DNA from: Curtobacterium sp. MCBA15_001
GTDB lineage: Bacteria > Actinomycetota > Actinomycetes > Actinomycetales > Microbacteriaceae
Reading direction: 5' to 3'
Length of the DNA: 64,000 nt
NCBI RefSeq assembly: GCF_001864835.1
Contig: NZ_MJGI01000021.1
Span: 241,822-305,821 of the forward strand
The notes beneath the pieces are model-generated. The model saw nothing but the letters and a program-made list of their open reading frames with translations, had not been told where the DNA came from and searched no databases. Numbering within the stretch: position 1 is the stretch's first letter; every line of letters starts with the position of its first letter. A program made the translations under genes and the position numbers. This document shows positions 1 through 64,000 of the stretch, piece after piece.

Positions 1-964
1 TCTGGACGCGGAACTGCACCAGCGTGACGATGCCGATGAGCACGAAGATCACCATGGCGATCGCCGCCGCGAAGCCCTTGTCGTTGTCGATGAACCCGGC
101 GCTGTAGAAGTAGAAGACGAGCGACATCGTCTTCGGGATGACCGGGTTGGTGCTGCCGAGGATCGCGTAGAGCAGGTCGAACAGCTGGAAGCTCGAGATC
201 GTCGTGACGATGACCACGAAGAAGATGCTCGGCGTCAGGAGCGGCACCGTGACCGAGCGGAACTGGCGCCAGCGGCTGGCCCCGTCGAGCTCGGCGGCCT
301 CGTACAGCTCGGGCGGGATGTCCTTGAGGCCGGCGCCGAGGATGATCATCGAGAAGCCGAGCGAGGACCACAGCCCGACCAGGCTGACCGCGACGAGTGC
401 GAACCCGGGCGTCGAGATCCAGTACGGGCCGTCGATCCCGAACCGGCCGAGGAACCAGTTCACGATGCCGTAGTCGCCGTTGAACATGATGCGCCAGACC
501 AGGGCGATCGCGGCCGGCATCGCGACGTAGGGCAGGAAGAACAGCACCCGGTAGAACTGGGCGAACCGCAGGCCCGGGGTGTTCAGCAGACTGGCGAGCC
601 AGACCGCGATCGGGATGCCGATCAGCACGATCACCGTGTAGATCACGGTGTTGAGCAGCGACTGGTACAGCTGCGGGTCGGCCAGCAGCCGGGTGTAGTT
701 CGCCAGGCCCGTGAACGTCGCGCCACCGAACACGCCCCAGGTGGTGAACGAGAACCAGAACGTCTGCAGGATCGGCCAGATGTAGAACGTGCCGACGCCG
801 ACCAGCAGCGGCAGGACGAACAGCCAGGGCCAGACGCCGTCCGTCCGCCGGGGGCGCCGGCCGGACTCGGGTGCGGGGGCGCCCCGCCCGGACGCACGCG
901 GCGTCCGGGCGGGGCCGGCGACGGGGGAGGTCGCCGTGTCGGGGTGCTCGGTGTGGATCGTCAT
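1..964 (-). CDS. Sugar ABC transporter permease, MalF type (partial)
   Basis: Inner-membrane subunit of a carbohydrate ABC importer. The 321 visible codons start at ATG 964 and run off the left edge with the end missing. A Pro/Arg-rich cytoplasmic tail (residues 1-44) precedes the first membrane segment (about 45-65); further segments follow, and the cytoplasmic loop that docks the ATPase (EAAELDGASRWRQF, residues 222-235) is intact. It starts 10 bases after the binding-protein gene, so the two are cotranscribed. A MalG-type partner is expected beyond the edge. The substrate is inferred from the neighbours as an amino sugar or a glycoside carrying one. Confidence 0.93.
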   Translation of the reverse strand, partial: MTIHTEHPDTATSPVAGPARTPRASGRGAPAPESGRRPRRTDGVWPWLFVLPLLVGVGTFYIWPILQTFWFSFTTWGVFGGATFTGLANYTRLLADPQLYQSLLNTVIYTVIVLIGIPIAVWLASLLNTPGLRFAQFYRVLFFLPYVAMPAAIALVWRIMFNGDYGIVNWFLGRFGIDGPYWISTPGFALVAVSLVGLWSSLGFSMIILGAGLKDIPPELYEAAELDGASRWRQFRSVTVPLLTPSIFFVVIVTTISSFQLFDLLYAILGSTNPVIPKTMSLVFYFYSAGFIDNDKGFAAAIAMVIFVLIGIVTLVQFRVQ

Positions 965-974
965 CGGGGTGTCG

Positions 975-2315
975 TCACCGTTCCTTGCCGAGGGCGGCGT
1001 CCATCTTCGTGGCGAGCTGCTCGGCCACCTGGTCGACCGGGGTCGAACCGTCGAAGGCACTCGGCAGCAGGTTGGTCTCGAGGGTGTTCCACGCAGCGGT
1101 GTTCTTCGACACGGGCAGGGGCTTGGCGTAGTCGACCGCGTCGAGGAACACCTGCAGGTCGGCGTCGGGCATCGTCTTCGTGAAGGCGTCCTGCGTCCCG
1201 GTGAAGGCCGGGATCACCGCACCCATGTCGCCCTGCTGCTGCTGCGCGGCCTTGCTGGCGAGGTACACCTGCAGCGCCTGCGCGGCGGCCTTGTGCTTCG
1301 AGTCCGCCGACACCACGTTCGAGACACCGTGGATGACCGTGGCCTGCTCCTTGCCCTTGGGCAGCGGGTACACGACGACGTCCTTCTCCATGTCCGTGCC
1401 GACCAGGGCGGAGCGGAACCAGCTGCCGCCCTGGTACATCGCGAGCTTGCCGGAGGTGAACCACTGGTCGGCCGTGGTGTCGGTCAGCTGCTTGATCGAC
1501 GGCGACGCACCCGACTTGATGAGGTCCGTCCAGAACTGCAGCCCCTGCTCGGACGCCTTCGACGCGTACTCGGACTGCGTCCCGTCGGCGTTCAGCACGG
1601 AGCCGCCCGCCTGGAAGATCGTGTCGTAGTAGGTCGTCTGGCCGTCCATGCCGCCCGCGGCGCCGTACGCGCCCTGGGCCTTGAGCTTCGCGGACAGTTC
1701 GGCGCCGGTCTTCTGGAAGTCGTCCCAGGTCCAGTCCTTCGACGGCAGGGCGACCCCGGCCTGCTCGAACAGTGCCTTGTTCACCCAGACCCCGATCGTG
1801 TCGAAGTCCTTCGGCACGCCGTACTGGGTCTTGTCGTACGTGTACAGCTTGTTCAACGCCGACGAGTAGTTCGCGGGGTCGATCGCGCCGGCCTTGACCT
1901 CGCCGGTGATCGGCGCGAGCTTGCCGTTGCCCGCGTACAGCTGGAAGTTCGGCCCGTTCATCCAGAACAGGTCGGGCAGGGTGTTGCTCGACCCCTGCGT
2001 CTGCAGCTTCGTCCAGTAGTTGGCGAACGGCGTCACGTCGACGTTCACCGTGATGTCCGGGTACTCCTCGTTGAAGCCCTTGATGTTGGCCTTGATCGCC
2101 TTGACCTGGTTCTCGTCCCAGACGGCGTAGTCGATGGTCGCCTTGGTGTCCTTCGGCGCCTTCTCGTACGCGGCGGAACCGCTGCTCGACGCGCCGGAGG
2201 ACGACGAGCACCCGGCCAGCACGACGGCGGCACCGAGGGCAGCGACGAGGCCCAGGGCGAGCCGGCGGCCTCGGCGGCCGGAACTCGATCCTCGGGCGGG
2301 GGTGTGTGCGGTCAT
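975..2315 (-). CDS. Extracellular sugar-binding lipoprotein of ABC importer
   Basis: Family 1 extracellular solute-binding protein, 446 residues, the usual length. The ATG at 2315 was chosen because it gives a clean lipoprotein signal: Arg-rich start, hydrophobic core and lipobox LAGC with Cys36, followed by a Ser-rich linker. Longer upstream reading lacks a signal. The mature domain has the mixed alpha/beta pattern of sugar binders and ends near LGKER. Middle gene of the oxidoreductase, binding protein, permease operon, 23 bases after the first gene. It would capture the sugar outside the membrane. Exact ligand unknown. Confidence 0.93.
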   Translation of the reverse strand: MTAHTPARGSSSGRRGRRLALGLVAALGAAVVLAGCSSSSGASSSGSAAYEKAPKDTKATIDYAVWDENQVKAIKANIKGFNEEYPDITVNVDVTPFANYWTKLQTQGSSNTLPDLFWMNGPNFQLYAGNGKLAPITGEVKAGAIDPANYSSALNKLYTYDKTQYGVPKDFDTIGVWVNKALFEQAGVALPSKDWTWDDFQKTGAELSAKLKAQGAYGAAGGMDGQTTYYDTIFQAGGSVLNADGTQSEYASKASEQGLQFWTDLIKSGASPSIKQLTDTTADQWFTSGKLAMYQGGSWFRSALVGTDMEKDVVVYPLPKGKEQATVIHGVSNVVSADSKHKAAAQALQVYLASKAAQQQQGDMGAVIPAFTGTQDAFTKTMPDADLQVFLDAVDYAKPLPVSKNTAAWNTLETNLLPSAFDGSTPVDQVAEQLATKMDAALGKER

Positions 2316-2338
2316 CGGGAGGTCCTTTCGCACGGCCG

Positions 2339-3544
2339 TCAGCGGGTGACGGTCTGAGGGGTGTGGGTGAAGTGGGCGATCGTCTGCTCGGGCAGGGCCG
2401 GGACGTCGAGGGGGACGGACCCGTTCCGCAGGGAACGGGTCGCGAGGGCTCCTGCGGCGACCGCGGCACGCGCCGCGAGCGGGGACAGGGAGGTCGGTTC
2501 GCCGAGCGCGACGTGACGCAGGAACTCGGTCATGGTGAGCAGGTCGGCGTCCGCGTGCCCGGACTCGACGCCGTCGATGGGGTACTCGCGGTCGCCCTGC
2601 ACGTCCCAGCCACGGCGATGGGTCCAGACCTTGACCACGCCGCCACCGGTGTCGCCGATGTTCTCCAGGCGCCCGTGCGTGCCGATGACGGTGTAGTTCC
2701 GCCAGTAGTCCGGCGTGAAGTGGCACTGCTCGTAGCTGGCCTGGACGCCGTTCTCGAGCGTCATCATCACCATCGACACGTCCTCGACGTCGACGACGGG
2801 GTTCAGCCCGGTCTGCTCGGCGGGCGGCCAGTTGTCCATCGAGAACCAGTCCGTCATCAGCTCGCCGCTGCGGTCGCGGCGGTCGGTCACGTCGCCGTAG
2901 ACGGACAGCGACCCCATGCCGACGACCCGGCTGGTGCTCGCGCCGGCCAGGGCGTGGATGACGTCGAGGTCGTGGCTGGCCTTCTGCAGCAGCAGGGAGT
3001 TCACCCGGGTGCGGTCCGCGTGCCAGTCCTTGAAGTAGTAGTCACCGCCGTTGCCCACGAAGTGGCGGCACCACACGGCCTTGACCTCGCCGATCTCGCC
3101 GCGGTCGATCACCTGGCGCATCAGCCGGACCACCGCGGCGTGTCGGAAGTTGTGGCCGACGTAGAGCGGCGTCCCGGTCTCGGCGGCCGTGTTGAGCACG
3201 TCGTCGGCGTCCTCGAGCGTGATCGCGAGGGGCTTCTCGAGGTACACGGCGATGCCCGCGCGGAGCAGGTCGGTGGCGATCTCGGCGTGGGTCCAGTCCG
3301 GGGTGGTGACGATCGCGGCGTCGACCTGCCCCGCCAGTGCGCGGTGGTCCGCGACGACCTGCGCGTCCGGGTACTCGGCACGGCCGCGTTCCCGCCCTGC
3401 CTCGGTGACGTCCACGACGGCCGTCACCTGTGCCTGCAGGTCGGGGGCGGAGGCGACTGCCTCGGCGACGTGCCGCGCGATCGCGGACCGCTGGCCCATG
3501 CCGATCACCGCGACGCGGAGTGGTTCGTTCGTCTCGACGCTCAT
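2339..3544 (-). CDS. Gfo/Idh/MocA family oxidoreductase
   Basis: NAD(P)-dependent sugar oxidoreductase or related enzyme of 401 residues. The Rossmann motif VAVIGMG (11-17), the EKP motif (103-105) that binds cofactor and substrate, and a KASHD segment (188-192) are visible. ATG 3544 is preceded by GGGAGCGAG; longer starts have no better site. It is the first gene of the transporter operon, which suggests it processes the imported sugar or glycoside. Some members of this fold are NAD-dependent glycosidases acting on N-acetylgalactosamine (family GH109), but nothing read here proves that activity. Confidence 0.88.
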   Translation of the reverse strand: MSVETNEPLRVAVIGMGQRSAIARHVAEAVASAPDLQAQVTAVVDVTEAGRERGRAEYPDAQVVADHRALAGQVDAAIVTTPDWTHAEIATDLLRAGIAVYLEKPLAITLEDADDVLNTAAETGTPLYVGHNFRHAAVVRLMRQVIDRGEIGEVKAVWCRHFVGNGGDYYFKDWHADRTRVNSLLLQKASHDLDVIHALAGASTSRVVGMGSLSVYGDVTDRRDRSGELMTDWFSMDNWPPAEQTGLNPVVDVEDVSMVMMTLENGVQASYEQCHFTPDYWRNYTVIGTHGRLENIGDTGGGVVKVWTHRRGWDVQGDREYPIDGVESGHADADLLTMTEFLRHVALGEPTSLSPLAARAAVAAGALATRSLRNGSVPLDVPALPEQTIAHFTHTPQTVTR

Positions 3545-3605
3545 CTCGCTCCCTTGCGTGATTGTGACGCCCATGATGCCGAATCGATCATGAATGCACA
3601 ATAGG

Positions 3606-3627
3606 CGCTCACGGAACGCTCACGGAA
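3606..3627. repeat. Perfect 11-bp tandem repeat in promoter region
   Basis: CGCTCACGGAA occurs twice head to tail (3606-3616 and 3617-3627), 62 bases upstream of the oxidoreductase start. Read on the minus strand it lies just upstream of a TATTGT that could be a -10 box (3600-3605 area). An inverted repeat CATGAT (3572-3577) / ATCATG (3587-3592) lies in the probable leader. Candidate regulator binding region for the transporter operon. Confidence 0.4.
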
Positions 3628-3703
3628 GCGAGATGCAAGGGTTTTACACGCCGGTAACGTCCGGCTCGTCGTCGGCTCGGCCTGGAGGCCCGGCGCGGCC
3701 CCG

Positions 3704-3722
3704 CCACCGCGGGCTGCGGTGG
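3704..3722 (-). terminator. Possible hairpin terminator after DeoR gene
   Basis: CCACCGC-GGGCT-GCGGTGG is a perfect 7-bp stem lying 44 bases past the stop of the DeoR-type regulator. There is no T-run, as is usual in this GC-rich genome. Confidence 0.35.
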
Positions 3723-3765
3723 ACGTGTGGCCGACTCGCCAGCGGGCGGGTGGCGACGGTGTTGC

Positions 3766-4563
3766 TCAGCTGGCGACGACGAGTTCCACGCCGGCCGCTG
3801 CCAGGTCGGCGGCGAAGGCCGGCGGGACGGGCTGGTCCGTCACCAGGACGTCGAGGCGGTCGAGGGGACAGATCCGTGCGAAGGTCGCGCGTTCGATCTT
3901 GGTCGAGTCGGCGACCACGACGACCCGGCGCCCGACCGATGCGAAGTGCCGGCTGACCTCGGCTTCGCCCTCGTGCATCGTCGTCGCGCCGTACTGCCCG
4001 GTCAGACCGTCGACGCCCAGCACGACGACGTCGAGCGCGAACTCGTCGAGCGTGTCCCGGACCAGGGGGCCGACGAGCTCGTACGACTGGCGCCGTGCGA
4101 CGCCTCCGGTGACGACGATCTTGACGTTGGCGCGGACCGAGAGCTCGTAGCCGATGTTGAGCGCGTTCGTGACGATCGTGATGCCGTACTCGCCGTCGGC
4201 CCGGTTGAAGCGCTCGCTCTTGCCGAGGGCCCGTGCCACCTCGGTCGTGGTCGTCCCGCCGTTGAGCCCGACGGTGTCGCCCGGCTCGATGAGCCCGACG
4301 GCCGCACGGGCGATCGCGGTCTTGGCCTCGGCCTGTCGGGCGATCTTGTACTGCAGCGGCAGCTCGTACCCGGCGCCGAGTGCCGCGGCACCGCCGTGCG
4401 TGCGCGTGACCATCCGTTGGTCTGCGAGCGTGGCGAGGTCGCGCCGGGCCGTCGCCGCGGAGATCCCGAGCATCTCGCCGATCTCGGCGATCGACACGTT
4501 GCCCCGTTCGCTCACGAGTTCGAGCAGGGCGTTGAGCCGCTGTTGCGGAGTCATGACCGCCAT
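3766..4563 (-). CDS. DeoR/GlpR family transcriptional regulator
   Basis: Sugar-phosphate-responsive repressor of 265 residues. The N-terminal winged helix includes the family signature region (AEIGEMLGISAATARRDL), followed by a DeoR sensor domain with the NGGTTTTEVA and VVVVADSTK motifs typical of phosphosugar binding. ATG 4563 is taken as start; ATG 4554 is an equally plausible alternative. It sits between the transporter operon and the divergent catabolic operon and most likely controls both. Orthologues of this position in Proteobacteria are AgaR or NagR-like. Confidence 0.9.
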   Translation of the reverse strand: MAVMTPQQRLNALLELVSERGNVSIAEIGEMLGISAATARRDLATLADQRMVTRTHGGAAALGAGYELPLQYKIARQAEAKTAIARAAVGLIEPGDTVGLNGGTTTTEVARALGKSERFNRADGEYGITIVTNALNIGYELSVRANVKIVVTGGVARRQSYELVGPLVRDTLDEFALDVVVLGVDGLTGQYGATTMHEGEAEVSRHFASVGRRVVVVADSTKIERATFARICPLDRLDVLVTDQPVPPAFAADLAAAGVELVVAS

Positions 4564-4587
4564 CCTACGGGCGCCGTCCTCACGCTT

Positions 4588-4651
4588 GATGATCGGAAAT
4601 GACGTTTTGCTCTCGCACTGCGCACGATCGCTCGCTATGCTGCCGATCATC
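4588..4651. promoter_or_regulatory. Candidate DeoR operator: paired inverted half-sites
   Basis: GATGATCGG (4588-4596) and CCGATCATC (4643-4651) form a perfect 9-bp inverted repeat whose arms are 55 bp apart, close to five helical turns. The right arm falls directly after a possible -10 box TATGCT (4636-4641) for the catabolic operon; the left arm lies in the leader of the regulator gene. The spacing fits looping by a multimeric DeoR protein. No good -35 was seen. Confidence 0.5.
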
Positions 4652-4686
4652 GATCACCTGGATCGACCCCGGATCGGAAGGCCCTC

Positions 4687-5565
4687 ATGACCGACACCTT
4701 CGTGAGCGAGGAGCTCGCGTCGCAGCCGGAGACCTGGCGCGCTGCCGCCGGCCTGCTGCCCACGTTCGCCCACTCGCTCCCCCAGCCCGGCGAGCGCGTC
4801 GCCGTCGTCGGCTGCGGCACGAGCTGGTTCATCGCGATGAGCTACGCCGTCGCCCGCGAGCAGGCGGGCCTCGGCGTGACCGACGCCTTCGCCGGCTCCG
4901 AGTACCCCGCGGCACGCGACTACGACCGCGTCGTCACGATCAGCAGGTCCGGCACCACGACCGAGATCGTGTCCCTGCTGCAGGCGCTCCCCGAGCAGCG
5001 CACCGTGCTCATCACCGCGGTCGCGGACAGCCCCGCAGCGGCCGTCGCGGACGAGACCGTCGCACTGCCCTTCGCCGACGAGCGCTCCGTCGTCCAGACG
5101 CGGTTCGCCACGACGGCCCTGGCGCTGCTCCGTGCCTCGCTCGGGGACGACGTCGAAGCCCTGGCTGCGCAGGCCGAGACCGCACTGACGCTGCCCGTCG
5201 ACGACCTGCTCGACGCCGAGCAGGTGACCTTCGTCGGCCGTGGCGCCGCGGTCGGTCTGACGTTCGAGGCCGCGCTCAAGACCCGTGAAGCCGCGCAGTT
5301 CTGGGCCGAGTCCTACCCGGCCATGGACTACCGGCACGGTCCGATCGCGATCGCACAGCCCGGGCGGCTCGTGTGGTCGCTCGGTGACGCTCCGGAGGGC
5401 CTCGCGGCCGAGGTCGATGCCACCGGCGCCCGCTTCGTGCACCACGACCTCGACCCGATCGCCGGGCTGGTCGTCGTGCACCGCTTCGCCGTCGCCCTGG
5501 CCGAACGCCGCGGCCTCGACCCGGACCACCCGCGGTCGCTGACCCGCTCGGTCATCCTCACCTGA
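4687..5565 (+). CDS. SIS-domain sugar-phosphate isomerase/deaminase (AgaS-like)
   Basis: Protein of 292 residues with two sugar-isomerase domains. The first carries VGCGTSWFIA (41-50) and the phosphosugar loop SRSGTTTE (86-93); the second spans about 170-290. It lacks the glutaminase domain of GlmS, so it is expected to remove ammonia from hexosamine 6-phosphate rather than make it. In context it would convert galactosamine 6-phosphate to tagatose 6-phosphate. First gene of the five-gene operon; start ATG 4687 follows a GGAAGG site. Confidence 0.85.
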   Translation: MTDTFVSEELASQPETWRAAAGLLPTFAHSLPQPGERVAVVGCGTSWFIAMSYAVAREQAGLGVTDAFAGSEYPAARDYDRVVTISRSGTTTEIVSLLQALPEQRTVLITAVADSPAAAVADETVALPFADERSVVQTRFATTALALLRASLGDDVEALAAQAETALTLPVDDLLDAEQVTFVGRGAAVGLTFEAALKTREAAQFWAESYPAMDYRHGPIAIAQPGRLVWSLGDAPEGLAAEVDATGARFVHHDLDPIAGLVVVHRFAVALAERRGLDPDHPRSLTRSVILT

Positions 5566-6503
5566 TGACGACGGGCGGGGTCGTGCTCGGGGTCGACGTC
5601 GGCGGCACGGGCATCAAGGCCCGCGTCACCGACGCCAGTGGACGGTCGCTCGGCGACCACCGTGTGCCGACCCCGAAGGACGACCCCCACGCCCACCGAC
5701 TGGCCGAGGTCGTCGCCGACCTCGTGGTCGGTGCCCTCCGCACGCCGGCCCCCGGACCGGACCACACGCTCGACGCCGTCGGTCTGGTCGTCCCCGGTGT
5801 GGTGCACGAAGCGTCGGGGACCGCTGTCCTGTCCGTGAACCTCGGCTGGCGGGGCGTCCCCGTCCGTGACCGCGTCCAGCAGGCCCTCGAGCACCGCGGC
5901 ATCACCGTGCCGGTCGCGTTCGGGCACGACGTCCGCGCCGGCGCCCTGGCCGAGGTCAGCGGTCCGGGCGCAGCGGCGCTCCGGGTCGGCTCGGTGGGGT
6001 TCGTCCCCGTCGGCACCGGCCTGGCCAGCGCCCTGGTGGTCGACGGCGCCGTGGTCGACGGCGGCGGGTGGGCCGGCGAGGTCGGGCAGGTCCGCATCAC
6101 CGTGGGCCCGCACGCCGGCGCCCGCACCGAGGAGATCGCCTCCGCCGGCGCGGTCGCCCGTCGTCTCGGGGTCCCGAGCGCGCGGCAGGCGGTCGAGCGT
6201 GTCCGTGCCGGCGACCCCGCGGCCGTGGCGGTCTGGCACGAGTGCATCGACGTCCTCGCCGACGCGATCGCCTGGATGACCGCCGTCGCCGGGTGCCACA
6301 CGGTGGTCGTCGGCGGTGGGCTGGCCGAGTCCGGCGCGCTGCTGTTCGGACCGCTCGGATCGGCGGTAGCCGACCGACTGCCCGGGCTCCGTGCCCCCGC
6401 GCTCGTCCCCGCACGACACCGTGATGCCGCCGGGTCCCTCGGCGCCGCGATCCTGGCGCAGGACCTGCTGGCCTCGCTGACGTCGACGGGGCAGCGCGCA
6501 TGA
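5565..6503 (+). CDS. ROK family sugar kinase
   Basis: ATP-dependent kinase of 312 residues with the ATP loop DVGGTGIK (11-18) and a probable catalytic Asp122 (GHDVRAGALAE). The usual ROK zinc site is missing: the GE-x-GH motif reads GEVGQ (171-175) and no CxCGxxGC cluster follows, so it belongs to a zinc-free ROK group. Its start overlaps the stop of the SIS gene by one base (TGATG). The expected job is phosphorylation of N-acetylgalactosamine (or N-acetylglucosamine) at C6 after uptake. A regulatory role is unlikely as there is no DNA-binding domain. Confidence 0.85.
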   Translation: MTTGGVVLGVDVGGTGIKARVTDASGRSLGDHRVPTPKDDPHAHRLAEVVADLVVGALRTPAPGPDHTLDAVGLVVPGVVHEASGTAVLSVNLGWRGVPVRDRVQQALEHRGITVPVAFGHDVRAGALAEVSGPGAAALRVGSVGFVPVGTGLASALVVDGAVVDGGGWAGEVGQVRITVGPHAGARTEEIASAGAVARRLGVPSARQAVERVRAGDPAAVAVWHECIDVLADAIAWMTAVAGCHTVVVGGGLAESGALLFGPLGSAVADRLPGLRAPALVPARHRDAAGSLGAAILAQDLLASLTSTGQRA

Positions 6504-7618
6504 CGGGCATCACCGACCCCGGTCGCACCGTCCTCGTCACCGCCGAACGACTCGTCACGCCGAGCCAGGACCTGGCGCACGGGTGGCTGCTCGTCCGTGA
6601 CGGCCTGGTCGCCGCACTCGGAACCGGTACCCCGCCGCCCCACGACGAGCGTGAGGACCACCGCGGCACCGTCGTCCCGGGCTTCGTCGACCTGCACGCC
6701 CACGGTGCGCTCGGCCACGACTTCACCACGTGCACGGTCGACCAGGCACGCGCCGTCGTCGCCCACCACCGGTCGCGCGGCACGTCGGCGCTCGTCGCCT
6801 CCATCGCCTCCGCCCCGACCGACACCACGACCGATGCACTCCGACGGCTCGGTCCCCTGGTGGCGGACGGCACGCTCGCCGGGCTGCACCTCGAGGGCCC
6901 GTGGCTCGCCGCAGGCCGGCGCGGCGCCCACGCTCCGGGCCTCCTGCACGCGCCGACCGCCACCGAGGCACAGGCGTTCCTCGACGCGGCGGACGGCGCC
7001 CTGCGGATCGTGACCCTGGCGCCCGAGCTGCCCGGCGCGCTCGACGTGGTGCGGCTCCTCGTCGACGCCGGGGTGGTCGTCGCGATCGGCCACACCGACG
7101 CCGACGCCGCCACCACCCGAGCCGCCGTGGACGCCGGCGCACGGCTCGTCACCCACGTGTACAACGGCATGCCGCAGCTGCACCACCGCGCACCGGGTCC
7201 GGTCGGCATCGCCCTGACCGATGACCGCCTGACGGTCGAGGTCATCGCCGACGGCCACCACCTGGACGACGTCACGATCGAGCTCGTCCGACGCAGTGCG
7301 ACCGGTCGCGTCGCTCTCGTCTCCGACGCGATGGCCGCCACCGGGTGCCCCGACGGCGAGCACCGCGTGGCCGGGTCGGCGGTCGTCGTGCGGGACGGGG
7401 TCGCGACGACGGCGGACGGATCGTCCCTCGCAGGCAGCACCAGCACCGTTGCTGACGGGTTCCGGCGCCTGCTCGACCTCCGTGTCCCGCTGCACGACGC
7501 CGTGGCCGACACCTCCGGCCACGCTGCCCGCCTGCTCGGCCTGCCCGTGCCGCTGGCGGTCGGCTCCCCTGCCGACCTGCTCGTGCTCGACCCCCAGCAC
7601 CGGGTGGTGCACGCATGA
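6500..7618 (+). CDS. nagA: N-acetylhexosamine-6-phosphate deacetylase
   Basis: Amidohydrolase of 372 residues, the normal NagA/AgaA length. Metal and substrate residues are all recognisable: HAH (66-68), Glu132 in HLEGPW, His198 in IGHTD, His219 in THVYNGM, and Asp276 in LVSDAM. It hydrolyses the acetyl group from N-acetylglucosamine- or N-acetylgalactosamine-6-phosphate. It overlaps both neighbours by four bases (ATGA), so translation is coupled. In this operon the galacto substrate is favoured because tagatose-type enzymes follow. Confidence 0.93.
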   Translation: MTGITDPGRTVLVTAERLVTPSQDLAHGWLLVRDGLVAALGTGTPPPHDEREDHRGTVVPGFVDLHAHGALGHDFTTCTVDQARAVVAHHRSRGTSALVASIASAPTDTTTDALRRLGPLVADGTLAGLHLEGPWLAAGRRGAHAPGLLHAPTATEAQAFLDAADGALRIVTLAPELPGALDVVRLLVDAGVVVAIGHTDADAATTRAAVDAGARLVTHVYNGMPQLHHRAPGPVGIALTDDRLTVEVIADGHHLDDVTIELVRRSATGRVALVSDAMAATGCPDGEHRVAGSAVVVRDGVATTADGSSLAGSTSTVADGFRRLLDLRVPLHDAVADTSGHAARLLGLPVPLAVGSPADLLVLDPQHRVVHA

Positions 7619-8532
7619 TCGTCGTCGTCACGCCCAACCCGGCCGTCGACGTCACCTACCGCGTGGACGTCCAGCGGATCGGGACGACCCAGCGCGTGCA
7701 GCGCGTCGAGCGTCGGCCGGGCGGCAAGGGCCTCAACGTCGCCCGGGTCCTGGCGGCCGAGGGCATCGCGACGCACTCGGTGCTCCCGCTCGGCGGCGCC
7801 GCGGGGACGTGGGTCGCCGACCAGGTCCGGGCACTCGGGCTCGACCTGACGGTCGTCCCGGTGGACGGCGAGACACGCACGACCGTCACCGTCGTGGACG
7901 ACCTGGCGCACCCGACGATGTTCGGCGAACCCGGGCCCCGCACGACCTCGGAGTCCTGGGACCGGGTGCGCGACGCGGTCCGCCGGCGTCTCCCCACAGC
8001 CGGGGCGCTCGTGGTGTCCGGCTCGCTCCCGGTCGGTGCCGCCGCCGAGGTCGTCGTCCCGATGGTGCGCGACGCCGTCGCGGCGGGCGTCCTCGTCGTG
8101 GCGGACCTGTCCGGACCGGCCCTGCTCGCAGCCGCCGGGGCCGGAGCCTCCGTGTGCAAGCCGAACCGGGACGAACTCGCCGAGGCCACCGGACTCGCCG
8201 ACGAACGCGCCGGGGCTCTCGCGCTCCTCGACGGCGGCGCCGGACTGGTCGTCGTCTCCCGTGGACACGAGGGGATCGCGGCCCACACGACGGACCGGAC
8301 CGTCACCGTCCCGGCGGTCCCCGGGATCACCGGGAACCCGACCGGCGCCGGAGACGCGGCGACCGCCGGACTCGTCCTGGCGCTGGGTGCCGGGGCGGAC
8401 CTCCAGACCGCCCTGCGCTCGGCCGCCGCGTACGGTGCCGCCGCCGTCCTGCGCCCCGTCGCCGGCGAGGTCGACCGCGCGGCGGCCCACCGCTTCCTCG
8501 ACCACCACGAACCGACTCGGAGCCCCGCATGA
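7615..8532 (+). CDS. PfkB-type hexose-phosphate kinase (tagatose-6-P or 1-phosphofructokinase)
   Basis: Ribokinase-fold kinase of 305 residues in the LacC/FruK group. It begins with TPNPAVDVTY, carries RPGGKGLN (34-41) and the catalytic GAGDA motif (244-248, base Asp247). It overlaps the deacetylase and aldolase genes by four bases each. The adjacent aldolase makes tagatose 6-phosphate the best guess for substrate, giving tagatose 1,6-bisphosphate. Fructose 1-phosphate is the alternative, but no fructose phosphotransferase gene is nearby. Confidence 0.87.
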   Translation: MIVVVTPNPAVDVTYRVDVQRIGTTQRVQRVERRPGGKGLNVARVLAAEGIATHSVLPLGGAAGTWVADQVRALGLDLTVVPVDGETRTTVTVVDDLAHPTMFGEPGPRTTSESWDRVRDAVRRRLPTAGALVVSGSLPVGAAAEVVVPMVRDAVAAGVLVVADLSGPALLAAAGAGASVCKPNRDELAEATGLADERAGALALLDGGAGLVVVSRGHEGIAAHTTDRTVTVPAVPGITGNPTGAGDAATAGLVLALGAGADLQTALRSAAAYGAAAVLRPVAGEVDRAAAHRFLDHHEPTRSPA

Positions 8533-9365
8533 CCACCGCACTCGCCCTGCCCGGACTGCTCGACGCCGCCCGGACGACCCACCACGGCGTCGGCGCCTTC
8601 AACGTCGTGCTCCTCGAACACGCCGAGGCGATCGTGACCGGGGCCGAACGCGCCGGTCACCCCGTCGTCCTGCAGATCAGTGAGAACTGCGTGCGGTACC
8701 ACGGCGGTCTCGCACCGATCACGACGGCGACCCAGGCGATCGCGCGGGCGGCCGACGTCGAGGTCCTCGTGCACCTGGACCACGTCGAGGACCCCGACCT
8801 CGTCACCCAGGGCATCGCGCTCGGGGTCGACTCGATCATGTACGACGGCTCACGCCTGGACCACGACCACAACGTCGCGGCGACGCGGGACCTCGCCGCC
8901 CTGTGCCACCGCGCCGGCATCGCCATCGAGGCCGAACTCGGCGAGGTCGGCGGCAAGGACGGCGTGCACGCGCCGGGGGTCCGGACCGACCCGGACGAGG
9001 CAGCGGCGTTCGTGGCCGCGACCGGTGTCGACGCCCTGGCGGTCGCCGTGGGCACCTCGCACGCCATGCAGACGCGGGAGGCCTCGGTGGACCGCGAGCT
9101 CGTCACCCGGCTGCGTGCGGCGGTCCCGGTGCCGCTCGTCCTGCACGGCTCGTCCGGGCTGTCGGACGCCGAGCTGCAGGGTGCGGTCGCTGCGGGCATG
9201 ACGAAGATCAACATCTCCACGCACCTGAACGGGCTGTTCACCCGGGCGCTCCGCACCGTGCTCGACGACCGACCCGACGTCGTCGACCCGCGTCGGTACG
9301 TCGCGGCCGGACGGGACGCGATCGCCACGGAGACCGCGCGTCTGCTCGAGCTGCTGGCAGCCTGA
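8529..9365 (+). CDS. Class II ketose-bisphosphate aldolase (tagatose/fructose)
   Basis: Zinc-dependent aldolase of 278 residues, the length of GatY/AgaY/FbaA enzymes. Catalytic Asp84 and zinc His85 lie in VHLDHVED; the EAELGEVGG segment (134-142), His178 (GTSHAM), His206 (LHGSSG) and KINIST (226-231) supply the other zinc and phosphate contacts. The ATG at 8529 overlaps the kinase stop (ATGA); an open frame further upstream in this register is not part of the gene. It cleaves the ketose bisphosphate to dihydroxyacetone phosphate and glyceraldehyde 3-phosphate and ends the operon. Confidence 0.9.
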   Translation: MTTALALPGLLDAARTTHHGVGAFNVVLLEHAEAIVTGAERAGHPVVLQISENCVRYHGGLAPITTATQAIARAADVEVLVHLDHVEDPDLVTQGIALGVDSIMYDGSRLDHDHNVAATRDLAALCHRAGIAIEAELGEVGGKDGVHAPGVRTDPDEAAAFVAATGVDALAVAVGTSHAMQTREASVDRELVTRLRAAVPVPLVLHGSSGLSDAELQGAVAAGMTKINISTHLNGLFTRALRTVLDDRPDVVDPRRYVAAGRDAIATETARLLELLAA

Positions 9366-9429
9366 GCAGCAGCGCGCCAGGACGGCAGCGCGGCAGCGCG
9401 GCAGCCGGTTGCCCAGCGCCGTCGGCGTG

Positions 9430-10812
9430 TCAGCAGAGCGGGACGTTCACCGCCAGACCGCCCATCGCGGTCTCCTTGTACTTGGTCGACATGTCCGCGC
9501 CGGTCTGCCGCATCGTCTCGACGACCTGGTCGAGCGACACGTGGTGCACCCCGTCGCCGCGGAGCGCCATGCGTGCGGCGTTGATCGCCTTGTTCGCCGC
9601 GATCGCGTTCCGCTCGATGCACGGGATCTGCACGAGTCCGCCGATCGGGTCGCACGTCAGCCCGAGGTTGTGCTCCATCGCGATCTCGGCCGCGTTCTCG
9701 ACCTGTTCCGGCGTGCCGCCCAGGACCTCGGCGAGTCCGGCAGCCGCCATCGACGCGGCCGAGCCGACCTCGCCCTGGCACCCGACCTCGGCGCCGGAGA
9801 TCGAGGCGCGCTCCTTGTAGATCGAGCCGATCGCGCCCGCCGTCAGCAGGAACCGCACGACCGCGTCGTCCCGGAGCTCGGCGGTGATCGCGGGCACGTA
9901 GGTCAGGGCGTACGCCAGCACGGCAGGGATGATGCCCGCGGCACCGTTCGTCGGCGCGGTGACGACCCGCCCGCCGGAGGCGTTCTCCTCGTTGACGGCC
10001 ATCGCGGTGAGGTTGACCCACTCCATCGCGAACAGGGGGTCGTGCTCGGGATCGTCCCGCACGAGCTGCTCGTACCAGGTCGCGGCACGGCGACGGACGT
10101 CCAGCCCACCGGGGAGCGTGCCGACCCGACGGATGCTGCGTTCGACGCAGGACTCCATCACGTCGTGGATCGCGAGCAGGCCGGAGCGGACCTCGGCCTC
10201 GGTGCGGGTGACGGTCTCGTTCGCCAGGGCGATGCCGCTCATCGGCAGGCCGGTGGCAGCGCAGGCGGCGAGCAGCTCGGCACCGCTCGAGAACGGGTGC
10301 GGCACGGCGTCGACGACCGGGATGGCCGCTTCGCTCACCGCTGCCGGCTCGTCCTCGCCGTCGCGGGTGATGAACCCGCCACCGACCGAGTAGTAGGTCT
10401 CGACGACGAGCTCGGTCCCGCCGGCGTCGAACGCCCGCAGGCGCATGGCGTTGGGGTGGCGCGGCAGCATCGTCAGCGGGTGCTGCACCACGTCACGCAG
10501 TCGGAAGGGCACCTGCTGGCCGCCGGAGAGCCGGAGGACGCCGTCGCGCTCGAGTTCGTCGAGCGACACGGCCATGGCGTCGGGGTCGACGGACTCCGGT
10601 TGGGCACCTGTCAGTCCCGCCGCGACCGCACCGAGCGTGCCGTGGCCCTGCCCGGTCGACGCCAACGACCCGTACAGGTCGACCCGCACCGTGGCCACCG
10701 GCATCGCGGCGACCTGCTCGGCGAACGCGGCGGCAGCCCGCATCGGCCCCACGGTGTGCGAGCTCGACGGGCCGACACCGATGCTGAAGAGATCGAACAC
10801 GGAGACCGGCAC
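9430..10812 (-). CDS. sdaA: L-serine ammonia-lyase, iron-sulfur dependent, single chain
   Basis: Converts L-serine to pyruvate and ammonia in the cytoplasm. The 460-residue protein has both domains of the one-chain enzyme. The N-terminal domain opens with the [15 protein letters not shown] signature; the C-terminal domain carries cysteines 345, 387 and 398 that bind the [4Fe-4S] cluster, and a C-terminal Cys in the tail NVPLC like that of bacterial enzymes. The GTG start at 10812 is supported by TAGGGT ending six bases upstream, the pattern of a leaderless promoter. Convergent with the aldolase operon, no terminator clearly seen in the 64-base gap. Confidence 0.95.
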
Positions 10813-10917
10813 GTCGCCACCCTAACCCGTCCGGACGGTGCGTCGGCGGCCCTCGGACGGCGGTGCGCCCTTCGTCGCCCGGTGCGAGCCTGGCAGCCCG
10901 CACCACGCCACCAACCG

Positions 10918-10994
10918 CGCACCACCCGTCAACCTCGCACCGTGCGCGGCACCGCCCCGCACCACCCGTCAACCACGCACCGTGCGCGACACCG
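10918..10994. repeat. Two 37-bp direct repeats
   Basis: A 37-bp unit beginning CGCACCACCCGTCAACC lies at 10918-10954 and again at 10958-10994 with two mismatches; a degenerate third start is seen near 10900. It fills the 185-base gap between the sdaA start and the PspC gene end. No gene or hairpin explains it. Confidence 0.6.
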
Positions 10995-10997
10995 CAC

Positions 10998-11192
10998 TCA
11001 GCGCCGGCGGCGGCCCTCGGACGGCATCAGGATCCACAGCAGGACGTAGGCGATCCACAGCGGCCCGGGGAACAGGCTGAGGAGGACCCAGACGACCCGG
11101 ACGAGGAACCTGGACCAGCCGAGACGATCGGCGATGCCGGCGCAGACACCGGCGAGCAGACGACCCGAACGAGGACGCGCAAGTGACTTCAT
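10998..11192 (-). CDS. PspC domain small membrane protein
   Basis: 64-residue protein matching the PspC domain: a basic start, the signature LLAGVCAGIADRLGW, and one long hydrophobic stretch (about residues 33-55) ending in a charged tail. Family members sit in the membrane and take part in phage-shock or envelope-stress responses, although short stand-alone forms like this one have no proven role. ATG 11192 has TAGCGT seven bases upstream, so a leaderless transcript is likely. It is followed downstream by the 37-bp repeats. Confidence 0.8.
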   Translation of the reverse strand: MKSLARPRSGRLLAGVCAGIADRLGWSRFLVRVVWVLLSLFPGPLWIAYVLLWILMPSEGRRRR

Positions 11193-11202
11193 GGCCCCGA
11201 CG

Positions 11203-12129
11203 CTACGGGATGAGGACGATCTTCCCCCGGGTGTGCCCCTGCTCGAGCTCCTCGAAGGCGTCCTGCACGCGCTCGAGCGGGTAGGTCGCGGCGACCGGCA
11301 CCTCGATCGCACCCTCGGCGACCATCTGCGCCAGCGCGCCGAGGATCTCCGGGTCGGCGGTGTCCGCGCTGCCTGAGGCCTTCGCCCCGACCTCGGCCGC
11401 GGCCGCGAACGCGATGACCGTCTCGATGCGCTCGGCCGGGATCCCGAGCGCGATGCCGAGGTGGACGTACTCCGCACCGTGCGTGTCGATGAGCGCGTCG
11501 ACGCCGTTCGTGGCGAGTTCCTCGATGCGCTGCTGCAGCCCGTCGCCGTACGCGACGGGTCGGGCACGCTTCGACGCGAGCCACTCGTGGTTCGCTTCGG
11601 ACGCGACGGCGATCACGTCGATGCCCTCGTTCGTGAGCAGCTGCGTGACGAACCCACCCACGCCACCCGCGGCACCGGAGACCACGACGGTCTCCCCCGC
11701 CCTCGGGTCGACGGCGCGCACGGCTGCGGCCGCGGTCGTCGCGACGATGTCCAGGCCACCGGCGACCGTCCAGTCCAGCAGCCGGGGCTTCTGCACGACC
11801 TGCTCCGCGGGGACGGAGACGTACTCGGCCTGGCTCGAGCGCTCCCACGACCAGCCGAGGACCTCTTCGCGCTCGTCCACGCCGTCGACGCCCTCGCCGA
11901 CCGCGACGACGATGCCCGCGAAGTCGGTGCCCTGGCCGGTCGGCAGGTCGCCGCCGAACACTCCTTGGCGGATCGCGGCCTCGCCGGGGTTGATCCCGGC
12001 GGCACGGACCCGGACGAGCACCCGCCCGGGCTCGACGGTGGGCACGGGGACGTCGGCCACGTGCAGCACGCTCCGGTCGCCCCACGCCTCGATGCGGACG
12101 GCTCGCATGGTCTCAGGAAGATCGCTCAT
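11203..12129 (-). CDS. MDR-family NADP-dependent quinone oxidoreductase-like protein
   Basis: Medium-chain dehydrogenase/reductase of 308 residues lacking the catalytic zinc cysteines, like zeta-crystallin/quinone reductases. An N-terminal GroES-like fold (INPGEAAIRQG, GTDFAGIV) is followed by a Rossmann domain with VVVSGAAGGVGGF. It would reduce quinones or enones with NADPH in the cytoplasm. ATG 12129 was preferred; TAGCGT lies eight bases upstream. Divergent from the shikimate-dehydrogenase-like gene, which starts 95 bases away. Confidence 0.88.
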   Translation of the reverse strand: MSDLPETMRAVRIEAWGDRSVLHVADVPVPTVEPGRVLVRVRAAGINPGEAAIRQGVFGGDLPTGQGTDFAGIVVAVGEGVDGVDEREEVLGWSWERSSQAEYVSVPAEQVVQKPRLLDWTVAGGLDIVATTAAAAVRAVDPRAGETVVVSGAAGGVGGFVTQLLTNEGIDVIAVASEANHEWLASKRARPVAYGDGLQQRIEELATNGVDALIDTHGAEYVHLGIALGIPAERIETVIAFAAAAEVGAKASGSADTADPEILGALAQMVAEGAIEVPVAATYPLERVQDAFEELEQGHTRGKIVLIP

Positions 12130-12223
12130 CCCGTCCGACGCTACCCCCGGTCGGTCGATCCCCCTGAGTGGAGCGGTCCATCGGCGTGGCAGCCGGGTCG
12201 TGTGACCGTGCGACACTGGCCCC

Positions 12224-13042
12224 ATGCCCATCCTCCACAAGGACATGCAGGTCTGCATCTCGCTCGCTGCCCGGCCGAGCAACATCGGCACCCGGTTCCA
12301 CAACTTCCTCTACGACGAGCTCGGGCTGGACTTCGTCTACAAGGCGTTCACGACGACCGACCTGCCCGGCGCCGTCACCGGGATCCGCGCGCTCGGCATC
12401 CGCGGTTGCTCGGTCTCGATGCCCTTCAAGGAGGCGATCATCCCGCTCGTCGACACGATCGAGGACTCGGCCGCGGCGATCCAGTCCGTCAACACCGTGG
12501 TGAACGACGACGGCGTGCTCACCGCGTCGAACACCGACTACGAGGCCGTCGCGTCACTCCTGGCCTCGCACGACGTCGACACCGGCTCGCGGGTGCTGCT
12601 GCGCGGTTCCGGCGGCATGGCGAAGGCCGTCACCGCGGCCTTCCGCGGCGCGGGCTTCGACCACCTGACCGTGGTCGCCCGGAACGAGGACACCGGTCCC
12701 GCCCTGGCCGACCAGTACGGCTACGCCTGGTCGCGCTCCGAGGCCGAGGCCGGCGACGCCGACCTGCTCGTCAACGTCACGCCGCTCGGCATGGACGGCG
12801 AGCAGGCGAACGCGCTCGCGTTCGAGCCGGACCGCATCGCTGCGGCGCACACCGTCTTCGACGTCGTCGCCTTCCCGTCGGAGACCCCGCTCGTGCGCGC
12901 CGGTCGGGCCGCCGACAAGCACGTCATCACGGGCGCCGAGGTCATCGCGCTGCAGGCAGCGCGGCAGTTCGAGCGGTACACCGGCGTCGCCCTGACCGAC
13001 GACCAGGTGCAGCGCGCGAGCGCGTTCAGCCGCACCGTCTGA
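12224..13042 (+). CDS. Shikimate dehydrogenase family protein
   Basis: NADP-dependent enzyme of 272 residues. The catalytic pair is present: Lys69 in MPFKEA and Asp105 in SNTDY. The nucleotide-binding loop GSGGMAKAV begins near 128. It departs from housekeeping AroE in lacking the SxS shikimate contacts at the start (it reads ISLAARPSN), so the substrate may be quinate or another cyclohexane acid; no aromatic-pathway genes adjoin it. GACACT lies six bases before the ATG, near the leaderless pattern. A family hairpin terminator follows the stop. Confidence 0.8.
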   Translation: MPILHKDMQVCISLAARPSNIGTRFHNFLYDELGLDFVYKAFTTTDLPGAVTGIRALGIRGCSVSMPFKEAIIPLVDTIEDSAAAIQSVNTVVNDDGVLTASNTDYEAVASLLASHDVDTGSRVLLRGSGGMAKAVTAAFRGAGFDHLTVVARNEDTGPALADQYGYAWSRSEAEAGDADLLVNVTPLGMDGEQANALAFEPDRIAAAHTVFDVVAFPSETPLVRAGRAADKHVITGAEVIALQAARQFERYTGVALTDDQVQRASAFSRTV

Positions 13043-13044
13043 CA

Positions 13045-13084
13045 GACGGGAGGAGCGCGGCGGGCCCGCCACGGGCCTCCCGTC
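13045..13084. terminator. Hairpin between convergent genes (GACGGGAGG family)
   Basis: GACGGGAGG (13045-13053) pairs perfectly with CCTCCCGTC (13076-13084), starting three bases after the shikimate-dehydrogenase-like stop and ending seven bases before the SRPBCC stop on the other strand. It serves both genes. Same core as hairpins at 21098, 32903, 42604 and 55029. Confidence 0.7.
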
Positions 13085-13091
13085 CGGTGCG

Positions 13092-13535
13092 TCAGCTGTT
13101 CCGGGCGCGACCGGCCGCGACCCAGCCGAGCCGACGGATGCTCTCGTGGTTGCGGATCCAGATGCCGGGCTGGGCGATGAAGCCGGGCACCAGCGAGCCG
13201 GGGCCCCGCACGGGGTTCTCCCGCAGCGTGACCTTGCAGCCGCGGGGATGTGGTTCCACATCGACCTCGACGCGGGCCTCACCCATCGGCCAGCCCCGCG
13301 CCTGGATCACCAACCGCCGCGGTTCGTCGAGCTCGAGCACGGTCGTGGTGTCGTTGATGACGAGCGGCCAGATGCCGAAGGAGTGGTGGATCTCCGTGCC
13401 GACCGCCGGCCAGCCGGGGTCCTCGCCGCGCATGCGGGACGCGCCGACCACCCACGTGGGGTAGAGCCAGCCGTCGCTGAGCACGTCGAAGACGTCCTCG
13501 GGCGAGCAGTGGACGATGCGGACGTTCTTGGCCAT
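13092..13535 (-). CDS. SRPBCC family (polyketide cyclase/START-like) protein
   Basis: 147-residue single-domain protein with the SRPBCC pattern: a start of the type NVRIVHCSPEDVFDVLSDGWLY, the alternating strands of the ligand pocket, and a C-terminal helix. Such proteins bind hydrophobic ligands or aid cyclase reactions. The gene begins five bases after the phytoene-desaturase-like gene ends, so both are one transcription unit and probably act on the same lipid or isoprenoid-like substrate. Exact function unknown. Confidence 0.82.
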   Translation of the reverse strand: MAKNVRIVHCSPEDVFDVLSDGWLYPTWVVGASRMRGEDPGWPAVGTEIHHSFGIWPLVINDTTTVLELDEPRRLVIQARGWPMGEARVEVDVEPHPRGCKVTLRENPVRGPGSLVPGFIAQPGIWIRNHESIRRLGWVAAGRARNS

Positions 13536-13540
13536 GGTGA

Positions 13541-14986
13541 TCAGTCCTCCGGAGACAGGTCGACGTCCTCCGACAGCCCGAAGGTGTGTCGCAGTGCGCT
13601 CCGTGCAGCATGCCACCCGGCCATGCCGTGCACACCGGGGCCGGGTGCCGCCGACTGCGACGACAGGTACATGCCGCCGCCCATCCGCCACGGGTCGCTC
13701 GACAGGACCGGGCGCTTGACCAGCTGCCAGAAGCTCGCGGCGCCGGCCGCGATGTCGCCGCCGACGTAGTTGGGGTTGTACTCGCCCATCTGCACCGCGG
13801 TCCGCGCGCTCGACGCCAGCACGGTGTCGCGGAAGCCCGGTGCGAAGCGCTCGATCTGCCGGGTGACGGCCTCGGTCGGGTCGATCGTCGACCCCGCGGG
13901 GACGTGTGCGTACGCCCAGAAGACGTGCTTGCCGGCGGGAGCACGCGACGGGTCCATGACCGTGGGCTCGGCGCCGAGCACGTACGGCTGCTCGGCGTGC
14001 TGCCCACGCGCGACGGCCTCCTCGGCCGCGGCGATCTCCTGCCGGGTGCCGCCGATGTGCACGGTGCCGGCGCGGCGCAGGTCGGCGTTCGTCCACGGCA
14101 CGGCATCGGAGAGGGCGAAGTCGACCTTCGCTGCCGCGTTGCCGAACCGGAAGCGGCGCAGCGCCCCTCGACGCGGGATCGGGATCTGGCTGCCGGCGAT
14201 CCGCAGCATGCCCGGCACGCTCGTGTCGAACAGCACGGCCTTGGCAGGGGTCAGGTCGCCGAGCGAACGCACCTCACGGCCGGTCTCGATCGTGCCGCCG
14301 TGTGCCAGCAGGTCCGCGGCGAGCGCGTCGACGATCGCCTGGCTGCCACCGATCGGCACCGGCCAGCCCCGGGCGTGTGCGTACGAGCCGAGCGACAGTG
14401 CCGCGGCGGCCGTCGACAGCGAGGGCATGTGCTGGATCGAGTGCGCCGCGACGCCGGACACCATCGCCGGGGCGACGTCCTGCCGGAACCGGGCGTTCCA
14501 CGCGCTGCTGCCCTGTTCGAGCGCACGCAGCCCGAAGCGCAGGACCGTCAGCGGGTGCCGCGGGACGTGCAGCAGCGCGTCGGTGGCGAAGTCGGCGACC
14601 TGGTCGGCACTCGCGGCGAGCGGTCCCATCAGGTTCCGGAAGGCCGCGCCGTCCGCCCCGAGCTGGGCGGCCGTGCGCTCCAGGTCCTGGTACGCGATGC
14701 CCGCGCGGCCGTTGTCGAGCGGGTGGCCGTACTGCACCTCGGGCAGGCGCAGCTCGATGCGGCGCTCCATCTGGAACAGCCGGAAGAACTCGGACTGCAG
14801 CGCCATCGGGTGTACGGCGGAGCAGACGTCGTGGTGGAAGCCCGGCAGCGTGAGCTCGGCCGTGCGTGCTCCCCCGCCGATGGTGTCGTTGCGCTCGACG
14901 ACCTCGACGGACAACCCGGCGCGCGCCAGGGTCACCGCAGCAGCGAGCCCGTTGGGTCCCGCCCCGACCACCACTGCATCGACCAT
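13541..14986 (-). CDS. Phytoene desaturase-like FAD-dependent oxidoreductase
   Basis: Flavoprotein of 481 residues. The dinucleotide-binding motif VVVGAGPNGLAAA begins at residue 6, followed by the GG-doublet region (ERNDTIGGGART) of the CrtI/amine oxidase superfamily; a C-terminal FAD segment is also present. Closer in pattern to the PYROXD2-like group than to true carotenoid CrtI, and no other carotenoid genes are nearby. ATG 14986 has TAGGCT seven bases upstream (leaderless). First gene of a two-gene operon with the SRPBCC protein. Confidence 0.87.
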   Translation of the reverse strand: MVDAVVVGAGPNGLAAAVTLARAGLSVEVVERNDTIGGGARTAELTLPGFHHDVCSAVHPMALQSEFFRLFQMERRIELRLPEVQYGHPLDNGRAGIAYQDLERTAAQLGADGAAFRNLMGPLAASADQVADFATDALLHVPRHPLTVLRFGLRALEQGSSAWNARFRQDVAPAMVSGVAAHSIQHMPSLSTAAAALSLGSYAHARGWPVPIGGSQAIVDALAADLLAHGGTIETGREVRSLGDLTPAKAVLFDTSVPGMLRIAGSQIPIPRRGALRRFRFGNAAAKVDFALSDAVPWTNADLRRAGTVHIGGTRQEIAAAEEAVARGQHAEQPYVLGAEPTVMDPSRAPAGKHVFWAYAHVPAGSTIDPTEAVTRQIERFAPGFRDTVLASSARTAVQMGEYNPNYVGGDIAAGAASFWQLVKRPVLSSDPWRMGGGMYLSSQSAAPGPGVHGMAGWHAARSALRHTFGLSEDVDLSPED

Positions 14987-15034
14987 GCGACCGAGCCTAC
15001 GAGTCCTGTACCCCGTGGGTGCTCAGCCGGTCGA

Positions 15035-15727
15035 TCAGATCACCGCTCGTCCCTCGTCGATGACGCAGTCCCGGCGCGCGAGGACCTCGTCGATCCGATG
15101 AGCACCGCGGAGGAACTGTTCTGCATCGGTGTCGATGAACCCCGCGATCTCGAGGACATCATCCCGGACGCGTTCGAGTGGAGCGCCGATGATCGGCTCG
15201 TGGTGCGCGAGGCGGTTGCGGAAGCGTCGGACTTCATCGAGCCTGCGGTGCAGCTGCTTGCGTCGGACCGTTCGCAGGCCGGGAAAGGCACGGACCATTC
15301 GAGGCTGCCACAGTGTGGTCTCGTAGCCGAATCGCGGGTCACGAGGGATGCCCGCGTCGGTGAGCCCAACCCAGAGTCCGAAGCTCGTGGCAGCCACGAC
15401 GTCATCCGCGGACGGCTCGTCCACGCCGCGACGCTGGAGGGTCGAGATCGCCCCGTCGACCGCGCGACGCTCGCGCTGCATCAGGTGTACAGCGGGATCG
15501 TTCCACCAGTCATCTGCACGGCCGGCTCGGAGGGCATCGTGAACGGCGTTCCGCAGGAGGACCTCGAGCCAGGCGATCGGGCCCCAGAAGGCAGTCGTGA
15601 GCTCCGTGTTCCAGGCGTAGAGCCTGAGCGCCCGGTGGACATGGCCGTCCTGGAGGGCCATGAAGCGCGCCAGCCGTGGCGCGCTGATGCGGTCCGGTAA
15701 GGCTCGGAACCGTGCGGGATCGATCAT
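15035..15727 (-). CDS. Abi-like (abortive infection) family protein
   Basis: 230-residue protein of the Abi_2/AbiD-AbiF group. It shows the conserved N-terminal segment RLYAWNTELTTAFW, the LEVLLRNAVHDAL helix and the C-terminal RNRLAHHEPI motif (a HEPN-like RNase signature, R-x4-H). Family members cause growth arrest on phage infection or act as toxins. ATG 15727 was chosen because the promoter at 15799-15826 excludes the longer reading frame; a GGGGGGAG site lies just upstream. No antitoxin gene is adjacent, so this looks like a solo defence gene. Confidence 0.85.
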   Translation of the reverse strand: MIDPARFRALPDRISAPRLARFMALQDGHVHRALRLYAWNTELTTAFWGPIAWLEVLLRNAVHDALRAGRADDWWNDPAVHLMQRERRAVDGAISTLQRRGVDEPSADDVVAATSFGLWVGLTDAGIPRDPRFGYETTLWQPRMVRAFPGLRTVRRKQLHRRLDEVRRFRNRLAHHEPIIGAPLERVRDDVLEIAGFIDTDAEQFLRGAHRIDEVLARRDCVIDEGRAVI

Positions 15728-15732
15728 CCACT

Positions 15733-15787
15733 CCCCCCAGGAACGACGATTGCCCCAGGAGTCCGGCTGGCCGAATGGTCCTGGGGC
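15733..15787 (-). promoter_or_regulatory. Structured leader of the Abi-like gene, possible translational switch
   Basis: In the roughly 65-base leader, arm A (GCCCCAGGA, 15787-15779) can pair with arm B (TCCTGGGGC, 15760-15752, 9 bp) or with arm C (TCCTGGGG, 15742-15735, 8 bp). Arm C overlaps the ribosome site GGGGGGAG. The A:B form leaves the site open; the A:C form closes it. Reading of a switch is inference; the three arms are seen directly. Confidence 0.5.
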
Positions 15788-15798
15788 GTTACAAGACG

Positions 15799-15826
15799 AT
15801 CGTACCAGCCGTGCCTGACATGTCAA
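15799..15826 (-). promoter_or_regulatory. Strong promoter of the Abi-like gene
   Basis: On the minus strand TTGACA (15826-15821) and TACGAT (15804-15799) are separated by 16 bases, the best housekeeping-type promoter in the window. The TGA stop of the preceding membrane-protein gene lies inside the -35 box. A 10-bp palindrome TGACATGTCA (15816-15825) overlaps the -35 and could bind a repressor. Confidence 0.7.
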
Positions 15827-16335
15827 GCATCAGATCGGATCGTGCGTTCGCGCAGCCGGTCGCGGACGACGTCCGCCGTGCCCGCCGGGTCCGCACACTG
15901 CACGACGTACTCGTGACCCGCGGTCGTGACGATGGACAGCGCGAGCCGGTTGCCGAGGATCAGCCCGGTCCGCCCCCGGAGCCACCGCAGCCCCGCGCCA
16001 CCGAACTCGGACCACGACTGCTCGACGGTCCGCACGGTCTCGATGTCAGTCAGCCCGATCGTCCGGCGGTACACCGGACGGAAGCGGACGGTGACCTCGT
16101 CGCGGACCGTCACCGAGACCGATCCGGCGACCATCACGACACCGACAGCGAGCACGAGCAGTCCCGGCGCCAGCGTCATCACCGCGAACCCGGCGCCAGC
16201 CTCGGCGACGACGGCCCACACGAGTACGACGACGGCCACGAAGGACAGCACCAGCGTCGCGCCGACCGCCTGCATCCAGGCGGGCGTCGCGATCCGGTCG
16301 ACCACAGGGGTGCGGTCTGACCCCGGGGCGCGCAC
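15823..16335 (-). CDS. Membrane protein with PH-like C-terminal domain, unknown function
   Basis: 170-residue protein not assigned to a named family. Two adjacent membrane helices (about residues 20-45 and 50-72) are followed by a soluble beta-rich half (VTVRFRPVYRRTIGLTDIETV) that resembles bacterial PH-like domains of small membrane proteins. GTG 16335 directly follows the stop of the upstream gene (TGAGTG) and is preceded by GGAGGA, so the two are translated together. Function unknown; an envelope role is the general expectation. Confidence 0.7.
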   Translation of the reverse strand: MRAPGSDRTPVVDRIATPAWMQAVGATLVLSFVAVVVLVWAVVAEAGAGFAVMTLAPGLLVLAVGVVMVAGSVSVTVRDEVTVRFRPVYRRTIGLTDIETVRTVEQSWSEFGGAGLRWLRGRTGLILGNRLALSIVTTAGHEYVVQCADPAGTADVVRDRLRERTIRSDA

Positions 16336-16566
16336 TCAGTCCTCCGACTTCGATCGCTGGGCACGGAGCCGGGCAGCCGTCCCCGCCAGGACGATCGCGG
16401 CCCAGAGGACGACTCCCCCGACCACGCGCTGCACGACCGACACCGGGCCGCCATGCCCGGAGGAGATCGCGGCGCTCAGCATGACCAGGACCGCGCTGAC
16501 GGGCAGGGGGATGCGGAGCGTGAGGCACGGGCGGAGAAGACGGCGAACGAACACGAGAGCGGCCAC
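16336..16566 (-). CDS. Small membrane protein, unknown function
   Basis: 76-residue protein with two predicted membrane helices (about 20-35 and 44-66) and a basic tail ending RLRAQRSKSED. GTG 16566 is the start; GACAGT lies five bases upstream, a weak leaderless-type signal. It abuts the PH-like membrane protein gene, with which it surely forms an operon. No family recognised. Confidence 0.6.
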   Translation of the reverse strand: MAALVFVRRLLRPCLTLRIPLPVSAVLVMLSAAISSGHGGPVSVVQRVVGGVVLWAAIVLAGTAARLRAQRSKSED

Positions 16567-16596
16567 ACGTCACTGTCGCACAATCCGCGGGAGTAA

Positions 16597-17682
<1,086 letters not shown>

Positions 17683-17708
17683 CCGCCCGGCGTCGCACCC
17701 CCTGACGA

Positions 17709-17740
17709 ACATCGCACCCCGGCGTACCGGGGTGCGATGT
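17709..17740. terminator. Perfect 14-bp hairpin between convergent genes
   Basis: ACATCGCACCCCGG (17709-17722) and its exact complement (17727-17740) flank a CGTA loop. It lies between the DUF4190-type gene and the GNAT gene, which converge, so it can end both. The half-unit CACCGGGGTGCGA recurs at once (17744-17756). Confidence 0.8.
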
Positions 17741-17775
17741 CCACACCGGGGTGCGAAGCGGCGGAGGACGGTCCG

Positions 17776-18303
17776 TCAGAGCACCAGGCCGTACACGGCG
17801 ACGTCGACGCGCCGCTCCCCCAGCGGCATGCCGCTCCGCAGCGTCCCCTCGTGCACGAAGCCGAGCCGTTCGGCCAGGCCACGACTGCGCACGTTCTCAG
17901 CCGCCGTGCGGATCTCGACCCGGCGCGCGCCCCGCGCCCGCGCGACCCCGACGAGTGCGGAGGCCGCGCGCCGGGCGACACCCCGGCCCTCCAGTCCGGC
18001 GTCCACCCAGTAACCGAGGGATGCCTGTCCCAGGTACGTGTCGAACGCGAGGGACGCTGCTCCGACGATCCGGTCGTCGGCGCGGATGACGCACGGCAGT
18101 GAGCGGTCCAGGGCGTACTGGCCGAGCAGGTGCTCGGTGTAGCGCTCGGTGCCCGCGCGCGTCTGCGGGCCCCACGCCCACGGTTCCGCGGCCCGCAGGC
18201 GGTCCAGGTTCGCCAGCACCAGCTCGTGCACGGGTCGGACCGTCGTCAGGTCGCGGAGCGTCAGCGTGTACCCGTCACCCAGGTCCCGTCCGTACGCCAC
18301 CAC
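17776..18303 (-). CDS. GNAT family N-acetyltransferase (RimJ/RimL-like)
   Basis: Acetyl-CoA dependent transferase of 175 residues. The pattern fits the ribosomal-protein alanine acetyltransferase group: an N-terminal TLTLRDLTTVRPVHELV, the central strand IVGAASLAFDTYLGQASLGYWV, and the acetyl-CoA loop region GLEGRGVARRAA; the C-terminus GTLRSGMPLGERRVDVAVYGL is typical. GTG 18303 is backed by TAGTGT six bases upstream (leaderless). Target unknown. Confidence 0.87.
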   Translation of the reverse strand: MVAYGRDLGDGYTLTLRDLTTVRPVHELVLANLDRLRAAEPWAWGPQTRAGTERYTEHLLGQYALDRSLPCVIRADDRIVGAASLAFDTYLGQASLGYWVDAGLEGRGVARRAASALVGVARARGARRVEIRTAAENVRSRGLAERLGFVHEGTLRSGMPLGERRVDVAVYGLVL

Positions 18304-18321
18304 GGCTCGACACTATGCACG

Positions 18322-18361
18322 CGCAGCGGGCCCCGTCCGGGTGTGGACGAGGCCCGCTGCG
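18322..18361 (-). terminator. Terminator of the MacB-type exporter operon
   Basis: CGCAGCGGGCC (18322-18332) pairs with GGCCCGCTGCG (18351-18361); an inner CGTCC/GGACG pair extends the stem. It starts 23 bases past the permease stop on the minus strand. Confidence 0.7.
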
Positions 18362-18383
18362 TCATCGGGACGAGGAGTGCGCG

Positions 18384-19661
18384 CTACTCGTAGCGGAGGG
18401 CCTCGATCGGGTTCTGTCGTGCCGCGCGACGAGCCGGCAGCGTGCCGGCGAGGAACGCGATGAACATCACCACGAGGATGATCGTGATCACCGAGGACGG
18501 CGCGAACTGCATGATCTGCAGGCCCGGCAGGTCCTTGAGCACGGTGCCGGCGAGCACGTTCGAGATGCCCGTGCCGAGCGCGATCGCCACGCCGGCGCCG
18601 ATCGCACTGCCGAGGAAGCCGATGAACACCGCCTCGAGCGAGAACAGCGTGTAGACCTTGCCGCCGCCCATGCCCATCGCCTTCATCAGGCCGATCTCGC
18701 GGGTGCGCTCCTGCACGCTCATGAGCAGCGTGTTGATGATGCCGAACCCGGCGGCGATCAGCGCGATCACGGCGAAGGCGTTGAGCACCCCGACGATGCC
18801 GCTGATGACGGTCTGGAACTGCCCGAGCTGGTCCTGGATCGTCTGGCCCGTGTAGCCGTCCTTCGACAGGGCGCTCTTGACCGTCGCTGCCGAGGCACCG
18901 GACGACATCGTGGCCGAGGCGCTGGCGTACGACGTGGCGATCGACGCGGGCTTGCCGGTCTCCTGCGCGGCCTGTATGGCGTCGGTCAGGGCGGCGTTCG
19001 CCCCGGCGCCGCCACCGAACAGTGACTCGTTCTGCACGCCGACGACCGTGGCCGTCAGGGTGTGCTCCGCGCCCTGGTAGTCGTCGACCGCGAAGGTCAC
19101 CTGCTTGCCGACGGCCGCGTCCGCACTGCCGAGCCCGAGGTTCTTGAGGTAGTTCGTGGGCAGGACCACCTGGTTCGCGTCGGTGCCGTCGTCGAGCTGC
19201 TTCCCCGAGGCCAGGTCGGCCTTGATCTCGCCCGCGTTGGCGGTCAGCGTCACGACGTACTTGCCCTTGCCGTCGTACTCGGCGTACTTCGGGCTGAGGG
19301 CGACGGCGGGCCGGACCGAGTCGATCCCGGACACGCCCTTGATCTTCGTGACGTCGGACTGGGACAGGTACGCGAAGGACGCGGGCCCACGGTTGACGCT
19401 CTGGCTGGACTCGTCGGGGTCGTACTTCGCCGGGCCGCCGTCACTCGAGCCGGTGTCGGCGGTCTTGGTGATCGTCAGCGTGCCGGTGTCGCCGATCGAG
19501 GCCACCTGGGTGTCGATGTAGTTGCTGACGCCCGTACCGATCGCCGAGGTGAGCGTGATGGTGAACGCGCCGATGAAGATCGCGATGACGGTGAGCGTGG
19601 TGCGGAGCTTCGACCGGAAGGTGTTGCCGATCGCGGTGCGGAGCAGGTCGAGGAAGTTCAT
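18384..19661 (-). CDS. ABC transporter permease, MacB/FtsX type
   Basis: 425-residue inner-membrane subunit. One helix near the N-terminus (about 20-40) is followed by a large extracytoplasmic MacB-like domain (about 50-280) and three C-terminal helices (about 285-405) ending in ARRAARQNPIEALRYE, the family tail. With the adjacent ATPase it forms an exporter or mechanotransmission complex for drugs, peptides or lipoproteins. ATG 19661 overlaps the ATPase stop by four bases. The cluster is divergent from a TetR gene, which points to a drug or envelope-stress pump. Confidence 0.92.
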   Translation of the reverse strand: MNFLDLLRTAIGNTFRSKLRTTLTVIAIFIGAFTITLTSAIGTGVSNYIDTQVASIGDTGTLTITKTADTGSSDGGPAKYDPDESSQSVNRGPASFAYLSQSDVTKIKGVSGIDSVRPAVALSPKYAEYDGKGKYVVTLTANAGEIKADLASGKQLDDGTDANQVVLPTNYLKNLGLGSADAAVGKQVTFAVDDYQGAEHTLTATVVGVQNESLFGGGAGANAALTDAIQAAQETGKPASIATSYASASATMSSGASAATVKSALSKDGYTGQTIQDQLGQFQTVISGIVGVLNAFAVIALIAAGFGIINTLLMSVQERTREIGLMKAMGMGGGKVYTLFSLEAVFIGFLGSAIGAGVAIALGTGISNVLAGTVLKDLPGLQIMQFAPSSVITIILVVMFIAFLAGTLPARRAARQNPIEALRYE

Positions 19662-20386
19662 GCGGAGTGCCTTCCGTGCTCATGGGTCGCCGGGGCGGGC
19701 GCATCGGACCCGCCGACGATCAGGCCGTCGCGCACGTTCACGCTCCGGTCGCACCGCGCGGCCAGCTCCTCGTCGTGGGTGACGACGACCAGGGTGATCC
19801 CCCGCTCGCGCTGCAGGCCGAACAGCAGGTCCTCGACGATCTCGCCCGTGTTCGAGTCGAGGTTGCCGGTCGGTTCGTCGGCGAAGATGACGCTCGGCTC
19901 CCCCACCAGCGCCCGCGCGATGACCACGCGCTGCTTCTGGCCGCCGGACAGGTCGTTCGCGTCGCTCTTGGCCTTGTCCGCCAGCCCGAGGGCATCGAGT
20001 GCGGCCATCCCGCGCCGCTTGCGCTCGGACGCCGAGACGCCGGCGATCTTCAGCGGCAGCACGACGTTGTCGAGCACGGAGGTCTTCGGCGTCAGGAAGA
20101 ACTGCTGGAACACGAACCCGAACGTGCTGTTGCGGGTGCGGTTCACCTCCCGGGCGCCGAGGGACGCCGCGTCGGTGCCGTCGAGCAGGACCTCGCCCGT
20201 CGACGGCTTGTCGAGCAACGCCAGCAGGTGCATGAGCGTCGACTTGCCCGATCCGGACTTGCCGACGATCGCCAGGCTCTCGCCCTGGTGCACGGCCAGG
20301 GAGACGCCCTTCAGCGCGTCAAACCGTGTGGAGCCACGGCCGTAGGTCCTCGTGAGGCCACGGGCCTCGAGCACGGGAGTCGTCAT
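19658..20386 (-). CDS. ABC transporter ATP-binding protein, MacB/LolD type
   Basis: 242-residue ATPase with Walker A GKSGSGKST (42-50), signature LSGGQKQRV, Walker B and switch VIFADEPTGNLD, and the usual H-loop in VVVTHDEE. Partner of the permease that follows. ATG 20386 was chosen over a longer frame because TACGGT lies exactly six bases upstream (leaderless) and the protein then begins with the family-typical VLEARGLTRTYG. Divergent from the TetR gene, whose operator lies in the 80-base gap. Confidence 0.93.
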   Translation of the reverse strand: MTTPVLEARGLTRTYGRGSTRFDALKGVSLAVHQGESLAIVGKSGSGKSTLMHLLALLDKPSTGEVLLDGTDAASLGAREVNRTRNSTFGFVFQQFFLTPKTSVLDNVVLPLKIAGVSASERKRRGMAALDALGLADKAKSDANDLSGGQKQRVVIARALVGEPSVIFADEPTGNLDSNTGEIVEDLLFGLQRERGITLVVVTHDEELAARCDRSVNVRDGLIVGGSDAPAPATHEHGRHSA

Positions 20387-20437
20387 GTGCCCACCGTAGT
20401 GTCCGCTGCACGAATGCAAGTTTGCGTTTCCTGTAGA

Positions 20438-20461
20438 GACTGTGACGTTCCGGTTACAGTC
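20438..20461. promoter_or_regulatory. Candidate TetR operator overlapping the tetR -10 box
   Basis: GACTGTGAC (20438-20446) and GTTACAGTC (20453-20461) are inverted with eight of nine bases matching and a six-base spacer. The right arm covers the TACAGT -10 box (20455-20460) of the TetR gene, so binding would block its own transcription and probably that of the exporter. Confidence 0.65.
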
Positions 20462-20466
20462 GTGCC

Positions 20467-21096
20467 ATGAGCGAGCCCGTCCCGACCCCTGCACTCGGTC
20501 TCCGCGACCGCAAGCGGATCGAGACGCGGCACCGGATCGCGGAGTCGGCCAGGTCGCTGGCGATGGAGCAGGACATCGACCGCACCACGATCGAGCAGAT
20601 CGCCGCACGCGCCGACATCTCGCCGCGCACCTTCTTCAACTACTTCGACAGCAAGGAGGACGCGGTCCTCGGGCACACCGAACTCGACCTGTCACCGGAG
20701 ACGCTGGACGCCCACCTGCGTGCCGTCGCCGGGCGTCCGGCGGCCCAGGCCGTGGTCGACCTGGCGTTCCTGGTGTTCGGTGAGACGTTCGGCGACGACC
20801 GCGAGCGTGAGGCACGGAAGGCGGTGCTCGTGCGCTTCCCGCAGCTGATGCGCCGCCAGGTGAGCCGGATGACGACCGTCGCCGAGGCGATGACCGGCGC
20901 CGTCCGCACCGTGCTCGAGCGGGATCCGGCGTGGGGTCCGGACGCAGCGACCCCGCAGGCCGCGGAGATGCTGCTCGGCATGGTGATGACCGCGCTCCGC
21001 AGCGCGGTCCGGCACGAGGGCACCGATCCGGACGACGTCCGGGCGGCGGTGACCGCCCTGATCCGCGACACGGCGGCTCGGATCAGCGCCGCCTGA
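20467..21096 (+). CDS. TetR family transcriptional regulator
   Basis: Repressor of 209 residues. The N-terminal helix-turn-helix (TIEQIAARADISPRTFFNYF, about 39-58) is of the TetR class with the typical FFNYFDSKEDAVLG end; the C-terminal domain resembles the AcrR-type ligand pocket. It lies divergent to the MacB-type exporter and most likely represses it until an efflux substrate binds. TACAGT six bases before the ATG marks a leaderless start. Confidence 0.92.
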   Translation: MSEPVPTPALGLRDRKRIETRHRIAESARSLAMEQDIDRTTIEQIAARADISPRTFFNYFDSKEDAVLGHTELDLSPETLDAHLRAVAGRPAAQAVVDLAFLVFGETFGDDREREARKAVLVRFPQLMRRQVSRMTTVAEAMTGAVRTVLERDPAWGPDAATPQAAEMLLGMVMTALRSAVRHEGTDPDDVRAAVTALIRDTAARISAA

Positions 21097-21097
21097 G

Positions 21098-21139
21098 GGA
21101 CGGGAGGCGCGTGGCTGTGCCGCCACGCGCCTCCCGTCC
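21098..21139 (+). terminator. Perfect 18-bp hairpin after tetR (GGACGGGAGGC family)
   Basis: GGACGGGAGGCGCGTGGC (21098-21115) and its exact complement (21122-21139) enclose a six-base loop. It begins one base after the TetR stop codon. Member of the recurring hairpin family. Confidence 0.85.
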
Positions 21140-21165
21140 GTCCTGTGGTCGCGACCCAGTCGCGA

Positions 21166-21208
21166 AAGCGACAGATCGCGCCCGGAACTCGGGCGCGATC
21201 TGTCGCTT
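21166..21208 (-). terminator. Perfect 19-bp hairpin after the OpuC-type operon
   Basis: The arms 21166-21184 and 21190-21208 are exactly complementary around a GAACT loop; the arm begins AAGCGACAGATCGCG. It lies 22 bases past the end of the minus-strand substrate-binding gene and so ends that operon, back to back with the TetR terminator. Confidence 0.8.
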
Positions 21209-21230
21209 CTGCGGAGGAGACGGCGACGCG

Positions 21231-22232
21231 TCAGGCCTTCGTGATGAAGCCTTCCTTCACCATCCAGTCGAAGGCGACGTCGGCGGGCTCGCGGCCCTCG
21301 ACGTCGACCTGCCGGTTGAGCTCCTGCAGCACCGCGTCGGTGAGCTTCGGGGAGATCTGGTCGTAGACGTCGGCCAGCTGCGGGTACTCCTTGAGCGTGG
21401 CGCTGTCGAGGACCGGGGCGACGTTGTACGCCGGGAAGAACCCCTCGTCGTCCTGCAGCACCGACAGCCCGAGGGACTTGATGCGGCCGTCGGTGGTGAA
21501 GACCTCGCCGAAGTTGCACTTCCCACGGTCCGTCGCCGTGTAGACGGTGCCGGTGTCGAGGATGTCGACGTTGCCCTTCGGGATGCCGTTGTCACCGGAC
21601 CCACCGAGCTCGAGGCCGTACTGCTCGAGCATCGGCTTGAAGCCGTCGGCCCGGGAGTTGAACTCGGACTCGACGCAGAACGTCCGCTGGTCCTTCGGCA
21701 GGTCGGCGATCTGCGACAGCTTCGTGATGCCCCCGAGCTCGTCCACCGCCTCCTTGCGGACCGCGAACGCGTACGTGTTGTTCATCGGCGCGGGCGGCAG
21801 CCAGGTGAGACCGTTGCCGGCGTCCTCGTCCTTGACCGCCTGGTACTGCTCCTGCTTGTCCGGGATGCCCTCCTTGTGCCCCATGTAGGTCAGCCAGGCG
21901 GTGCCGGTGTACTCGTACGTCATGTCGGCGTCGTGGCCGGTCATGAGCTGGCGGACCGCGACACTGCCCGGCACGTTCGTCTCGTCCGTGACGTCGAAGC
22001 CCGCGGCCTTGGCAGCGAGCACGCCGATCTTGCCGAGCACGAGCTGCTCGGTGAAGTTCTTCGACGTGACGGTGATGTGGGCGCCGTCGGGCAGGTCGTC
22101 GATCTTCTCGATCGTGCCCGGCGCGGCGGCCGGCACGAACGAGGTGGCGGGCTGCAGGCCACAGCCGGTCAGGGCGAGGGCGGCGGCCCCGGCGACGAGC
22201 GTCGCGGCGACGCGGCGGTTGCGGCGCTTCAT
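21231..22232 (-). CDS. Osmoprotectant (glycine betaine-type) binding lipoprotein, OpuCC/OsmF-like
   Basis: 333-residue extracytoplasmic binding protein. ATG 22232 gives a lipoprotein signal with lipobox ALTGC (Cys24). The mature part begins with ITVTSKNFTEQLVLGKI, the hallmark of OpuC/OsmF quaternary-amine binders, and carries the DMTYEYTGTAW segment that lines the ligand box. Its start overlaps the upstream permease by four bases; it is the last gene of the operon. Ligand could be glycine betaine, choline, carnitine or, as in related EgtU systems, ergothioneine. Confidence 0.9.
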   Translation of the reverse strand: MKRRNRRVAATLVAGAAALALTGCGLQPATSFVPAAAPGTIEKIDDLPDGAHITVTSKNFTEQLVLGKIGVLAAKAAGFDVTDETNVPGSVAVRQLMTGHDADMTYEYTGTAWLTYMGHKEGIPDKQEQYQAVKDEDAGNGLTWLPPAPMNNTYAFAVRKEAVDELGGITKLSQIADLPKDQRTFCVESEFNSRADGFKPMLEQYGLELGGSGDNGIPKGNVDILDTGTVYTATDRGKCNFGEVFTTDGRIKSLGLSVLQDDEGFFPAYNVAPVLDSATLKEYPQLADVYDQISPKLTDAVLQELNRQVDVEGREPADVAFDWMVKEGFITKA

Positions 22233-23026
22233 CGGAGTCCCTTCGGTCGGGCGACGGTCTCGACGATGCGGCCGATCCAGTCGATGGAGAGCGCCAGCAG
22301 CGCGATGAGCAGCGCGCCGGAGACCAGCACCTTGGGCAGGAACAGGTTCACGCCGGTGGTGATGAGGAGCCCGAGTCCCCCGGCGCCGATGAACGTCGCC
22401 AGCGCGGCGGACCCGACGAGCAGCACCAGGGCGGTGCGGATGCCCGCGAGCATGACCGGCACGGCGAGCGGCAGTTCGACCTTGAGCAGCACGGCGAACG
22501 CGCTCATGCCCATGCCCCGGCCGGCCTCGACCAGCCGGGCGTCGACGCTCTCGATGCCGATGATGGTGTTCCGCAGCACCGGCAGGATCGCGTAGAGGAC
22601 GAGCGCGATGACGGCTGCCCAGAACGAGAAGCCGAGCCAGAAGGCGAGCAGGACGACCAGGCCGATGGCGGGTGCCGCCTGCCCGAAGTTCGCGATCGCC
22701 AGGATGACCCCGCTGGCCCGTCGGAGCGCGCCGCGGGTCAGGACGATCCCGAGCGGGATGCCGATGACGAGCACGATGAGCGTCGAGACGACGGTGAGCA
22801 GTACGTGCTGCCACGTCAGCGCGAGCAGGTCCGCCGGGTTGAGCGTCGAACGCTCGGTCGCGGTGAGGTCGGCCGTGGCCAGCCAGACGGCGAACGCGCC
22901 GAGGACGACCAGGATGGCGACCGGCTGGATGACGAGCGGCTTCCACGAGCCGCTGCGCGCGGAGCGCTTGGTCCGCTCCTGCGTGGCGGTCGGATCTGCC
23001 GTCGGATCTGCGAGGACGTCAGTCAT
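22229..23026 (-). CDS. Osmoprotectant ABC transporter permease, OpuCB/D-like
   Basis: 265-residue permease with about six membrane helices and the conserved cytoplasmic coupling segment (VEAGRGMGMSAFAVLLKVELP). A polar N-terminal tail of about 30 residues is rich in Thr and Asp. ATG 23026 overlaps the ATPase gene end by eight bases and the stop overlaps the binding-protein start. It pairs with the second permease at 24268-24942, so the channel is probably a heterodimer. Confidence 0.92.
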   Translation of the reverse strand: MTDVLADPTADPTATQERTKRSARSGSWKPLVIQPVAILVVLGAFAVWLATADLTATERSTLNPADLLALTWQHVLLTVVSTLIVLVIGIPLGIVLTRGALRRASGVILAIANFGQAAPAIGLVVLLAFWLGFSFWAAVIALVLYAILPVLRNTIIGIESVDARLVEAGRGMGMSAFAVLLKVELPLAVPVMLAGIRTALVLLVGSAALATFIGAGGLGLLITTGVNLFLPKVLVSGALLIALLALSIDWIGRIVETVARPKGLR

Positions 23027-24281
23027 GCGCAGCTCCCGTCCCGACGGACTCCTTGGCGGGCATCGTCTCGATCGGGTTCGTGTTCGTCCCGACCGGGGTG
23101 TACGCCTGCTCCTCCGCCGCGGCCGCACGGGAGCGGGTGATCGCGTCCATGACGGTCTCGACGGTGATGACCCCGCGGAACGCATCACGACGCCCGGTGA
23201 CCAGGGCGGCCCCGGCGCTCGAGACGAGCATGGTGTCGAGCGCGTCGTTCAGGGTCGCGGCCTCGCCGACGACGGGCAGGTTCGGCTCGATGCCCTCGAG
23301 GATGCGCTCCAGGCGCTCGAGCTGGCGCCGGGACGGCCACCCGATCGGGCGCTGGCGTCGGTCGACGACCACGGCGTGCCCGTGCCCGCCCGCTTCGCGC
23401 ATCCGCTGCAGGACGGCCTTCGCCTCTTCACCCGGCGAGCATGTGACGGCATCGACGACCTCGACGTCGCGCACGCGGTTCAGCGTGAGCTGCTTGAGGC
23501 CGGCGCCGGAACCGATGAAGTTCTCGACGAACTCGTTCGCCGGTTCGGCCAGGATCCGCTCCGGGGTGTCGTACTGCACGATGTGCGCGCCCTCGGAGAA
23601 GATGACGATCCAGTCGCCGAGCTTCACGGCCTCGTCGAAGTCGTGCGTGACGATGACGATCGTCTTGTGCAGCTCCTCCTGGATGCGCAGCAGCTCGTCC
23701 TGCAGCCGCTGGCGCGTGATCGGGTCGACGGCACCGAAGGGCTCGTCCATCAGCAGCACGGGCGGGTCGGCTGCCAGAGCGCGGGCCACGCCGACGCGCT
23801 GCTGCTGTCCACCGGAGAGCTCACGGGGGAACCGGTCACGGTAGGTGTCGGGGTCGAGCGAGACCAGGTCGAGCAGCTCGTCGACACGGGCGGCGATCTT
23901 CGCCTTGGACCAGCCGAGCATCTTCGGAACGATCGCGATGTTCGCCGCGACCGTCATGTGCGGGAAGAGCCCCCCGGCCTGGATCACGTAGCCCATCCGG
24001 CGGCGGAGCTCGTCGCCGTCGATCGACGTCACGTCGTCGTCGCCCACCACGATCCGGCCCTCGGTGGGCTCGATCAGGCGGTTGATCATCTTGAGCGTCG
24101 TCGTCTTGCCGCAGCCGGACGGGCCGACGAGCATGACGATCTTGCCCTTCGGGATCTCGAGTGTGATGCCGTCGACCGCGGGCTTCGCCTGGCCGGCGTA
24201 CCGCTTCGTGACGGTGTCGAGCAGGATGCTGCGGCCGGTGACGTCACCGTCGGTGGTGCTGGTCAGGTCAGTGCTGGACAC
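23019..24281 (-). CDS. Osmoprotectant ABC transporter ATPase with CBS domains, OpuCA-like
   Basis: 420-residue ATPase. Walker A GPSGCGKTT (53-61), signature LSGGQQQRVGVARAL, Walker B LLMDEPFGAVDP and the coupling residues for the OpuA/ProV class are present. The C-terminal part (about 270-400) contains tandem CBS domains, which in OpuA-type importers sense ionic strength or c-di-AMP. It overlaps both flanking permease genes. Regulation by osmotic signals at the protein level is inferred from the CBS pair. Confidence 0.94.
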   Translation of the reverse strand: MSSTDLTSTTDGDVTGRSILLDTVTKRYAGQAKPAVDGITLEIPKGKIVMLVGPSGCGKTTTLKMINRLIEPTEGRIVVGDDDVTSIDGDELRRRMGYVIQAGGLFPHMTVAANIAIVPKMLGWSKAKIAARVDELLDLVSLDPDTYRDRFPRELSGGQQQRVGVARALAADPPVLLMDEPFGAVDPITRQRLQDELLRIQEELHKTIVIVTHDFDEAVKLGDWIVIFSEGAHIVQYDTPERILAEPANEFVENFIGSGAGLKQLTLNRVRDVEVVDAVTCSPGEEAKAVLQRMREAGGHGHAVVVDRRQRPIGWPSRRQLERLERILEGIEPNLPVVGEAATLNDALDTMLVSSAGAALVTGRRDAFRGVITVETVMDAITRSRAAAAEEQAYTPVGTNTNPIETMPAKESVGTGAAHD

Positions 24282-24942
24282 GGATACCTCGCGAGGTGGT
24301 CAGTCGGCCGAGGCCGAGGAGGAGCAGGTCGAGGACGAGGGCGAGCAGGACGACGCCCACCACACCCACCACGACGGAGTTGAGGGCGTTGGCGCCGCCG
24401 AGGCGGGACAGGCCGGAGAAGATGAAGCCGCCGAGCCCGGGGCCGAGGGCGTAGGCGGCCACTGCGGCCACGCCCATCACCATCTGCGCGGAGACCCGGA
24501 CGCCGGTCAGGATGATCGGCCACGCCATCGGCAGTTCCACCTGCACGAGCGTGCGGAACCGGCCCATGCCGATGCCGCGCGCGGACTCGACGACGGCGGG
24601 GGAGATCTCGCTCAGTCCGACCACGGCGTTGCGCAGGATCGGCAGGGCGGCGAAGAACGTGATCGTCACGACGGACGGCACGACGCCGAACCCGAGCGGG
24701 ACGAGCAGCAGGCCGATCACGGCGAAGGACGGCAGCGTCAACCCGATGGTCGACACCTCGTTCGCGAGTGATCGGAGGCGTGGGTTGCGGTAGACGAGTG
24801 CTGCGAGCACCACGGCGATGACGGTGGCGAGCACGGTGCACTGGACGACCAGTGAGAAGTGCTGCCACGATGCGAACCAGATCTGGTCCGAACGGTCCAC
24901 GACGTACTGGAACACGGGGTCGGGCTCCTTCCGGGTCGGCAT
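24268..24942 (-). CDS. Osmoprotectant ABC transporter permease, first operon gene
   Basis: 224-residue permease with about six helices and the coupling motif VVESARGIGMGRFRTLVQVE. It is the first gene of the four-gene importer operon and overlaps the ATPase by 14 bases. An alternative, shorter start is possible but ATG 24942 follows a GGAAGGAGC ribosome site. Forms the membrane channel together with the permease at 22229-23026. Confidence 0.91.
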   Translation of the reverse strand: MPTRKEPDPVFQYVVDRSDQIWFASWQHFSLVVQCTVLATVIAVVLAALVYRNPRLRSLANEVSTIGLTLPSFAVIGLLLVPLGFGVVPSVVTITFFAALPILRNAVVGLSEISPAVVESARGIGMGRFRTLVQVELPMAWPIILTGVRVSAQMVMGVAAVAAYALGPGLGGFIFSGLSRLGGANALNSVVVGVVGVVLLALVLDLLLLGLGRLTTSRGIRVQH

Positions 24943-24979
24943 GTCGGCCCTCGGAGCGGGGCACAGGTGCCGCCAAAGC

Positions 24980-25007
24980 TAGCCATCGCGAGCGCTAGTT
25001 GTACAAC
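24980..25007. promoter_or_regulatory. Palindromes upstream of the OpuC-type operon
   Basis: CTAGC (24980-24984) and GCTAG (24994-24998) form an interrupted dyad, directly followed by the perfect 10-bp palindrome GTTGTACAAC (24998-25007). They lie 40-65 bases upstream of the first permease gene in a 180-base gap that otherwise holds only part of its leader. Candidate regulator sites; no clear promoter hexamers seen. Confidence 0.4.
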
Positions 25008-25122
25008 CACAACTGTCCGGAGGCGCCGTTTCCTGCGGAATCGCGAAGTCAGGAACCCCTGGTCAGAGGGGTCATCGTCCGCCGAGCCTGGGAGAACGGT
25101 AACGATCCCGCACCAGCGTCGG

Positions 25123-25815
25123 CTAGAGCCCCGCGCTCCGGAGTCCCGCCCGCTCCGCGATGTCGACCAGGTGGTCCCGCCACGCCTGCCACTCGTCCGG
25201 CGACTTCTCGGCCAGGTTCCCGTCGCCGTCACCGGCCAGCCCGTCGAGCATCTCGCGCACGATGTCCGCGTGCCCGGCGTGCCGCGCGGTCTCGTACGCC
25301 ATGTGCACCAGGACCCGGTGCAGCGTCACGTGGCGGTGTTCCTCGGGCCACCACGGCACCACCCCGGGGGCGTCGAGGTCGAGCGCCGCGATGGTCGCGT
25401 CCGCGTGAGCCGCACTGGCGTGGTGGAAGGAGACGATGTCGGCCACGGTCTCGTCGAGCGTCGCGTACATGTCCCGGTCGTCGTCGGAGTCGAGCCAGGC
25501 GGGGGGATCCGGGAGCGGCCGGTCGAACACGCGCCCGAAGTACTCCGCCTGCACCGCTGCGACGTGCTTGACCAGCCCGAGGACGTTCGTCCCCGTCGGG
25601 GTCACCGGCCACCGGGCCTGTCGCTCGGCGAGCCCGTCGAGCTTGCCGAGCAGCGCTGCCCGGTGCTTCTGCAGGTACCGGTGCAGGGTGTGCTTCATCG
25701 CATCGGGGTCCGCCGAGGGGCCCTCGTCGGCAAGCCCGGCGTTCCCCGATGCGACGAGGGAGTCGTGCGAGACCGCCGGTTGTACCGCCGGCGGGTCCTC
25801 GGTCAGGTCGCTCAT
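25123..25815 (-). CDS. DinB / DUF664 family protein
   Basis: 230-residue four-helix protein of the DinB superfamily. The metal-binding histidines are visible in LVKHVAAVQAEYFGRVF, SFHHASAAHAD and HMAYETARHAGHADIVRE. Many actinobacterial members are mycothiol-dependent transferases that detoxify small molecules; whether this one uses mycothiol is not shown. The N-terminal 40 residues are an extra acidic extension. ATG 25815 overlaps the preceding gene by four bases. Confidence 0.85.
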   Translation of the reverse strand: MSDLTEDPPAVQPAVSHDSLVASGNAGLADEGPSADPDAMKHTLHRYLQKHRAALLGKLDGLAERQARWPVTPTGTNVLGLVKHVAAVQAEYFGRVFDRPLPDPPAWLDSDDDRDMYATLDETVADIVSFHHASAAHADATIAALDLDAPGVVPWWPEEHRHVTLHRVLVHMAYETARHAGHADIVREMLDGLAGDGDGNLAEKSPDEWQAWRDHLVDIAERAGLRSAGL

Positions 25816-26423
25816 GCGTCCGATCGTGCCACCGTCCGGGCGCGGATGCGCTCCGACTCCGCCACGGCCACGCGCTCGGCCGTCAGCAGCAGCCCTGCGA
25901 CCTCGGCGGACGAGCGCGTCGGTGCGTCGTTCCAGGTCGTCAGGTCGCGGACCCGGCCCATCCGGACGTCCGGCGCGGGGCACCACAGCACGGGCTTGCC
26001 CTCGTCGACCGCCATGGCGTGCCACACGACGTCGAGCGCCCGCTGCACGGGCATCGAGTGCACGGCGTGCGGCCCGCCAGCGGCGTACACGACGGCTCCG
26101 ACCAGGCACGCGCCGACGAGCGGGCGTCCGGCCACGTCCATCGCCGCGGCGCTCGACGCCTTGCGCGTCCGGCCCTTCTCGTCCACGTAGGCGAACCACG
26201 CGTGCTGGATCCACCCACGCTCGATCACCCCGCGCGCCCCGGACAGCAGGCGTCCGAGGTCGGCGAGCTCGAGCATCTCGGCTTCGGCACGGCGGACCCG
26301 GGCAGCGTCTCGACGGGCTGCCAGGCGGTCGAGCAGACCGCGGAGCCGGGAGCGGGCGGGCGAGGACGGGGAGGGAGCGGCGTCGGTGTCGACGTCGTGC
26401 TGGACGCGGAACTCGAGGGTCAT
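25812..26423 (-). CDS. Hypothetical protein, DUF6197-like
   Basis: 203-residue soluble protein not securely assigned. A Lys/Arg-poor, Arg-rich helical start is followed by a central stretch (GVIERGWIQHAWFAYVDEKG ... PLVGACLVGAVVYAAGG) that resembles the DUF6197 pattern of actinobacteria, and a C-terminal helix. GGAGGGGCCTG precedes ATG 26423. Its stop overlaps the DinB start, so the two are coupled. Function unknown. Confidence 0.65.
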   Translation of the reverse strand: MTLEFRVQHDVDTDAAPSPSSPARSRLRGLLDRLAARRDAARVRRAEAEMLELADLGRLLSGARGVIERGWIQHAWFAYVDEKGRTRKASSAAAMDVAGRPLVGACLVGAVVYAAGGPHAVHSMPVQRALDVVWHAMAVDEGKPVLWCPAPDVRMGRVRDLTTWNDAPTRSSAEVAGLLLTAERVAVAESERIRARTVARSDA

Positions 26424-26482
26424 CAGGCCCCTCCGATCTTCACGTGCACGGATGGTGTGGAGTGACGATAACCCCGTTCGGC

Positions 26483-27358
26483 TCACCCGTCGAGAGCCGC
26501 TTCGGTCCCGCGCACACCGACCGTCCGGAACGCGCTGTCGTCGCTGGTCCACAGGGCCGAACCGATGGACACGGCCCAGCCACGGGCCCGCAGGCGCGTG
26601 GCGTCGTCGACCGCGACGCGCTCCAGGAAGACGGCCCGGGCCTCCCGGCCGAGCGTCAGCCAGGCGGTCGCCAGGTCGACGGCCGGGTCGCCCGCGGTGA
26701 CGTCGCCGAAGTCGACGACGGCGGACAGGCGGTCGCCGTCGACACCGGGGTCCACGAGCAGGTTGAACGGGTGCAGGTCGCCGTGCACCCAGACGGGAGG
26801 CCCGGTGTGGGTCGGCGCCGCCGCTGCGGCCCGCCAGAGCGCGGCCAGCTCGCCGGCCCGGGGCACGCCCGACGTCCGCAGGCGCTCGAGCACGGCCGCG
26901 CTCCGCGTGGCGAGCGGGACCGCCCGGACCGGGTTGACCGGCGCGTCCGGCGGCGCCGCGACGTGCAGCAGCCGGACGAAGTCGGCGAGCGCCGTGGCCA
27001 CCGCGACCCCGCCGATGCGTTCGCCGGCGGGGGTGCCGGGCAGCCAGGGCACGATGCTCCACGACCACGGGTAGCCCAGGGCAGGACGGCCGGTGCGGAC
27101 GGGTGCCGGGACGGGCACGACCGCGGCGACCTGCCGGGCGAGCACGGGGAGCCAGCGTTGCTCGTGCTCGATGAGCTGGGCGGCCGCCGCACGGCGGGGG
27201 AGTCGGACGGCCAGCGTGTCCCCGAGCCGGACGACCACGTTGTCCCAGCCGTTCGCGACGACCTCGAGCGGCAGGGCTGCCAGGTCGGGGTGCTGGTCGG
27301 CGAGCAGCGCCCGGACGAGGGGAGCGTCCACGTCGTGCTCGGCGGCGGGGGTCGGCAT
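26483..27358 (-). CDS. Aminoglycoside phosphotransferase (APH) family protein
   Basis: Kinase-like protein of 291 residues. The catalytic loop HGDLHPFNLL (Asp in the HGD motif) and the metal-binding DFGD in VVDFGDVTAGDP are intact, and the N-terminal lobe reads DNVVVRLGDTLAVRLPRR. It would phosphorylate an antibiotic or, more likely for this widespread group, a metabolite such as a macrolide, homoserine or sugar-like compound. TAGCCT six bases before ATG 27358 indicates a leaderless transcript. Stands 59 bases upstream of the DUF6197-like gene on the same strand. Confidence 0.88.
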   Translation of the reverse strand: MPTPAAEHDVDAPLVRALLADQHPDLAALPLEVVANGWDNVVVRLGDTLAVRLPRRAAAAQLIEHEQRWLPVLARQVAAVVPVPAPVRTGRPALGYPWSWSIVPWLPGTPAGERIGGVAVATALADFVRLLHVAAPPDAPVNPVRAVPLATRSAAVLERLRTSGVPRAGELAALWRAAAAAPTHTGPPVWVHGDLHPFNLLVDPGVDGDRLSAVVDFGDVTAGDPAVDLATAWLTLGREARAVFLERVAVDDATRLRARGWAVSIGSALWTSDDSAFRTVGVRGTEAALDG

Positions 27359-27524
27359 CGGGTCAGGCTAGCCCGGGTGCCTCCCGTGAACGGGGGCGTG
27401 CGGAAGATGAGCAGTCCTTGCTAGTTTCACAGGGTCGGTTGCGTGGGCTTCGCTGGGGGGGCTCACGACCCGCGCTCGGCCCTTCACCGGCTCCCGTCAG
27501 GCACGGTGCCCTACGGTTCCGGCC

Positions 27525-27959
27525 ATGGACGGTTGGCGGGCCCCGGTGCGATGGGCACGGACGGGGCGGTGGCTCCTGGTGCCGATCGCGGTGCTGGACT
27601 GGTTCACGCTCGTGCCGCAGGGTGCCTTCGTGGCGGCGTTCGCCGTCGCCGTGTTCGGTCTCGCCGCCGTCGCCGCAGCGCTCGTCGTGCGGATGTTGCG
27701 CGGACGGCGAGTGGTGATGGCGGCCCTCGGCGTCGTGATGCTGCTCGGGGGACTCGCCTGGTTCGCGATCGACCCGTTCCCGGGCTCGTTCCCGCTCATC
27801 GAGGCGTGGTGGCCGGACGCGATCACCCAGCCGCAGCACGTCGGGAGTGCCTACTGGCAGCTGGCCGGACTCGGCATCGAGCTGTGCGGGTTCGGGCTGC
27901 TCGGGACGTTGCTCGTGGTGGCGCTCACACGGCCGTCCGGCTCCTCGGTTCATCACTGA
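27525..27959 (+). CDS. Membrane protein of unknown function (four helices)
   Basis: 144-residue integral membrane protein with four predicted helices (about 15-35, 38-58, 62-82 and 110-135) and a conserved-looking extracytoplasmic loop DPFPGSFPLIEAWWPDAITQ between the third and fourth. TACGGT lies seven bases before ATG 27525 (leaderless). The preceding 165 bases hold no gene; no family recognised. Confidence 0.65.
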   Translation: MDGWRAPVRWARTGRWLLVPIAVLDWFTLVPQGAFVAAFAVAVFGLAAVAAALVVRMLRGRRVVMAALGVVMLLGGLAWFAIDPFPGSFPLIEAWWPDAITQPQHVGSAYWQLAGLGIELCGFGLLGTLLVVALTRPSGSSVHH

Positions 27960-27970
27960 TATTCTGCATT

Positions 27971-27984
27971 CTTCATTCATGAAG
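27971..27984. promoter_or_regulatory. Inverted repeat before the ribosome site of the secreted protein
   Basis: CTTCAT-TC-ATGAAG is a perfect dyad placed just ahead of the AGGA site (27990-27993). The surrounding bases are AT-rich compared with the rest of the window. Possible operator or small leader hairpin. Confidence 0.35.
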
Positions 27985-27998
27985 GAAGCAGGACCCCC

Positions 27999-29054
27999 TT
28001 GCAGAAGCAGTACATCCCGAGCATCATCGCGTTGGCGCTCCTCGGCGCCGTCGCGCTGCCAGCCGCCGCGAACGCCGCTCCCGCGCAGCCGGTCAAGACC
28101 CCACAGATCCAGGGCGTCGGTGGGAACGGCCAGTGGAACCTCGTGGGCAGCGGCTCGAACGCCGCAGGTGAGGTGTCGGTCCGGAGCTCCGAAGGCATCA
28201 GCATCGGCAGCGTGGCGGGCGCGACCGGGTTCAAGAACAAGAAGGTCGTCGTCACGGACGAGAACGGTGCCGAGGTCTGCGACTCGGGCGCCACCGCCGG
28301 TCAGTCGACCGCCTGGATGTGCACGGCGATGCCGCACATGCTGCCGGTCGGTGATCACACCCTGACCGCCGTCGCCTACAGCAAGGACGGCTCGCGTCGC
28401 TCGGCGACGTCCCGCCCGGTGACCGTGCACGTGCTCGAGGGCACGCCGCAGACCGGTGCACCGACCGCGCCGGAGGTCTCGGTCAGCCACGAGGGCACCA
28501 CGACGACCGTGGAGTTCACCAGCGGCGTGCCGTACGGACAGCTGAAGACCTTCGCCGCGGACGGCAAGGTCTCCGTCACGAAGTACCTCGACGAGCACGG
28601 CTCCACCGCACTCACGTTCGACGACTCCGACCTGCGCGGCGCTGTCACCTACACCGCCGTCGTGGTCGACGCGAAGAACGTCGCCTCCGACCCGACCGCC
28701 TTCACGGTCGGCAGCGGCCAGCCCGACTCGACGGTCGTCGAGGCACCCGGCCCCGTCGACCCGGAGTTCTCCGTGGGAACCGGTGACGAGACCATCGCCC
28801 GACCCGAGCTCGGGTCGGTCCACGAGTTCAACCGGAACGGCGTCCACTGGATGGTCGTGAACGCGAAGGGTGTCGCCGGCGCCGAGGCGGTCTTCACCGA
28901 CGCGCGCGGTGTCGAGACGAAGGGCGAGTTCTCGTCGACGGGTTCGCTCGTCATCCGGATCGACCTGCCGTACGGCGCCGAGCCCGTAGTCGCCCTCGTG
29001 CAGGAGGTCGACGGGGTCGCTTCGGCACCGTTGACGGTCCGACCGAGCAAGTAG
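27999..29054 (+). CDS. Secreted protein with Ig-like domains, TTG start
   Basis: 351-residue protein exported by Sec. It starts with TTG at 27999, five bases after AGGA; no other start leaves the signal peptide (MQKQYIPSIIALALLGAVAL, cut after about residue 27, ANA-AP). The mature part consists of repeated beta-rich, Ig-like units without catalytic motifs and has two cysteines close together (AEVCDSGATAG ... AWMCTA). No C-terminal anchor is seen, so it is probably released or loosely bound. Cell-surface or adhesion role is a guess. Confidence 0.75.
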   Translation: MQKQYIPSIIALALLGAVALPAAANAAPAQPVKTPQIQGVGGNGQWNLVGSGSNAAGEVSVRSSEGISIGSVAGATGFKNKKVVVTDENGAEVCDSGATAGQSTAWMCTAMPHMLPVGDHTLTAVAYSKDGSRRSATSRPVTVHVLEGTPQTGAPTAPEVSVSHEGTTTTVEFTSGVPYGQLKTFAADGKVSVTKYLDEHGSTALTFDDSDLRGAVTYTAVVVDAKNVASDPTAFTVGSGQPDSTVVEAPGPVDPEFSVGTGDETIARPELGSVHEFNRNGVHWMVVNAKGVAGAEAVFTDARGVETKGEFSSTGSLVIRIDLPYGAEPVVALVQEVDGVASAPLTVRPSK

Positions 29055-29064
29055 GCAGTACCGA

Positions 29065-29099
29065 GAGCGGGGCGTCGACCGGTGGTCGGCGCCCCGCTC
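29065..29099. terminator. Hairpin terminator after the secreted-protein gene
   Basis: GAGCGGGGCGTCGACC (29065-29080) pairs with 29084-29099 (one G-T pair, loop GGT), 11 bases past the stop at 29054. The 104-base gap separates convergent genes. Confidence 0.75.
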
Positions 29100-29100
29100 G

Positions 29101-29154
29101 TCGGTCTCAGGTCGTTCGTCGGTCCCAGGCCGTTCCTCGGTCTCGAGCCGTTCT
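29101..29154. repeat. Three degenerate 18-bp tandem repeats
   Basis: Units TCGGTCTCAGGTCGTTCG, TCGGTCCCAGGCCGTTCC and TCGGTCTCGAGCCGTTCT follow one another and stop five bases short of the GAF protein stop. They sit between a terminator hairpin and that gene. Period 18 could encode a six-residue repeat, but no frame through it belongs to a gene. Confidence 0.6.
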
Positions 29155-29158
29155 TCCG

Positions 29159-30322
29159 TCAGCCCGCGGAGGTCGCGTGGCGGGTCAGCACCGCGACGGT
29201 GACGTCGGCGTCCGGCGCCGTCGGCAGCAGCGCCTGGACCCGGTCCGCGAAGTCGGCACCGGCACCGACCGCGAGGGCGGCCACCGCGGCGACGTCCCCG
29301 AGCCCCTGGAGCGCGAGGACGCCCCGGGTGAAGAGCACGAACCGGTCGCCCGGCGCCAGGGTCAGCTCGACGTGGGTGCGCCCGACCCCGCGCTGCAGGC
29401 CGATCGGCAGGTCGAGGGTCTGCAGGACGGTGGACGAGCCGTCTGCCCGGACGTGCAGCGCCAGCCCGTGGCCCGCGTCGACGTAGACCAGCCGTCCGGT
29501 CGCCGGGTCGACCCGTGCGTGGAACAGCGACCCGACGGCCGCCGAGGCGTCGAGGTCGTCACCGATCTGCGTCTCGAGCGCCGGGCCGTCCGACCCGAGA
29601 TCCGCGTCCGTCCGAGCGACGACGGCGGCACGGATGGTCGCGGCGAGCAGTGCGGCGGCGCGCCCCACGGCCGACACCGACCCGACCGTCAGTCGGAGCG
29701 TGCCGTCCTCGGCCATCCGCCAGTCCGCGACGTCGCCCGAGTCCGCACGCGCCGACGACACCACGCGCAGGTCGTGTCCCGGGACGTCGACCGGATCCGG
29801 GGTCATGCCCACCAGGACCTTCCGCACGCGGTCCCGGTCCATCGCCTGCCCGAGTTCCCGTTCCGCCCAGCGGGCCAGGTCGGTGAGCAGCTCGAGTTCC
29901 TCGGCCGTCAGGGTGCGCGGGACGGCGTCCATGATGCACAGCGTGCCGACCTGCGTGCCGTCGGGCATCGCGAGCGGCGCCCCGGCGTAGAAGCGGATGC
30001 CCTGCTCGCGGACGGCGGCCATGTCACGGAAGCGCGGGTCGAGGGTCGCGTCCGTCACAGCGACCGGGCCGTCGTGCATGACGGTCACCGAGCAGAAGAC
30101 CTCGCCAGCGGGTGCGTTCCCGCCCTGCTGCCAGCCCTGCGTGGACTGTGCGGTGACGACGTCGTGGTGCACCAGGTTGAGGAAGCTCAGCGGGACCCCG
30201 AACGCCTGCTGCGTCATGCGGGTGATCCGGTCGAACCGTTCCTCGGGACCGCTGCCGAGGATGCCGAGGGCCTCGACGGCAGCGGTCCTGCGGGTGGAGC
30301 TCTGATCCGTGGTGGTGGTCAC
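29159..30322 (-). CDS. GAF domain protein with degenerate SpoIIE (PPM) phosphatase domain
   Basis: 387-residue cytoplasmic protein. A GAF sensor (about 25-160) of the type FGVPLSFLNLVHHDVVTAQS is followed by a SpoIIE-like fold (about 185-385) that keeps the scaffold motifs YVDAGHGLALHVRADG and LAPGDRFVL. Key metal-binding aspartates are replaced: the GDVSGHG motif reads GSVSAVG (Ser215) and YTDG reads FTRG (Arg333); DDxT reads ADVT. GD at 196-197 remains. Catalysis is therefore doubtful and a sensor or scaffold role more likely. Its start overlaps the ThuA gene by four bases. Confidence 0.85.
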   Translation of the reverse strand: MTTTTDQSSTRRTAAVEALGILGSGPEERFDRITRMTQQAFGVPLSFLNLVHHDVVTAQSTQGWQQGGNAPAGEVFCSVTVMHDGPVAVTDATLDPRFRDMAAVREQGIRFYAGAPLAMPDGTQVGTLCIMDAVPRTLTAEELELLTDLARWAERELGQAMDRDRVRKVLVGMTPDPVDVPGHDLRVVSSARADSGDVADWRMAEDGTLRLTVGSVSAVGRAAALLAATIRAAVVARTDADLGSDGPALETQIGDDLDASAAVGSLFHARVDPATGRLVYVDAGHGLALHVRADGSSTVLQTLDLPIGLQRGVGRTHVELTLAPGDRFVLFTRGVLALQGLGDVAAVAALAVGAGADFADRVQALLPTAPDADVTVAVLTRHATSAG

Positions 30323-31071
30323 CCGTCCTGTCTACCCGTACCCGCGGTCAGGAACCAGTCCCGGGGGTGGGGGTCCGCTGTCAGCGTCTGCCGCGCCGTG
30401 GTGGGCGCCGCCCAGCCGGCCGCGTTCGCCAGGACCCGCTGGATGTCCGGGTGGTGGTACACCGGGTACTCCTGGTCGCCGGGCGAGAAGTAGAACACCC
30501 GTCCGCGGCCGCGGCGGTAGGCAACACCCGAGCGGAAGACCTCGCCACCCGCGAACGTCGACAGGAAGACCTCTTCGTCCGGGCGGGGAATGTCGAAGTA
30601 CTCGCCGTACATCTCCTGCCGGTCGATGACGATCGGGTGCGGGACGCCCTCGGCGATCGGGTGCTCGGGCGCGGTCGTCCAGACCAGCTCGCGCTCCCCG
30701 TCGTTGCGCCACTTCAGCGAGCACGTGGTGCCCATCAGGCGCTTGAACGGCAGCGAGTAGTGCCCGGAGTGCAGCACGACCAGGCCCATGCCCGCGTGCA
30801 CGGCGTCGACCACGCGCTGCACCACCTGCTCCGACACCTGGTCGTGCGCAACGTGACCCCACCAGAACAGCACGTCGGTGGCGTCCAGGCGCTCCTGGGT
30901 CAGGCCGTGCTCCGGCTCCTGCAGCGTCGCCGTCGACACGGAGGCATCGGGGTGGTGCTGCTGCAGGGCGTCGGCGACCACGGTGTGGATGCCGTTCGGG
31001 TAGTGCCCGAGGACGACCGCGTCCCCGCGGCTCTCGTGCACGTTCTCGTTCCAGACGACGATGTTGGTCAC
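30319..31071 (-). CDS. ThuA domain protein
   Basis: 250-residue protein with the ThuA fold, related to class I glutamine amidotransferases but without their full triad. Typical segments are NIVVWNENVHE, DVLFWWGHVAHD, GMGLVVLHSGHYS and the C-terminal GRGRVFYFSPGDQEYPVYHHP. ThuA proteins act with Gfo/Idh-type ThuB in sugar (for example trehalose) use. Here the gene directly follows such an oxidoreductase with a four-base overlap, supporting a shared sugar pathway. Substrate unknown. Confidence 0.9.
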   Translation of the reverse strand: MTNIVVWNENVHESRGDAVVLGHYPNGIHTVVADALQQHHPDASVSTATLQEPEHGLTQERLDATDVLFWWGHVAHDQVSEQVVQRVVDAVHAGMGLVVLHSGHYSLPFKRLMGTTCSLKWRNDGERELVWTTAPEHPIAEGVPHPIVIDRQEMYGEYFDIPRPDEEVFLSTFAGGEVFRSGVAYRRGRGRVFYFSPGDQEYPVYHHPDIQRVLANAAGWAAPTTARQTLTADPHPRDWFLTAGTGRQDG

Positions 31072-32183
31072 GCCTGCACCTCCACTTCGTGCCCGGCAGC
31101 CGCGGACGCGTAGATCGCGTCGACGACACGGCTCCGGTGCAGCGCGAACTCCCCGTGGTGGCCGTCGTGCAGGCCGCTGCGGATCGTCGCGATGAACTCC
31201 TCGATGACCCGCTGGTGGTGCCCCGACGGGACCTCCACCGCGGGTCGGGTGACGGTCGGGACGCCCTGCTCCTCGGAGTAGAGCGTCACGGTGCCCTCGG
31301 TCGCGTAGTTCCGGACGAACAGCCGGGCGCCACCGGTCGAGCCGAGCAGCTCGACCTCGATGTCCTCGGCGTCCTTGGAGTAGCTCGCCCAGCTCGCCTG
31401 CAGCTGCAGGCTCGAGCCGTCCTCGAACCGCAGCAGGGCGTTCGCGAAGTCCTCGACGTCGAACGGGCGGCCGGTCGCGGCGGAGACCGGACCCCGGCTG
31501 CTGCCGCCACGGCCGGCGCTGCCGAGCTCGTTGTAGGTCACCGCCGACGCGGTCACGACGCGGGGCTCGCCCATCAGGTGCAGCGCGATGTCGAGCACGT
31601 GCGAACCGAGGTCGATGAGCGGCCCACCGCCCGCCGTCTCCTTGTTCGCGAACCAGCTCTGGATGCCCGGGATGCCCGCACGGCGGAGCCAGCTGGCACG
31701 GGCGTGGTAGACGTGGCCGAGCGGATCGCCCTGGGCCAGGTGGGCCGCCAGGAACTGCACGTCGGCGCGGCGACGGTGGTTGTATGCGACCTCGAGCACG
31801 CGGTCGTTGCGCACTGCGGCGTCGACCATCTCCTGCGCCTGGTCGCCGGTCGTCGCGAGCGGCTTCTCGCAGAAGACGTGCTTGCCGGACTCGAGCGCAG
31901 CGACCGCGATCGGGTGGTGCAGCGCGTTCGGCACGCCGATGGAGACGATGTCGAGGTCGTCGCGGGCGACCAGGTCCTGCCAGTCCTCGTACCGGTTCGG
32001 CACGTGCCGGGACTCGGCGAGCTCCGCCAGTCGTGCGGGTTCCTGCCCTGCGAGCGCCACCACCTCGACTCCGGGCAGGGCCGTGTAGGCATCGAGGTGC
32101 GTGGTCCCGGCGAACCCGAGCCCCACCACCCCGACGCGCAGCGTGCGGGTCGGATCCGTCGTCGTGTTGGTCGTCATCGACAT
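31068..32183 (-). CDS. Gfo/Idh/MocA family oxidoreductase (ThuB-like partner)
   Basis: NAD(P)-dependent sugar oxidoreductase of 371 residues with the Rossmann motif VGVVGLGFAG near residue 17, EKP in CEKPLATTG, and the conserved DLGSHVLDIALHLMG segment containing the catalytic His. ATG 32183 has TAGCGT seven bases upstream (leaderless); ATG 32177 is an alternative. First gene of a three-gene operon with ThuA and the GAF protein. Only weakly similar to the oxidoreductase at 2339-3544. Confidence 0.9.
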   Translation of the reverse strand: MSMTTNTTTDPTRTLRVGVVGLGFAGTTHLDAYTALPGVEVVALAGQEPARLAELAESRHVPNRYEDWQDLVARDDLDIVSIGVPNALHHPIAVAALESGKHVFCEKPLATTGDQAQEMVDAAVRNDRVLEVAYNHRRRADVQFLAAHLAQGDPLGHVYHARASWLRRAGIPGIQSWFANKETAGGGPLIDLGSHVLDIALHLMGEPRVVTASAVTYNELGSAGRGGSSRGPVSAATGRPFDVEDFANALLRFEDGSSLQLQASWASYSKDAEDIEVELLGSTGGARLFVRNYATEGTVTLYSEEQGVPTVTRPAVEVPSGHHQRVIEEFIATIRSGLHDGHHGEFALHRSRVVDAIYASAAAGHEVEVQA

Positions 32184-32283
32184 GGCTCCGACGCTACCCG
32201 AGGCCCGGGTCGAATCGATACGACCTGCGGCGTGTTGCCTGCTGCACGGCCGATGGACATGTGGTGTCCGCGACGATGGGACC

Positions 32284-32742
32284 ATGACGCCACGATCCCT
32301 GTTCCGCGCCCTCGCAGTGGCCGAACTCGTGACCTGGACGATGCTCCTGGTGGGCATGCTCATGAAGTACGCGCTCGGGTTGGGCGACCTACCGGTGCGC
32401 ATCGGAGGCAGCGTCCACGGCTTCGTGTTCCTGGCGTACCTGGTCGTGGCGACGGTGGTCGCGGTGAACCAGCGGTGGTCGTTCGGTACGACGGCGCTCG
32501 GCTGGGCGAGTGCGATCGTGCCCTACACGACGCTGCCGTTCGAGTCCGGCGTCGCCCGACGCGGCATGCTCGAGGGTCCCTGGCGTCGATCGCCCGACCT
32601 CGGCGCGCGTCCGGGTCCGCTCGACCGCCTGCTGTTCGCCGTCGTGGCGCACCCGTTCGTGGCCGCGCTGGTCGGCATCGTGCTGGTCGCGGTGGTCTTC
32701 GCGGTCCTGCTGACGCTCGGCCCGCCCGTCCCGTCCCGCTGA
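32284..32742 (+). CDS. DUF3817 domain membrane protein
   Basis: 152-residue membrane protein with the DUF3817 pattern: LFRALAVAELVTWTMLLVGM, VHGFVFLAYLVVATVVAVN and PFESGVARRGML near the end of the domain; one further helix is added at the C-terminus (FVAALVGIVLVAVVFAVLLT). Members are small integral proteins of unknown role in actinobacteria. Divergent from the sugar oxidoreductase operon. A hairpin terminator follows. Confidence 0.85.
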   Translation: MTPRSLFRALAVAELVTWTMLLVGMLMKYALGLGDLPVRIGGSVHGFVFLAYLVVATVVAVNQRWSFGTTALGWASAIVPYTTLPFESGVARRGMLEGPWRRSPDLGARPGPLDRLLFAVVAHPFVAALVGIVLVAVVFAVLLTLGPPVPSR

Positions 32743-32748
32743 CCGGGC

Positions 32749-32790
32749 GCGACCTCCTCGAGCGGTCCCCGGCCGACTCCTCGAGGTCGC
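32749..32790 (+). terminator. Hairpin after the DUF3817 gene
   Basis: GCGACCTC (32749-32756) and GAGGTCGC (32783-32790) are exact complements with CTCGAG repeats inside the 26-base loop; starts six bases past the stop. Confidence 0.5.
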
Positions 32791-32814
32791 ACGACTTGCC
32801 GCTCAGGTCTGCCG

Positions 32815-32867
32815 AGGTTCCAGCACCGACCGGTGCGCTCGTCCGAGATGCCGGAATTCTGGAACCT
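32815..32867. repeat. Inverted repeat with inner hairpin in a 218-base gap
   Basis: AGGTTCCAG (32815-32823) and CTGGAACCT (32859-32867) are exact complements; between them CACCGACCGGTG folds on itself. The 32743-32960 gap between convergent genes thus holds three hairpins in a row and no gene. Confidence 0.5.
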
Positions 32868-32902
32868 GGGGGGCGAGAGCATGCGCCGGGCGCGACCACG
32901 TG

Positions 32903-32948
32903 ACGGACGGGAGGCCCGGTGCCAGCTGGCACCGGGCCTCCTGTCTGT
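32903..32948 (-). terminator. Hairpin after isocitrate dehydrogenase (GGACGGGAGGC family)
   Basis: Arms of 21 bases around an AGCT loop (two G-T pairs), 12 bases past the dehydrogenase stop. The 38-base core is identical to that at 42604-42647. Confidence 0.8.
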
Positions 32949-32960
32949 GGAGTGGCGCGC

Positions 32961-35171
<2,211 letters not shown>

Positions 35172-35227
35172 GCTGGCGGGTACTCCCTTGTTCGCACGTC
35201 GGTGGCTCCACGGTACTCGTGGTCGGC

Positions 35228-35241
35228 GATGTCTCGACATC
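35228..35241. promoter_or_regulatory. Perfect palindrome upstream of isocitrate dehydrogenase
   Basis: GATGTC-TC-GACATC, 57-70 bases before the gene start; on the minus strand it is preceded by TATCTT. TTGATG within it could serve as a -35. Candidate operator. Confidence 0.4.
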
Positions 35242-35340
35242 AAGATACATGGAGCATCCGGACTTCCAGACGAGGTCCAGGAACCTCACTGCCGGCGCTT
35301 GGCGGGCGGTCGTGCAATGGACGTGTCGAGAGGAGCCACC

Positions 35341-35616
35341 ATGTCAGCACCACGTCGTCGTCCCGAGGACTCCGGGTGGACCGTTGAGGACCTCCGCTCC
35401 GCCTGGGCCGCGGACGGCAGCGGGCCCTTCCGCTACGCGCCGGACGGGTCCGGACCGTACTCGTACGACCCCGACGGCAGCGGGCCGTGGCTGGTGGAAG
35501 CACCCCGTCGACGTCGACCGTGGTCCGTCGTGGGCAGCGGCGCGCTCGCCCTCGCGGTGGTCGTGGGGAGCGTCGCACTCATCGCGACCCCGCTCGGTGC
35601 CACCCTGGGGGTGTGA
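35341..35616 (+). CDS. Small single-helix membrane protein with DGSGP repeats
   Basis: 91-residue protein starting at ATG 35341 after GAGAGGAGCC. The cytoplasmic half has three tandem units ending in an aromatic residue, each with DGSGP spaced ten or eleven residues apart (about 25-50), then a basic patch RRRRPW and one membrane helix (about 64-85). Its stop overlaps the GTG start of the antiporter gene (GTGA), so it may be a small partner or regulator of that transporter. No family recognised. Confidence 0.7.
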
Positions 35617-37316
35617 CAGGACTCCTCGTCGGCGGGCTGCTCGGACTGCTCGTCATCGCCGGCGCCGCCGTGCTCGGCCCGCGCATCGGCATCGCCGCGC
35701 CCCTCGTGCTCGTCGCGGTGGGCATCGTCGCCAGCCTGGTGCCGTGGATCCCGGACGCCGACATCGACCCCGAGCTGATCCTCGCCGGGGTGCTCCCACC
35801 GCTGCTGTACGCGTCGGCGGTGTCGATGCCGACGATGAACTTCCGGCGGGAGTTCGGCGCGATCAGCGGGTTGTCGGTCGTGCTCGTCGTCGCGAGCTCG
35901 GTCGTGCTCGGACTGTTCTTCGCGCTCGTGGTGCCGGGTCTCGGTCTGGCGTGGGGCATCGCCCTCGGCGCGATCGTCAGCCCCACCGACGCCGTGGCCA
36001 CCTCGATCGTCAAGCAGACGTCGGTCTCCCGTCGAGTGGTCGCGATACTGGACGGCGAGTCCCTGCTCAACGACGCGACCGCGCTCGTGATCCTGCGCAC
36101 GGCGATCGTCGCCGGTGCCGCGTCGTTCTCGTTCTGGGGTGCCGTGGGGGACTTCGCCTACGCGGTGGTCGTGGCGGTGGCGATCGGCCTGGTCGTCGGG
36201 TGGCTGAACCTGTGGGTGCGGTCGCGGGTGTCGAACGCCACGGTCAACACGGCGCTGTCGTTCGCGGTGCCGTTCGTCGCCTCGCTGCCGGCCGAGCACC
36301 TGCGCGCCTCGGGCCTGGTGGCGGCGGTCGTCGCGGGCCTGGTCACCGGGATCCGGGCGCCCCGGGTCCTGCCGCCGACGCACCGACTGTCGGACGCGCA
36401 GAACTGGGGCACCGTCGCGTTCGTGCTCGAGGGCGCGGTGTTCCTGGTGATGGGCCTCGAGCTCGCGTCCATCGTCGCCGACGTGCAGCGCGACCACGCC
36501 GGCGTCGTCCCGGCCCTGCTCATCGCCGTCGGCGCCCTGGTCCTCACGGTGCTCGTGCGGACGGCCTACGTCGTCCCGCTGCTGCTCGGCCTGTCACGAC
36601 GGGCCCGACGTCAGGGTCGGCTGCAGGAGCGACTCGAGGAGTACCGGAGCGGGGACCGCGAGGCGGCGAGTCGAGCGGTCCAGGACCACCGGTTCGGCAA
36701 CCGGCCGCCGAGCGAGCGCGACCTCGAGCGGTTCGGCACCCGGGTGCGGCAGGTCCTGGCGGACATCCGCTACTTCGCCGCCGCACCGCTCGGGTGGCGC
36801 GAGGGGACCGCGGTCGTGTGGGCCGGGATGCGCGGTGCGGTCACCGTCGCCGCCGCCCAGACCCTGCCGGCCGGGACGCCGCAGAAGTCCCTGCTGGTGT
36901 TCGTCGCGTTCGCGGTCGCCGGGCTGTCGCTGCTGCTGCAGGGCGGCACGATCGGGCCGCTGTTGCGCCGGATCAGCCCGCCCGCACCCGACGACGCGGT
37001 CCGCGACGCCGAGGAGCGAGGCCGGTTGCTGGAGCTGATGCGGAGCGCTGCCGAGCAGGTGACCGCGGCGAGCGCCGACGACGCCACGACGAACGCCCGG
37101 ACGCGCGAGGAGCTCGAGGCGTCCGACCCCGCCGAGCTCCGCGCCTGGTTCGGGCGCGAGAAGGTCCGCCGGCTGCAGGTCCTCGACGCCCAGCGGTCGG
37201 TCCTGCTCGACGCGCGGGACGAGGGCACGTTCGACGCCGAGGTGCTGGAGTCGGTGCTCGGCAACCTGGACGCCGAACAGATCGCCCTCGAGCTGCGGGG
37301 CGGTCCGACGGGCTGA
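35613..37316 (+). CDS. Na+/H+ antiporter, CPA1 (NhaP-like) family
   Basis: 567-residue transporter with about 12 helices. The ion-binding region shows GAIVSPTDAVATSIVKQ and LDGESLLNDATALVILR, with the Asp pair of the family, and the late helix EGTAVVWAGMRGAVTVAAAQ typical of CPA1 exchangers. A charged cytoplasmic C-terminus of about 120 residues follows (470-567). It exchanges Na+ or K+ for H+ in pH and salt homeostasis. GTG 35613 overlaps the upstream small membrane protein; the alternative longer frame is out of context. Confidence 0.92.
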   Translation: MTGLLVGGLLGLLVIAGAAVLGPRIGIAAPLVLVAVGIVASLVPWIPDADIDPELILAGVLPPLLYASAVSMPTMNFRREFGAISGLSVVLVVASSVVLGLFFALVVPGLGLAWGIALGAIVSPTDAVATSIVKQTSVSRRVVAILDGESLLNDATALVILRTAIVAGAASFSFWGAVGDFAYAVVVAVAIGLVVGWLNLWVRSRVSNATVNTALSFAVPFVASLPAEHLRASGLVAAVVAGLVTGIRAPRVLPPTHRLSDAQNWGTVAFVLEGAVFLVMGLELASIVADVQRDHAGVVPALLIAVGALVLTVLVRTAYVVPLLLGLSRRARRQGRLQERLEEYRSGDREAASRAVQDHRFGNRPPSERDLERFGTRVRQVLADIRYFAAAPLGWREGTAVVWAGMRGAVTVAAAQTLPAGTPQKSLLVFVAFAVAGLSLLLQGGTIGPLLRRISPPAPDDAVRDAEERGRLLELMRSAAEQVTAASADDATTNARTREELEASDPAELRAWFGREKVRRLQVLDAQRSVLLDARDEGTFDAEVLESVLGNLDAEQIALELRGGPTG

Positions 37317-37351
37317 CCGTCGCGTGGGCCGCCGGGTCCCGACCGCTCGGG

Positions 37352-37846
37352 TCAGTGGCCGATCGAGATGCGGAAGACCCGCACACCGGCTGCCTGCAGT
37401 GCCGCCAGGCCCAGGCGGAGCCGCATCGTGCGGAACGGCCGGCGGAAGCCCGACGGCGCCGAAGCCGCACCGATCTGGTGCAGCACCTCGGACGTCAGGG
37501 TCCTCTCGAGCTTCGGGACGAGCCGGGTCGCACCGGAGACGGTGATGACGATGCGGACCGCGTGCGGCGTCAGCAGCGGAGCGATCAGGTCGGCGGCCTC
37601 GTGCGCGCGGTGGAAGGCCGGGTCATCGCCCGGGCGGCGGATCGCGATCACGGCGAGCTCGGCCTCGGCGCGCTCGGAGGGATCGGGGAGGTCGTCGACG
37701 CCGACCACCCGCATCCGTGCCGCATCGACCCCGGCGCGCACCGCGGCGACCCGCAGCACCGGCAGGAGTTCCTGCGTGCCTGCGAGCACGACCTCGGCGC
37801 GCTGCAGGTCGATGGGTTCGTGCCGTTCCCGGGGCGTACGGGCCAT
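37352..37846 (-). CDS. Conserved-looking hypothetical protein
   Basis: 164-residue soluble protein, unknown. It has alternating strands and helices (RAEVVLAGTQELLPVLRVAA, MRVVGVDDLPD, AVRIVITVSGATRLVPKLERTL) and a short C-terminal basic region. A GGACCCCCC site stands before ATG 37846. Divergent from the M23 peptidase gene across a 93-base gap. No motif allows a function call. Confidence 0.55.
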   Translation of the reverse strand: MARTPRERHEPIDLQRAEVVLAGTQELLPVLRVAAVRAGVDAARMRVVGVDDLPDPSERAEAELAVIAIRRPGDDPAFHRAHEAADLIAPLLTPHAVRIVITVSGATRLVPKLERTLTSEVLHQIGAASAPSGFRRPFRTMRLRLGLAALQAAGVRVFRISIGH

Positions 37847-37939
37847 CGGGGGGTCCTTCCGCTCGCTCGGGTCCCCACGCTACTGATCCCGCCTGGGGGC
37901 TGTACAACCGGACAGCTTCGTGCAGAATGGTCTGCGGCC

Positions 37940-38830
37940 ATGACGATTCCCAGCGACGCAGACCAGCAGCACACCACTCCGACTGTGCACCTGTCGCGTC
38001 GTGCTGCCCTCGCGGCCGAGCGCGCCGCGGCCACCGAGGCAGCGAAACCCGCCAAACCCCCGAAGGCCGCCAAGCCCGCGAAGGCCGCCAAGCCCGTCCG
38101 GGCCGCGAAGGCCGCCAAGCCCGTCCGCGCCGCGAAGGCCGCCCGGGCACGCCGTCGCACGAGCCGCCTCACCCTGACCAGCGCCGCCGCCGCCGTCGCG
38201 ATGTTCGCCGCGTCCGCCATGCCGGCCCACGCCAGCGCCGGGACCTCCGCCGCGACGTCGACGCTCGCGCCGATCGTGCGGACCCAGGACTACGCCGTCA
38301 CCCAGGCCGTCGCCACCGCCACCACCTCGCGCGACGGCTTCACGATCGGTGGCGGGAACAAGGTCGTCACGACCGACCCCGACGCCGCGGTGGTCTACGG
38401 CGGCGAGGTCCGCTCGCCGTTCCCCGCTCCGGTCCGCATGAGCTCGGGCTTCGGGTACCGGTCCGCACCGTGCGCCGCGTGCTCGTCGCAGCACCAGGGC
38501 CTCGACTTCAACCCCGGGATGGGCGCGCCCATCGGTGCCGTCGCCGCCGGGACCGTCCGTGTCTCGGGCACGTACTTCTCGTACGGCAGTGCGGTGATCA
38601 TCGACCACGTGATCGACGGCCGCAAGGTCTCGACGCTGTACGGCCACATGATCCCGGGCTCCTCGCCGGTCACCGTCGGGCAGAAGGTCGAAGCCGGGGA
38701 GTTCATCGGCAAGGTCGGCTCGTCCGGGGTCTCGACCGGGGCGCACCTGCACCTCGAGGTGCTGATGGACGGTTCGCTGCCCGTCGACCCGCGCGCCTGG
38801 ATCGAGACGCACACCGGCCGCTCGCTGTAG
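37940..38830 (+). CDS. M23 family metallopeptidase (cell-wall endopeptidase)
   Basis: 296-residue exported peptidase. A long positively charged N-terminal region (residues 20-75) made of Lys/Ala/Pro repeats precedes a signal-type helix (about 78-98, cut after PAHASA). The M23 domain holds the zinc residues His185 and Asp189 (HQGLDFNPG), and the HLH motif 269-271; Cys178 and Cys181 may bridge. It would cut peptidoglycan stem peptides or cross-links outside the cell. The very long basic N-region could bind membrane or polyanions before export. Confidence 0.9.
   Translation: MTIPSDADQQHTTPTVHLSRRAALAAERAAATEAAKPAKPPKAAKPAKAAKPVRAAKAAKPVRAAKAARARRRTSRLTLTSAAAAVAMFAASAMPAHASAGTSAATSTLAPIVRTQDYAVTQAVATATTSRDGFTIGGGNKVVTTDPDAAVVYGGEVRSPFPAPVRMSSGFGYRSAPCAACSSQHQGLDFNPGMGAPIGAVAAGTVRVSGTYFSYGSAVIIDHVIDGRKVSTLYGHMIPGSSPVTVGQKVEAGEFIGKVGSSGVSTGAHLHLEVLMDGSLPVDPRAWIETHTGRSL
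38041..38150 (+). repeat. In-frame repeat encoding Lys/Ala/Pro region
   Basis: Units built on GAAGGCCGCCAAGCCCG repeat with spacings of 18 and 27 bases inside the M23 peptidase gene, giving (KAAKPAKAAKPVRAAKAAKP). All changes keep the frame. Confidence 0.8.
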
Positions 38831-38899
38831 CGACAGACGCGGGGCGGTCTCCCAGCGCCTGCGCCACCACTGCCCAGGGAACCTGTGCAGGATCACAGG

Positions 38900-40165
38900 G
38901 TGGACACCTGGTTGGCCTTCGCTCTCGTCGTCGTCTTCGTGCTGGTCGGCGGGGTGTTCGCCGCGGCCGAGATCGCCCTGGTGTCACTCCGCGAGTCCCA
39001 GCTCCAGCAGCTCGAACGCCGCGGCACCCGAGGCGCTCGCGTCGCCGCCCTCGGCCGTGACCCGAACCGGTTCCTGTCGGCCGTGCAGATCGGCGTGACC
39101 GTGGCCGGGTTCTTCTCCGCCGCCTACGGTGCGTCCTCGATCGCCCCGGACGTGGCGCCGCTGTTCATCGGCCTGGGCCTCGACCGCGGCGCAGCAGAAG
39201 CGGTCGCGCTGGTCGCGATGACGCTGGTCATCGCCTACCTGTCGCTCGTGTTCGGCGAGCTGGTGCCCAAGCGCCTGGCCCTGCAGCGCGCCGAGGGCTT
39301 CTCGATGGCGGTCGCCCCGACCCTGGAGCGGTTCGCCGTCCTGATGCGCCCGGCGATCTGGGTGCTGTCGAAGAGCACGGACGCGGTCGTCCGACTGCTC
39401 GGCGGCGACCCCGATGCCCGCAGCGAGTCCATGAGCACCGAGGAACTCCGGGGCCTGGTGTCCGACCACGACGCCATCGACGAGCAGGGCCGCCGCATCG
39501 CCCGCAGCGCGCTGGACGCCCAGGGCCGGATCCTCCGCGAGTCGATGCGCCCCTGGTACGACGTCGCCACGCTCGACGGTGCGCAGAGCATCGCCGACGC
39601 CACCGACCGCGCGCTCGACCTCGGCCACACCCGGTACGTCGTCACCGACGGCTCGCGCGACCAGGTCGAGGGCTTCGTGCACCTGCGCGACCTGCTGCGT
39701 CCGGCCGACGCCACCGCGGCGATCACCACCATCGCCCGACCGATCGTCGCGTTCCCCGAGACGAAGTCGCTCTCGAGCACGATCGCCGAGATGCGCACGA
39801 CGGGCGCCCAGATCGCCCTGGTCGTCGACGAGTACGGCGGCAGCGCCGGCATGGTCACGCTCGAGGCCCTGCTCGAGGACCTGGTCGGCCCGATCCGTGA
39901 CGAGTACGACGCAGCACACGTGGTCGACACCGGGGACGTGGACGGAGCCACCGTGCTCGAGGACCTGGTCGCCGACGGCGGCCCCGTCCTGCCGGACGGC
40001 GACTACGAGACGGTCGGTGGCCTGGTCCAGGTGCACCTGGACCGCGTCCCGCGGGTCGGCGACGTCGTCGAGGTGGGCGAGCACCGGCTCGAGGTCACCC
40101 GGATGGACGGGCACCGCGTGGCCCGCGTCGCGATCGTGACGCGAGCGGACAAGGTCGGGTCCTGA
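38900..40165 (+). CDS. CNNM/CorC-type membrane protein with CBS domains (hemolysin family)
   Basis: About 421 residues. An N-terminal CNNM (DUF21) domain with three to four helices (FFSAAYGASSIAPDV, VFGELVPKRLALQRAEG) is followed by a CBS pair (about 200-325) and a CorC/HlyC C-terminal domain (about 335-420). Family members transport Mg2+ or protect from metal stress. GTG 38900, seven bases after AGGA, is preferred; GTG 38885 would add five residues. Ends before the composite hairpin at 40187. Confidence 0.9.
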   Translation: MDTWLAFALVVVFVLVGGVFAAAEIALVSLRESQLQQLERRGTRGARVAALGRDPNRFLSAVQIGVTVAGFFSAAYGASSIAPDVAPLFIGLGLDRGAAEAVALVAMTLVIAYLSLVFGELVPKRLALQRAEGFSMAVAPTLERFAVLMRPAIWVLSKSTDAVVRLLGGDPDARSESMSTEELRGLVSDHDAIDEQGRRIARSALDAQGRILRESMRPWYDVATLDGAQSIADATDRALDLGHTRYVVTDGSRDQVEGFVHLRDLLRPADATAAITTIARPIVAFPETKSLSSTIAEMRTTGAQIALVVDEYGGSAGMVTLEALLEDLVGPIRDEYDAAHVVDTGDVDGATVLEDLVADGGPVLPDGDYETVGGLVQVHLDRVPRVGDVVEVGEHRLEVTRMDGHRVARVAIVTRADKVGS

Positions 40166-40186
40166 CCGTCGGTCAGCAACCACAGG

Positions 40187-40292
40187 CGGACTGGAGGCTC
40201 CCCATCCGACACGGCCACCCCGCCGCTGGCGCGTCGGTGTGGAACCGGCGGACGTGGGCCCAGTGGCGGCGTCGCCACGGGCCTCCAGTCCG
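40187..40292 (+). terminator. Composite hairpin, CGGACTGGAGGC variant of the family
   Basis: CGGACTGGAGGC (40187-40198) and GCCTCCAGTCCG (40281-40292) are exact complements separated by 82 bases, which hold the divergent inner sequence. It fills most of the 185-base gap between the CNNM and XRE genes, both plus strand. Confidence 0.5.
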
Positions 40293-40350
40293 TTCCGTGG
40301 TCACGCTGGTACCTGCCGGACGTCCGGCCGCACGACGTAGCCTTGCCGGC

Positions 40351-41232
40351 ATGGGCATCGACGTACGCAACGAGATCCGTGACTTCCTGTCCTCGCGGCG
40401 GGCGCGGATCACCCCCGACCAGGCCGGCATGCCGACGTTCGGCGGTGGCGTGCGACGGGTCCCGGGACTGCGGCGGCACGAGGTCGCGATGCTCGCGGGC
40501 GTCAGCGTCGACTACTACACGCGGCTCGAGCGCGGGACGCTCAAGGGCGTCTCGGACAGCGTGCTCGAGGGTCTGGCCGGTGCGCTCCAGCTCGACGAGG
40601 ACGAGCGCACCCACCTGTGGGACCTCGCGCGCCTGGCGAACTCCGGCGTGAAGATGATGCACAAGACCATGCCGACGCGCATCCGTCCGGGCGTGCAGCG
40701 GCTGCTCGACGCCATCACGGGCGCTCCAGCGTGGGTGCGGAACGAGCGTGGCGACGTCCTCGCCGCGAACGACCTCGGCCGTGCGCTGTACGCGCCGATG
40801 TTCGCCGGCCCCGGGCGCCCGGTGAACTCCGCGCGCTTCACGTTCCTCGACCCCGCCGCCCGCACGTTCTTCGTCGACTGGCCCCGCACCGCGCGGGACT
40901 CGGTGGCGATCCTCCGCGCTGCCGCCGTCGCGAACCCCTGCGAGCCCGGACTCGTCACGCTCGTCGGAGAGCTGTCCACCCGCAGCGAGGAGTTCCGCAC
41001 CTGGTGGGCGGAGCACGACGTGCGACTGCACCGTGCGGGCAAGAAGCGGATCAACCACCCGGTGGTGGGCGACCTGGAACTCGACTACGAGGCGTTGGAG
41101 CTCGTCGCGGACCCTGGTCTGACGATGTTCACCTACAGCGCCGAGCCCGGTTCCGAGTCCGCTCGGTCGCTCGTGCTGCTCGGCAGCTGGGCCGCGACGG
41201 AGCGTGCCGAGCAGGTCGCCGCCGAGGCCTGA
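40351..41232 (+). CDS. XRE family regulator with MmyB-like ligand domain
   Basis: 293-residue regulator. The N-terminal helix-turn-helix (RRVPGLRRHEVAMLAGVSVDYY, about 35-57) and the following TRLERG match the XRE/MmyB group, and the C-terminal MmyB-like domain (about 105-285) includes VRNERGDVLAANDLGRALY and the HDVRLHRAGKKRINHPVVGDLEL tail; in the family it binds fatty acyl ligands. Target genes not evident; single gene. TAGCCT seven bases before ATG 40351 (leaderless). Confidence 0.9.
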   Translation: MGIDVRNEIRDFLSSRRARITPDQAGMPTFGGGVRRVPGLRRHEVAMLAGVSVDYYTRLERGTLKGVSDSVLEGLAGALQLDEDERTHLWDLARLANSGVKMMHKTMPTRIRPGVQRLLDAITGAPAWVRNERGDVLAANDLGRALYAPMFAGPGRPVNSARFTFLDPAARTFFVDWPRTARDSVAILRAAAVANPCEPGLVTLVGELSTRSEEFRTWWAEHDVRLHRAGKKRINHPVVGDLELDYEALELVADPGLTMFTYSAEPGSESARSLVLLGSWAATERAEQVAAEA

Positions 41233-41258
41233 AGCACGCTGCGCCGTAGGCTGACCGC

Positions 41259-41945
41259 GTGAGCGTCGACCGCACCCCTCGCGCCGAGCCGGCCTTCGCC
41301 CGCGCGGTCGCCAAGGCCCTCGGCGACGTCGGCACGGTGCTCGCTCTCGGTGCTCGCAGCGCCCGGTACGCGCCGGCCTCCGCGGATGTCCGCACCGTCG
41401 AGGCACCGGACGACGCCCCGCCCGCCGCAGACGAGGCCCTGCCGGCCGCGGACGGCGCCGTCGTGGCGTTCTGCGTGCAGGACTGGCCCGACCTCGAGCG
41501 AGGGCTCGCTGCGGTGCGCGCCGCGACGAGGGGGCCGGTCGCGGTGCTCACGCGGGACCCCGAGCGCATCGCCGCACACTGGCTGTCGGCGTACGCGCCC
41601 GAGGTCGTGGCCGCCGACGCTGCACGACACCCCGCGCTCGACCGCATCGCCGCAGCCCTCGGGGACGACGTCACGACGACCCGCCTGCCGGTGCCCTTCA
41701 CGAGCGTCGAGGGCTTCGCCGAGGCCTACTACGCGCGGCCGGAGCGGCTGCTCGACGCCGACGTGCGGCGAGCAGACCCGGCCTGGGGACTGGTCGACGA
41801 GATGACAGCCCGGCGCGCGGTCGCCGCACTCCGCACGGCGCTGGAGTCCGGCGCCTGGGACGACCGTCACGGGCGGCTGCGCGTCCAGCCGACGTACGAC
41901 GGCTCGGTGGTGCTCTTGACAACGGGTCGTACGCTGGAGTCGTGA
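41259..41945 (+). CDS. Methyltransferase-like protein with degenerate SAM site
   Basis: 228-residue protein resembling actinobacterial class I SAM-dependent methyltransferases of about 230 residues. It starts FARAVAKALGDVGTVLALGA, but the glycine-rich loop of motif I (normally GxGxG) reads LGARSARYAP, so SAM binding is doubtful. The C-terminal RLRVQPTYDGSVVLLTTGR is family-like. GTG 41259 has TAGGCT six bases upstream (leaderless). Followed by a stem-loop at 42003. Confidence 0.7.
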   Translation: MSVDRTPRAEPAFARAVAKALGDVGTVLALGARSARYAPASADVRTVEAPDDAPPAADEALPAADGAVVAFCVQDWPDLERGLAAVRAATRGPVAVLTRDPERIAAHWLSAYAPEVVAADAARHPALDRIAAALGDDVTTTRLPVPFTSVEGFAEAYYARPERLLDADVRRADPAWGLVDEMTARRAVAALRTALESGAWDDRHGRLRVQPTYDGSVVLLTTGRTLES

Positions 41946-42002
41946 TCCACCGTTCCGAGGAGGTCGTCGGCTTCCACGCCGGCATCAGGGCCTGACGCCC
42001 CT

Positions 42003-42024
42003 GGCTGTGTCGTCCGACACGGCC
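42003..42024 (+). terminator. Short hairpin after the methyltransferase-like gene
   Basis: GGCTGTGTCG (42003-42012) pairs with CGACACGGCC (42015-42024), one G-T pair, 58 bases past the stop. Rest of the 160-base gap holds no gene. Confidence 0.45.
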
Positions 42025-42107
42025 GGACTCGTCGACCCCTGCTCAGACTCCCCGTCCGGCGTGGTGCCCGTGTGCGCCCCGGACGGCACCACAGAACGGC
42101 TCACACC

Positions 42108-42590
42108 ATGCTGCCCATCAGCGAGACCACCATCCGCGCGTCCTTCGTCAACGCATCGCGCAAGGAGGTCAGCGACGTCACGATGCCGACCGACCTCGAG
42201 GCGGTCGTCTGGGACGACCTGGACTTCCTCGGCTGGCGCGACCCGAAGGCCGCTCGACGCGCGTACGCCGTCGTGCCCACCCTCGACGGAACCCTCGTCG
42301 GGATCCTGTTCCGCCAGGCCGAGGCCTCACCGCGTTCGCGGGCGCAGTGCTCGTGGTGCCAGGACGTCCGGCTGCCGAACGACGTCGTCTTCTACAGCGC
42401 CAAGCGCTCGGGTCCGGCGGGCCGCAAGGGCGACACCGTCGGCACCCTGGTGTGCCAGGACTTCCAGTGCTCGCGCAACGTCCGCAAGGCGCCGCCGCCC
42501 GCCTACGAGGGCTACGACGTCCAGGCAGCGCGGCTCCGGCGCATCGAGGACCTGCAGCTGCGGGCGGCCGGGTTCGCCGCGGAGGTCTAG
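42108..42590 (+). CDS. FBP domain protein with treble-clef zinc finger
   Basis: 160-residue protein matching the FBP C-terminal treble-clef family. An N-terminal alpha/beta part includes DLEAVVWDDLDFLGWRDPK; the zinc finger uses Cys81, Cys84 (CSWC), Cys116 and Cys121 (CQDFQC). Homologues bind elongation factor G and rescue ribosomes stalled by fusidic acid. The start ATG 42108 has no strong ribosome site. Ends just before the family hairpin. Confidence 0.85.
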   Translation: MLPISETTIRASFVNASRKEVSDVTMPTDLEAVVWDDLDFLGWRDPKAARRAYAVVPTLDGTLVGILFRQAEASPRSRAQCSWCQDVRLPNDVVFYSAKRSGPAGRKGDTVGTLVCQDFQCSRNVRKAPPPAYEGYDVQAARLRRIEDLQLRAAGFAAEV

Positions 42591-42603
42591 ACCCGCTGGA
42601 TGT

Positions 42604-42647
42604 CGGACGGGAGGCCCGGTGCCAGCTGGCACCGGGCCTCCAGTCCG
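42604..42647. terminator. Hairpin (GGACGGGAGGC family) between convergent genes
   Basis: 20-base arms around AGCT with one mismatch; lies between the FBP gene (stop 42590) and the aldo/keto reductase stop (42661). Shares 38 identical bases with the copy at 32903. Confidence 0.8.
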
Positions 42648-42660
42648 TCATCGGTGTGGA

Positions 42661-43647
<987 letters not shown>

Positions 43648-43686
43648 GGCTCCGGTCTACTCCGGCCGTGCCGTTTGGAGGGAGGC

Positions 43687-43701
43687 ACCGGTCGTACCGG
43701 T
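43687..43701. promoter_or_regulatory. ACCGGT-CGT-ACCGGT repeat in divergent gap
   Basis: Two ACCGGT palindromes separated by CGT at 43687-43692 and 43696-43701 lie between the divergent aldo/keto reductase and thioesterase genes. Possible shared operator. Confidence 0.35.
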
Positions 43702-43777
43702 CAGGTTCGGACGACGTTTGGTGCGGATCCTCCAAGGTCTCGGGGGCGAGCGCGGCACGTCTGGTCTGATCGGGTCC

Positions 43778-44305
43778 GTGAACCTGTACTTCCGCCTGCT
43801 CCTGCTGCGCCTGCGCACCCGACGGGCACGCCCGCTGTCGTTGTGGGACGAGGCCAGGACGCCGTTCCGGGTGACCCTGACCGACCTGGACCCCCTGCGG
43901 CACGTGAACAACGGCAAGTACCTGTCGATGCTCGACCTCGGGCGGATGGACCTGATGCTCCGGTCGGGGTTCTGGCAGTCGCTGACGGACCGCGGCTGGT
44001 ACCCGGTCGTTGCCGCCCAGACGATCACGTACAAGCGGTCGCTGACGCTCGGGCAGCGCTTCGAGCTCGTCACGCGGGTGCTCGGCGTGGACGAACGGTC
44101 CGCCTACATGGAGCAGACCTTCACGCGCCGGGGCGCGGTCGTGGCGCGGGCCGTCGTGCAGGCGCGGTTCCTGCGCACGAGCGGTGGGACGGTGTCGACG
44201 GAGGAGCTCATGGAGGCCCTGGGTGGCGCTCCGGAGGACCGGACCCTGCCGGCGTGGGTGCACGACTGGGCCGGAGCCGTCCGCATCAGCTCGACGGCGG
44301 AGTAG
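43778..44305 (+). CDS. Acyl-CoA thioesterase, hotdog fold (THEM6-like)
   Basis: 175-residue single hotdog-domain protein. The 4HBT signature DLDPLRHVNNGKYLSMLDLGR includes the Asp/His region of catalysis, and VAAQTITYKRSLTLGQRFEL follows. GTG 43778 is taken as start; longer starts add a non-conserved segment. It would hydrolyse acyl-CoA esters in the cytoplasm. The flavin-oxidase gene begins 22 bases after its stop, so cotranscription is likely. Confidence 0.85.
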   Translation: MNLYFRLLLLRLRTRRARPLSLWDEARTPFRVTLTDLDPLRHVNNGKYLSMLDLGRMDLMLRSGFWQSLTDRGWYPVVAAQTITYKRSLTLGQRFELVTRVLGVDERSAYMEQTFTRRGAVVARAVVQARFLRTSGGTVSTEELMEALGGAPEDRTLPAWVHDWAGAVRISSTAE

Positions 44306-44327
44306 CCCGCGGGGGTAGACAGGTCCG

Positions 44328-45878
44328 GTGAGCGAACCGACGAGCAGCAGCACCACCCGCCGAGGACTCATCGCCGGGGGCGTGGGGATCGGCATCGCGG
44401 GTGTCCTGGCCGCGTGCAGCGGCCCAGCACCCACGCCGTCCGGCTCGCCGTCGGCATCGGGACGACCGTCGGGAGGCCCGTCCGGCTCCCCGAGTGCGTC
44501 CGGCGGTCCGACGTCGTGGGATGCCCTGGCCGCGGCCACGTCGGGCAGGCTGCTGCGGTCCGGCTCGCAGGGCTGGGACAGCGCACGGGTGCTCGAGAAC
44601 CCGCGGTACGACGACGCCGACCCACAGGGCATCCTCCGGGTCGCGAACACCGACGACGTCGCCGCGGGACTGGCCTTCGCGCGGAACACGAACACCCCGG
44701 TCGCCCTCCGGGCGGGCGGTCACTCGTACACGGGGTGGTCCGCCGGCGGCGCTCCGGGGACGGACGTCCCTCGGTCGCTCGTCATCAGCACGGCGGACCT
44801 CGACGGCATCCAGGTGTCGGGGGACTCCGTGACGGTCGGCCCGGGTGCCCAGCTCGCGGACGTGTACGCCGCGCTGGCGCAGGCTGGCCGCGCCATCGGA
44901 GCCGGGTCGTGCCCGACGGTGGGCATCGGCGGCCTGACGCTCGGCGGGGGCGTCGGCGTCCTCGTCCGCTCGTTCGGGCTCACGGCCGACCAACTCGCCG
45001 GCGTGACGATGGTGACGGCGGACGGCGCTGTGCACGAGACCTCGGCCTCGACGGACCCGGACCTGTTCTGGGCGAGCCGCGGGGGTGGCGGCGGGACCGT
45101 CGGTGTCGTGACCGCGATGACCTTCCGGACACAGCCCGCGCCCCGTGTCCTGCTCTTCACCATCGTCTTCCCGTTCTCGGCCGCCGCCGCGGTCGTCCGC
45201 GCCTGGCAGGCCTGGGCGCCGAAGGCCGACCCGAAGCTCTGGTCGACGCTGAAGCTGCTGGCCGGCACGCGACACAGTACTCCCACCGTCACGATCACCG
45301 GCACCTGGACCGGTGACAAGTCGGGAGCCGACACCTCCGTCGATGGTTTCATCGCGGCCGTCGGAGTGCAGCCGACGACACATACCGCAACCGACATGAG
45401 CTACGGCGAAGCGATGTCGCAGCTCGGCGGGAAGCCCGAGCGGGTCTCGCAGTCCGCGACCTCGTCGATCGGGACGGCCGCGTTGACCGACGCGCAGATC
45501 GACGTCCTGGTGCAGCAGGCGGCGGCAGCGGGGAAGGTCTCGGGGCTGCGCGAGGGCGGTGTCGCGCTCGATGCCCTGGGCGGTGTCGTCGCCGAGGTCG
45601 GGCGGACCGAGACGCCGTTCCCGTGGCGGTCGGCGCTCTGCACCGTGCAGTACACCGCGGTCTTCGCCGACGGCAGCGACCCGGCGCCCTACGACGACTA
45701 CGTCCGCGGGTTCCGGCGGGCGATGCAGCCGGCGTGGGGCGACGCCGCGTACGCGAACTACTGCGATGCCGCGATCACCGATCCGTCCGCGTACTTCGAC
45801 GTCAACACCTCGCGTCTGCACCGCATCGCCGAGCAGGCCGACCCCCACGGGGTGTTCGCCCAGCCGCACTGGGTCTGA
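44328..45878 (+). CDS. FAD-binding BBE-type oxidase, Tat/lipoprotein-like export
   Basis: 516-residue oxidase of the berberine-bridge family. The start carries a twin-Arg region TTRRGLIAGG (9-18) and a lipobox LAAC with Cys30, followed by a Pro/Ser/Gly linker, so export by Tat and lipid anchoring are likely. His132 (RAGGHSYTG) and Cys195 (GSCPTVGIGGLTLGGG) match the residues that attach FAD by two covalent bonds. The C-terminal BBE domain ends YANYCDAAI...PHGVFAQPHW. Substrates are typically oligosaccharides or alcohols. GTG 44328 start. Confidence 0.92.
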   Translation: MSEPTSSSTTRRGLIAGGVGIGIAGVLAACSGPAPTPSGSPSASGRPSGGPSGSPSASGGPTSWDALAAATSGRLLRSGSQGWDSARVLENPRYDDADPQGILRVANTDDVAAGLAFARNTNTPVALRAGGHSYTGWSAGGAPGTDVPRSLVISTADLDGIQVSGDSVTVGPGAQLADVYAALAQAGRAIGAGSCPTVGIGGLTLGGGVGVLVRSFGLTADQLAGVTMVTADGAVHETSASTDPDLFWASRGGGGGTVGVVTAMTFRTQPAPRVLLFTIVFPFSAAAAVVRAWQAWAPKADPKLWSTLKLLAGTRHSTPTVTITGTWTGDKSGADTSVDGFIAAVGVQPTTHTATDMSYGEAMSQLGGKPERVSQSATSSIGTAALTDAQIDVLVQQAAAAGKVSGLREGGVALDALGGVVAEVGRTETPFPWRSALCTVQYTAVFADGSDPAPYDDYVRGFRRAMQPAWGDAAYANYCDAAITDPSAYFDVNTSRLHRIAEQADPHGVFAQPHWV

Positions 45879-45955
45879 GCGGGGCTGCGCGGCGCCGGCG
45901 GAGCGCGGCCGCGCGCGGCGCGGCCGGCTGGCGCGGTGTGCGTCCGCACAACGGA

Positions 45956-45995
45956 AAGCACGCGGCACCACGGGACTGCGTGGTGTCGCGTGCTT
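45956..45995. terminator. Hairpin between convergent oxidase and membrane-protein genes
   Basis: AAGCACGCGGCACCACG (45956-45972) pairs with 45979-45995 (one G-T pair) around GGACTG. The 180-base gap before it contains a long CG-only palindromic run (GCGGCCGCGCGCGGCG area), no gene. Confidence 0.75.
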
Positions 45996-46058
45996 CCGGT
46001 TGCGCGAATCAGTCCGTCACGCGGGCCGGTCCCGCGCGGGGCCAGCCGGTCGGGCTGG

Positions 46059-46448
46059 TCAGCCGCGGCGGAAGTAGCCGTTCGAGGACGGCAGGAACAT
46101 CAGGACGGTGGCGATGATCACGGCGATCAGGCCGATCGTGCCGAAGATGCTGAACGATGCGATGCCGAAGACGACTTGCAGGATCGCCAGGACGAGCAGC
46201 ACGATGCGTGCCCAGTTCCGGCCGTCGCGCATCTTGAAGACGATGAACAGCTGAACCAGCGCGATGATGATCGCAACGACCGCACTCGCGATGACCAGGC
46301 CGCCGACGTTCTGCGCCTGGGCGTTCGCGCCGCCGCCGGAGAACAGCGCGATGACGCCGCTGATCAGCCCGAGCAGGACCGTGACGAGCCAGAGGACGTA
46401 GGAGACAGTGACCGTGGTCGGACGACCCGACCTCGACGATGTGCTCAT
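46059..46448 (-). CDS. Small membrane protein, unknown function (four helices)
   Basis: 129-residue integral protein: TTVTVSYVLWLVTVLLGLIS, GGLVIASAVVAIIIALVQLF, and two C-terminal helices ending in FLPSSNGYFRRG. ATG 46448 follows a GGGAACACACACC leader. Convergent with the oxidase. Similar small proteins are common in Microbacteriaceae; role unknown. Confidence 0.7.
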   Translation of the reverse strand: MSTSSRSGRPTTVTVSYVLWLVTVLLGLISGVIALFSGGGANAQAQNVGGLVIASAVVAIIIALVQLFIVFKMRDGRNWARIVLLVLAILQVVFGIASFSIFGTIGLIAVIIATVLMFLPSSNGYFRRG

Positions 46449-46541
46449 GGTGTGTGTTCCCTTCGTGGTCCCTGTGGACCGGTTGCGGCAGAACGTAGTC
46501 CCGGCGAACCGCCCGCGTCCGCCCCGCCCTACGATGTGCGC

Positions 46542-47126
46542 ATGGTGGCACCGGAGCTGGTCGTCGAGGACGTGGACGCCTGGCGCGACTGGCTGGTCGC
46601 GCACGAGGACGATCCCGACGGCGTGTGGCTCGTGCTCGCCAAGAAGGGCACCACGGAGCCGACGAGCCTGACCTACGCACAGGCGCTCGACGAGGCGCTG
46701 TGCTCCGGATGGATCGACGGGCAGAAGCGCGCCCGCGACATCGCGACGTTCCTGCAGCGCTTCACCCCGAGGCGTCGGGCCTCGCTGTGGTCCGAGCGGA
46801 ACATCGGGCTGGTCGCCGCCCTCACCGACGCGGGGCGGATGCGCGACCGGGGACAGGCCGAGGTCGACCGGGCGAAGGCGGACGGTCGATGGGACCGTGC
46901 CTACGCGGGAGCGGCGACGGCGACCGTCCCCGACGACCTGCAGGCCGCGCTCGACGCCACTCCGACTGCGGCGGCGCTGTTCGTCGAGCTGGACGCCACG
47001 AACCGGTACGCCGTGCTGCACCGGGTGTTGACCGCGCCGAGCCCGACGGCGCGGACGAACCGGATCGCGAAGCTCGTGGGCATGCTCGAGCGCAGCGAGA
47101 CGCCGTACCCGCGCCGGACGGGCTGA
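46542..47126 (+). CDS. YdeI/OmpD-associated family protein
   Basis: 194-residue protein with the YdeI pattern: DAWRDWLVAHEDDPDGVWLVLAKKGT, LTYAQALDEALCSGWIDGQK, and FTPRRRASLWSERNIGLVAAL. The family has been linked to bacteriocin and peptide protection in other bacteria, but without a defined activity. TACGAT six bases before ATG 46542 (leaderless). Divergent from the small membrane protein. Confidence 0.85.
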   Translation: MVAPELVVEDVDAWRDWLVAHEDDPDGVWLVLAKKGTTEPTSLTYAQALDEALCSGWIDGQKRARDIATFLQRFTPRRRASLWSERNIGLVAALTDAGRMRDRGQAEVDRAKADGRWDRAYAGAATATVPDDLQAALDATPTAAALFVELDATNRYAVLHRVLTAPSPTARTNRIAKLVGMLERSETPYPRRTG

Positions 47127-47192
47127 CGGCGCTGAGGCGCTGGGGGACAGGTCACCACCTCGCGTTCGTGATCGCGGCGTAGAACCGGACCC

Positions 47193-48071
47193 ATGACCAA
47201 CTCCGACACCACGACCCGGCCCGCAGCGGCCTCCGGCACGTTCCGCATCGGCGGCGACCTCGAGGTGCACCGTCTGGGCTACGGCACCATGCAGCTCACC
47301 GGCCCCGGCGTCTGGGGACCGCCGAAGGACCACGACGAAGCCGTCCGCGTGCTCAAGCGCGCGGTCGAGCTGGGCGTGGACTTCTTCGACACCGCGGACA
47401 GCTACGGCCCCTACGTCGCCGAGGAGCTGCTGCACGAGGCGCTCCACCCCTACGGCGACGACATCGTGATCGCCACGAAGGCGGGTCTGACCCGCACCGG
47501 TCCGAACCAGTGGCCGCCGGTCGGCCGCCCGGAGTACCTGCGCCAGGAGGCCGAGATGAGCCTCCGCCGCCTGGGGCTCGAGCGCATCGACCTGTTCCAG
47601 CTGCACCGCATCGACCCGAAGGTCCCGCTCGAGGACCAGGTCGGCGAGCTGAAGAAGCTGCAGGACGAGGGCAAGATCCGGCACATCGGGCTGTCCGAGG
47701 TGTCGGTCGACGACGTCAAGGCCGCGCAGGAGATCGCGACGATCGTCTCGGTGCAGAACCTCTACAACCTGCAGAAGCGTGACGCCGAGGAGCTGCTCGA
47801 CTGGTCCACCGAACAGGGCATCGGGTTCATCCCGTGGTTCCCGCTGGCCACCGGTGGGCTGACCGGCGACGACTCACCGCTGACCGAACTCGCCCAGCGC
47901 AAGGGTGCGACCCCGGCCCAGCTCGCACTGGCCTGGCTGCTCAAGCGGTCGCCGGTGATGCTGCCGATCCCCGGCACGTCGAGCGTCGACCACCTCGAGG
48001 ACAACCTGGCGGGCGCGACGATCGAGCTCTCCGACGACGAGTTCGACGAACTCTCGAAGCTGGGGGAGTGA
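47193..48071 (+). CDS. Aldo/keto reductase (oxidoreductase YdbC-like)
   Basis: 292-residue NADPH-dependent reductase. Active-site residues in FFDTADSYG (Asp, Tyr), IATKAG (Lys) and QLHRID (His); the NADP loop is [16 protein letters not shown]. Shorter than the other two aldo/keto reductases in the window. TAGAAC lies seven bases before the ATG, a partial leaderless signal. A perfect 22-bp hairpin follows. Confidence 0.93.
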
Positions 48072-48115
48072 CGCCCTCGGGATCTGCGATCGTCAGCAGT
48101 CCCCGGATCGCGTGA

Positions 48116-48163
48116 TGACGAATCCGGTCCCCGATCCACCAGGATCGGGGACCGGATTCGTCA
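48116..48163. terminator. Perfect 22-bp hairpin between convergent genes
   Basis: Arms 48116-48137 (starting TGACGAATCCGGTCCCC) and 48142-48163 are exact complements around ACCA. Ends two bases before the SDR stop; the longest perfect stem in the window. Confidence 0.85.
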
Positions 48164-48165
48164 GC

Positions 48166-48897
48166 TCAGGAGACGATGGCCGCCATGGCCTGCGCGGTCG
48201 CCGCGCCGAGGTCCTCAGCCGGACGGCTGAGCAGCCCCTTCACCATGCGGGTGTCCTCATCGGCGAGCACCTCGAACGCGCCGGTCGCCGCGCCGTCCAG
48301 GGCCTGTGCCACGACGCGCTCGGGGCTGGTCTTCGGGACGTCGAACCGAGCACCCATCGCGGTGTCGATCATGCCGACGAGGACACCGGTCACCGTGGTC
48401 CCCTGGGCGGACAACTCGGTCCGCAGACCGTTCGTGGCCGACCACGCCGCCGCCTTCGAGGCTGCGTAGACCGTGGGGATCGGCGTCCATGCCGCAAGCG
48501 ACAGGACCGTGAGCACCGCACCGCCGCCGTTGGCCGCGAGCACGGGTGCGAACGCCCCCGAGACACGGATCGTGCCGAAGACGTTGGTCTCGAACACCGC
48601 ACGGAGGACGTCGTCCGGGGCGGCCGCGATGGAGCTGTCCGACGCCGGGGCGATCGCCGCGTTGTTCACGAGCAGGTCGACGTCGGTCGCCGCCCGCGCC
48701 GCTGCGGCGATCGACTCACCGTCCGTCAGGTCGAGGACGAGCGGCACGACGCGCTCGTCGTCCCACGCTCGTGGCGATCGGGCAGTCGCGTAGACCTTCC
48801 GCGCGCCGCGCTCGAGGGCCTGACGGACGAACTCCGCGCCGAGCCCTCCGTTCGCTCCGGTCACGAGGACGGTGCGGTCGTCGAGTCGCTCGGTCAT
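48166..48897 (-). CDS. SDR family oxidoreductase (with divergent TetR regulator)
   Basis: Short-chain dehydrogenase of 243 residues. Cofactor loop TGANGGLGAEF (about 12-22), NNAA, and the catalytic YAASK with an upstream Ser (SLAAW). The segment RGARKVYATARSP is shared with the SDR at 55079. ATG 48897 has AGGAG five bases upstream; GTG 48903 is less likely. Divergent from a TetR gene with a strong dyad between them, so it is likely induced by an unknown aldehyde or ketone. Confidence 0.92.
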   Translation of the reverse strand: MTERLDDRTVLVTGANGGLGAEFVRQALERGARKVYATARSPRAWDDERVVPLVLDLTDGESIAAAARAATDVDLLVNNAAIAPASDSSIAAAPDDVLRAVFETNVFGTIRVSGAFAPVLAANGGGAVLTVLSLAAWTPIPTVYAASKAAAWSATNGLRTELSAQGTTVTGVLVGMIDTAMGARFDVPKTSPERVVAQALDGAATGAFEVLADEDTRMVKGLLSRPAEDLGAATAQAMAAIVS

Positions 48898-48949
48898 GGT
48901 CACTCCTGTAGGTTGAGGGAAGAAGCGGGGATAGTCCCCGGATCAGTAT

Positions 48950-48966
48950 GTGGGGAGTTACCCCAC
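48950..48966. promoter_or_regulatory. Candidate TetR operator between SDR and tetR genes
   Basis: GTGGGG (48950-48955) AGTTA CCCCAC (48961-48966) is a perfect dyad; a second, GGGGA-TAG-TCCCC, lies at 48927-48939. Both sit in the 103-base divergent gap. Confidence 0.6.
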
Positions 48967-49000
48967 TTTGTCGAACCGATGCCCGATCCGGAGGGGACCC

Positions 49001-49570
49001 GTGAACCAGACCACTACGAAGCCCCTGCGCGCCGACGCGCGCCGCAACCGCGACGCGATCGTCGCCGCCGCCCGTCAGGTCTTCGAGCAGGACGGCATCT
49101 TCGCTGCCATCGACGGCATCGCCACCGCGGCCGGGGTGGGGAACGCCACGCTGTACCGGAACTTCCCGACGCGGGACGACCTGCTCGCCGCCGTCATGAC
49201 CGAGAGCTTCGAGGCTGCACTGCGCGACGCCGAGGACCTCGATGCGCTGAGTCCGGACGACGCCCTGTCGGAGTGGATGTTCCGCGTGACATGGCAGCTC
49301 CGCATCTGGCAGAACCTGCCGACCTGCATCGCGAGCGCGATCGGTGACGACGAGTCTCCCGTCAGCATGGTCTGCACGGGCCTGACGGAGCGGACGGCGC
49401 AGTTCCTCGACCGGGCACGGACCGACGGCTCTGCGGTCGCGACGGTCACCGCCGAAGCGCTCTTCGAGCTGCTGACGACGCTGTCGTGGGGCGTCGACCG
49501 GTTCGGCGACGACCAGGACCGGGCACGCGCCCGGGTCCGGCTCGGCACCGCGGGACTCTTCCGGCCCTGA
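49001..49570 (+). CDS. TetR family transcriptional regulator
   Basis: 189-residue repressor with the TetR helix-turn-helix AIDGIATAAGVGNATLYRNFPTRDDL (about 34-60) and a C-terminal TetR_C domain common in YbiH/SDR-linked regulators (LSWGVDRFGDDQDRARARVRLG at the end). GTG 49001 follows GGAGGGGACCC. Divergent from the SDR gene, its likely target. Confidence 0.9.
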   Translation: MNQTTTKPLRADARRNRDAIVAAARQVFEQDGIFAAIDGIATAAGVGNATLYRNFPTRDDLLAAVMTESFEAALRDAEDLDALSPDDALSEWMFRVTWQLRIWQNLPTCIASAIGDDESPVSMVCTGLTERTAQFLDRARTDGSAVATVTAEALFELLTTLSWGVDRFGDDQDRARARVRLGTAGLFRP

Positions 49571-49615
49571 CCGACGGCACGGGGACGACCCGGCCGGGTC
49601 GACGGACGCGCTGCA

Positions 49616-50719
49616 TCACCCAACGACGCAGAAGGACTCGGCGGTGACGTGCACTCCGGTGCCGTCGCCGCCGATCTGCATCCGTCGGACCGCAGCGTCC
49701 GGCCCGACCGGCCACCGGCTGTCCGTGCCCATCGCCCGGTCGGCCGCGGTGTAGCCCGCGCGCTCCCACCCGGCGAGCACCCGGGGCGCGAGGTCCTGCG
49801 GCCGGACCGTCGGCAACAGGAGCACACCTGTCCACCGCGTCCCGCCGTCCGGGCACGTGCTCGTCACGAGCTCGACGACCGGTGCCAGAGCGGGCGCCGG
49901 GGTCGGTGACGTCAGGTCGTCGAGCGGCCCCGCCCACCGCACGGTGTCCTCCAGCAGCGCCTGCGTCCCGGCCTGCACCGCGGCAGCATCGAGCGTCGTC
50001 GTGTCCGCGGGGTGTGGGCCGTCCGCAGCGGGCCAGTCGGCCCAGGGGTCCGGGGTCGACGAGGTGGTGGGGCGAGGCTGCGCGTCGGCCTCGGGCGCGA
50101 GCGTCACGTCGGGACCCCCGCTGCCGCCGGACACCACCGCGACCGCGAGCATCGCCGCGACGATCGCCGAGGCGAGCCGCACGACGGGCACGTCGAGGCC
50201 CAGACCCCGTCGTTCGCACCGGACGACCACGACCACGACCGCCGCCAGCCCGAGCCCGGCGAGGGCGACGGGGAGCGGCCAGGGCGGCAACCCCGCGCCG
50301 GACGTCCACCAGAGCGCGGGGGTGGCGCAGGCCGCTGCCAGGGTGAGGGACGAGGCGGTGAGGAGCCGCGCCTCCAGGACGGTGACGTGCCGGACGGAAC
50401 GGCGGCGCCGACGGTGGGTGCGGACTCCGTGCAGCGCGCACACCGCGGCGTTCACGACGACGCCGATGCGGCCGAACCCGATGCCGAAGAACTGGCCGGA
50501 GTCGTACCGCCCCCACTCGTCGTCCGCCGGCGTCGGGTACTGCCACCAGTCCGTCAGGTGGAGCTGGACCAGGAGTCCGCCGACCGCGCCGAGGAACACC
50601 AGCCACGACCACCACGGCCACCGGGCCACCCGGATCGCCGAGGCGGCGAAGAGCACCGCCGTCGGCAGCAGCACGAGCAGGGACAGACCGGCCAGGGTGT
50701 CGAACTGATCGGGCTGCAT
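49616..50719 (-). CDS. Membrane protein with extracytoplasmic C-terminal domain, unknown function
   Basis: 367-residue protein. Five to six helices occupy the first 215 residues (DTLAGLSLLVLLPTAVLF, WWSWLVFLGAVGGLLVQL and others); the rest is an outside domain beginning with a Pro/Thr-rich linker (EADAQPRPTTSSTPDPW) and carrying two cysteines (TSTCPDGG and ESFCVVG). TAGCGT six bases before ATG 50719 (leaderless). No family recognised. Confidence 0.7.
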   Translation of the reverse strand: MQPDQFDTLAGLSLLVLLPTAVLFAASAIRVARWPWWSWLVFLGAVGGLLVQLHLTDWWQYPTPADDEWGRYDSGQFFGIGFGRIGVVVNAAVCALHGVRTHRRRRRSVRHVTVLEARLLTASSLTLAAACATPALWWTSGAGLPPWPLPVALAGLGLAAVVVVVVRCERRGLGLDVPVVRLASAIVAAMLAVAVVSGGSGGPDVTLAPEADAQPRPTTSSTPDPWADWPAADGPHPADTTTLDAAAVQAGTQALLEDTVRWAGPLDDLTSPTPAPALAPVVELVTSTCPDGGTRWTGVLLLPTVRPQDLAPRVLAGWERAGYTAADRAMGTDSRWPVGPDAAVRRMQIGGDGTGVHVTAESFCVVG

Positions 50720-50792
50720 GCTGCGACGCTAGGGCGACGTCACCCGACCGTCGGTCCGGAGGTCGGGCGCTGTGTCCCGGGGCACACGCTCC

Positions 50793-51014
50793 TCAGCGCC
50801 GACGGAACAGGTCCGCGATCGCCCACGGGCCGGGCGCCAGCCGGACGGCTGCCTCGGCGCGGACGCGGTCCTCGAGCGCTCGGTCCCGGGTCAGCTCGGT
50901 GATCTCCGTCGTGCCGGTCCACCACATGACGGCCTGCCCCCACGCGGACCGGCGCGGCGCGGACCGCTGGGGGACGGAAGTCGGGACGGTGCCGGTGTCG
51001 TCGAGCATGGCCAT
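50793..51014 (-). CDS. Small hypothetical protein
   Basis: 73-residue protein, basic at both ends, without membrane helix or motif (ends APGPWAIADLFRRR). ATG 51014 lies close to the divergent aldo/keto reductase start; ATG 51008 is an alternative. Codon bias fits a real gene, but the short length leaves doubt. Confidence 0.5.
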   Translation of the reverse strand: MAMLDDTGTVPTSVPQRSAPRRSAWGQAVMWWTGTTEITELTRDRALEDRVRAEAAVRLAPGPWAIADLFRRR

Positions 51015-51086
51015 CACGCTACGAACGCGCGGCCGGACGAGGGAGGCTCTGCCGGTACACGGCTCGGCACGGCTACCGTCGGGGGC

Positions 51087-52073
51087 ATGCAGCGACGCAC
51101 CCTGGCCAGCACCGGCCGCGAGTCCTCCGTCATCGGCCTCGGCACCTGGCAGTTCGGCGGTGACTGGGGTCCCGTGTCGGACCAGGACGCCTTCGCCGTG
51201 ATGGACGCCTCGGCCGAGTCCGGTGTCACCCTGTTCGACACCGCCGACGTGTACGGCGACGGGGTCAGCGAGCAGCTGATCGGCCGCTGGCTCCGGGCGA
51301 ACCCGGACTCCGGCGTGACCGTCACGACGAAGATGGGCCGTCGCGCCGAACAGGTGCCGTCGAACTACGTTGCCGCCGACTTCCGCGAGTGGGTCGACCG
51401 CTCGCGGCGCAACCTGCAGCAGGACACCCTCGACCTGGTCCAGCTGCACTGTCCGCCCACGCCCGTGTTCGAGGACGACGCGGTCTACGACGCCCTCGAC
51501 GCCCTGGTCGCCGACCGGTCGATCGCGGCGTACGGCGTCAGCGTCGAGACGGCCGACCAGGCGCTCGAGGCGATCCGGCACCCCGGTGTCGCCAGCGTGC
51601 AGATCATCCTGAACGCGTTCCGGCTCAAGCCCCTCGACGCCGTGCTGCCCGCCGCGAAGCAGGCCGGTGTGGCCGTCCTCGCACGCGTCCCGCTCGCGTC
51701 CGGGCTGCTGTCCGGCAAGTACACGACCGACACCGAGTTCGCCGCAGGGGACCACCGCACCTACAACCGGCACGGCGAGGCCTTCCACCAGGGCGAGACG
51801 TTCAGCGGCGTGCCTTTCGAGGACGGCGTCCGCGCAGCGCAGGAGTTCGCCGCCGCACTGCCCGAGGGCGTCTCGGTCCCGCAGGCCGCGCTGGCGTGGA
51901 TCGTCGCGCAGGACGGCGTCACCGCAGCGATCCCCGGCGCGAGGAACGCCGACCAGGCCCGGTCGAACGCGGCCGCCGGCTCGCTCGACCTGACCACGGT
52001 GCCCGGCCTGGACAGCACCGTGCACGAGCTCTACGACCGGTGGTTCCGCGCGACGGTGCACGAGCGCTGGTGA
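51087..52073 (+). CDS. Aldo/keto reductase (Tas/YajO-like)
   Basis: 328-residue reductase. Catalytic Asp and Tyr in LFDTADVYG, Lys in VTVTTKMG, His in VQLHCPP; NADP loop AIPGARNADQARSNA. TACCGT seven bases before ATG 51087 (leaderless). Third aldo/keto reductase of the window, each from a different subfamily. Confidence 0.92.
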   Translation: MQRRTLASTGRESSVIGLGTWQFGGDWGPVSDQDAFAVMDASAESGVTLFDTADVYGDGVSEQLIGRWLRANPDSGVTVTTKMGRRAEQVPSNYVAADFREWVDRSRRNLQQDTLDLVQLHCPPTPVFEDDAVYDALDALVADRSIAAYGVSVETADQALEAIRHPGVASVQIILNAFRLKPLDAVLPAAKQAGVAVLARVPLASGLLSGKYTTDTEFAAGDHRTYNRHGEAFHQGETFSGVPFEDGVRAAQEFAAALPEGVSVPQAALAWIVAQDGVTAAIPGARNADQARSNAAAGSLDLTTVPGLDSTVHELYDRWFRATVHERW

Positions 52074-52075
52074 GC

Positions 52076-52112
52076 GCGCCCTGAGGGCGCTGGGACGTTG
52101 CTCACAGCAACG
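52076..52112 (+). terminator. Two adjacent hairpins after the aldo/keto reductase
   Basis: GCGCCC-TGA-GGGCGC (52076-52090) and CGTTGC-TCACA-GCAACG (52096-52112), three bases past the stop. Confidence 0.5.
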
Positions 52113-52224
52113 GCTCTCAGGGACCTCAGGGAGCGCGGCCCGTTCCCATCGATCGCACGGCCTGGACGCCCACCCGCGGGCCTACGGTGATCCCGCACCT
52201 GCAGGATCGTTCGGGAGGACCGCC

Positions 52225-53073
52225 ATGCGTCCGCGTCACATCGTCACCGTCGCAGCACTGGCGGCCGCCCTGGTCGCGGTCCCGACCGTCGTCGTCCTCG
52301 CGACGCACCCGGGCGTCGCCAGCGACGCCGCCGCGACCGCCGCGGAGCAGGCCGCGCGGATCACCGCCGCACAGGTCCGCGAACTCCGACACACCCCGGA
52401 CCAGGTGCTGACCGGCGTCGTCGGCGCGGACGTCAGCGGCGCGGTGCCGTTCGCCTACGCGGGAGACTCGATCACCGCGCGTCCGGGCTCGTGGCTGCGG
52501 CAGCTCGCCGCCGACGGCACCGACACCGGCGTGCGAGCGGTCGGCGGGTACGCGCACAGCGGGTACCGCACCGACCAGGTCATCGCCCGGATGCCCGTCG
52601 TGTCCGGAGCGGACGTGCTGGTCGTCGAACTCGGCACGAACGACGTGAACCAGGCCGTGGCGACCGACCGCATCGTGCGGAACATCGACACGCTCGTCGC
52701 CGCGCAGGACGCTCCGCACGTGCTGCTCGTCGCCGCGCCGCCGTCGAACCACACCAGCAGCCTGTGGGGTGTCGACCGCCGGACGGGCAACCGGGTGCTG
52801 GACGTGGCACTGGCGGCCGATGCGCAGGCGCACGGCTGGTCCTACACGGACCCGTTCGCCGCCGACCGCGAAGCCGACGACTCGTGGGTCCCCGGGACCA
52901 CCAGCGACGGCATCCACCCGACGACCGCGGCGAACGTCGCCATCGCGAGGGAGTTCGCCTCCGCGATCCGGAGCGCCGCGGGCGTCTCCGACGGCTCCGG
53001 CGGCGCGGGCACCGGCACCGGGACCAGCACCGGCGACACGTCAGTCACCGAGGCGTCCGCCACGAACGGCTGA
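52225..53073 (+). CDS. SGNH/GDSL hydrolase, secreted
   Basis: 282-residue exported esterase or lipase. A signal sequence (about 5-32) is followed by the SGNH blocks: Ser82 in YAGDSITAR, Gly near GYAHSGY, Asn139 in LGTNDVN, and Asp228/His231 in SDGIHP. The tail is Gly/Thr/Ser-rich. It may deacylate cell-wall or plant polymers. ATG 52225 after GGGAGGACC. TACGGT lies further upstream (52182). Confidence 0.9.
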   Translation: MRPRHIVTVAALAAALVAVPTVVVLATHPGVASDAAATAAEQAARITAAQVRELRHTPDQVLTGVVGADVSGAVPFAYAGDSITARPGSWLRQLAADGTDTGVRAVGGYAHSGYRTDQVIARMPVVSGADVLVVELGTNDVNQAVATDRIVRNIDTLVAAQDAPHVLLVAAPPSNHTSSLWGVDRRTGNRVLDVALAADAQAHGWSYTDPFAADREADDSWVPGTTSDGIHPTTAANVAIAREFASAIRSAAGVSDGSGGAGTGTGTSTGDTSVTEASATNG

Positions 53074-53107
53074 CGCGCAGCGCCGGCCGAACGGCTGACG
53101 CTCAGCG
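53063..53107. repeat. 20-bp direct repeat across two convergent gene ends
   Basis: CGAACGGCTGACGC[G/T]CAGCG occurs at 53063-53082 and 53088-53107. The first contains the SGNH gene stop; the second covers the stop of the DUF4126 gene. Confidence 0.65.
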
Positions 53108-53587
53108 GCTCGTGAGCACCTTCTGCGTGCCCGCGATGACCGCGGCGTCCTCGGCGAGCGCCACGAGCGGGTCGTGCATCCCGGTCGTCGCACCGACGGC
53201 CTTGCGCGCCGCGTACCCGACGTAGCTGCCGATCACCGCGCCGACGGCCCCGAGGACGGCGCCCTCGACCCGGCGGTCCCGCTTGCCCGTCGTGCCGATC
53301 GCCAGGCCGACGACGGCACCGGACAGCGCCCGACCGATCAGACCCGTGGCCGCGGTGCGGTTCGGCGTCATCGGCAGCTTGTCGCCGATCAGCTCCCCGA
53401 CTGCCGCGACGACGAGCAGCCCGCGGCCGAGGTCGGACCGGAACACGGCCCAGTCCTGCCACGACCCGGACAGCTGCGGGCGGTCCCGGTTCAGTGCCAG
53501 CATCGCGAGCGGGGTCGCGCTGCGGCCGCCGGTCAGGATCCCGAGCAGCAGTGCCTTCGTCCCGGTGTGCTTGGTGTGCTTCGCCAT
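53102..53587 (-). CDS. DUF4126 family membrane protein
   Basis: 161-residue protein with the DUF4126 opening KALLLGILTGGRSATPLAMLAL and several Gly/Ala-rich helices (GAVVGLAIGTTGK, GAVIGSYVGYAARK). CGAGGAGCGACACACG precedes ATG 53587. Role unknown. Convergent with the SGNH hydrolase gene. Confidence 0.82.
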   Translation of the reverse strand: MAKHTKHTGTKALLLGILTGGRSATPLAMLALNRDRPQLSGSWQDWAVFRSDLGRGLLVVAAVGELIGDKLPMTPNRTAATGLIGRALSGAVVGLAIGTTGKRDRRVEGAVLGAVGAVIGSYVGYAARKAVGATTGMHDPLVALAEDAAVIAGTQKVLTSR

Positions 53588-53661
53588 CGTGTGTCGCTCC
53601 TCGTGTGTTCTGTCGCCGACGCTACGCGCCCGCCTCGGCACCAGCTGGAGGGTGTACCACT

Positions 53662-54186
53662 GTGCGCGTGCATGTGGGCGTGATCGACGAAGCAGGACGG
53701 CTCCGGCTGCTCGGTGCGGCGGTGGCCGGCGCCGCGTTCTCGGTCGTGCTCGTGATGCTGCTGCTGTCGTCCTGGACCGCCGCGACGACCGGGGTGCTGG
53801 TGTCCGTGGGCATCCCGACCGCGGTCGTCGGCGGAGCCGTCGGCGTGTGGACGACCCTGCGCTCGTGGCGGCTCGAGGGCGGCTACGCGCGGGCGACGCT
53901 GGCGCAGCGGTGGGTCTCCGACGGCGAGGTCCCGGCCGAGGTACCCGCCACCGAGTGGATCCCGCTCGTGCAGGCCCAGGCGGAACGGCAGCTCGCCGGC
54001 TGGGGCAAGATCGTGCTCTGCGTGTTCTGGATCCCCATGACGTGGTCGATGCGGGCCCAGCACGGCATGCTCATCACCCTGCTGCTGATCGGCCTGTGGG
54101 TGGGCCTCGGGCTGTGGAGCGCCGTCGTCGTCATCCCACGAGCCCGGGCAGCTGCGGCGATGCTCAGGCGCCCGTTCACCGCCTGA
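53662..54186 (+). CDS. Membrane protein of unknown function
   Basis: 174-residue protein with a helix pair near the N-terminus (GAAVAGAAFSVVLVMLLLSS, GVLVSVGIPTAVVGGAVGVW), a soluble middle of about 60 residues and two C-terminal helices (IVLCVFWIPMTW, LLIGLWVGLGLWSAVVVI). GTG 53662 is chosen (GGAGGG at 53646-53651); GTG 53668, 53674 or 53680 are alternatives. No family recognised. Confidence 0.65.
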   Translation: MRVHVGVIDEAGRLRLLGAAVAGAAFSVVLVMLLLSSWTAATTGVLVSVGIPTAVVGGAVGVWTTLRSWRLEGGYARATLAQRWVSDGEVPAEVPATEWIPLVQAQAERQLAGWGKIVLCVFWIPMTWSMRAQHGMLITLLLIGLWVGLGLWSAVVVIPRARAAAAMLRRPFTA

Positions 54187-54223
54187 GCCGGATCGCGGGG
54201 CCCCGGCCGTGTAGGCAGGGCAC

Positions 54224-55015
54224 ATGACACCCCCGAAGCACCCCTTCCGTTCGCGTCGCGCCCTGGTCACCGGAGCGAGCGGCGGGATCGGCGAGGCCCT
54301 CGCGCTGGGCCTGGCGCGCGCCGGCAGCGACGTCGTGCTCGTCGCGCGGTCGGCCGACCGCCTGCAGGCGGTCGCGGAACGGATCCGTCGCGACCACCGG
54401 GTCCGCGTCGAGGTGGTCGTGGCCGACCTGGCGACGGACACGGGTGTCGACGAGGTCATCGCGTCCATGGCCGGCAGCCGGGTCGACGTCCTGGTCGCCA
54501 ACGCCGGGGTCGGTGCGACCGGCCCCTTCACCGACACCACCGACGAGCGGATCCGGACCCAGCTCGCGTTGAACTGCACGGCACTGACCCGGCTGGTGCA
54601 CGCCTTCCTGCCCGGCATGCTCGAGCGTCGGGTCGGCGGGGTGATGACGGTCGGGTCGACCGCCTCGTTCCAGCCGACGCCCGGCATGGCCGTCTACGGC
54701 GCGACCAAGGCGTTCGTGCTGTCCTTCACCGAGGCGCTGTGGCAGGAGACCCGCGGGTCGGGCGTCCGCGTGCTGGCCCTGTGCCCGGGCCCGACCGAGA
54801 CGGGCTTCTTCGCCGCGGCGGGTGGGGGATCCGTCATGGAGAGCGGCCGACAGTCCGCCGAGCAGGTCGCCGCGGTCGGGCTGCGCGCGTTCGCCAGGGC
54901 GGGCGGGCCGACGGTCGTGCCGGGTCTCGGCAACACGGTGATCGCCAACGCGCACCGGTTCGTGCCGCGGGGGCTGATGGCGCGCATGTCCGCGATGGTG
55001 ACCGCCGAGCACTGA
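54224..55015 (+). CDS. SDR family NAD(P)-dependent oxidoreductase
   Basis: 263-residue classical short-chain dehydrogenase: TGASGGIGEALALGL (about 16-30), ANAGVG, Ser in TVGSTASF, YGATK with Tyr and Lys catalytic, and PGPTETGFF. It differs in sequence from the two SDRs that have their own regulators. TAGGCA precedes the ATG by six bases (partial leaderless). Followed by the family hairpin. Confidence 0.93.
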   Translation: MTPPKHPFRSRRALVTGASGGIGEALALGLARAGSDVVLVARSADRLQAVAERIRRDHRVRVEVVVADLATDTGVDEVIASMAGSRVDVLVANAGVGATGPFTDTTDERIRTQLALNCTALTRLVHAFLPGMLERRVGGVMTVGSTASFQPTPGMAVYGATKAFVLSFTEALWQETRGSGVRVLALCPGPTETGFFAAAGGGSVMESGRQSAEQVAAVGLRAFARAGGPTVVPGLGNTVIANAHRFVPRGLMARMSAMVTAEH

Positions 55016-55028
55016 GCCCGGCCACGCG

Positions 55029-55075
55029 CCGGACGGGAGGCCCGGTGCCGGCCCGGCACCGAGCCTCCCGTCCGG
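55029..55075. terminator. Hairpin (CCGGACGGGAGGC family) between convergent SDR genes
   Basis: CCGGACGGGAGG (55029-55040) and CCTCCCGTCCGG (55064-55075) are exact, with an inner CGGTGCCG/CGGCACCG stem and one mismatch. Lies between two convergent SDR genes. Confidence 0.8.
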
Positions 55076-55078
55076 TGG

Positions 55079-55783
55079 TCAGGCCGTGAACTGCTGGTAG
55101 AGCGCCGCCGGGTCGGCGGCGAGCGACGCCTTCACCATGGCGCTCCAGTCGTCGACGACGACCTCGAGCGCGTCGCGCTCGACCCCGTCGAGCGACGCCT
55201 TCGCAACGTCCAGCGGGTCGACCATCGAACCCTCGTACCCGGCCATGATGTCGGTGTCGGCCGCTCCGAGGTGCAGCCCCTGCACCGTGACACCCCGCCC
55301 AGCGAGTTCGAGCCGAACCGCGTTCGTCAGGTTCCACTCGGCTGACTTGGCGGCCGCGTAACCCCCTGAACCCGGGTAGACGAACCACGACAGGGCCGAC
55401 AGTACGTTCACGATGCCACCGCCGCCGTTGCGCTCGATCACCGGGACGAACGCGCGCAGGACCTCGAGCGTGCCCCAGTAGTGCGTGTCCATCTCGCGAC
55501 GCGCGTCGGTCAGGTCGTCCGTCAGCAGCGACCCCTGCGTGGCGATGCCCGCGTTGTTGACCAGCAACGTGACGTCGCCCGCGCGCGCGGCAGCAGCGGC
55601 GACCGAGGTCGAGTCGGTGATGTCGAGCGGCAGCACCTCGACCCCGGGGACGTCGACGAGCTCGGGGCGGCGGGCCGTCGCGTAGACCTTCGCTGCGCCC
55701 CGGTCGAGCAGTTCGGTGACGAAGCGGCGTCCGATGCCGCGGTTCGATCCGGTGACGAGTGCGACCGATCCGGTGATGTCCAT
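55079..55783 (-). CDS. SDR family oxidoreductase (with divergent MerR regulator)
   Basis: 234-residue short-chain dehydrogenase with VTGSNRGIGRRF, RGAAKVYATARRP, LLVNNAG and the catalytic YAAAKSA. Close relative of the SDR at 48166 in length and motifs. Divergent from a MerR-type gene across 78 bases with a dyad between them. An aldehyde or ketone substrate is expected. Confidence 0.92.
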   Translation of the reverse strand: MDITGSVALVTGSNRGIGRRFVTELLDRGAAKVYATARRPELVDVPGVEVLPLDITDSTSVAAAAARAGDVTLLVNNAGIATQGSLLTDDLTDARREMDTHYWGTLEVLRAFVPVIERNGGGGIVNVLSALSWFVYPGSGGYAAAKSAEWNLTNAVRLELAGRGVTVQGLHLGAADTDIMAGYEGSMVDPLDVAKASLDGVERDALEVVVDDWSAMVKASLAADPAALYQQFTA

Positions 55784-55821
55784 GGTGTCCTCCTGCCGCC
55801 CGGGACCGTCCCTGAGCGACG

Positions 55822-55839
55822 GAGGTACGCTAAGACCTC
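55822..55839. promoter_or_regulatory. Candidate MerR operator
   Basis: GAGGT-ACGCTAAG-ACCTC dyad (18 bp) lies in the 78-base divergent gap; GGGAC-C-GTCCC is at 55802-55812. MerR proteins typically bind such a dyad within the promoter spacer, but no clear hexamers were found. Confidence 0.45.
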
Positions 55840-55861
55840 ACATGGACGTCAGGGGCAAGTG

Positions 55862-56245
55862 GTGATCGACGAACGGATGCGGATCGGGGACCTCGCGGCG
55901 CGCGCAGGGGTGAGCGTGCGGTCGCTCCGCTACTACGAGGAGCAGGGACTCCTGGTCGCGGAACGCACCACGTCGGGTCAGCGGACGTACGACGAGCCGG
56001 CGGTCGACCGCGTCCGGCTCGTGCAGCAGCTCTACGCCGCCGGGCTGTCGAGCCGGACCGTCGCACAGCTGCTGCCGTGCGTGGACGCCGGCCGGGCGAC
56101 CGAGGAGTCCTTCGCCCTGCTGACCGCGGAGCGCGACCGGATCACCGCGCAGCTGGCGGAGCTCACGGCGGCACGGGACCGGCTCGACGAGGTCATCGCG
56201 ATCAGCGAGCACCCGACGCCGGAGCACTGCCCGGCCCTCCGCTGA
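55862..56245 (+). CDS. MerR family transcriptional regulator
   Basis: 127-residue regulator. The MerR motif MRIGDLAARAGVSVRSLRYYEEQGLL with the RYYE segment, the dimerisation helix (about 75-115) and a single Cys near PTPEHCPALR. GTG 55862, six bases after AGGGG, is preferred over ATG 55877. Likely controls the divergent SDR. The C-terminus has one cysteine only, so a metal ligand is not evident. Confidence 0.9.
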   Translation: MIDERMRIGDLAARAGVSVRSLRYYEEQGLLVAERTTSGQRTYDEPAVDRVRLVQQLYAAGLSSRTVAQLLPCVDAGRATEESFALLTAERDRITAQLAELTAARDRLDEVIAISEHPTPEHCPALR

Positions 56246-56264
56246 CGCACCCCGGTCGACGGCA

Positions 56265-56864
56265 TCAGCCGGGTGTCACGACCCGACGGTCCGCCGCACT
56301 CGACCGGACCAGGAACCCGGCGGCCACCGCGCCGGCGGTGTCGGCGGCCAGGTCCCCGATCGTGTCGTCGTACCCGACGAAGATCGACGAGTCCAGGTAC
56401 GTGTGCCCGACCCACTCGCACATCTCCCACACGCCGCCGATCGCCAGGCCCGCGGTGCCCGCCAGCACCACGACGGTAGCGAGCGGCATCCGGCGGACGT
56501 CGGGGAGCGCTCGGACGTCCGATCCGATCACCACGACCAGGATGCTCAGTGCCCCGATGAGCAGGAAGTGCACGAGCTTGTCCCAGAGGAACACCGTCGT
56601 GTACCACTCGAGCACGCTGCTCCACCCGGCGACCAGGGCGAGCAGGCACAGCGCGGTGTCGAACGCCGGCCGGAGCCCCAGGATGCGCGGGACCACGACC
56701 CCGAGCAGGGTCAGCGCCATCACCGCGAACGCGATCGGACCCCACCCGACGGCCACGACCGGGATGCTCACGAGCGTCAGCACCCGCAGCGCGTCGGCGA
56801 CGAGTTCGGCACCGCGGGGACGGCGGAGGAACGTCGGCCCGGCCGTGGCGACGAGGCCGCTCAT
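56265..56864 (-). CDS. YjdF/DUF2238-like membrane protein
   Basis: 199-residue membrane protein with about six helices and the family cores EWYTTVFLWDKLVHFLLIGA, GGVWEMCEWVGHTY and a late GYDDTIGDLAADTAGAV. Role unknown; family members are integral proteins. Its start overlaps the endonuclease gene stop by four bases (ATGA); last gene of a three-gene operon. Confidence 0.78.
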   Translation of the reverse strand: MSGLVATAGPTFLRRPRGAELVADALRVLTLVSIPVVAVGWGPIAFAVMALTLLGVVVPRILGLRPAFDTALCLLALVAGWSSVLEWYTTVFLWDKLVHFLLIGALSILVVVIGSDVRALPDVRRMPLATVVVLAGTAGLAIGGVWEMCEWVGHTYLDSSIFVGYDDTIGDLAADTAGAVAAGFLVRSSAADRRVVTPG

Positions 56865-57679
56865 GCGCGCTCCCACCGGAAGACGGCCGACACGGGGAGG
56901 TGGTCCGACGGCCAGACGCCCGATGGTCGCTCGGTCGAGATCCCCACGCGGTCGACCACCGGACGCTCCGTGTCGGTGCCGCGGACCAGGATCCGGTCGA
57001 GCCGAGGTCCGTCCGGCTTCGGCTGTCGGTAGGCGGCGTAGGTCCCCACGGGCTTCGGTCTGGCGTCGACCGGCGCGAGGTCCCACGTGTCGCGGAGTCC
57101 GGCCGCCGTCAGCACCCGCGCCGATGCCGAGCGCTCCCCGGCGTTCCAGTCGGCCATCACCACCGCGGGCAGCCCGACGGCGTCCACGTGGTCGGTGAGC
57201 AGCCGCGCGGACCGGACCTGGGCCAGCCTGGAGAACGGGTCGACGTGGGTGGCGACGGCGAGGAACGCGACGTCCGTCACCAGGTCGTGCAGGCCGACGA
57301 ACACCGCGATCCGCGGGAAGGGCGCTCCCCAGGCACGGGAGCCGATGCGACTCGGGTCGGGCGCCAGCGCGATCGTCCGGGTGCGGTCGACGTGCAACCG
57401 CTCGGTGTCGACGAAGAACCCCACGTGCTCACCACCGGAACCCGGACTGCGGTCCGCGACCACCGGCTGCCACCGCGAGCCGAGCGTCGACGCGAGGTGC
57501 TGCACCTGGGTCGGGACGGCCTCCTGGACGGCCAGCAGGTGCGGCGCTGCGGACCGGACGAGCGCGGCGACCGCCGGAGCACGCCGGGTCCAGGCGTCCG
57601 GGTGACCACGGCGCAGGTGCGGCATCGGGCGCCGCACGTTGAAGGTCGTGCAGTGCAGCCCAGCGGTCCGGTCGGTCAT
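56861..57679 (-). CDS. Endonuclease/exonuclease/phosphatase family protein
   Basis: 272-residue metal-dependent hydrolase of the EEP fold: FNVRRP, the Glu in LLAVQEA, VATHVDP, VVMADWNAGE, and the C-terminal SDHLPVSAVFRW with the catalytic His. Members cleave phosphodiesters in nucleic acids, sphingolipids or inositol lipids. Sandwiched with overlaps between a glycosyltransferase and a membrane protein, so an envelope glycolipid role is plausible. Confidence 0.88.
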   Translation of the reverse strand: MTDRTAGLHCTTFNVRRPMPHLRRGHPDAWTRRAPAVAALVRSAAPHLLAVQEAVPTQVQHLASTLGSRWQPVVADRSPGSGGEHVGFFVDTERLHVDRTRTIALAPDPSRIGSRAWGAPFPRIAVFVGLHDLVTDVAFLAVATHVDPFSRLAQVRSARLLTDHVDAVGLPAVVMADWNAGERSASARVLTAAGLRDTWDLAPVDARPKPVGTYAAYRQPKPDGPRLDRILVRGTDTERPVVDRVGISTERPSGVWPSDHLPVSAVFRWERA

Positions 57680-58479
57680 CACGACACCGGCGTCCGAGGC
57701 CGTTCCGCGTGCCGGCGGGTCTGGCGCAGCACCGGGACCGGACGGGTGCCGACGAGCGCCCGGCGCATGATCCGAGCCGGGGAGAACGCCCGCAGCCCGG
57801 ACCGCCAGAGCGTGCGGACCGCCTTGCGCGTCCGGACGACCAGGCCCCACGGGTCCTGCACCGGCGTGCCGGACACCGACACCACGAGCGAAGGGTCGAG
57901 CACCGTGCGCCAGGTCGGGTCGAACTGGATCGACAGGTCGACGTCGTCGTGCACCTGCGCGTCCTGCCGCTGGACGCGGTGCCGGACGGCGGTCCACGCG
58001 ACGCGGCGCATGAGCATGTTCGAGCCGAAGAGCGGCGGGCGGCCCAGTGCACCCGTCATCAGCGTGAAGTACGCGCGCATGTAGGCGACGTCCCAGAAGG
58101 CGCTCGCGACGGGGCCGAGACCCCGGAAGTGGCCCGGGCCGGTGACGGCGGTGACGAGCGGGTCCTGGAACCACGCAACGGCGCGGACCAGCCAGTCGGC
58201 GGGCAGCACCGTGTCGGAGTCGACCCGGGCGATCAGGTCGGTGTCCGCGGCGTCGTAGCCACGGCTGGCCGCCGGCCAGATCCCACGCTGCAGCTCGTGC
58301 AACACGGTCGCCCCCGACGCGGCTGCGACCGCGGCGCTGTCGTCCGTGCTGCCGTTGTCCACCACCACGATCCGGTCGGGCCGCCGGACCTGCGCCGCGA
58401 GGGACGCCAGGCACGCCGCGAGCTGCTCCGCGTCGTCGAAGACCGGGATCACGACGGTCACGGTCAGCGGGGAGGGCAT
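57679..58479 (-). CDS. Glycosyltransferase family 2
   Basis: 266-residue GT-A enzyme. VVIPVFDDAEQLAACLASL, VVVDNGSTDDS and the metal-binding RVDSDTVLPADW (DSD as the DxD site) identify family 2. The C-terminal 70 residues are basic and without membrane helices. ATG 58479 is very close to GGAGG; a TTG upstream cannot be ruled out. First gene of the three-gene operon; probably makes a surface glycan or glycolipid. Confidence 0.9.
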   Translation of the reverse strand: MPSPLTVTVVIPVFDDAEQLAACLASLAAQVRRPDRIVVVDNGSTDDSAAVAAASGATVLHELQRGIWPAASRGYDAADTDLIARVDSDTVLPADWLVRAVAWFQDPLVTAVTGPGHFRGLGPVASAFWDVAYMRAYFTLMTGALGRPPLFGSNMLMRRVAWTAVRHRVQRQDAQVHDDVDLSIQFDPTWRTVLDPSLVVSVSGTPVQDPWGLVVRTRKAVRTLWRSGLRAFSPARIMRRALVGTRPVPVLRQTRRHAERPRTPVS

Positions 58480-58805
58480 GCCTCCAGCCAACCAACCCGG
58501 TGCTGAGCGACCGTCGACCCGGCCGCTCCGGGTCCGCGCTCGCACCAGCCCCGGGCCTCCGCGAGAGTGGATGCGTTTTGCGGACATGTCGTCTCGTGGT
58601 CCCCGGGCAGCCTCGATCGCCACGTTCCCGCGCCCTGCGGTCATCGAGAGCAGCCCGTCGCAGTGCGCCGCCTGCGTGCACCACCAGGAATTCGTCCACG
58701 ATCGAGAGGAAACCCATAGAGTCGAGAGGTCGTCGATTTCCCCGGCGGCATCGCATCCGCGGTCGCGGTCCAACCAACCGTGCCCGCCCGGACGAACGGA
58801 CAACC
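58480..58805. other. 326-base divergent gap, no gene seen
   Basis: Lies between the glycosyltransferase operon and the surface-protein gene. TCGAGAGG occurs at 58702-58709 and again at 58722-58729 (20-bp period), with TCGAGAG also at 58644; a possible -10 TAGAGT is at 58717. It must hold promoters for both directions and a long leader for the surface protein. No riboswitch was recognised. Confidence 0.5.
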
Positions 58806-60299
58806 GTGACGAAGTCGTCATGGCGGAAGCTGCTGGTCGTACCAGCCGTGCTCTCGCTCGCGCTCGGAGGAGCGCTCCTCACCGCAACATCCGCAAGTGC
58901 CGCACCGGGCAACCTGGTGGTCACGTCGCCGACCGAAGGCCAGACCACGACGAGCCGCGAGGTCGCCTTCACCGGGTCCGCGATCTCCGGCTCGAAGATC
59001 GTGATCCACCAGGACACGCAGACCGGCCCGATCCTCGAGACCATCAACAGTGTCCCGTCGAACGGTCAGTGGGCAGTCACCCACACCTACGCAGCCGATG
59101 CTCCGGTCGCGCAGACGATCTTCGTCGACGGTGTCGTCGGTGGCAGCGGGTTCAGCGACGCCAAGACGGTGTCGTTCAACCTCCTCGCCGCACCGGCGCA
59201 GCTCACGGTGACCAGCCCGACCGAGGGCCAGTACCTCGCGTCGCGCACCGTCACGGTGACCGGCACCGGCATCCCGACCGCCAACATCGCGCTCGTGCCC
59301 TCGGCCGGCGAAACCACGACCGGCATCCTCGTCGGCGCCGACGGCTCGTGGACCGGTCAGGTCACCTTCCCGGCTGACGTCGACCGCGCGCAGTCGATCG
59401 TGGTCAACCAGATCCAGGGCGGCGCCGGGCGCGGCAGCGTGACGGTGAACGTCAACCTGCCCGCCACGCAGACGCTCGTCGTGGCCACGCCCACCAACGG
59501 GCAGACGACGGCCTCGCGGACGGTCACCTTCTCCGGCACCGGCACCTCGGGGTCGGTCGTCACGCTCACGGGCGACTTCCCCCGCGTGCAGGCGAACGTC
59601 GGACCCGACAACGCCTGGACCGTCGACGTCACGTTCGCCGACGACGCTGCCGTCGCGCAGTCCGTCCGCCTGACCCAGGTCACCGGCGGCGTCGGCACCG
59701 GCGACGTCACGGTGGCGTTCTCGCTGCCCGCCGTCACCACGCAGCCGACCACCCCGGCGCTCGACACCCCGGTCATCACCTCGCCGAAGGACGGCGCCGC
59801 GCTCGTCGGCTCCACCGTCACCTTCGAGGGCACCGGCACCCCGGGCAGCAACATCCTCGTCGTCGCCGCACCGACCGACCAGGTCATGGCCCAGGCACAG
59901 TCCCGCGCCGCCGCGGAGCCCGCCGACCCGACCGACCCGATCGTGGTCGGTGCGGACGGCACCTGGTCCGTCACGCTCGCAGCCGAGCCCGGGGACTACA
60001 CCGCCGTCGCGCAGTCGTTCCTGCTCGACGCGAACGGTGACCCGGTCCTCGACGAGAACGGCGACCCGGTGATCTCGGACCCGTCCGACCCCGTGCAGTT
60101 CACCCTGGCGGCAGCCGCCGCCACGAACCCGGTCGTCAGCGCCCCGGGCGCGGGCACCGGCACGGGAGCCGTCACGCCGAACGGCCAGCTCGCGTTCACC
60201 GGTGCGGACCTGGCTCCGGCCGGGATCGCAGCGGGTCTGCTCGCGCTGGCCGGCACGGTGCTCATGGTCGTCGCGCGTCGCCGCGCGCGCATGGCCTGA
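58806..60299 (+). CDS. Sortase-anchored Ig-repeat surface protein (LAFTG motif)
   Basis: 497-residue cell-wall protein. A signal peptide (cut near TSASA-AP) is followed by four tandem beta-rich units of about 90 residues, each opening VTSPTEGQ..SR-V-FTGTG style. The C-terminus has the sorting signal LAFTG (462-466), a hydrophobic helix and the tail ARRRARMA. LAxTG is the form used by class E sortases of actinobacteria. GTG 58806 start. It probably projects from the wall as an adhesin or filament part. Confidence 0.88.
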   Translation: MTKSSWRKLLVVPAVLSLALGGALLTATSASAAPGNLVVTSPTEGQTTTSREVAFTGSAISGSKIVIHQDTQTGPILETINSVPSNGQWAVTHTYAADAPVAQTIFVDGVVGGSGFSDAKTVSFNLLAAPAQLTVTSPTEGQYLASRTVTVTGTGIPTANIALVPSAGETTTGILVGADGSWTGQVTFPADVDRAQSIVVNQIQGGAGRGSVTVNVNLPATQTLVVATPTNGQTTASRTVTFSGTGTSGSVVTLTGDFPRVQANVGPDNAWTVDVTFADDAAVAQSVRLTQVTGGVGTGDVTVAFSLPAVTTQPTTPALDTPVITSPKDGAALVGSTVTFEGTGTPGSNILVVAAPTDQVMAQAQSRAAAEPADPTDPIVVGADGTWSVTLAAEPGDYTAVAQSFLLDANGDPVLDENGDPVISDPSDPVQFTLAAAAATNPVVSAPGAGTGTGAVTPNGQLAFTGADLAPAGIAAGLLALAGTVLMVVARRRARMA

Positions 60300-60316
60300 G
60301 GCACCGACCGCACACA

Positions 60317-60352
60317 GGAAGCCCCTCCGACCACCCGGTCGGAGGGGCTTCC
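60317..60352 (+). terminator. Perfect 16-bp hairpin after the surface-protein gene
   Basis: GGAAGCCCCTCCGACC (60317-60332) and its complement (60337-60352) enclose ACCC, 17 bases past the stop; a short CCCCGTT follows. Confidence 0.85.
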
Positions 60353-60391
60353 CCCGTTGCTGCCGCTCCGTTCCTGCGCCAGGATCGGAGC

Positions 60392-60952
60392 ATGGGTGGG
60401 GACGAAGGACACGGACCGCGCGTCGTCGCGGTGAGCCGGGATGACGAACACCGGTTCAGCAAGCCGCTGGTCGACGCGGTGGTGCTCGTCGCCGGGTGGG
60501 GCATCGAGGGTGACGCCCACGCCGGCACGACCGTCCAACACCGCTCCCGCGTCGCCCGCGACCCCTCGCAGCCGAACCTACGGCAGGTCCACCTGCTGCA
60601 CGCCGAGGTGTTCGATGAGGTCCGGTCGGCCGGCTTCACCGTCGAGCCCGGGCAGATGGGCGAGAACATCACCACGCGGGACGTCGACCTGCTGGGGCTG
60701 CCGACCGGCACCGTCCTGCACCTCGGCGACACCGCCCGGGTCCAGGTCACCGGGCTCCGGAACCCGTGCCAGCAGATCAACGACTTCGAGCCCGGGCTGT
60801 TGCGCGCCGTGCTGGGCCGCGCCGAGGACGGCACCGTCGAGCGCAAGGGCGGCGTCATGAGCATCGTGCTCGCCGGCGGCACCGTCCGTCCCGGCGACCC
60901 GATCCGCGTCGAGCTGCCCGTCGGCGAGCAGCAGCCCCTGCAGCCGGTGTGA
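60392..60952 (+). CDS. MOSC domain protein
   Basis: 186-residue single MOSC domain. IEGDAHAGTTVQHRSRVARD, MGENITTRDVDLLGLPTGT and the conserved Cys126 in GLRNPCQQI match the family, which binds molybdenum cofactor or carries sulfur. Found as stand-alone enzymes in many bacteria. Its stop overlaps the start of the serine-hydrolase gene (GTGA). Confidence 0.9.
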   Translation: MGGDEGHGPRVVAVSRDDEHRFSKPLVDAVVLVAGWGIEGDAHAGTTVQHRSRVARDPSQPNLRQVHLLHAEVFDEVRSAGFTVEPGQMGENITTRDVDLLGLPTGTVLHLGDTARVQVTGLRNPCQQINDFEPGLLRAVLGRAEDGTVERKGGVMSIVLAGGTVRPGDPIRVELPVGEQQPLQPV

Positions 60953-61893
60953 CGATGGCGCTCGCGGAGCTCGACGACGAGCGGCTCGACTGGTCGGGCA
61001 CGCTCCTGGTGGCCCGCGGCGACGAGCACGTGGGCCGTGGAGCGCAGGCGATGCGGTACCAGGCCGGCTCGATCAGCAAGCACGTGATGAGCGTCGTGGT
61101 GCTCGCCCTCGTCGCACGGGGCACGCTCGACCTCGACGCCCCCGTCGGCCGGTGGCTGCCCGACCTGCCGGAACGGCACCGGCCGATCACCCTGCGGCAG
61201 CTGCTCAGCCAGACCTCCGGCATCGGTCACTGGGGCCAGGTCCCCGGCCTGCCACCCGTCCTGGAGGCCCCACCCGAGCCCGCCACCCTGCTCACGATGG
61301 TGCGCGCCGCACCGCTCACCGCCCCACCCGGCGAGCGCTGGCGGTACAGCTCGCCGGCGTTCCTGGTGGTCGCGCAGGTCATCGAGGCCGCGACCGGGGA
61401 CCGGTACGCCGACCTGGTCGCCGCGATCGTGACCGGTCCGGCCGGCATGACTGCGACCACCTCCGGCCGGTTCCCCGTCGGTGCGCCGGACGTCGCCGTC
61501 GGGCGCCGTGACGGCCGCGTGCTCGAGGTGCACCCCGGGTTCACCGCCCTGCCCGGCACCGGCGACCTGTGGACGACGACGACCGACCTGCTCCGCTACA
61601 GCCGTGCGCTCCGGAGCGGCCTGCTGCTCGACGCGGGTGCTGCGGCGCAGCTCTGGCACCGGTCGGCGACGCTGGACCCACCCGACCCCACCGACCGACC
61701 GGCCGCTGCGTCGGCCTACGGCTTCGGGACCTTCCTGGGACAGGTGCTCGGGCAGGACGCCTGGTTCGTCCCCGGCGACAACCTTGGGTACCAGTCGCTG
61801 CTCGCGTACGTGCCCGCGACGGACACCGACCTCGTGGTCCTCAGCAACCAGGAGTCCGGCGTCGACACACTGCTGCAGCACCTGACCCTGTGA
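60949..61893 (+). CDS. Serine hydrolase (beta-lactamase class C-like)
   Basis: 314-residue protein with the SxxK motif SISK (41-44), the second motif region WRYSSPAF, and a late HPGFTALPGTGDLWTT typical of class C-like esterases and peptidases. No signal peptide is seen, so it acts in the cytoplasm. GTG 60949 overlaps the MOSC stop; ATG 60955 is the alternative. Substrate unknown; antibiotic resistance is not implied. Confidence 0.88.
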   Translation: MTMALAELDDERLDWSGTLLVARGDEHVGRGAQAMRYQAGSISKHVMSVVVLALVARGTLDLDAPVGRWLPDLPERHRPITLRQLLSQTSGIGHWGQVPGLPPVLEAPPEPATLLTMVRAAPLTAPPGERWRYSSPAFLVVAQVIEAATGDRYADLVAAIVTGPAGMTATTSGRFPVGAPDVAVGRRDGRVLEVHPGFTALPGTGDLWTTTTDLLRYSRALRSGLLLDAGAAAQLWHRSATLDPPDPTDRPAAASAYGFGTFLGQVLGQDAWFVPGDNLGYQSLLAYVPATDTDLVVLSNQESGVDTLLQHLTL

Positions 61894-61920
61894 CAACCCC
61901 AGAAGTGGGTCCTGCGCACG

Positions 61921-61935
61921 AGCGGCGTTGCCGCT
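61921..61935. promoter_or_regulatory. Candidate operator before the TetR gene
   Basis: AGCGGC-GTT-GCCGCT is a perfect 15-bp dyad ending 12 bases before the GTG start at 61948. Position fits autorepression. Confidence 0.5.
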
Positions 61936-61947
61936 TCCATTGGTGGC

Positions 61948-62589
61948 GTGCGTGAAGCCCTTCCCCAGCCGACCCCGATCTCGGGGACCCAGCAACGTGT
62001 CCGTGTCATCGAGACCGCCATCGCCACCTACCGCGAGCTGGCGTTCCACCAGGTCGGGTACGAGCAGCTGGCCGAGCGGAGCACGCTGAGCACCGAGGAG
62101 ATCCGAGCCCACTTCCCGAACTGGGACGGCATCGTCGTCGCCACGCTCGACCGGTGGAACACCCAGCGCACCCAGCCGCTGCTGCCCATCGCCGCGACGC
62201 ACGGCACCGTCCGGCTCCTGCGCGCCATCGTGCAGGCCAACATCGAGGACCCGGCGCTGATGCGGTTCCTGACCGCGATGCTCAACATCTCCGCGACGCC
62301 CGGGCACCCGATGGCGGAGCAGCTGCAGGCCCGATGGCACGGCTTCCACTCGATGGTGCAGCAGAGCCTGGCGCGTGACGTCGCCGTGGGTCGCGAGCCG
62401 GCGACGATGGACCCGGCTCGCGGTGCGGAGCAGCTCATCGCGCTGTACGAGGGACTGCAGCTGCAGTCGATGGTCCGGCCGCGCATGGACCTGCTCGAGG
62501 CGTACGACCGGGCGATCACCCGGCTGCGGGACGGCTGGACCCGGGTCTACGTCCGTCCGGTGTGGGACCTCGACGACTCCATCGCGTAG
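61948..62589 (+). CDS. TetR family transcriptional regulator
   Basis: 213-residue repressor. The N-terminal helix-turn-helix part (HQVGYEQLAERSTLSTEEIRAHFPNWDGIV, about 34-63) is TetR-like although divergent, and the C-terminal ligand domain follows. GTG 61948 chosen after GGTGG. Adjacent to the ABC exporter gene 76 bases downstream, which may be its target. Confidence 0.85.
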   Translation: MREALPQPTPISGTQQRVRVIETAIATYRELAFHQVGYEQLAERSTLSTEEIRAHFPNWDGIVVATLDRWNTQRTQPLLPIAATHGTVRLLRAIVQANIEDPALMRFLTAMLNISATPGHPMAEQLQARWHGFHSMVQQSLARDVAVGREPATMDPARGAEQLIALYEGLQLQSMVRPRMDLLEAYDRAITRLRDGWTRVYVRPVWDLDDSIA

Positions 62590-62664
62590 TCGCCCCGCGC
62601 CGCGCCGTCGGTGGTCGCGACGTATCCTGACCCGTGGCCGCCGTGGCCCTCGGAAGGAACCGCA

Positions 62665-64000
62665 ATGAGCATGGAAGGCGCGGCCTGGAGCTCGCTGTAC
62701 AAGATCTCCACCGCCCAGGACGGCAAGCACGGGATCTCCCGCGCGTCGGTGAAGCGGATCATGACGTTCGCGGTGCCCTACCGGACCAAGCTGCTGGTCT
62801 TCATCGTGCTCTCCGTCATCGGGGCGTTCCTCGCCGTCGCGACCCCGGTGCTGGCCGGCCACGTGGTGGACGTCATCGTCGCCCGCGGCGCCCTCAGCAC
62901 GATCGTGTGGCTCGCCGTCGTCATCGCCCTGGTGGCCGTGGCCGACGCCGGCACCTCGCTCGCCACACGCTGGTACTCGGCGCGGATCGGTGAGGGCGTG
63001 ATCCTCGACCTGCGCACCGCGGTGTTCAACCACGTGCAGAAGATGCCGATCGCGTTCTTCACCCGGACCCGCACGGGCGCACTCGTCAGCCGGCTCAACA
63101 ACGACGTGATCGGCGCGCAGCAGGCGTTCAGCGGCACGCTGTCCGGCGTCGTCACGAACGTCGTGGCGCTGGTCCTCACCCTGAGCGTGATGCTCACCAC
63201 GTCGTGGCTCGTGACCGTGCTCGCGATCGTGATGCTCCCGGTCTTCCTGGTGCCCGCTCGACGCATGGGCAGCCGTCTCGCCGCGCTCCGCCGCGAGGCC
63301 GCCGACCACAACGCCGCGATGAGCACGCAGATGACCGAGCGCTTCTCGGCGCCAGGGGCCACCCTCGTCAAGCTCTTCGGCCGCCCCGACGAAGAAGCGG
63401 AGGAGTTCCGCGTCCGGGCTGCCCGCGTCCGCGACATCGGTGTCCGGATGGCGCTGCTGCAGTTCGTCTTCGTCACGGCGCTGACGCTCGTGTCGGCCCT
63501 CGCCCTGGCGCTCGTCTACGGGCTCGGTGGCGCGCTCGCCCTCGGCGGGCAGCTGAACACCGGCGACGTGGTCACCCTGGCGCTCCTGCTCACCCGCCTG
63601 TACGCGCCGCTGACCAGCCTGGCGAACGCGCGGGTCGAGATCATGAGCGCGGTCGTCAGCTTCGAGCGGGTGTTCGAGGTGCTCGACCTCGAGCCGCTCA
63701 TCCAGGAGAAGCCCGACGCCGCGCGTGTGCCCGAGGGGCCGGTCTCCGTCGAGTTCGACGACGTCCGGTTCGCTTACCCGTCCGCGGACAAGGTGTCCCT
63801 CGCCTCACTCGAGGAGGTCTCCACGCTCGACACCCGTGGCGGGGACGAGGTCCTGCACGGGGTGTCCTTCCGGATCGAGCCCGGGCAGACCGTCGCCCTC
63901 GTCGGGACCTCGGGCGCCGGCAAGTCCACGGTCGCGCAGCTGCTCTCGCGCCTGTACGACGTCGACAGCGGCGCCGTCCGCCTGGCTGGCACCGACGTCC
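62665..64000 (+). CDS. ABC transporter, fused permease and ATPase (partial)
   Basis: Exporter half-transporter running off the right edge; 445 codons visible. A six-helix membrane domain (about 38-330) is followed by the ATPase: Walker A GTSGAGKST (414-422) is present, the signature and Walker B lie beyond the edge. Homodimer expected for lipid, peptide or drug export. ATG 62665 follows GGAAGGAACCGC; TATCCT at 62623 may be its -10. Confidence 0.9.
   Translation, partial: MSMEGAAWSSLYKISTAQDGKHGISRASVKRIMTFAVPYRTKLLVFIVLSVIGAFLAVATPVLAGHVVDVIVARGALSTIVWLAVVIALVAVADAGTSLATRWYSARIGEGVILDLRTAVFNHVQKMPIAFFTRTRTGALVSRLNNDVIGAQQAFSGTLSGVVTNVVALVLTLSVMLTTSWLVTVLAIVMLPVFLVPARRMGSRLAALRREAADHNAAMSTQMTERFSAPGATLVKLFGRPDEEAEEFRVRAARVRDIGVRMALLQFVFVTALTLVSALALALVYGLGGALALGGQLNTGDVVTLALLLTRLYAPLTSLANARVEIMSAVVSFERVFEVLDLEPLIQEKPDAARVPEGPVSVEFDDVRFAYPSADKVSLASLEEVSTLDTRGGDEVLHGVSFRIEPGQTVALVGTSGAGKSTVAQLLSRLYDVDSGAVRLAGTDV

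Follow-up and report, generated by a model that had tools for sequence, protein, structure and literature searches.

Organization of the locus

The window, i.e. the whole stretch of 64,000 nt of Curtobacterium sp. MCBA15_001 DNA that was analysed, encodes on its minus strand a HEPN protein, preceded by a promoter and a leader. The features of the locus are the following (window coordinates).

15823-16335, minus strand: preceding gene, 170 aa, its stop codon overlapping the -35 element
15826-15821, minus strand: -35 element TTGACA (promoter scan)
15816-15825, minus strand: palindrome TGACATGTCA over the -35 element, of doubtful significance
15804-15799, minus strand: -10 element TACGAT, 6 nt 5' of the RNA (promoter scan)
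15752-15792, minus strand: structured RNA of ~41 nt, proposed antitoxin (model R1 match, identity, covariation)
15787-15779, minus strand: arm A, the P1 5' arm, GCCCCAGGA, pairing with arm B
15762-15775, minus strand: inner hairpin P2, UUCGG/CCGGA (folding and alignment)
15760-15752, minus strand: arm B, the P1 3' arm, TCCTGGGGC, 9 bp with arm A
15742-15735, minus strand: arm C, TCCTGGGG, overlapping the Shine-Dalgarno sequence, not conserved as a partner of arm A
15738-15731, minus strand: Shine-Dalgarno sequence GGGGGGAG (from sequence)
15035-15727, minus strand: HEPN AbiD/F-like protein of the PD-T4-5 group, 230 aa, ATG at 15727 (PADLOC, fold, RxxxxH)

The promoter TTGACA-N16-TACGAT, which a preliminary description had rated the best of the window, is the sole 10/12 match in 64 kb, the runner-up reaching 9 (first hexamer at least 4/6, spacer of 15-19 nt; positions 12000-20000 were also scanned). 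The same description had placed it inside the end of the preceding gene; the stop codon of that gene does overlap the -35 element, but the coding sequence ends at 15823 and the promoter merely touches it. A Pfam search with the 170-aa product at E 0.01 gave no match. Similarly, the palindrome TGACATGTCA does overlap the -35 element as described, but the overlap is unremarkable, perfect 10-nt palindromes being present 166 times in the window; of this common kind and, by eye, absent from the relatives compared, the palindrome was rejected as an operator. Another dyad, GGTACTTGATRTACC, is found on the -35 element in the promoters of G003, G007, G008, G023 and G050. It occurs once per genome in these 5/66 genus genomes, solely at this promoter, and is therefore a possible local operator.

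The encoded protein

The protein matches the PADLOC model of PD-T4-5 (E 5.7e-18, 63.2 bits, residues 13-179; no curated cut-off is given for this model) and that of AbiD at E 0.017. With 19.1 bits (E 0.0017) it stays under the gathering cut-off of Pfam Abi_2 (25.6), which L014, L055 and L101 pass among eight relatives scanned. An NCBIfam search of the window protein gave no match, and PHROGs returned one family of unknown function (E 3e-7). The catalytic motif R170-N-R-L-A-H175, corresponding to the HEPN RxxxxH of AbiF-type toxin-antitoxin (TA) systems, is intact, R170 and H175 being invariant in 39/39 rows. An AlphaFold2 model generated from these 39 rows (pLDDT 96, pTM 0.90) has as its best fold match the PbAbiF dimer with its ncRNA (PDB code: 8VZ6_A; rmsd 3.0 over 200 residues), with a Z of 12.5 that lies just under the caution line of ~13 for helical bundles but far above the rest of the list, in which Csm6 comes next (Z 6.0). 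Foldseek also ranked 8VZ6_A first, with a probability of 0.99 but an E of 0.15, while a sequence-profile search retrieved 8VZ6 at a mere E of 0.057, below chance-like designed proteins. The modelled fold of the window protein is AbiF-like, and the gene probably encodes an RNA-cutting toxin of phage defence; the PD-T4-5 match, the fold and the intact motif all agree with the Abi-like toxin gene first proposed.

A conserved and covarying hairpin in the leader

The three leader arms had been noticed before, A being able to pair with B (9 bp) or with C (8 bp) and C overlapping the Shine-Dalgarno sequence, and all are present as claimed. In the alignment of relatives, which were sought in 66 genus genomes and in genome contigs (the best 80 of 366 relatives there), P1 (A:B) together with P2 has 98.7% of its cells paired, G-U cells included, and three pairs show changes on both sides. 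Its covariation score is reached by none of 500 shuffles, while the count of further pair types is ordinary (183/500 shuffles). Seven of the nine P1 pairs are invariant in this close set and are therefore uninformative on covariation. In farther co-directional relatives (L043, L044, L045) P1 is rewritten with pairing kept: GCCCUGGGG/CCCCAGGGC in Mycetocola, GCCCUAGGG/CCCUAGGGC in Actinomyces and GCCCCAAGG/CCUUGGGGC in Rhodococcus. The fold of the 67-nt leader alone is ordinary among shuffles (z -1.0, 30/200 equally good); its structure is supported by conservation and not by stability.

A covariance model, R1, which has the window sequence among its rows, matches 15732-15792 on the minus strand with 80.1 bits. 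Among seven Curtobacterium copies (window included) the RNA has a mean pairwise identity of 96.1%, with 39/42 columns invariant; in the same copies identity falls to 69.7% in the coding sequence, to 56.0% in the 45-nt promoter region and to 39.0% in the leader following the RNA. In the leaders of near relatives GUAACGCCCCAGGACCAUUCGGC-n-GCCGGACUCCUGGGGC is nearly invariant, and the unpaired letters of the RNA are conserved as well.

A TANNNT hexamer ends 6-7 nt 5' of the RNA in 16/17 rows, the window among them (controls: opposite strand 0/17, random positions 2/340). Because of this placement 15792 is probably the first base of the RNA; the transcript would then include arm A, and its predicted start lies upstream of that arm, as had been supposed. 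The U-tract that follows P1 is weak in the window (AATCGTCGTT); several relatives have U-rich tracts at this place. A coding extension was considered and rejected: although the frame is open 5' of the ATG, the spacing from RNA to start codon differs modulo 3 between relatives, so that the RNA lies outside the protein-coding part.

Association of RNA and toxin in the genus

Matches to the toxin protein are present in 41/66 genus genomes, that of the window included (a table of 58 rows, from which two second pieces of split genes were dropped, leaving 56 matches). In the 66 genomes R1 has 14 strong matches (58.8-85.3 bits; next 28), and a second model, R2, has 43 of at least 30 bits, those of 26.8 bits or less being left out. 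An R1 or R2 RNA accompanies 42 of the 56 toxin matches, always on their 5' side: 12 are R1 RNAs, all on the strand of the toxin, and 30 are R2 RNAs, 28 of them on the opposite strand. No R1/R2 RNA was found at the other 14/56 matches, one of which is a 5'-truncated remnant (G058, L012); among the RNA-less loci inspected (L012, L015, L017, L026 and L028), L017 and L028 have a CCCC-type hairpin of their own. The window genome itself holds a second paralog, 33% identical (L002, G000:C27:63799-64486), with a divergent-type RNA on the opposite strand.

Fifteen of 57 RNAs are solo, with no protein match within 900 nt, and five of these adjoin toxin remnants. In G007 the R1 RNA and the promoter are kept while the toxin is mostly deleted, a short C-terminal remnant being left, and in G032 the R1 site is kept and the toxin gene absent (no tblastn match). 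Toxin remnants were detected by tblastn at 4/13 solo R2 loci (L158, L163, L166 and L167), and the scores of solo R2 RNAs (35.6-49.2 bits) overlap those of toxin-adjacent ones (30.2-48.6 bits). Full-length orthologs of the window gene in the genus, the window's own included, have the RNA in 9/9 cases (the ortholog in G008 has ATA at the position of the start codon of the other copies). Where the ortholog is frameshifted, deleted or truncated, the RNA is kept in 5/6 cases (G033, G059, G027, G007 and G032; lost in G058). Such outlasting of the toxin by the RNA, as read from these genomes, is an asymmetry that an antitoxin predicts, though the small deletion target that the RNA presents could partly account for its retention.

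A divergent sister class of RNAs

Upstream of most farther relatives there is a hairpin of window-like architecture that is read away from the gene; in this sister clade (Actinomycetota and Pseudomonadota) it lies on the opposite strand behind a -10 of its own. The divergent class has the form G(U/A/C)A-n-(A/G)CCCCGG, often CCUCUGC..GCAUGC, CCGGGG(U/C), then a U-rich tract. TANNNT stands 5-8 nt before the RNA in 25 of 33 rows, chosen by stem and not by hexamer (opposite strand 2/33, random positions 4/660). The model R1 matches divergent RNAs on the antisense strand (L075 at E 1.5e-4, L140 at 1.9e-3 and L094 at 8.7e-3). The strand of the divergent RNAs is taken from the -10 and the U-tract, because R1 alone is weak for strand: it hits its own RNAs in reverse orientation, too, with 12.8-18.4 bits, and two unrelated places with 14.6-16.6 bits. 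The pairing of this class was read row by row, RNAalifold on a MAFFT alignment having been misled by rows shifted by one base.

CCC-containing stems of at least 7 bp occur within 200 nt upstream at 61/73 loci, compared with 22/283 control windows and 31/365 shuffles (among the best 80 of 366 relatives; 74 loci listed, one dropped for Ns); a few of the 61 loci, e.g. L047, L080 and L083, have another best stem. In the tree of 39 proteins a single branch (99/99) parts 14 co-directional from 24 divergent rows, the labels having been set by hand and one row being unlabelled. The arrangement of the predicted RNAs follows this tree with one change. Four loci that are absent from the tree depart from the strict layout: in the genus paralogs G035 and G012 the R2-type RNA shares the strand of the gene, and in Saccharomonospora L046/L052 the RNAs look co-directional.

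Extra copies of the divergent-type RNA lie away from a toxin start at L081:3167-3217, L047:674-743 and L053:179-232. In viral contigs the window-type and class-2 patterns had no exact match, and the alphaproteobacterial pattern was found in one contig (L176:248-266), RNA and toxin gene together.

Relation to abiF RNAs, PD-T4-5 and ToxIN

In Clostridioides difficile the toxic AbiF is neutralised, in cis as well as in trans, by the small RNA RCd22, which is encoded upstream of abiF and co-transcribed with it, according to the accessible part of PMC12373285. The window locus resembles the AbiF-RNA pairs (PbAbiF-AbiFr and AbiF-RCd22) in the AbiF-like HEPN fold with RxxxxH and in the structured RNA adjoining the toxin, on the evidence of covariation, R1 matches and association in the genus. 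With AbiF-RCd22 (PMC12373285, in the portion available) it shares the small upstream hairpin RNA, co-directional and behind one promoter, and in the window too the toxin would be made by read-through. It differs in that the RNA has a sequence and a core other than those of the Rfam abiF RNA (RF03085) and forms one hairpin, not two. Moreover, no strong terminator is seen in the window strain.

RF03085 has no match at its gathering cut-off in the window, none listed in the window genome (G000) at E 0.001, and did not score at any locus of three scanned sets (18, 20 and 4 loci, partly overlapping). It passes its cut-off elsewhere in 4/66 genus genomes, at five places that differ from those of R1 and R2. 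True Rfam abiF RNAs lie at L177 (G012:C1:2668189), with an Abi-type reading frame downstream, and at L178 (G044:C1:907395), where the frame departs from that of L177 after a similar start. More widely, no Rfam family was found at gathering in the window, and in 20 loci one tRNA alone; permissive searches gave, besides tRNAs, matches far under the cut-off.

The RF03085 and R1/R2 RNAs are alike in having an outer stem round an asymmetric inner part and in lying beside an Abi gene. In the RF03085 consensus GCCUCU and AUGCUC flank the loop. The sister class has this core: GCCUCU is present in 23/33 rows (1.4% of inner-shuffled rows), the motif having been chosen after it was noticed, and GCCUCU..AUGCUC in 8/33 (0.006% of shuffled rows). 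This shared core suggests that the divergent class is akin to the abiF RNA, although the covariance models do not join them (R2 gives a partial, non-significant match, E 4.5). GCCUCU is found in 0/17 rows of the window class. The window RNA was accordingly not filed under RF03085, because the models do not join the two and the class lacks GCCUCU.

PD-T4-5, to which the window protein is linked by its PADLOC match, is described as plasmid-borne, TA-like, abortive and distantly related to AbiF/D, with no RNA mentioned in the part of PMC9519451 that is accessible. Comamonas L140 and Nitrosospira L094 both score for PD-T4-5 and have the divergent RNA. At seven gammaproteobacterial loci (E. coli, Yersinia, three of Vibrio, Acinetobacter and Pseudomonas) the four longest stems included none of CCCC type; the four proteins scanned for PD-T4-5, those from E. 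coli, Yersinia, Acinetobacter and Pseudomonas, all score for it. Because of these loci the RNA claim is not extended to PD-T4-5 as a whole. Side observations in this group include two Vibrio plasmids (L172 and L174) that share a near-identical intergenic stretch, possibly another type of RNA, upstream of 501 before an Abi-family gene related to the PD-T4-5-like one of E. coli; an 8-bp TGCCTCTG/CAGAGGCA hairpin on a Yersinia ruckeri plasmid (L141:855-892), upstream of a PD-T4-5 match (E 1.9e-32); and a small Acinetobacter plasmid (L143) on which aadB has an Abi-family gene of this superfamily as its neighbour.

As in the layout proposed for the window, an RNA lies upstream of a ribonuclease toxin in ToxIN, both being under one promoter. 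The window system differs from such type III TA systems in its HEPN fold, and no tandem repeats, which a classic type III system would have, occur in 13000-18500.

In literature searches of a library with few subscription papers, no paper was seen that pairs an RNA with PD-T4-5 or with Abi-type HEPN genes of actinobacteria; besides the papers cited here, this covers PMC3710099, PMC10952713, PMC12016545, PMC12421847 and PMC11856565 as far as their text was available.

Proposed mechanism and alternatives

We propose that the leader hairpin is a putative AbiF-type RNA antitoxin, uncatalogued in Rfam, and put the probability of this reading at roughly 0.75. Rather than a simple folding switch, the conserved hairpin is most likely the RNA antitoxin that had seemed to be missing. 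The preliminary description had pointed out that no protein antitoxin accompanies the toxin gene and that the leader might take over control; both points agree with the present reading, in which control is probably exerted by the leader RNA. The analysis itself supports five elements: an RNA that is conserved and covaries, the constant position of this RNA behind a hexamer resembling a -10, its association with this HEPN clade, the AbiF-like fold of the protein, and RNAs that outlive the toxin. We infer where transcription starts, that the protein is bound and inhibited, that transcripts are terminated or processed, that the protein is toxic and that phage infection leads to its release.

The leader would be the two-in-one transcript of an AbiF-type toxin-antitoxin pair. 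The strong promoter would start the transcript at the G of GUAACGCCCC, and the first ~41 nt would fold into the conserved hairpin, with P1 formed by A:B and P2 inside it. The hairpin most likely binds the HEPN ribonuclease encoded downstream and holds it inactive, in the manner of the AbiF antitoxin RNAs. Free RNA would be supplied by transcripts, presumably the majority, that stop or are cleaved shortly past the hairpin, while a minority would read on into the toxin, and every toxin message would therefore bear its own antitoxin. The U-tract of the window being poor, the excess of RNA over toxin may come from termination, processing or stability.

The hairpin might instead act only in cis: it would set the level of toxin expression by attenuation or termination, and the protein would never bind it. 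Its position between promoter and start codon and the U-rich tracts of several relatives fit such a role, which we nevertheless regard as unlikely. The hairpin of the sister clade cannot be the toxin's leader, because it is encoded on the other strand and has a -10 to itself; conservation extends to letters outside the pairs, and the RNAs persist where the toxin is deleted.

Somewhat less probable still is an activating cofactor or guide, the HEPN protein needing the RNA for activity or target recognition in a Cas13-like manner. AbiD/F proteins have been placed near Cas13 (PMC12165695) and proposed as its ancestors (PMC12165695, PMC12737573), the latter being a review that covers AbiF with AbiFr and the Cas13 link, both papers as far as their text was accessible; the best fold match is, moreover, an RNA-bound AbiF. 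Against this, the R1 RNA varies mostly in its short apical loop and has no spacer-like variable stretch, the solo RNAs would be hard to explain, and the characterised AbiF RNA neutralises its protein (PMC12373285, in its available part).

The preliminary description suggested a switch: a signal such as phage infection would move the leader between A:B, with the ribosome site exposed, and A:C, in which that site is covered. The window strain does have an 8-bp A:C complementarity, and one as long arises in 0.8% of shuffles. Yet in the 70-nt leader the A:C fold (-25.8 kcal/mol) is 8.3 kcal/mol weaker than the A:B fold (-34.1 kcal/mol), with a probability of ~6e-6 at the middle pair of the A:C helix, which speaks against a leader that folds two ways. 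The A:C match, moreover, is largely the G-run of the Shine-Dalgarno sequence against CCCC. Eight Watson-Crick A:C pairs form in 1/16 leaders, that of the window strain, while three more reach seven with G-U (16 leaders with a located start codon; the alignment has 17 rows, 16 distinct). Arm C neither is conserved nor covaries as a partner of A: 66.4% of the A:C cells are paired, no better than in shuffles (133/500) and worse than after a one-column slide. On energy, occurrence and covariation the switch was rejected, and we consider it very improbable. The least probable reading takes the inverted repeat for a DNA-level operator: inverted repeats can be operators, and a different dyad, GGTACTTGATRTACC, sits on the -35 element in five genomes, but the leader repeat forms two helices with an internal loop and G-U cells among its pairs, lies downstream of the predicted start and recurs in separate opposite-strand transcription units in the sister clade.

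Implications for the superfamily

Beyond the putative antitoxin of the window clade, the comparisons incline us, with less confidence, to a wider view: small hairpin RNAs that form a widespread family, missing from the catalogues and distantly related to the abiF RNA, may be the hidden antitoxin for much of the AbiD/F-PD-T4-5 HEPN superfamily of Actinomycetota and Pseudomonadota. The family would occur in two layouts, either divergent and under a separate promoter or, in the window clade, at the head of the toxin message as its leader, and would survive alone in places, perhaps protecting against related toxins. Annotations mostly present HEPN genes of the PD-T4-5-like and AbiD/F-like kinds as solitary defence genes devoid of an antitoxin, and a conserved neighbouring RNA would explain how cells survive them. 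The RNA would also widen the set of RNA-controlled HEPN toxins, the proposed source of Cas13, and the two layouts together with the solo RNAs would be natural experiments on the ways in which an RNA can turn into a leader, into an antitoxin or into a gene of its own.
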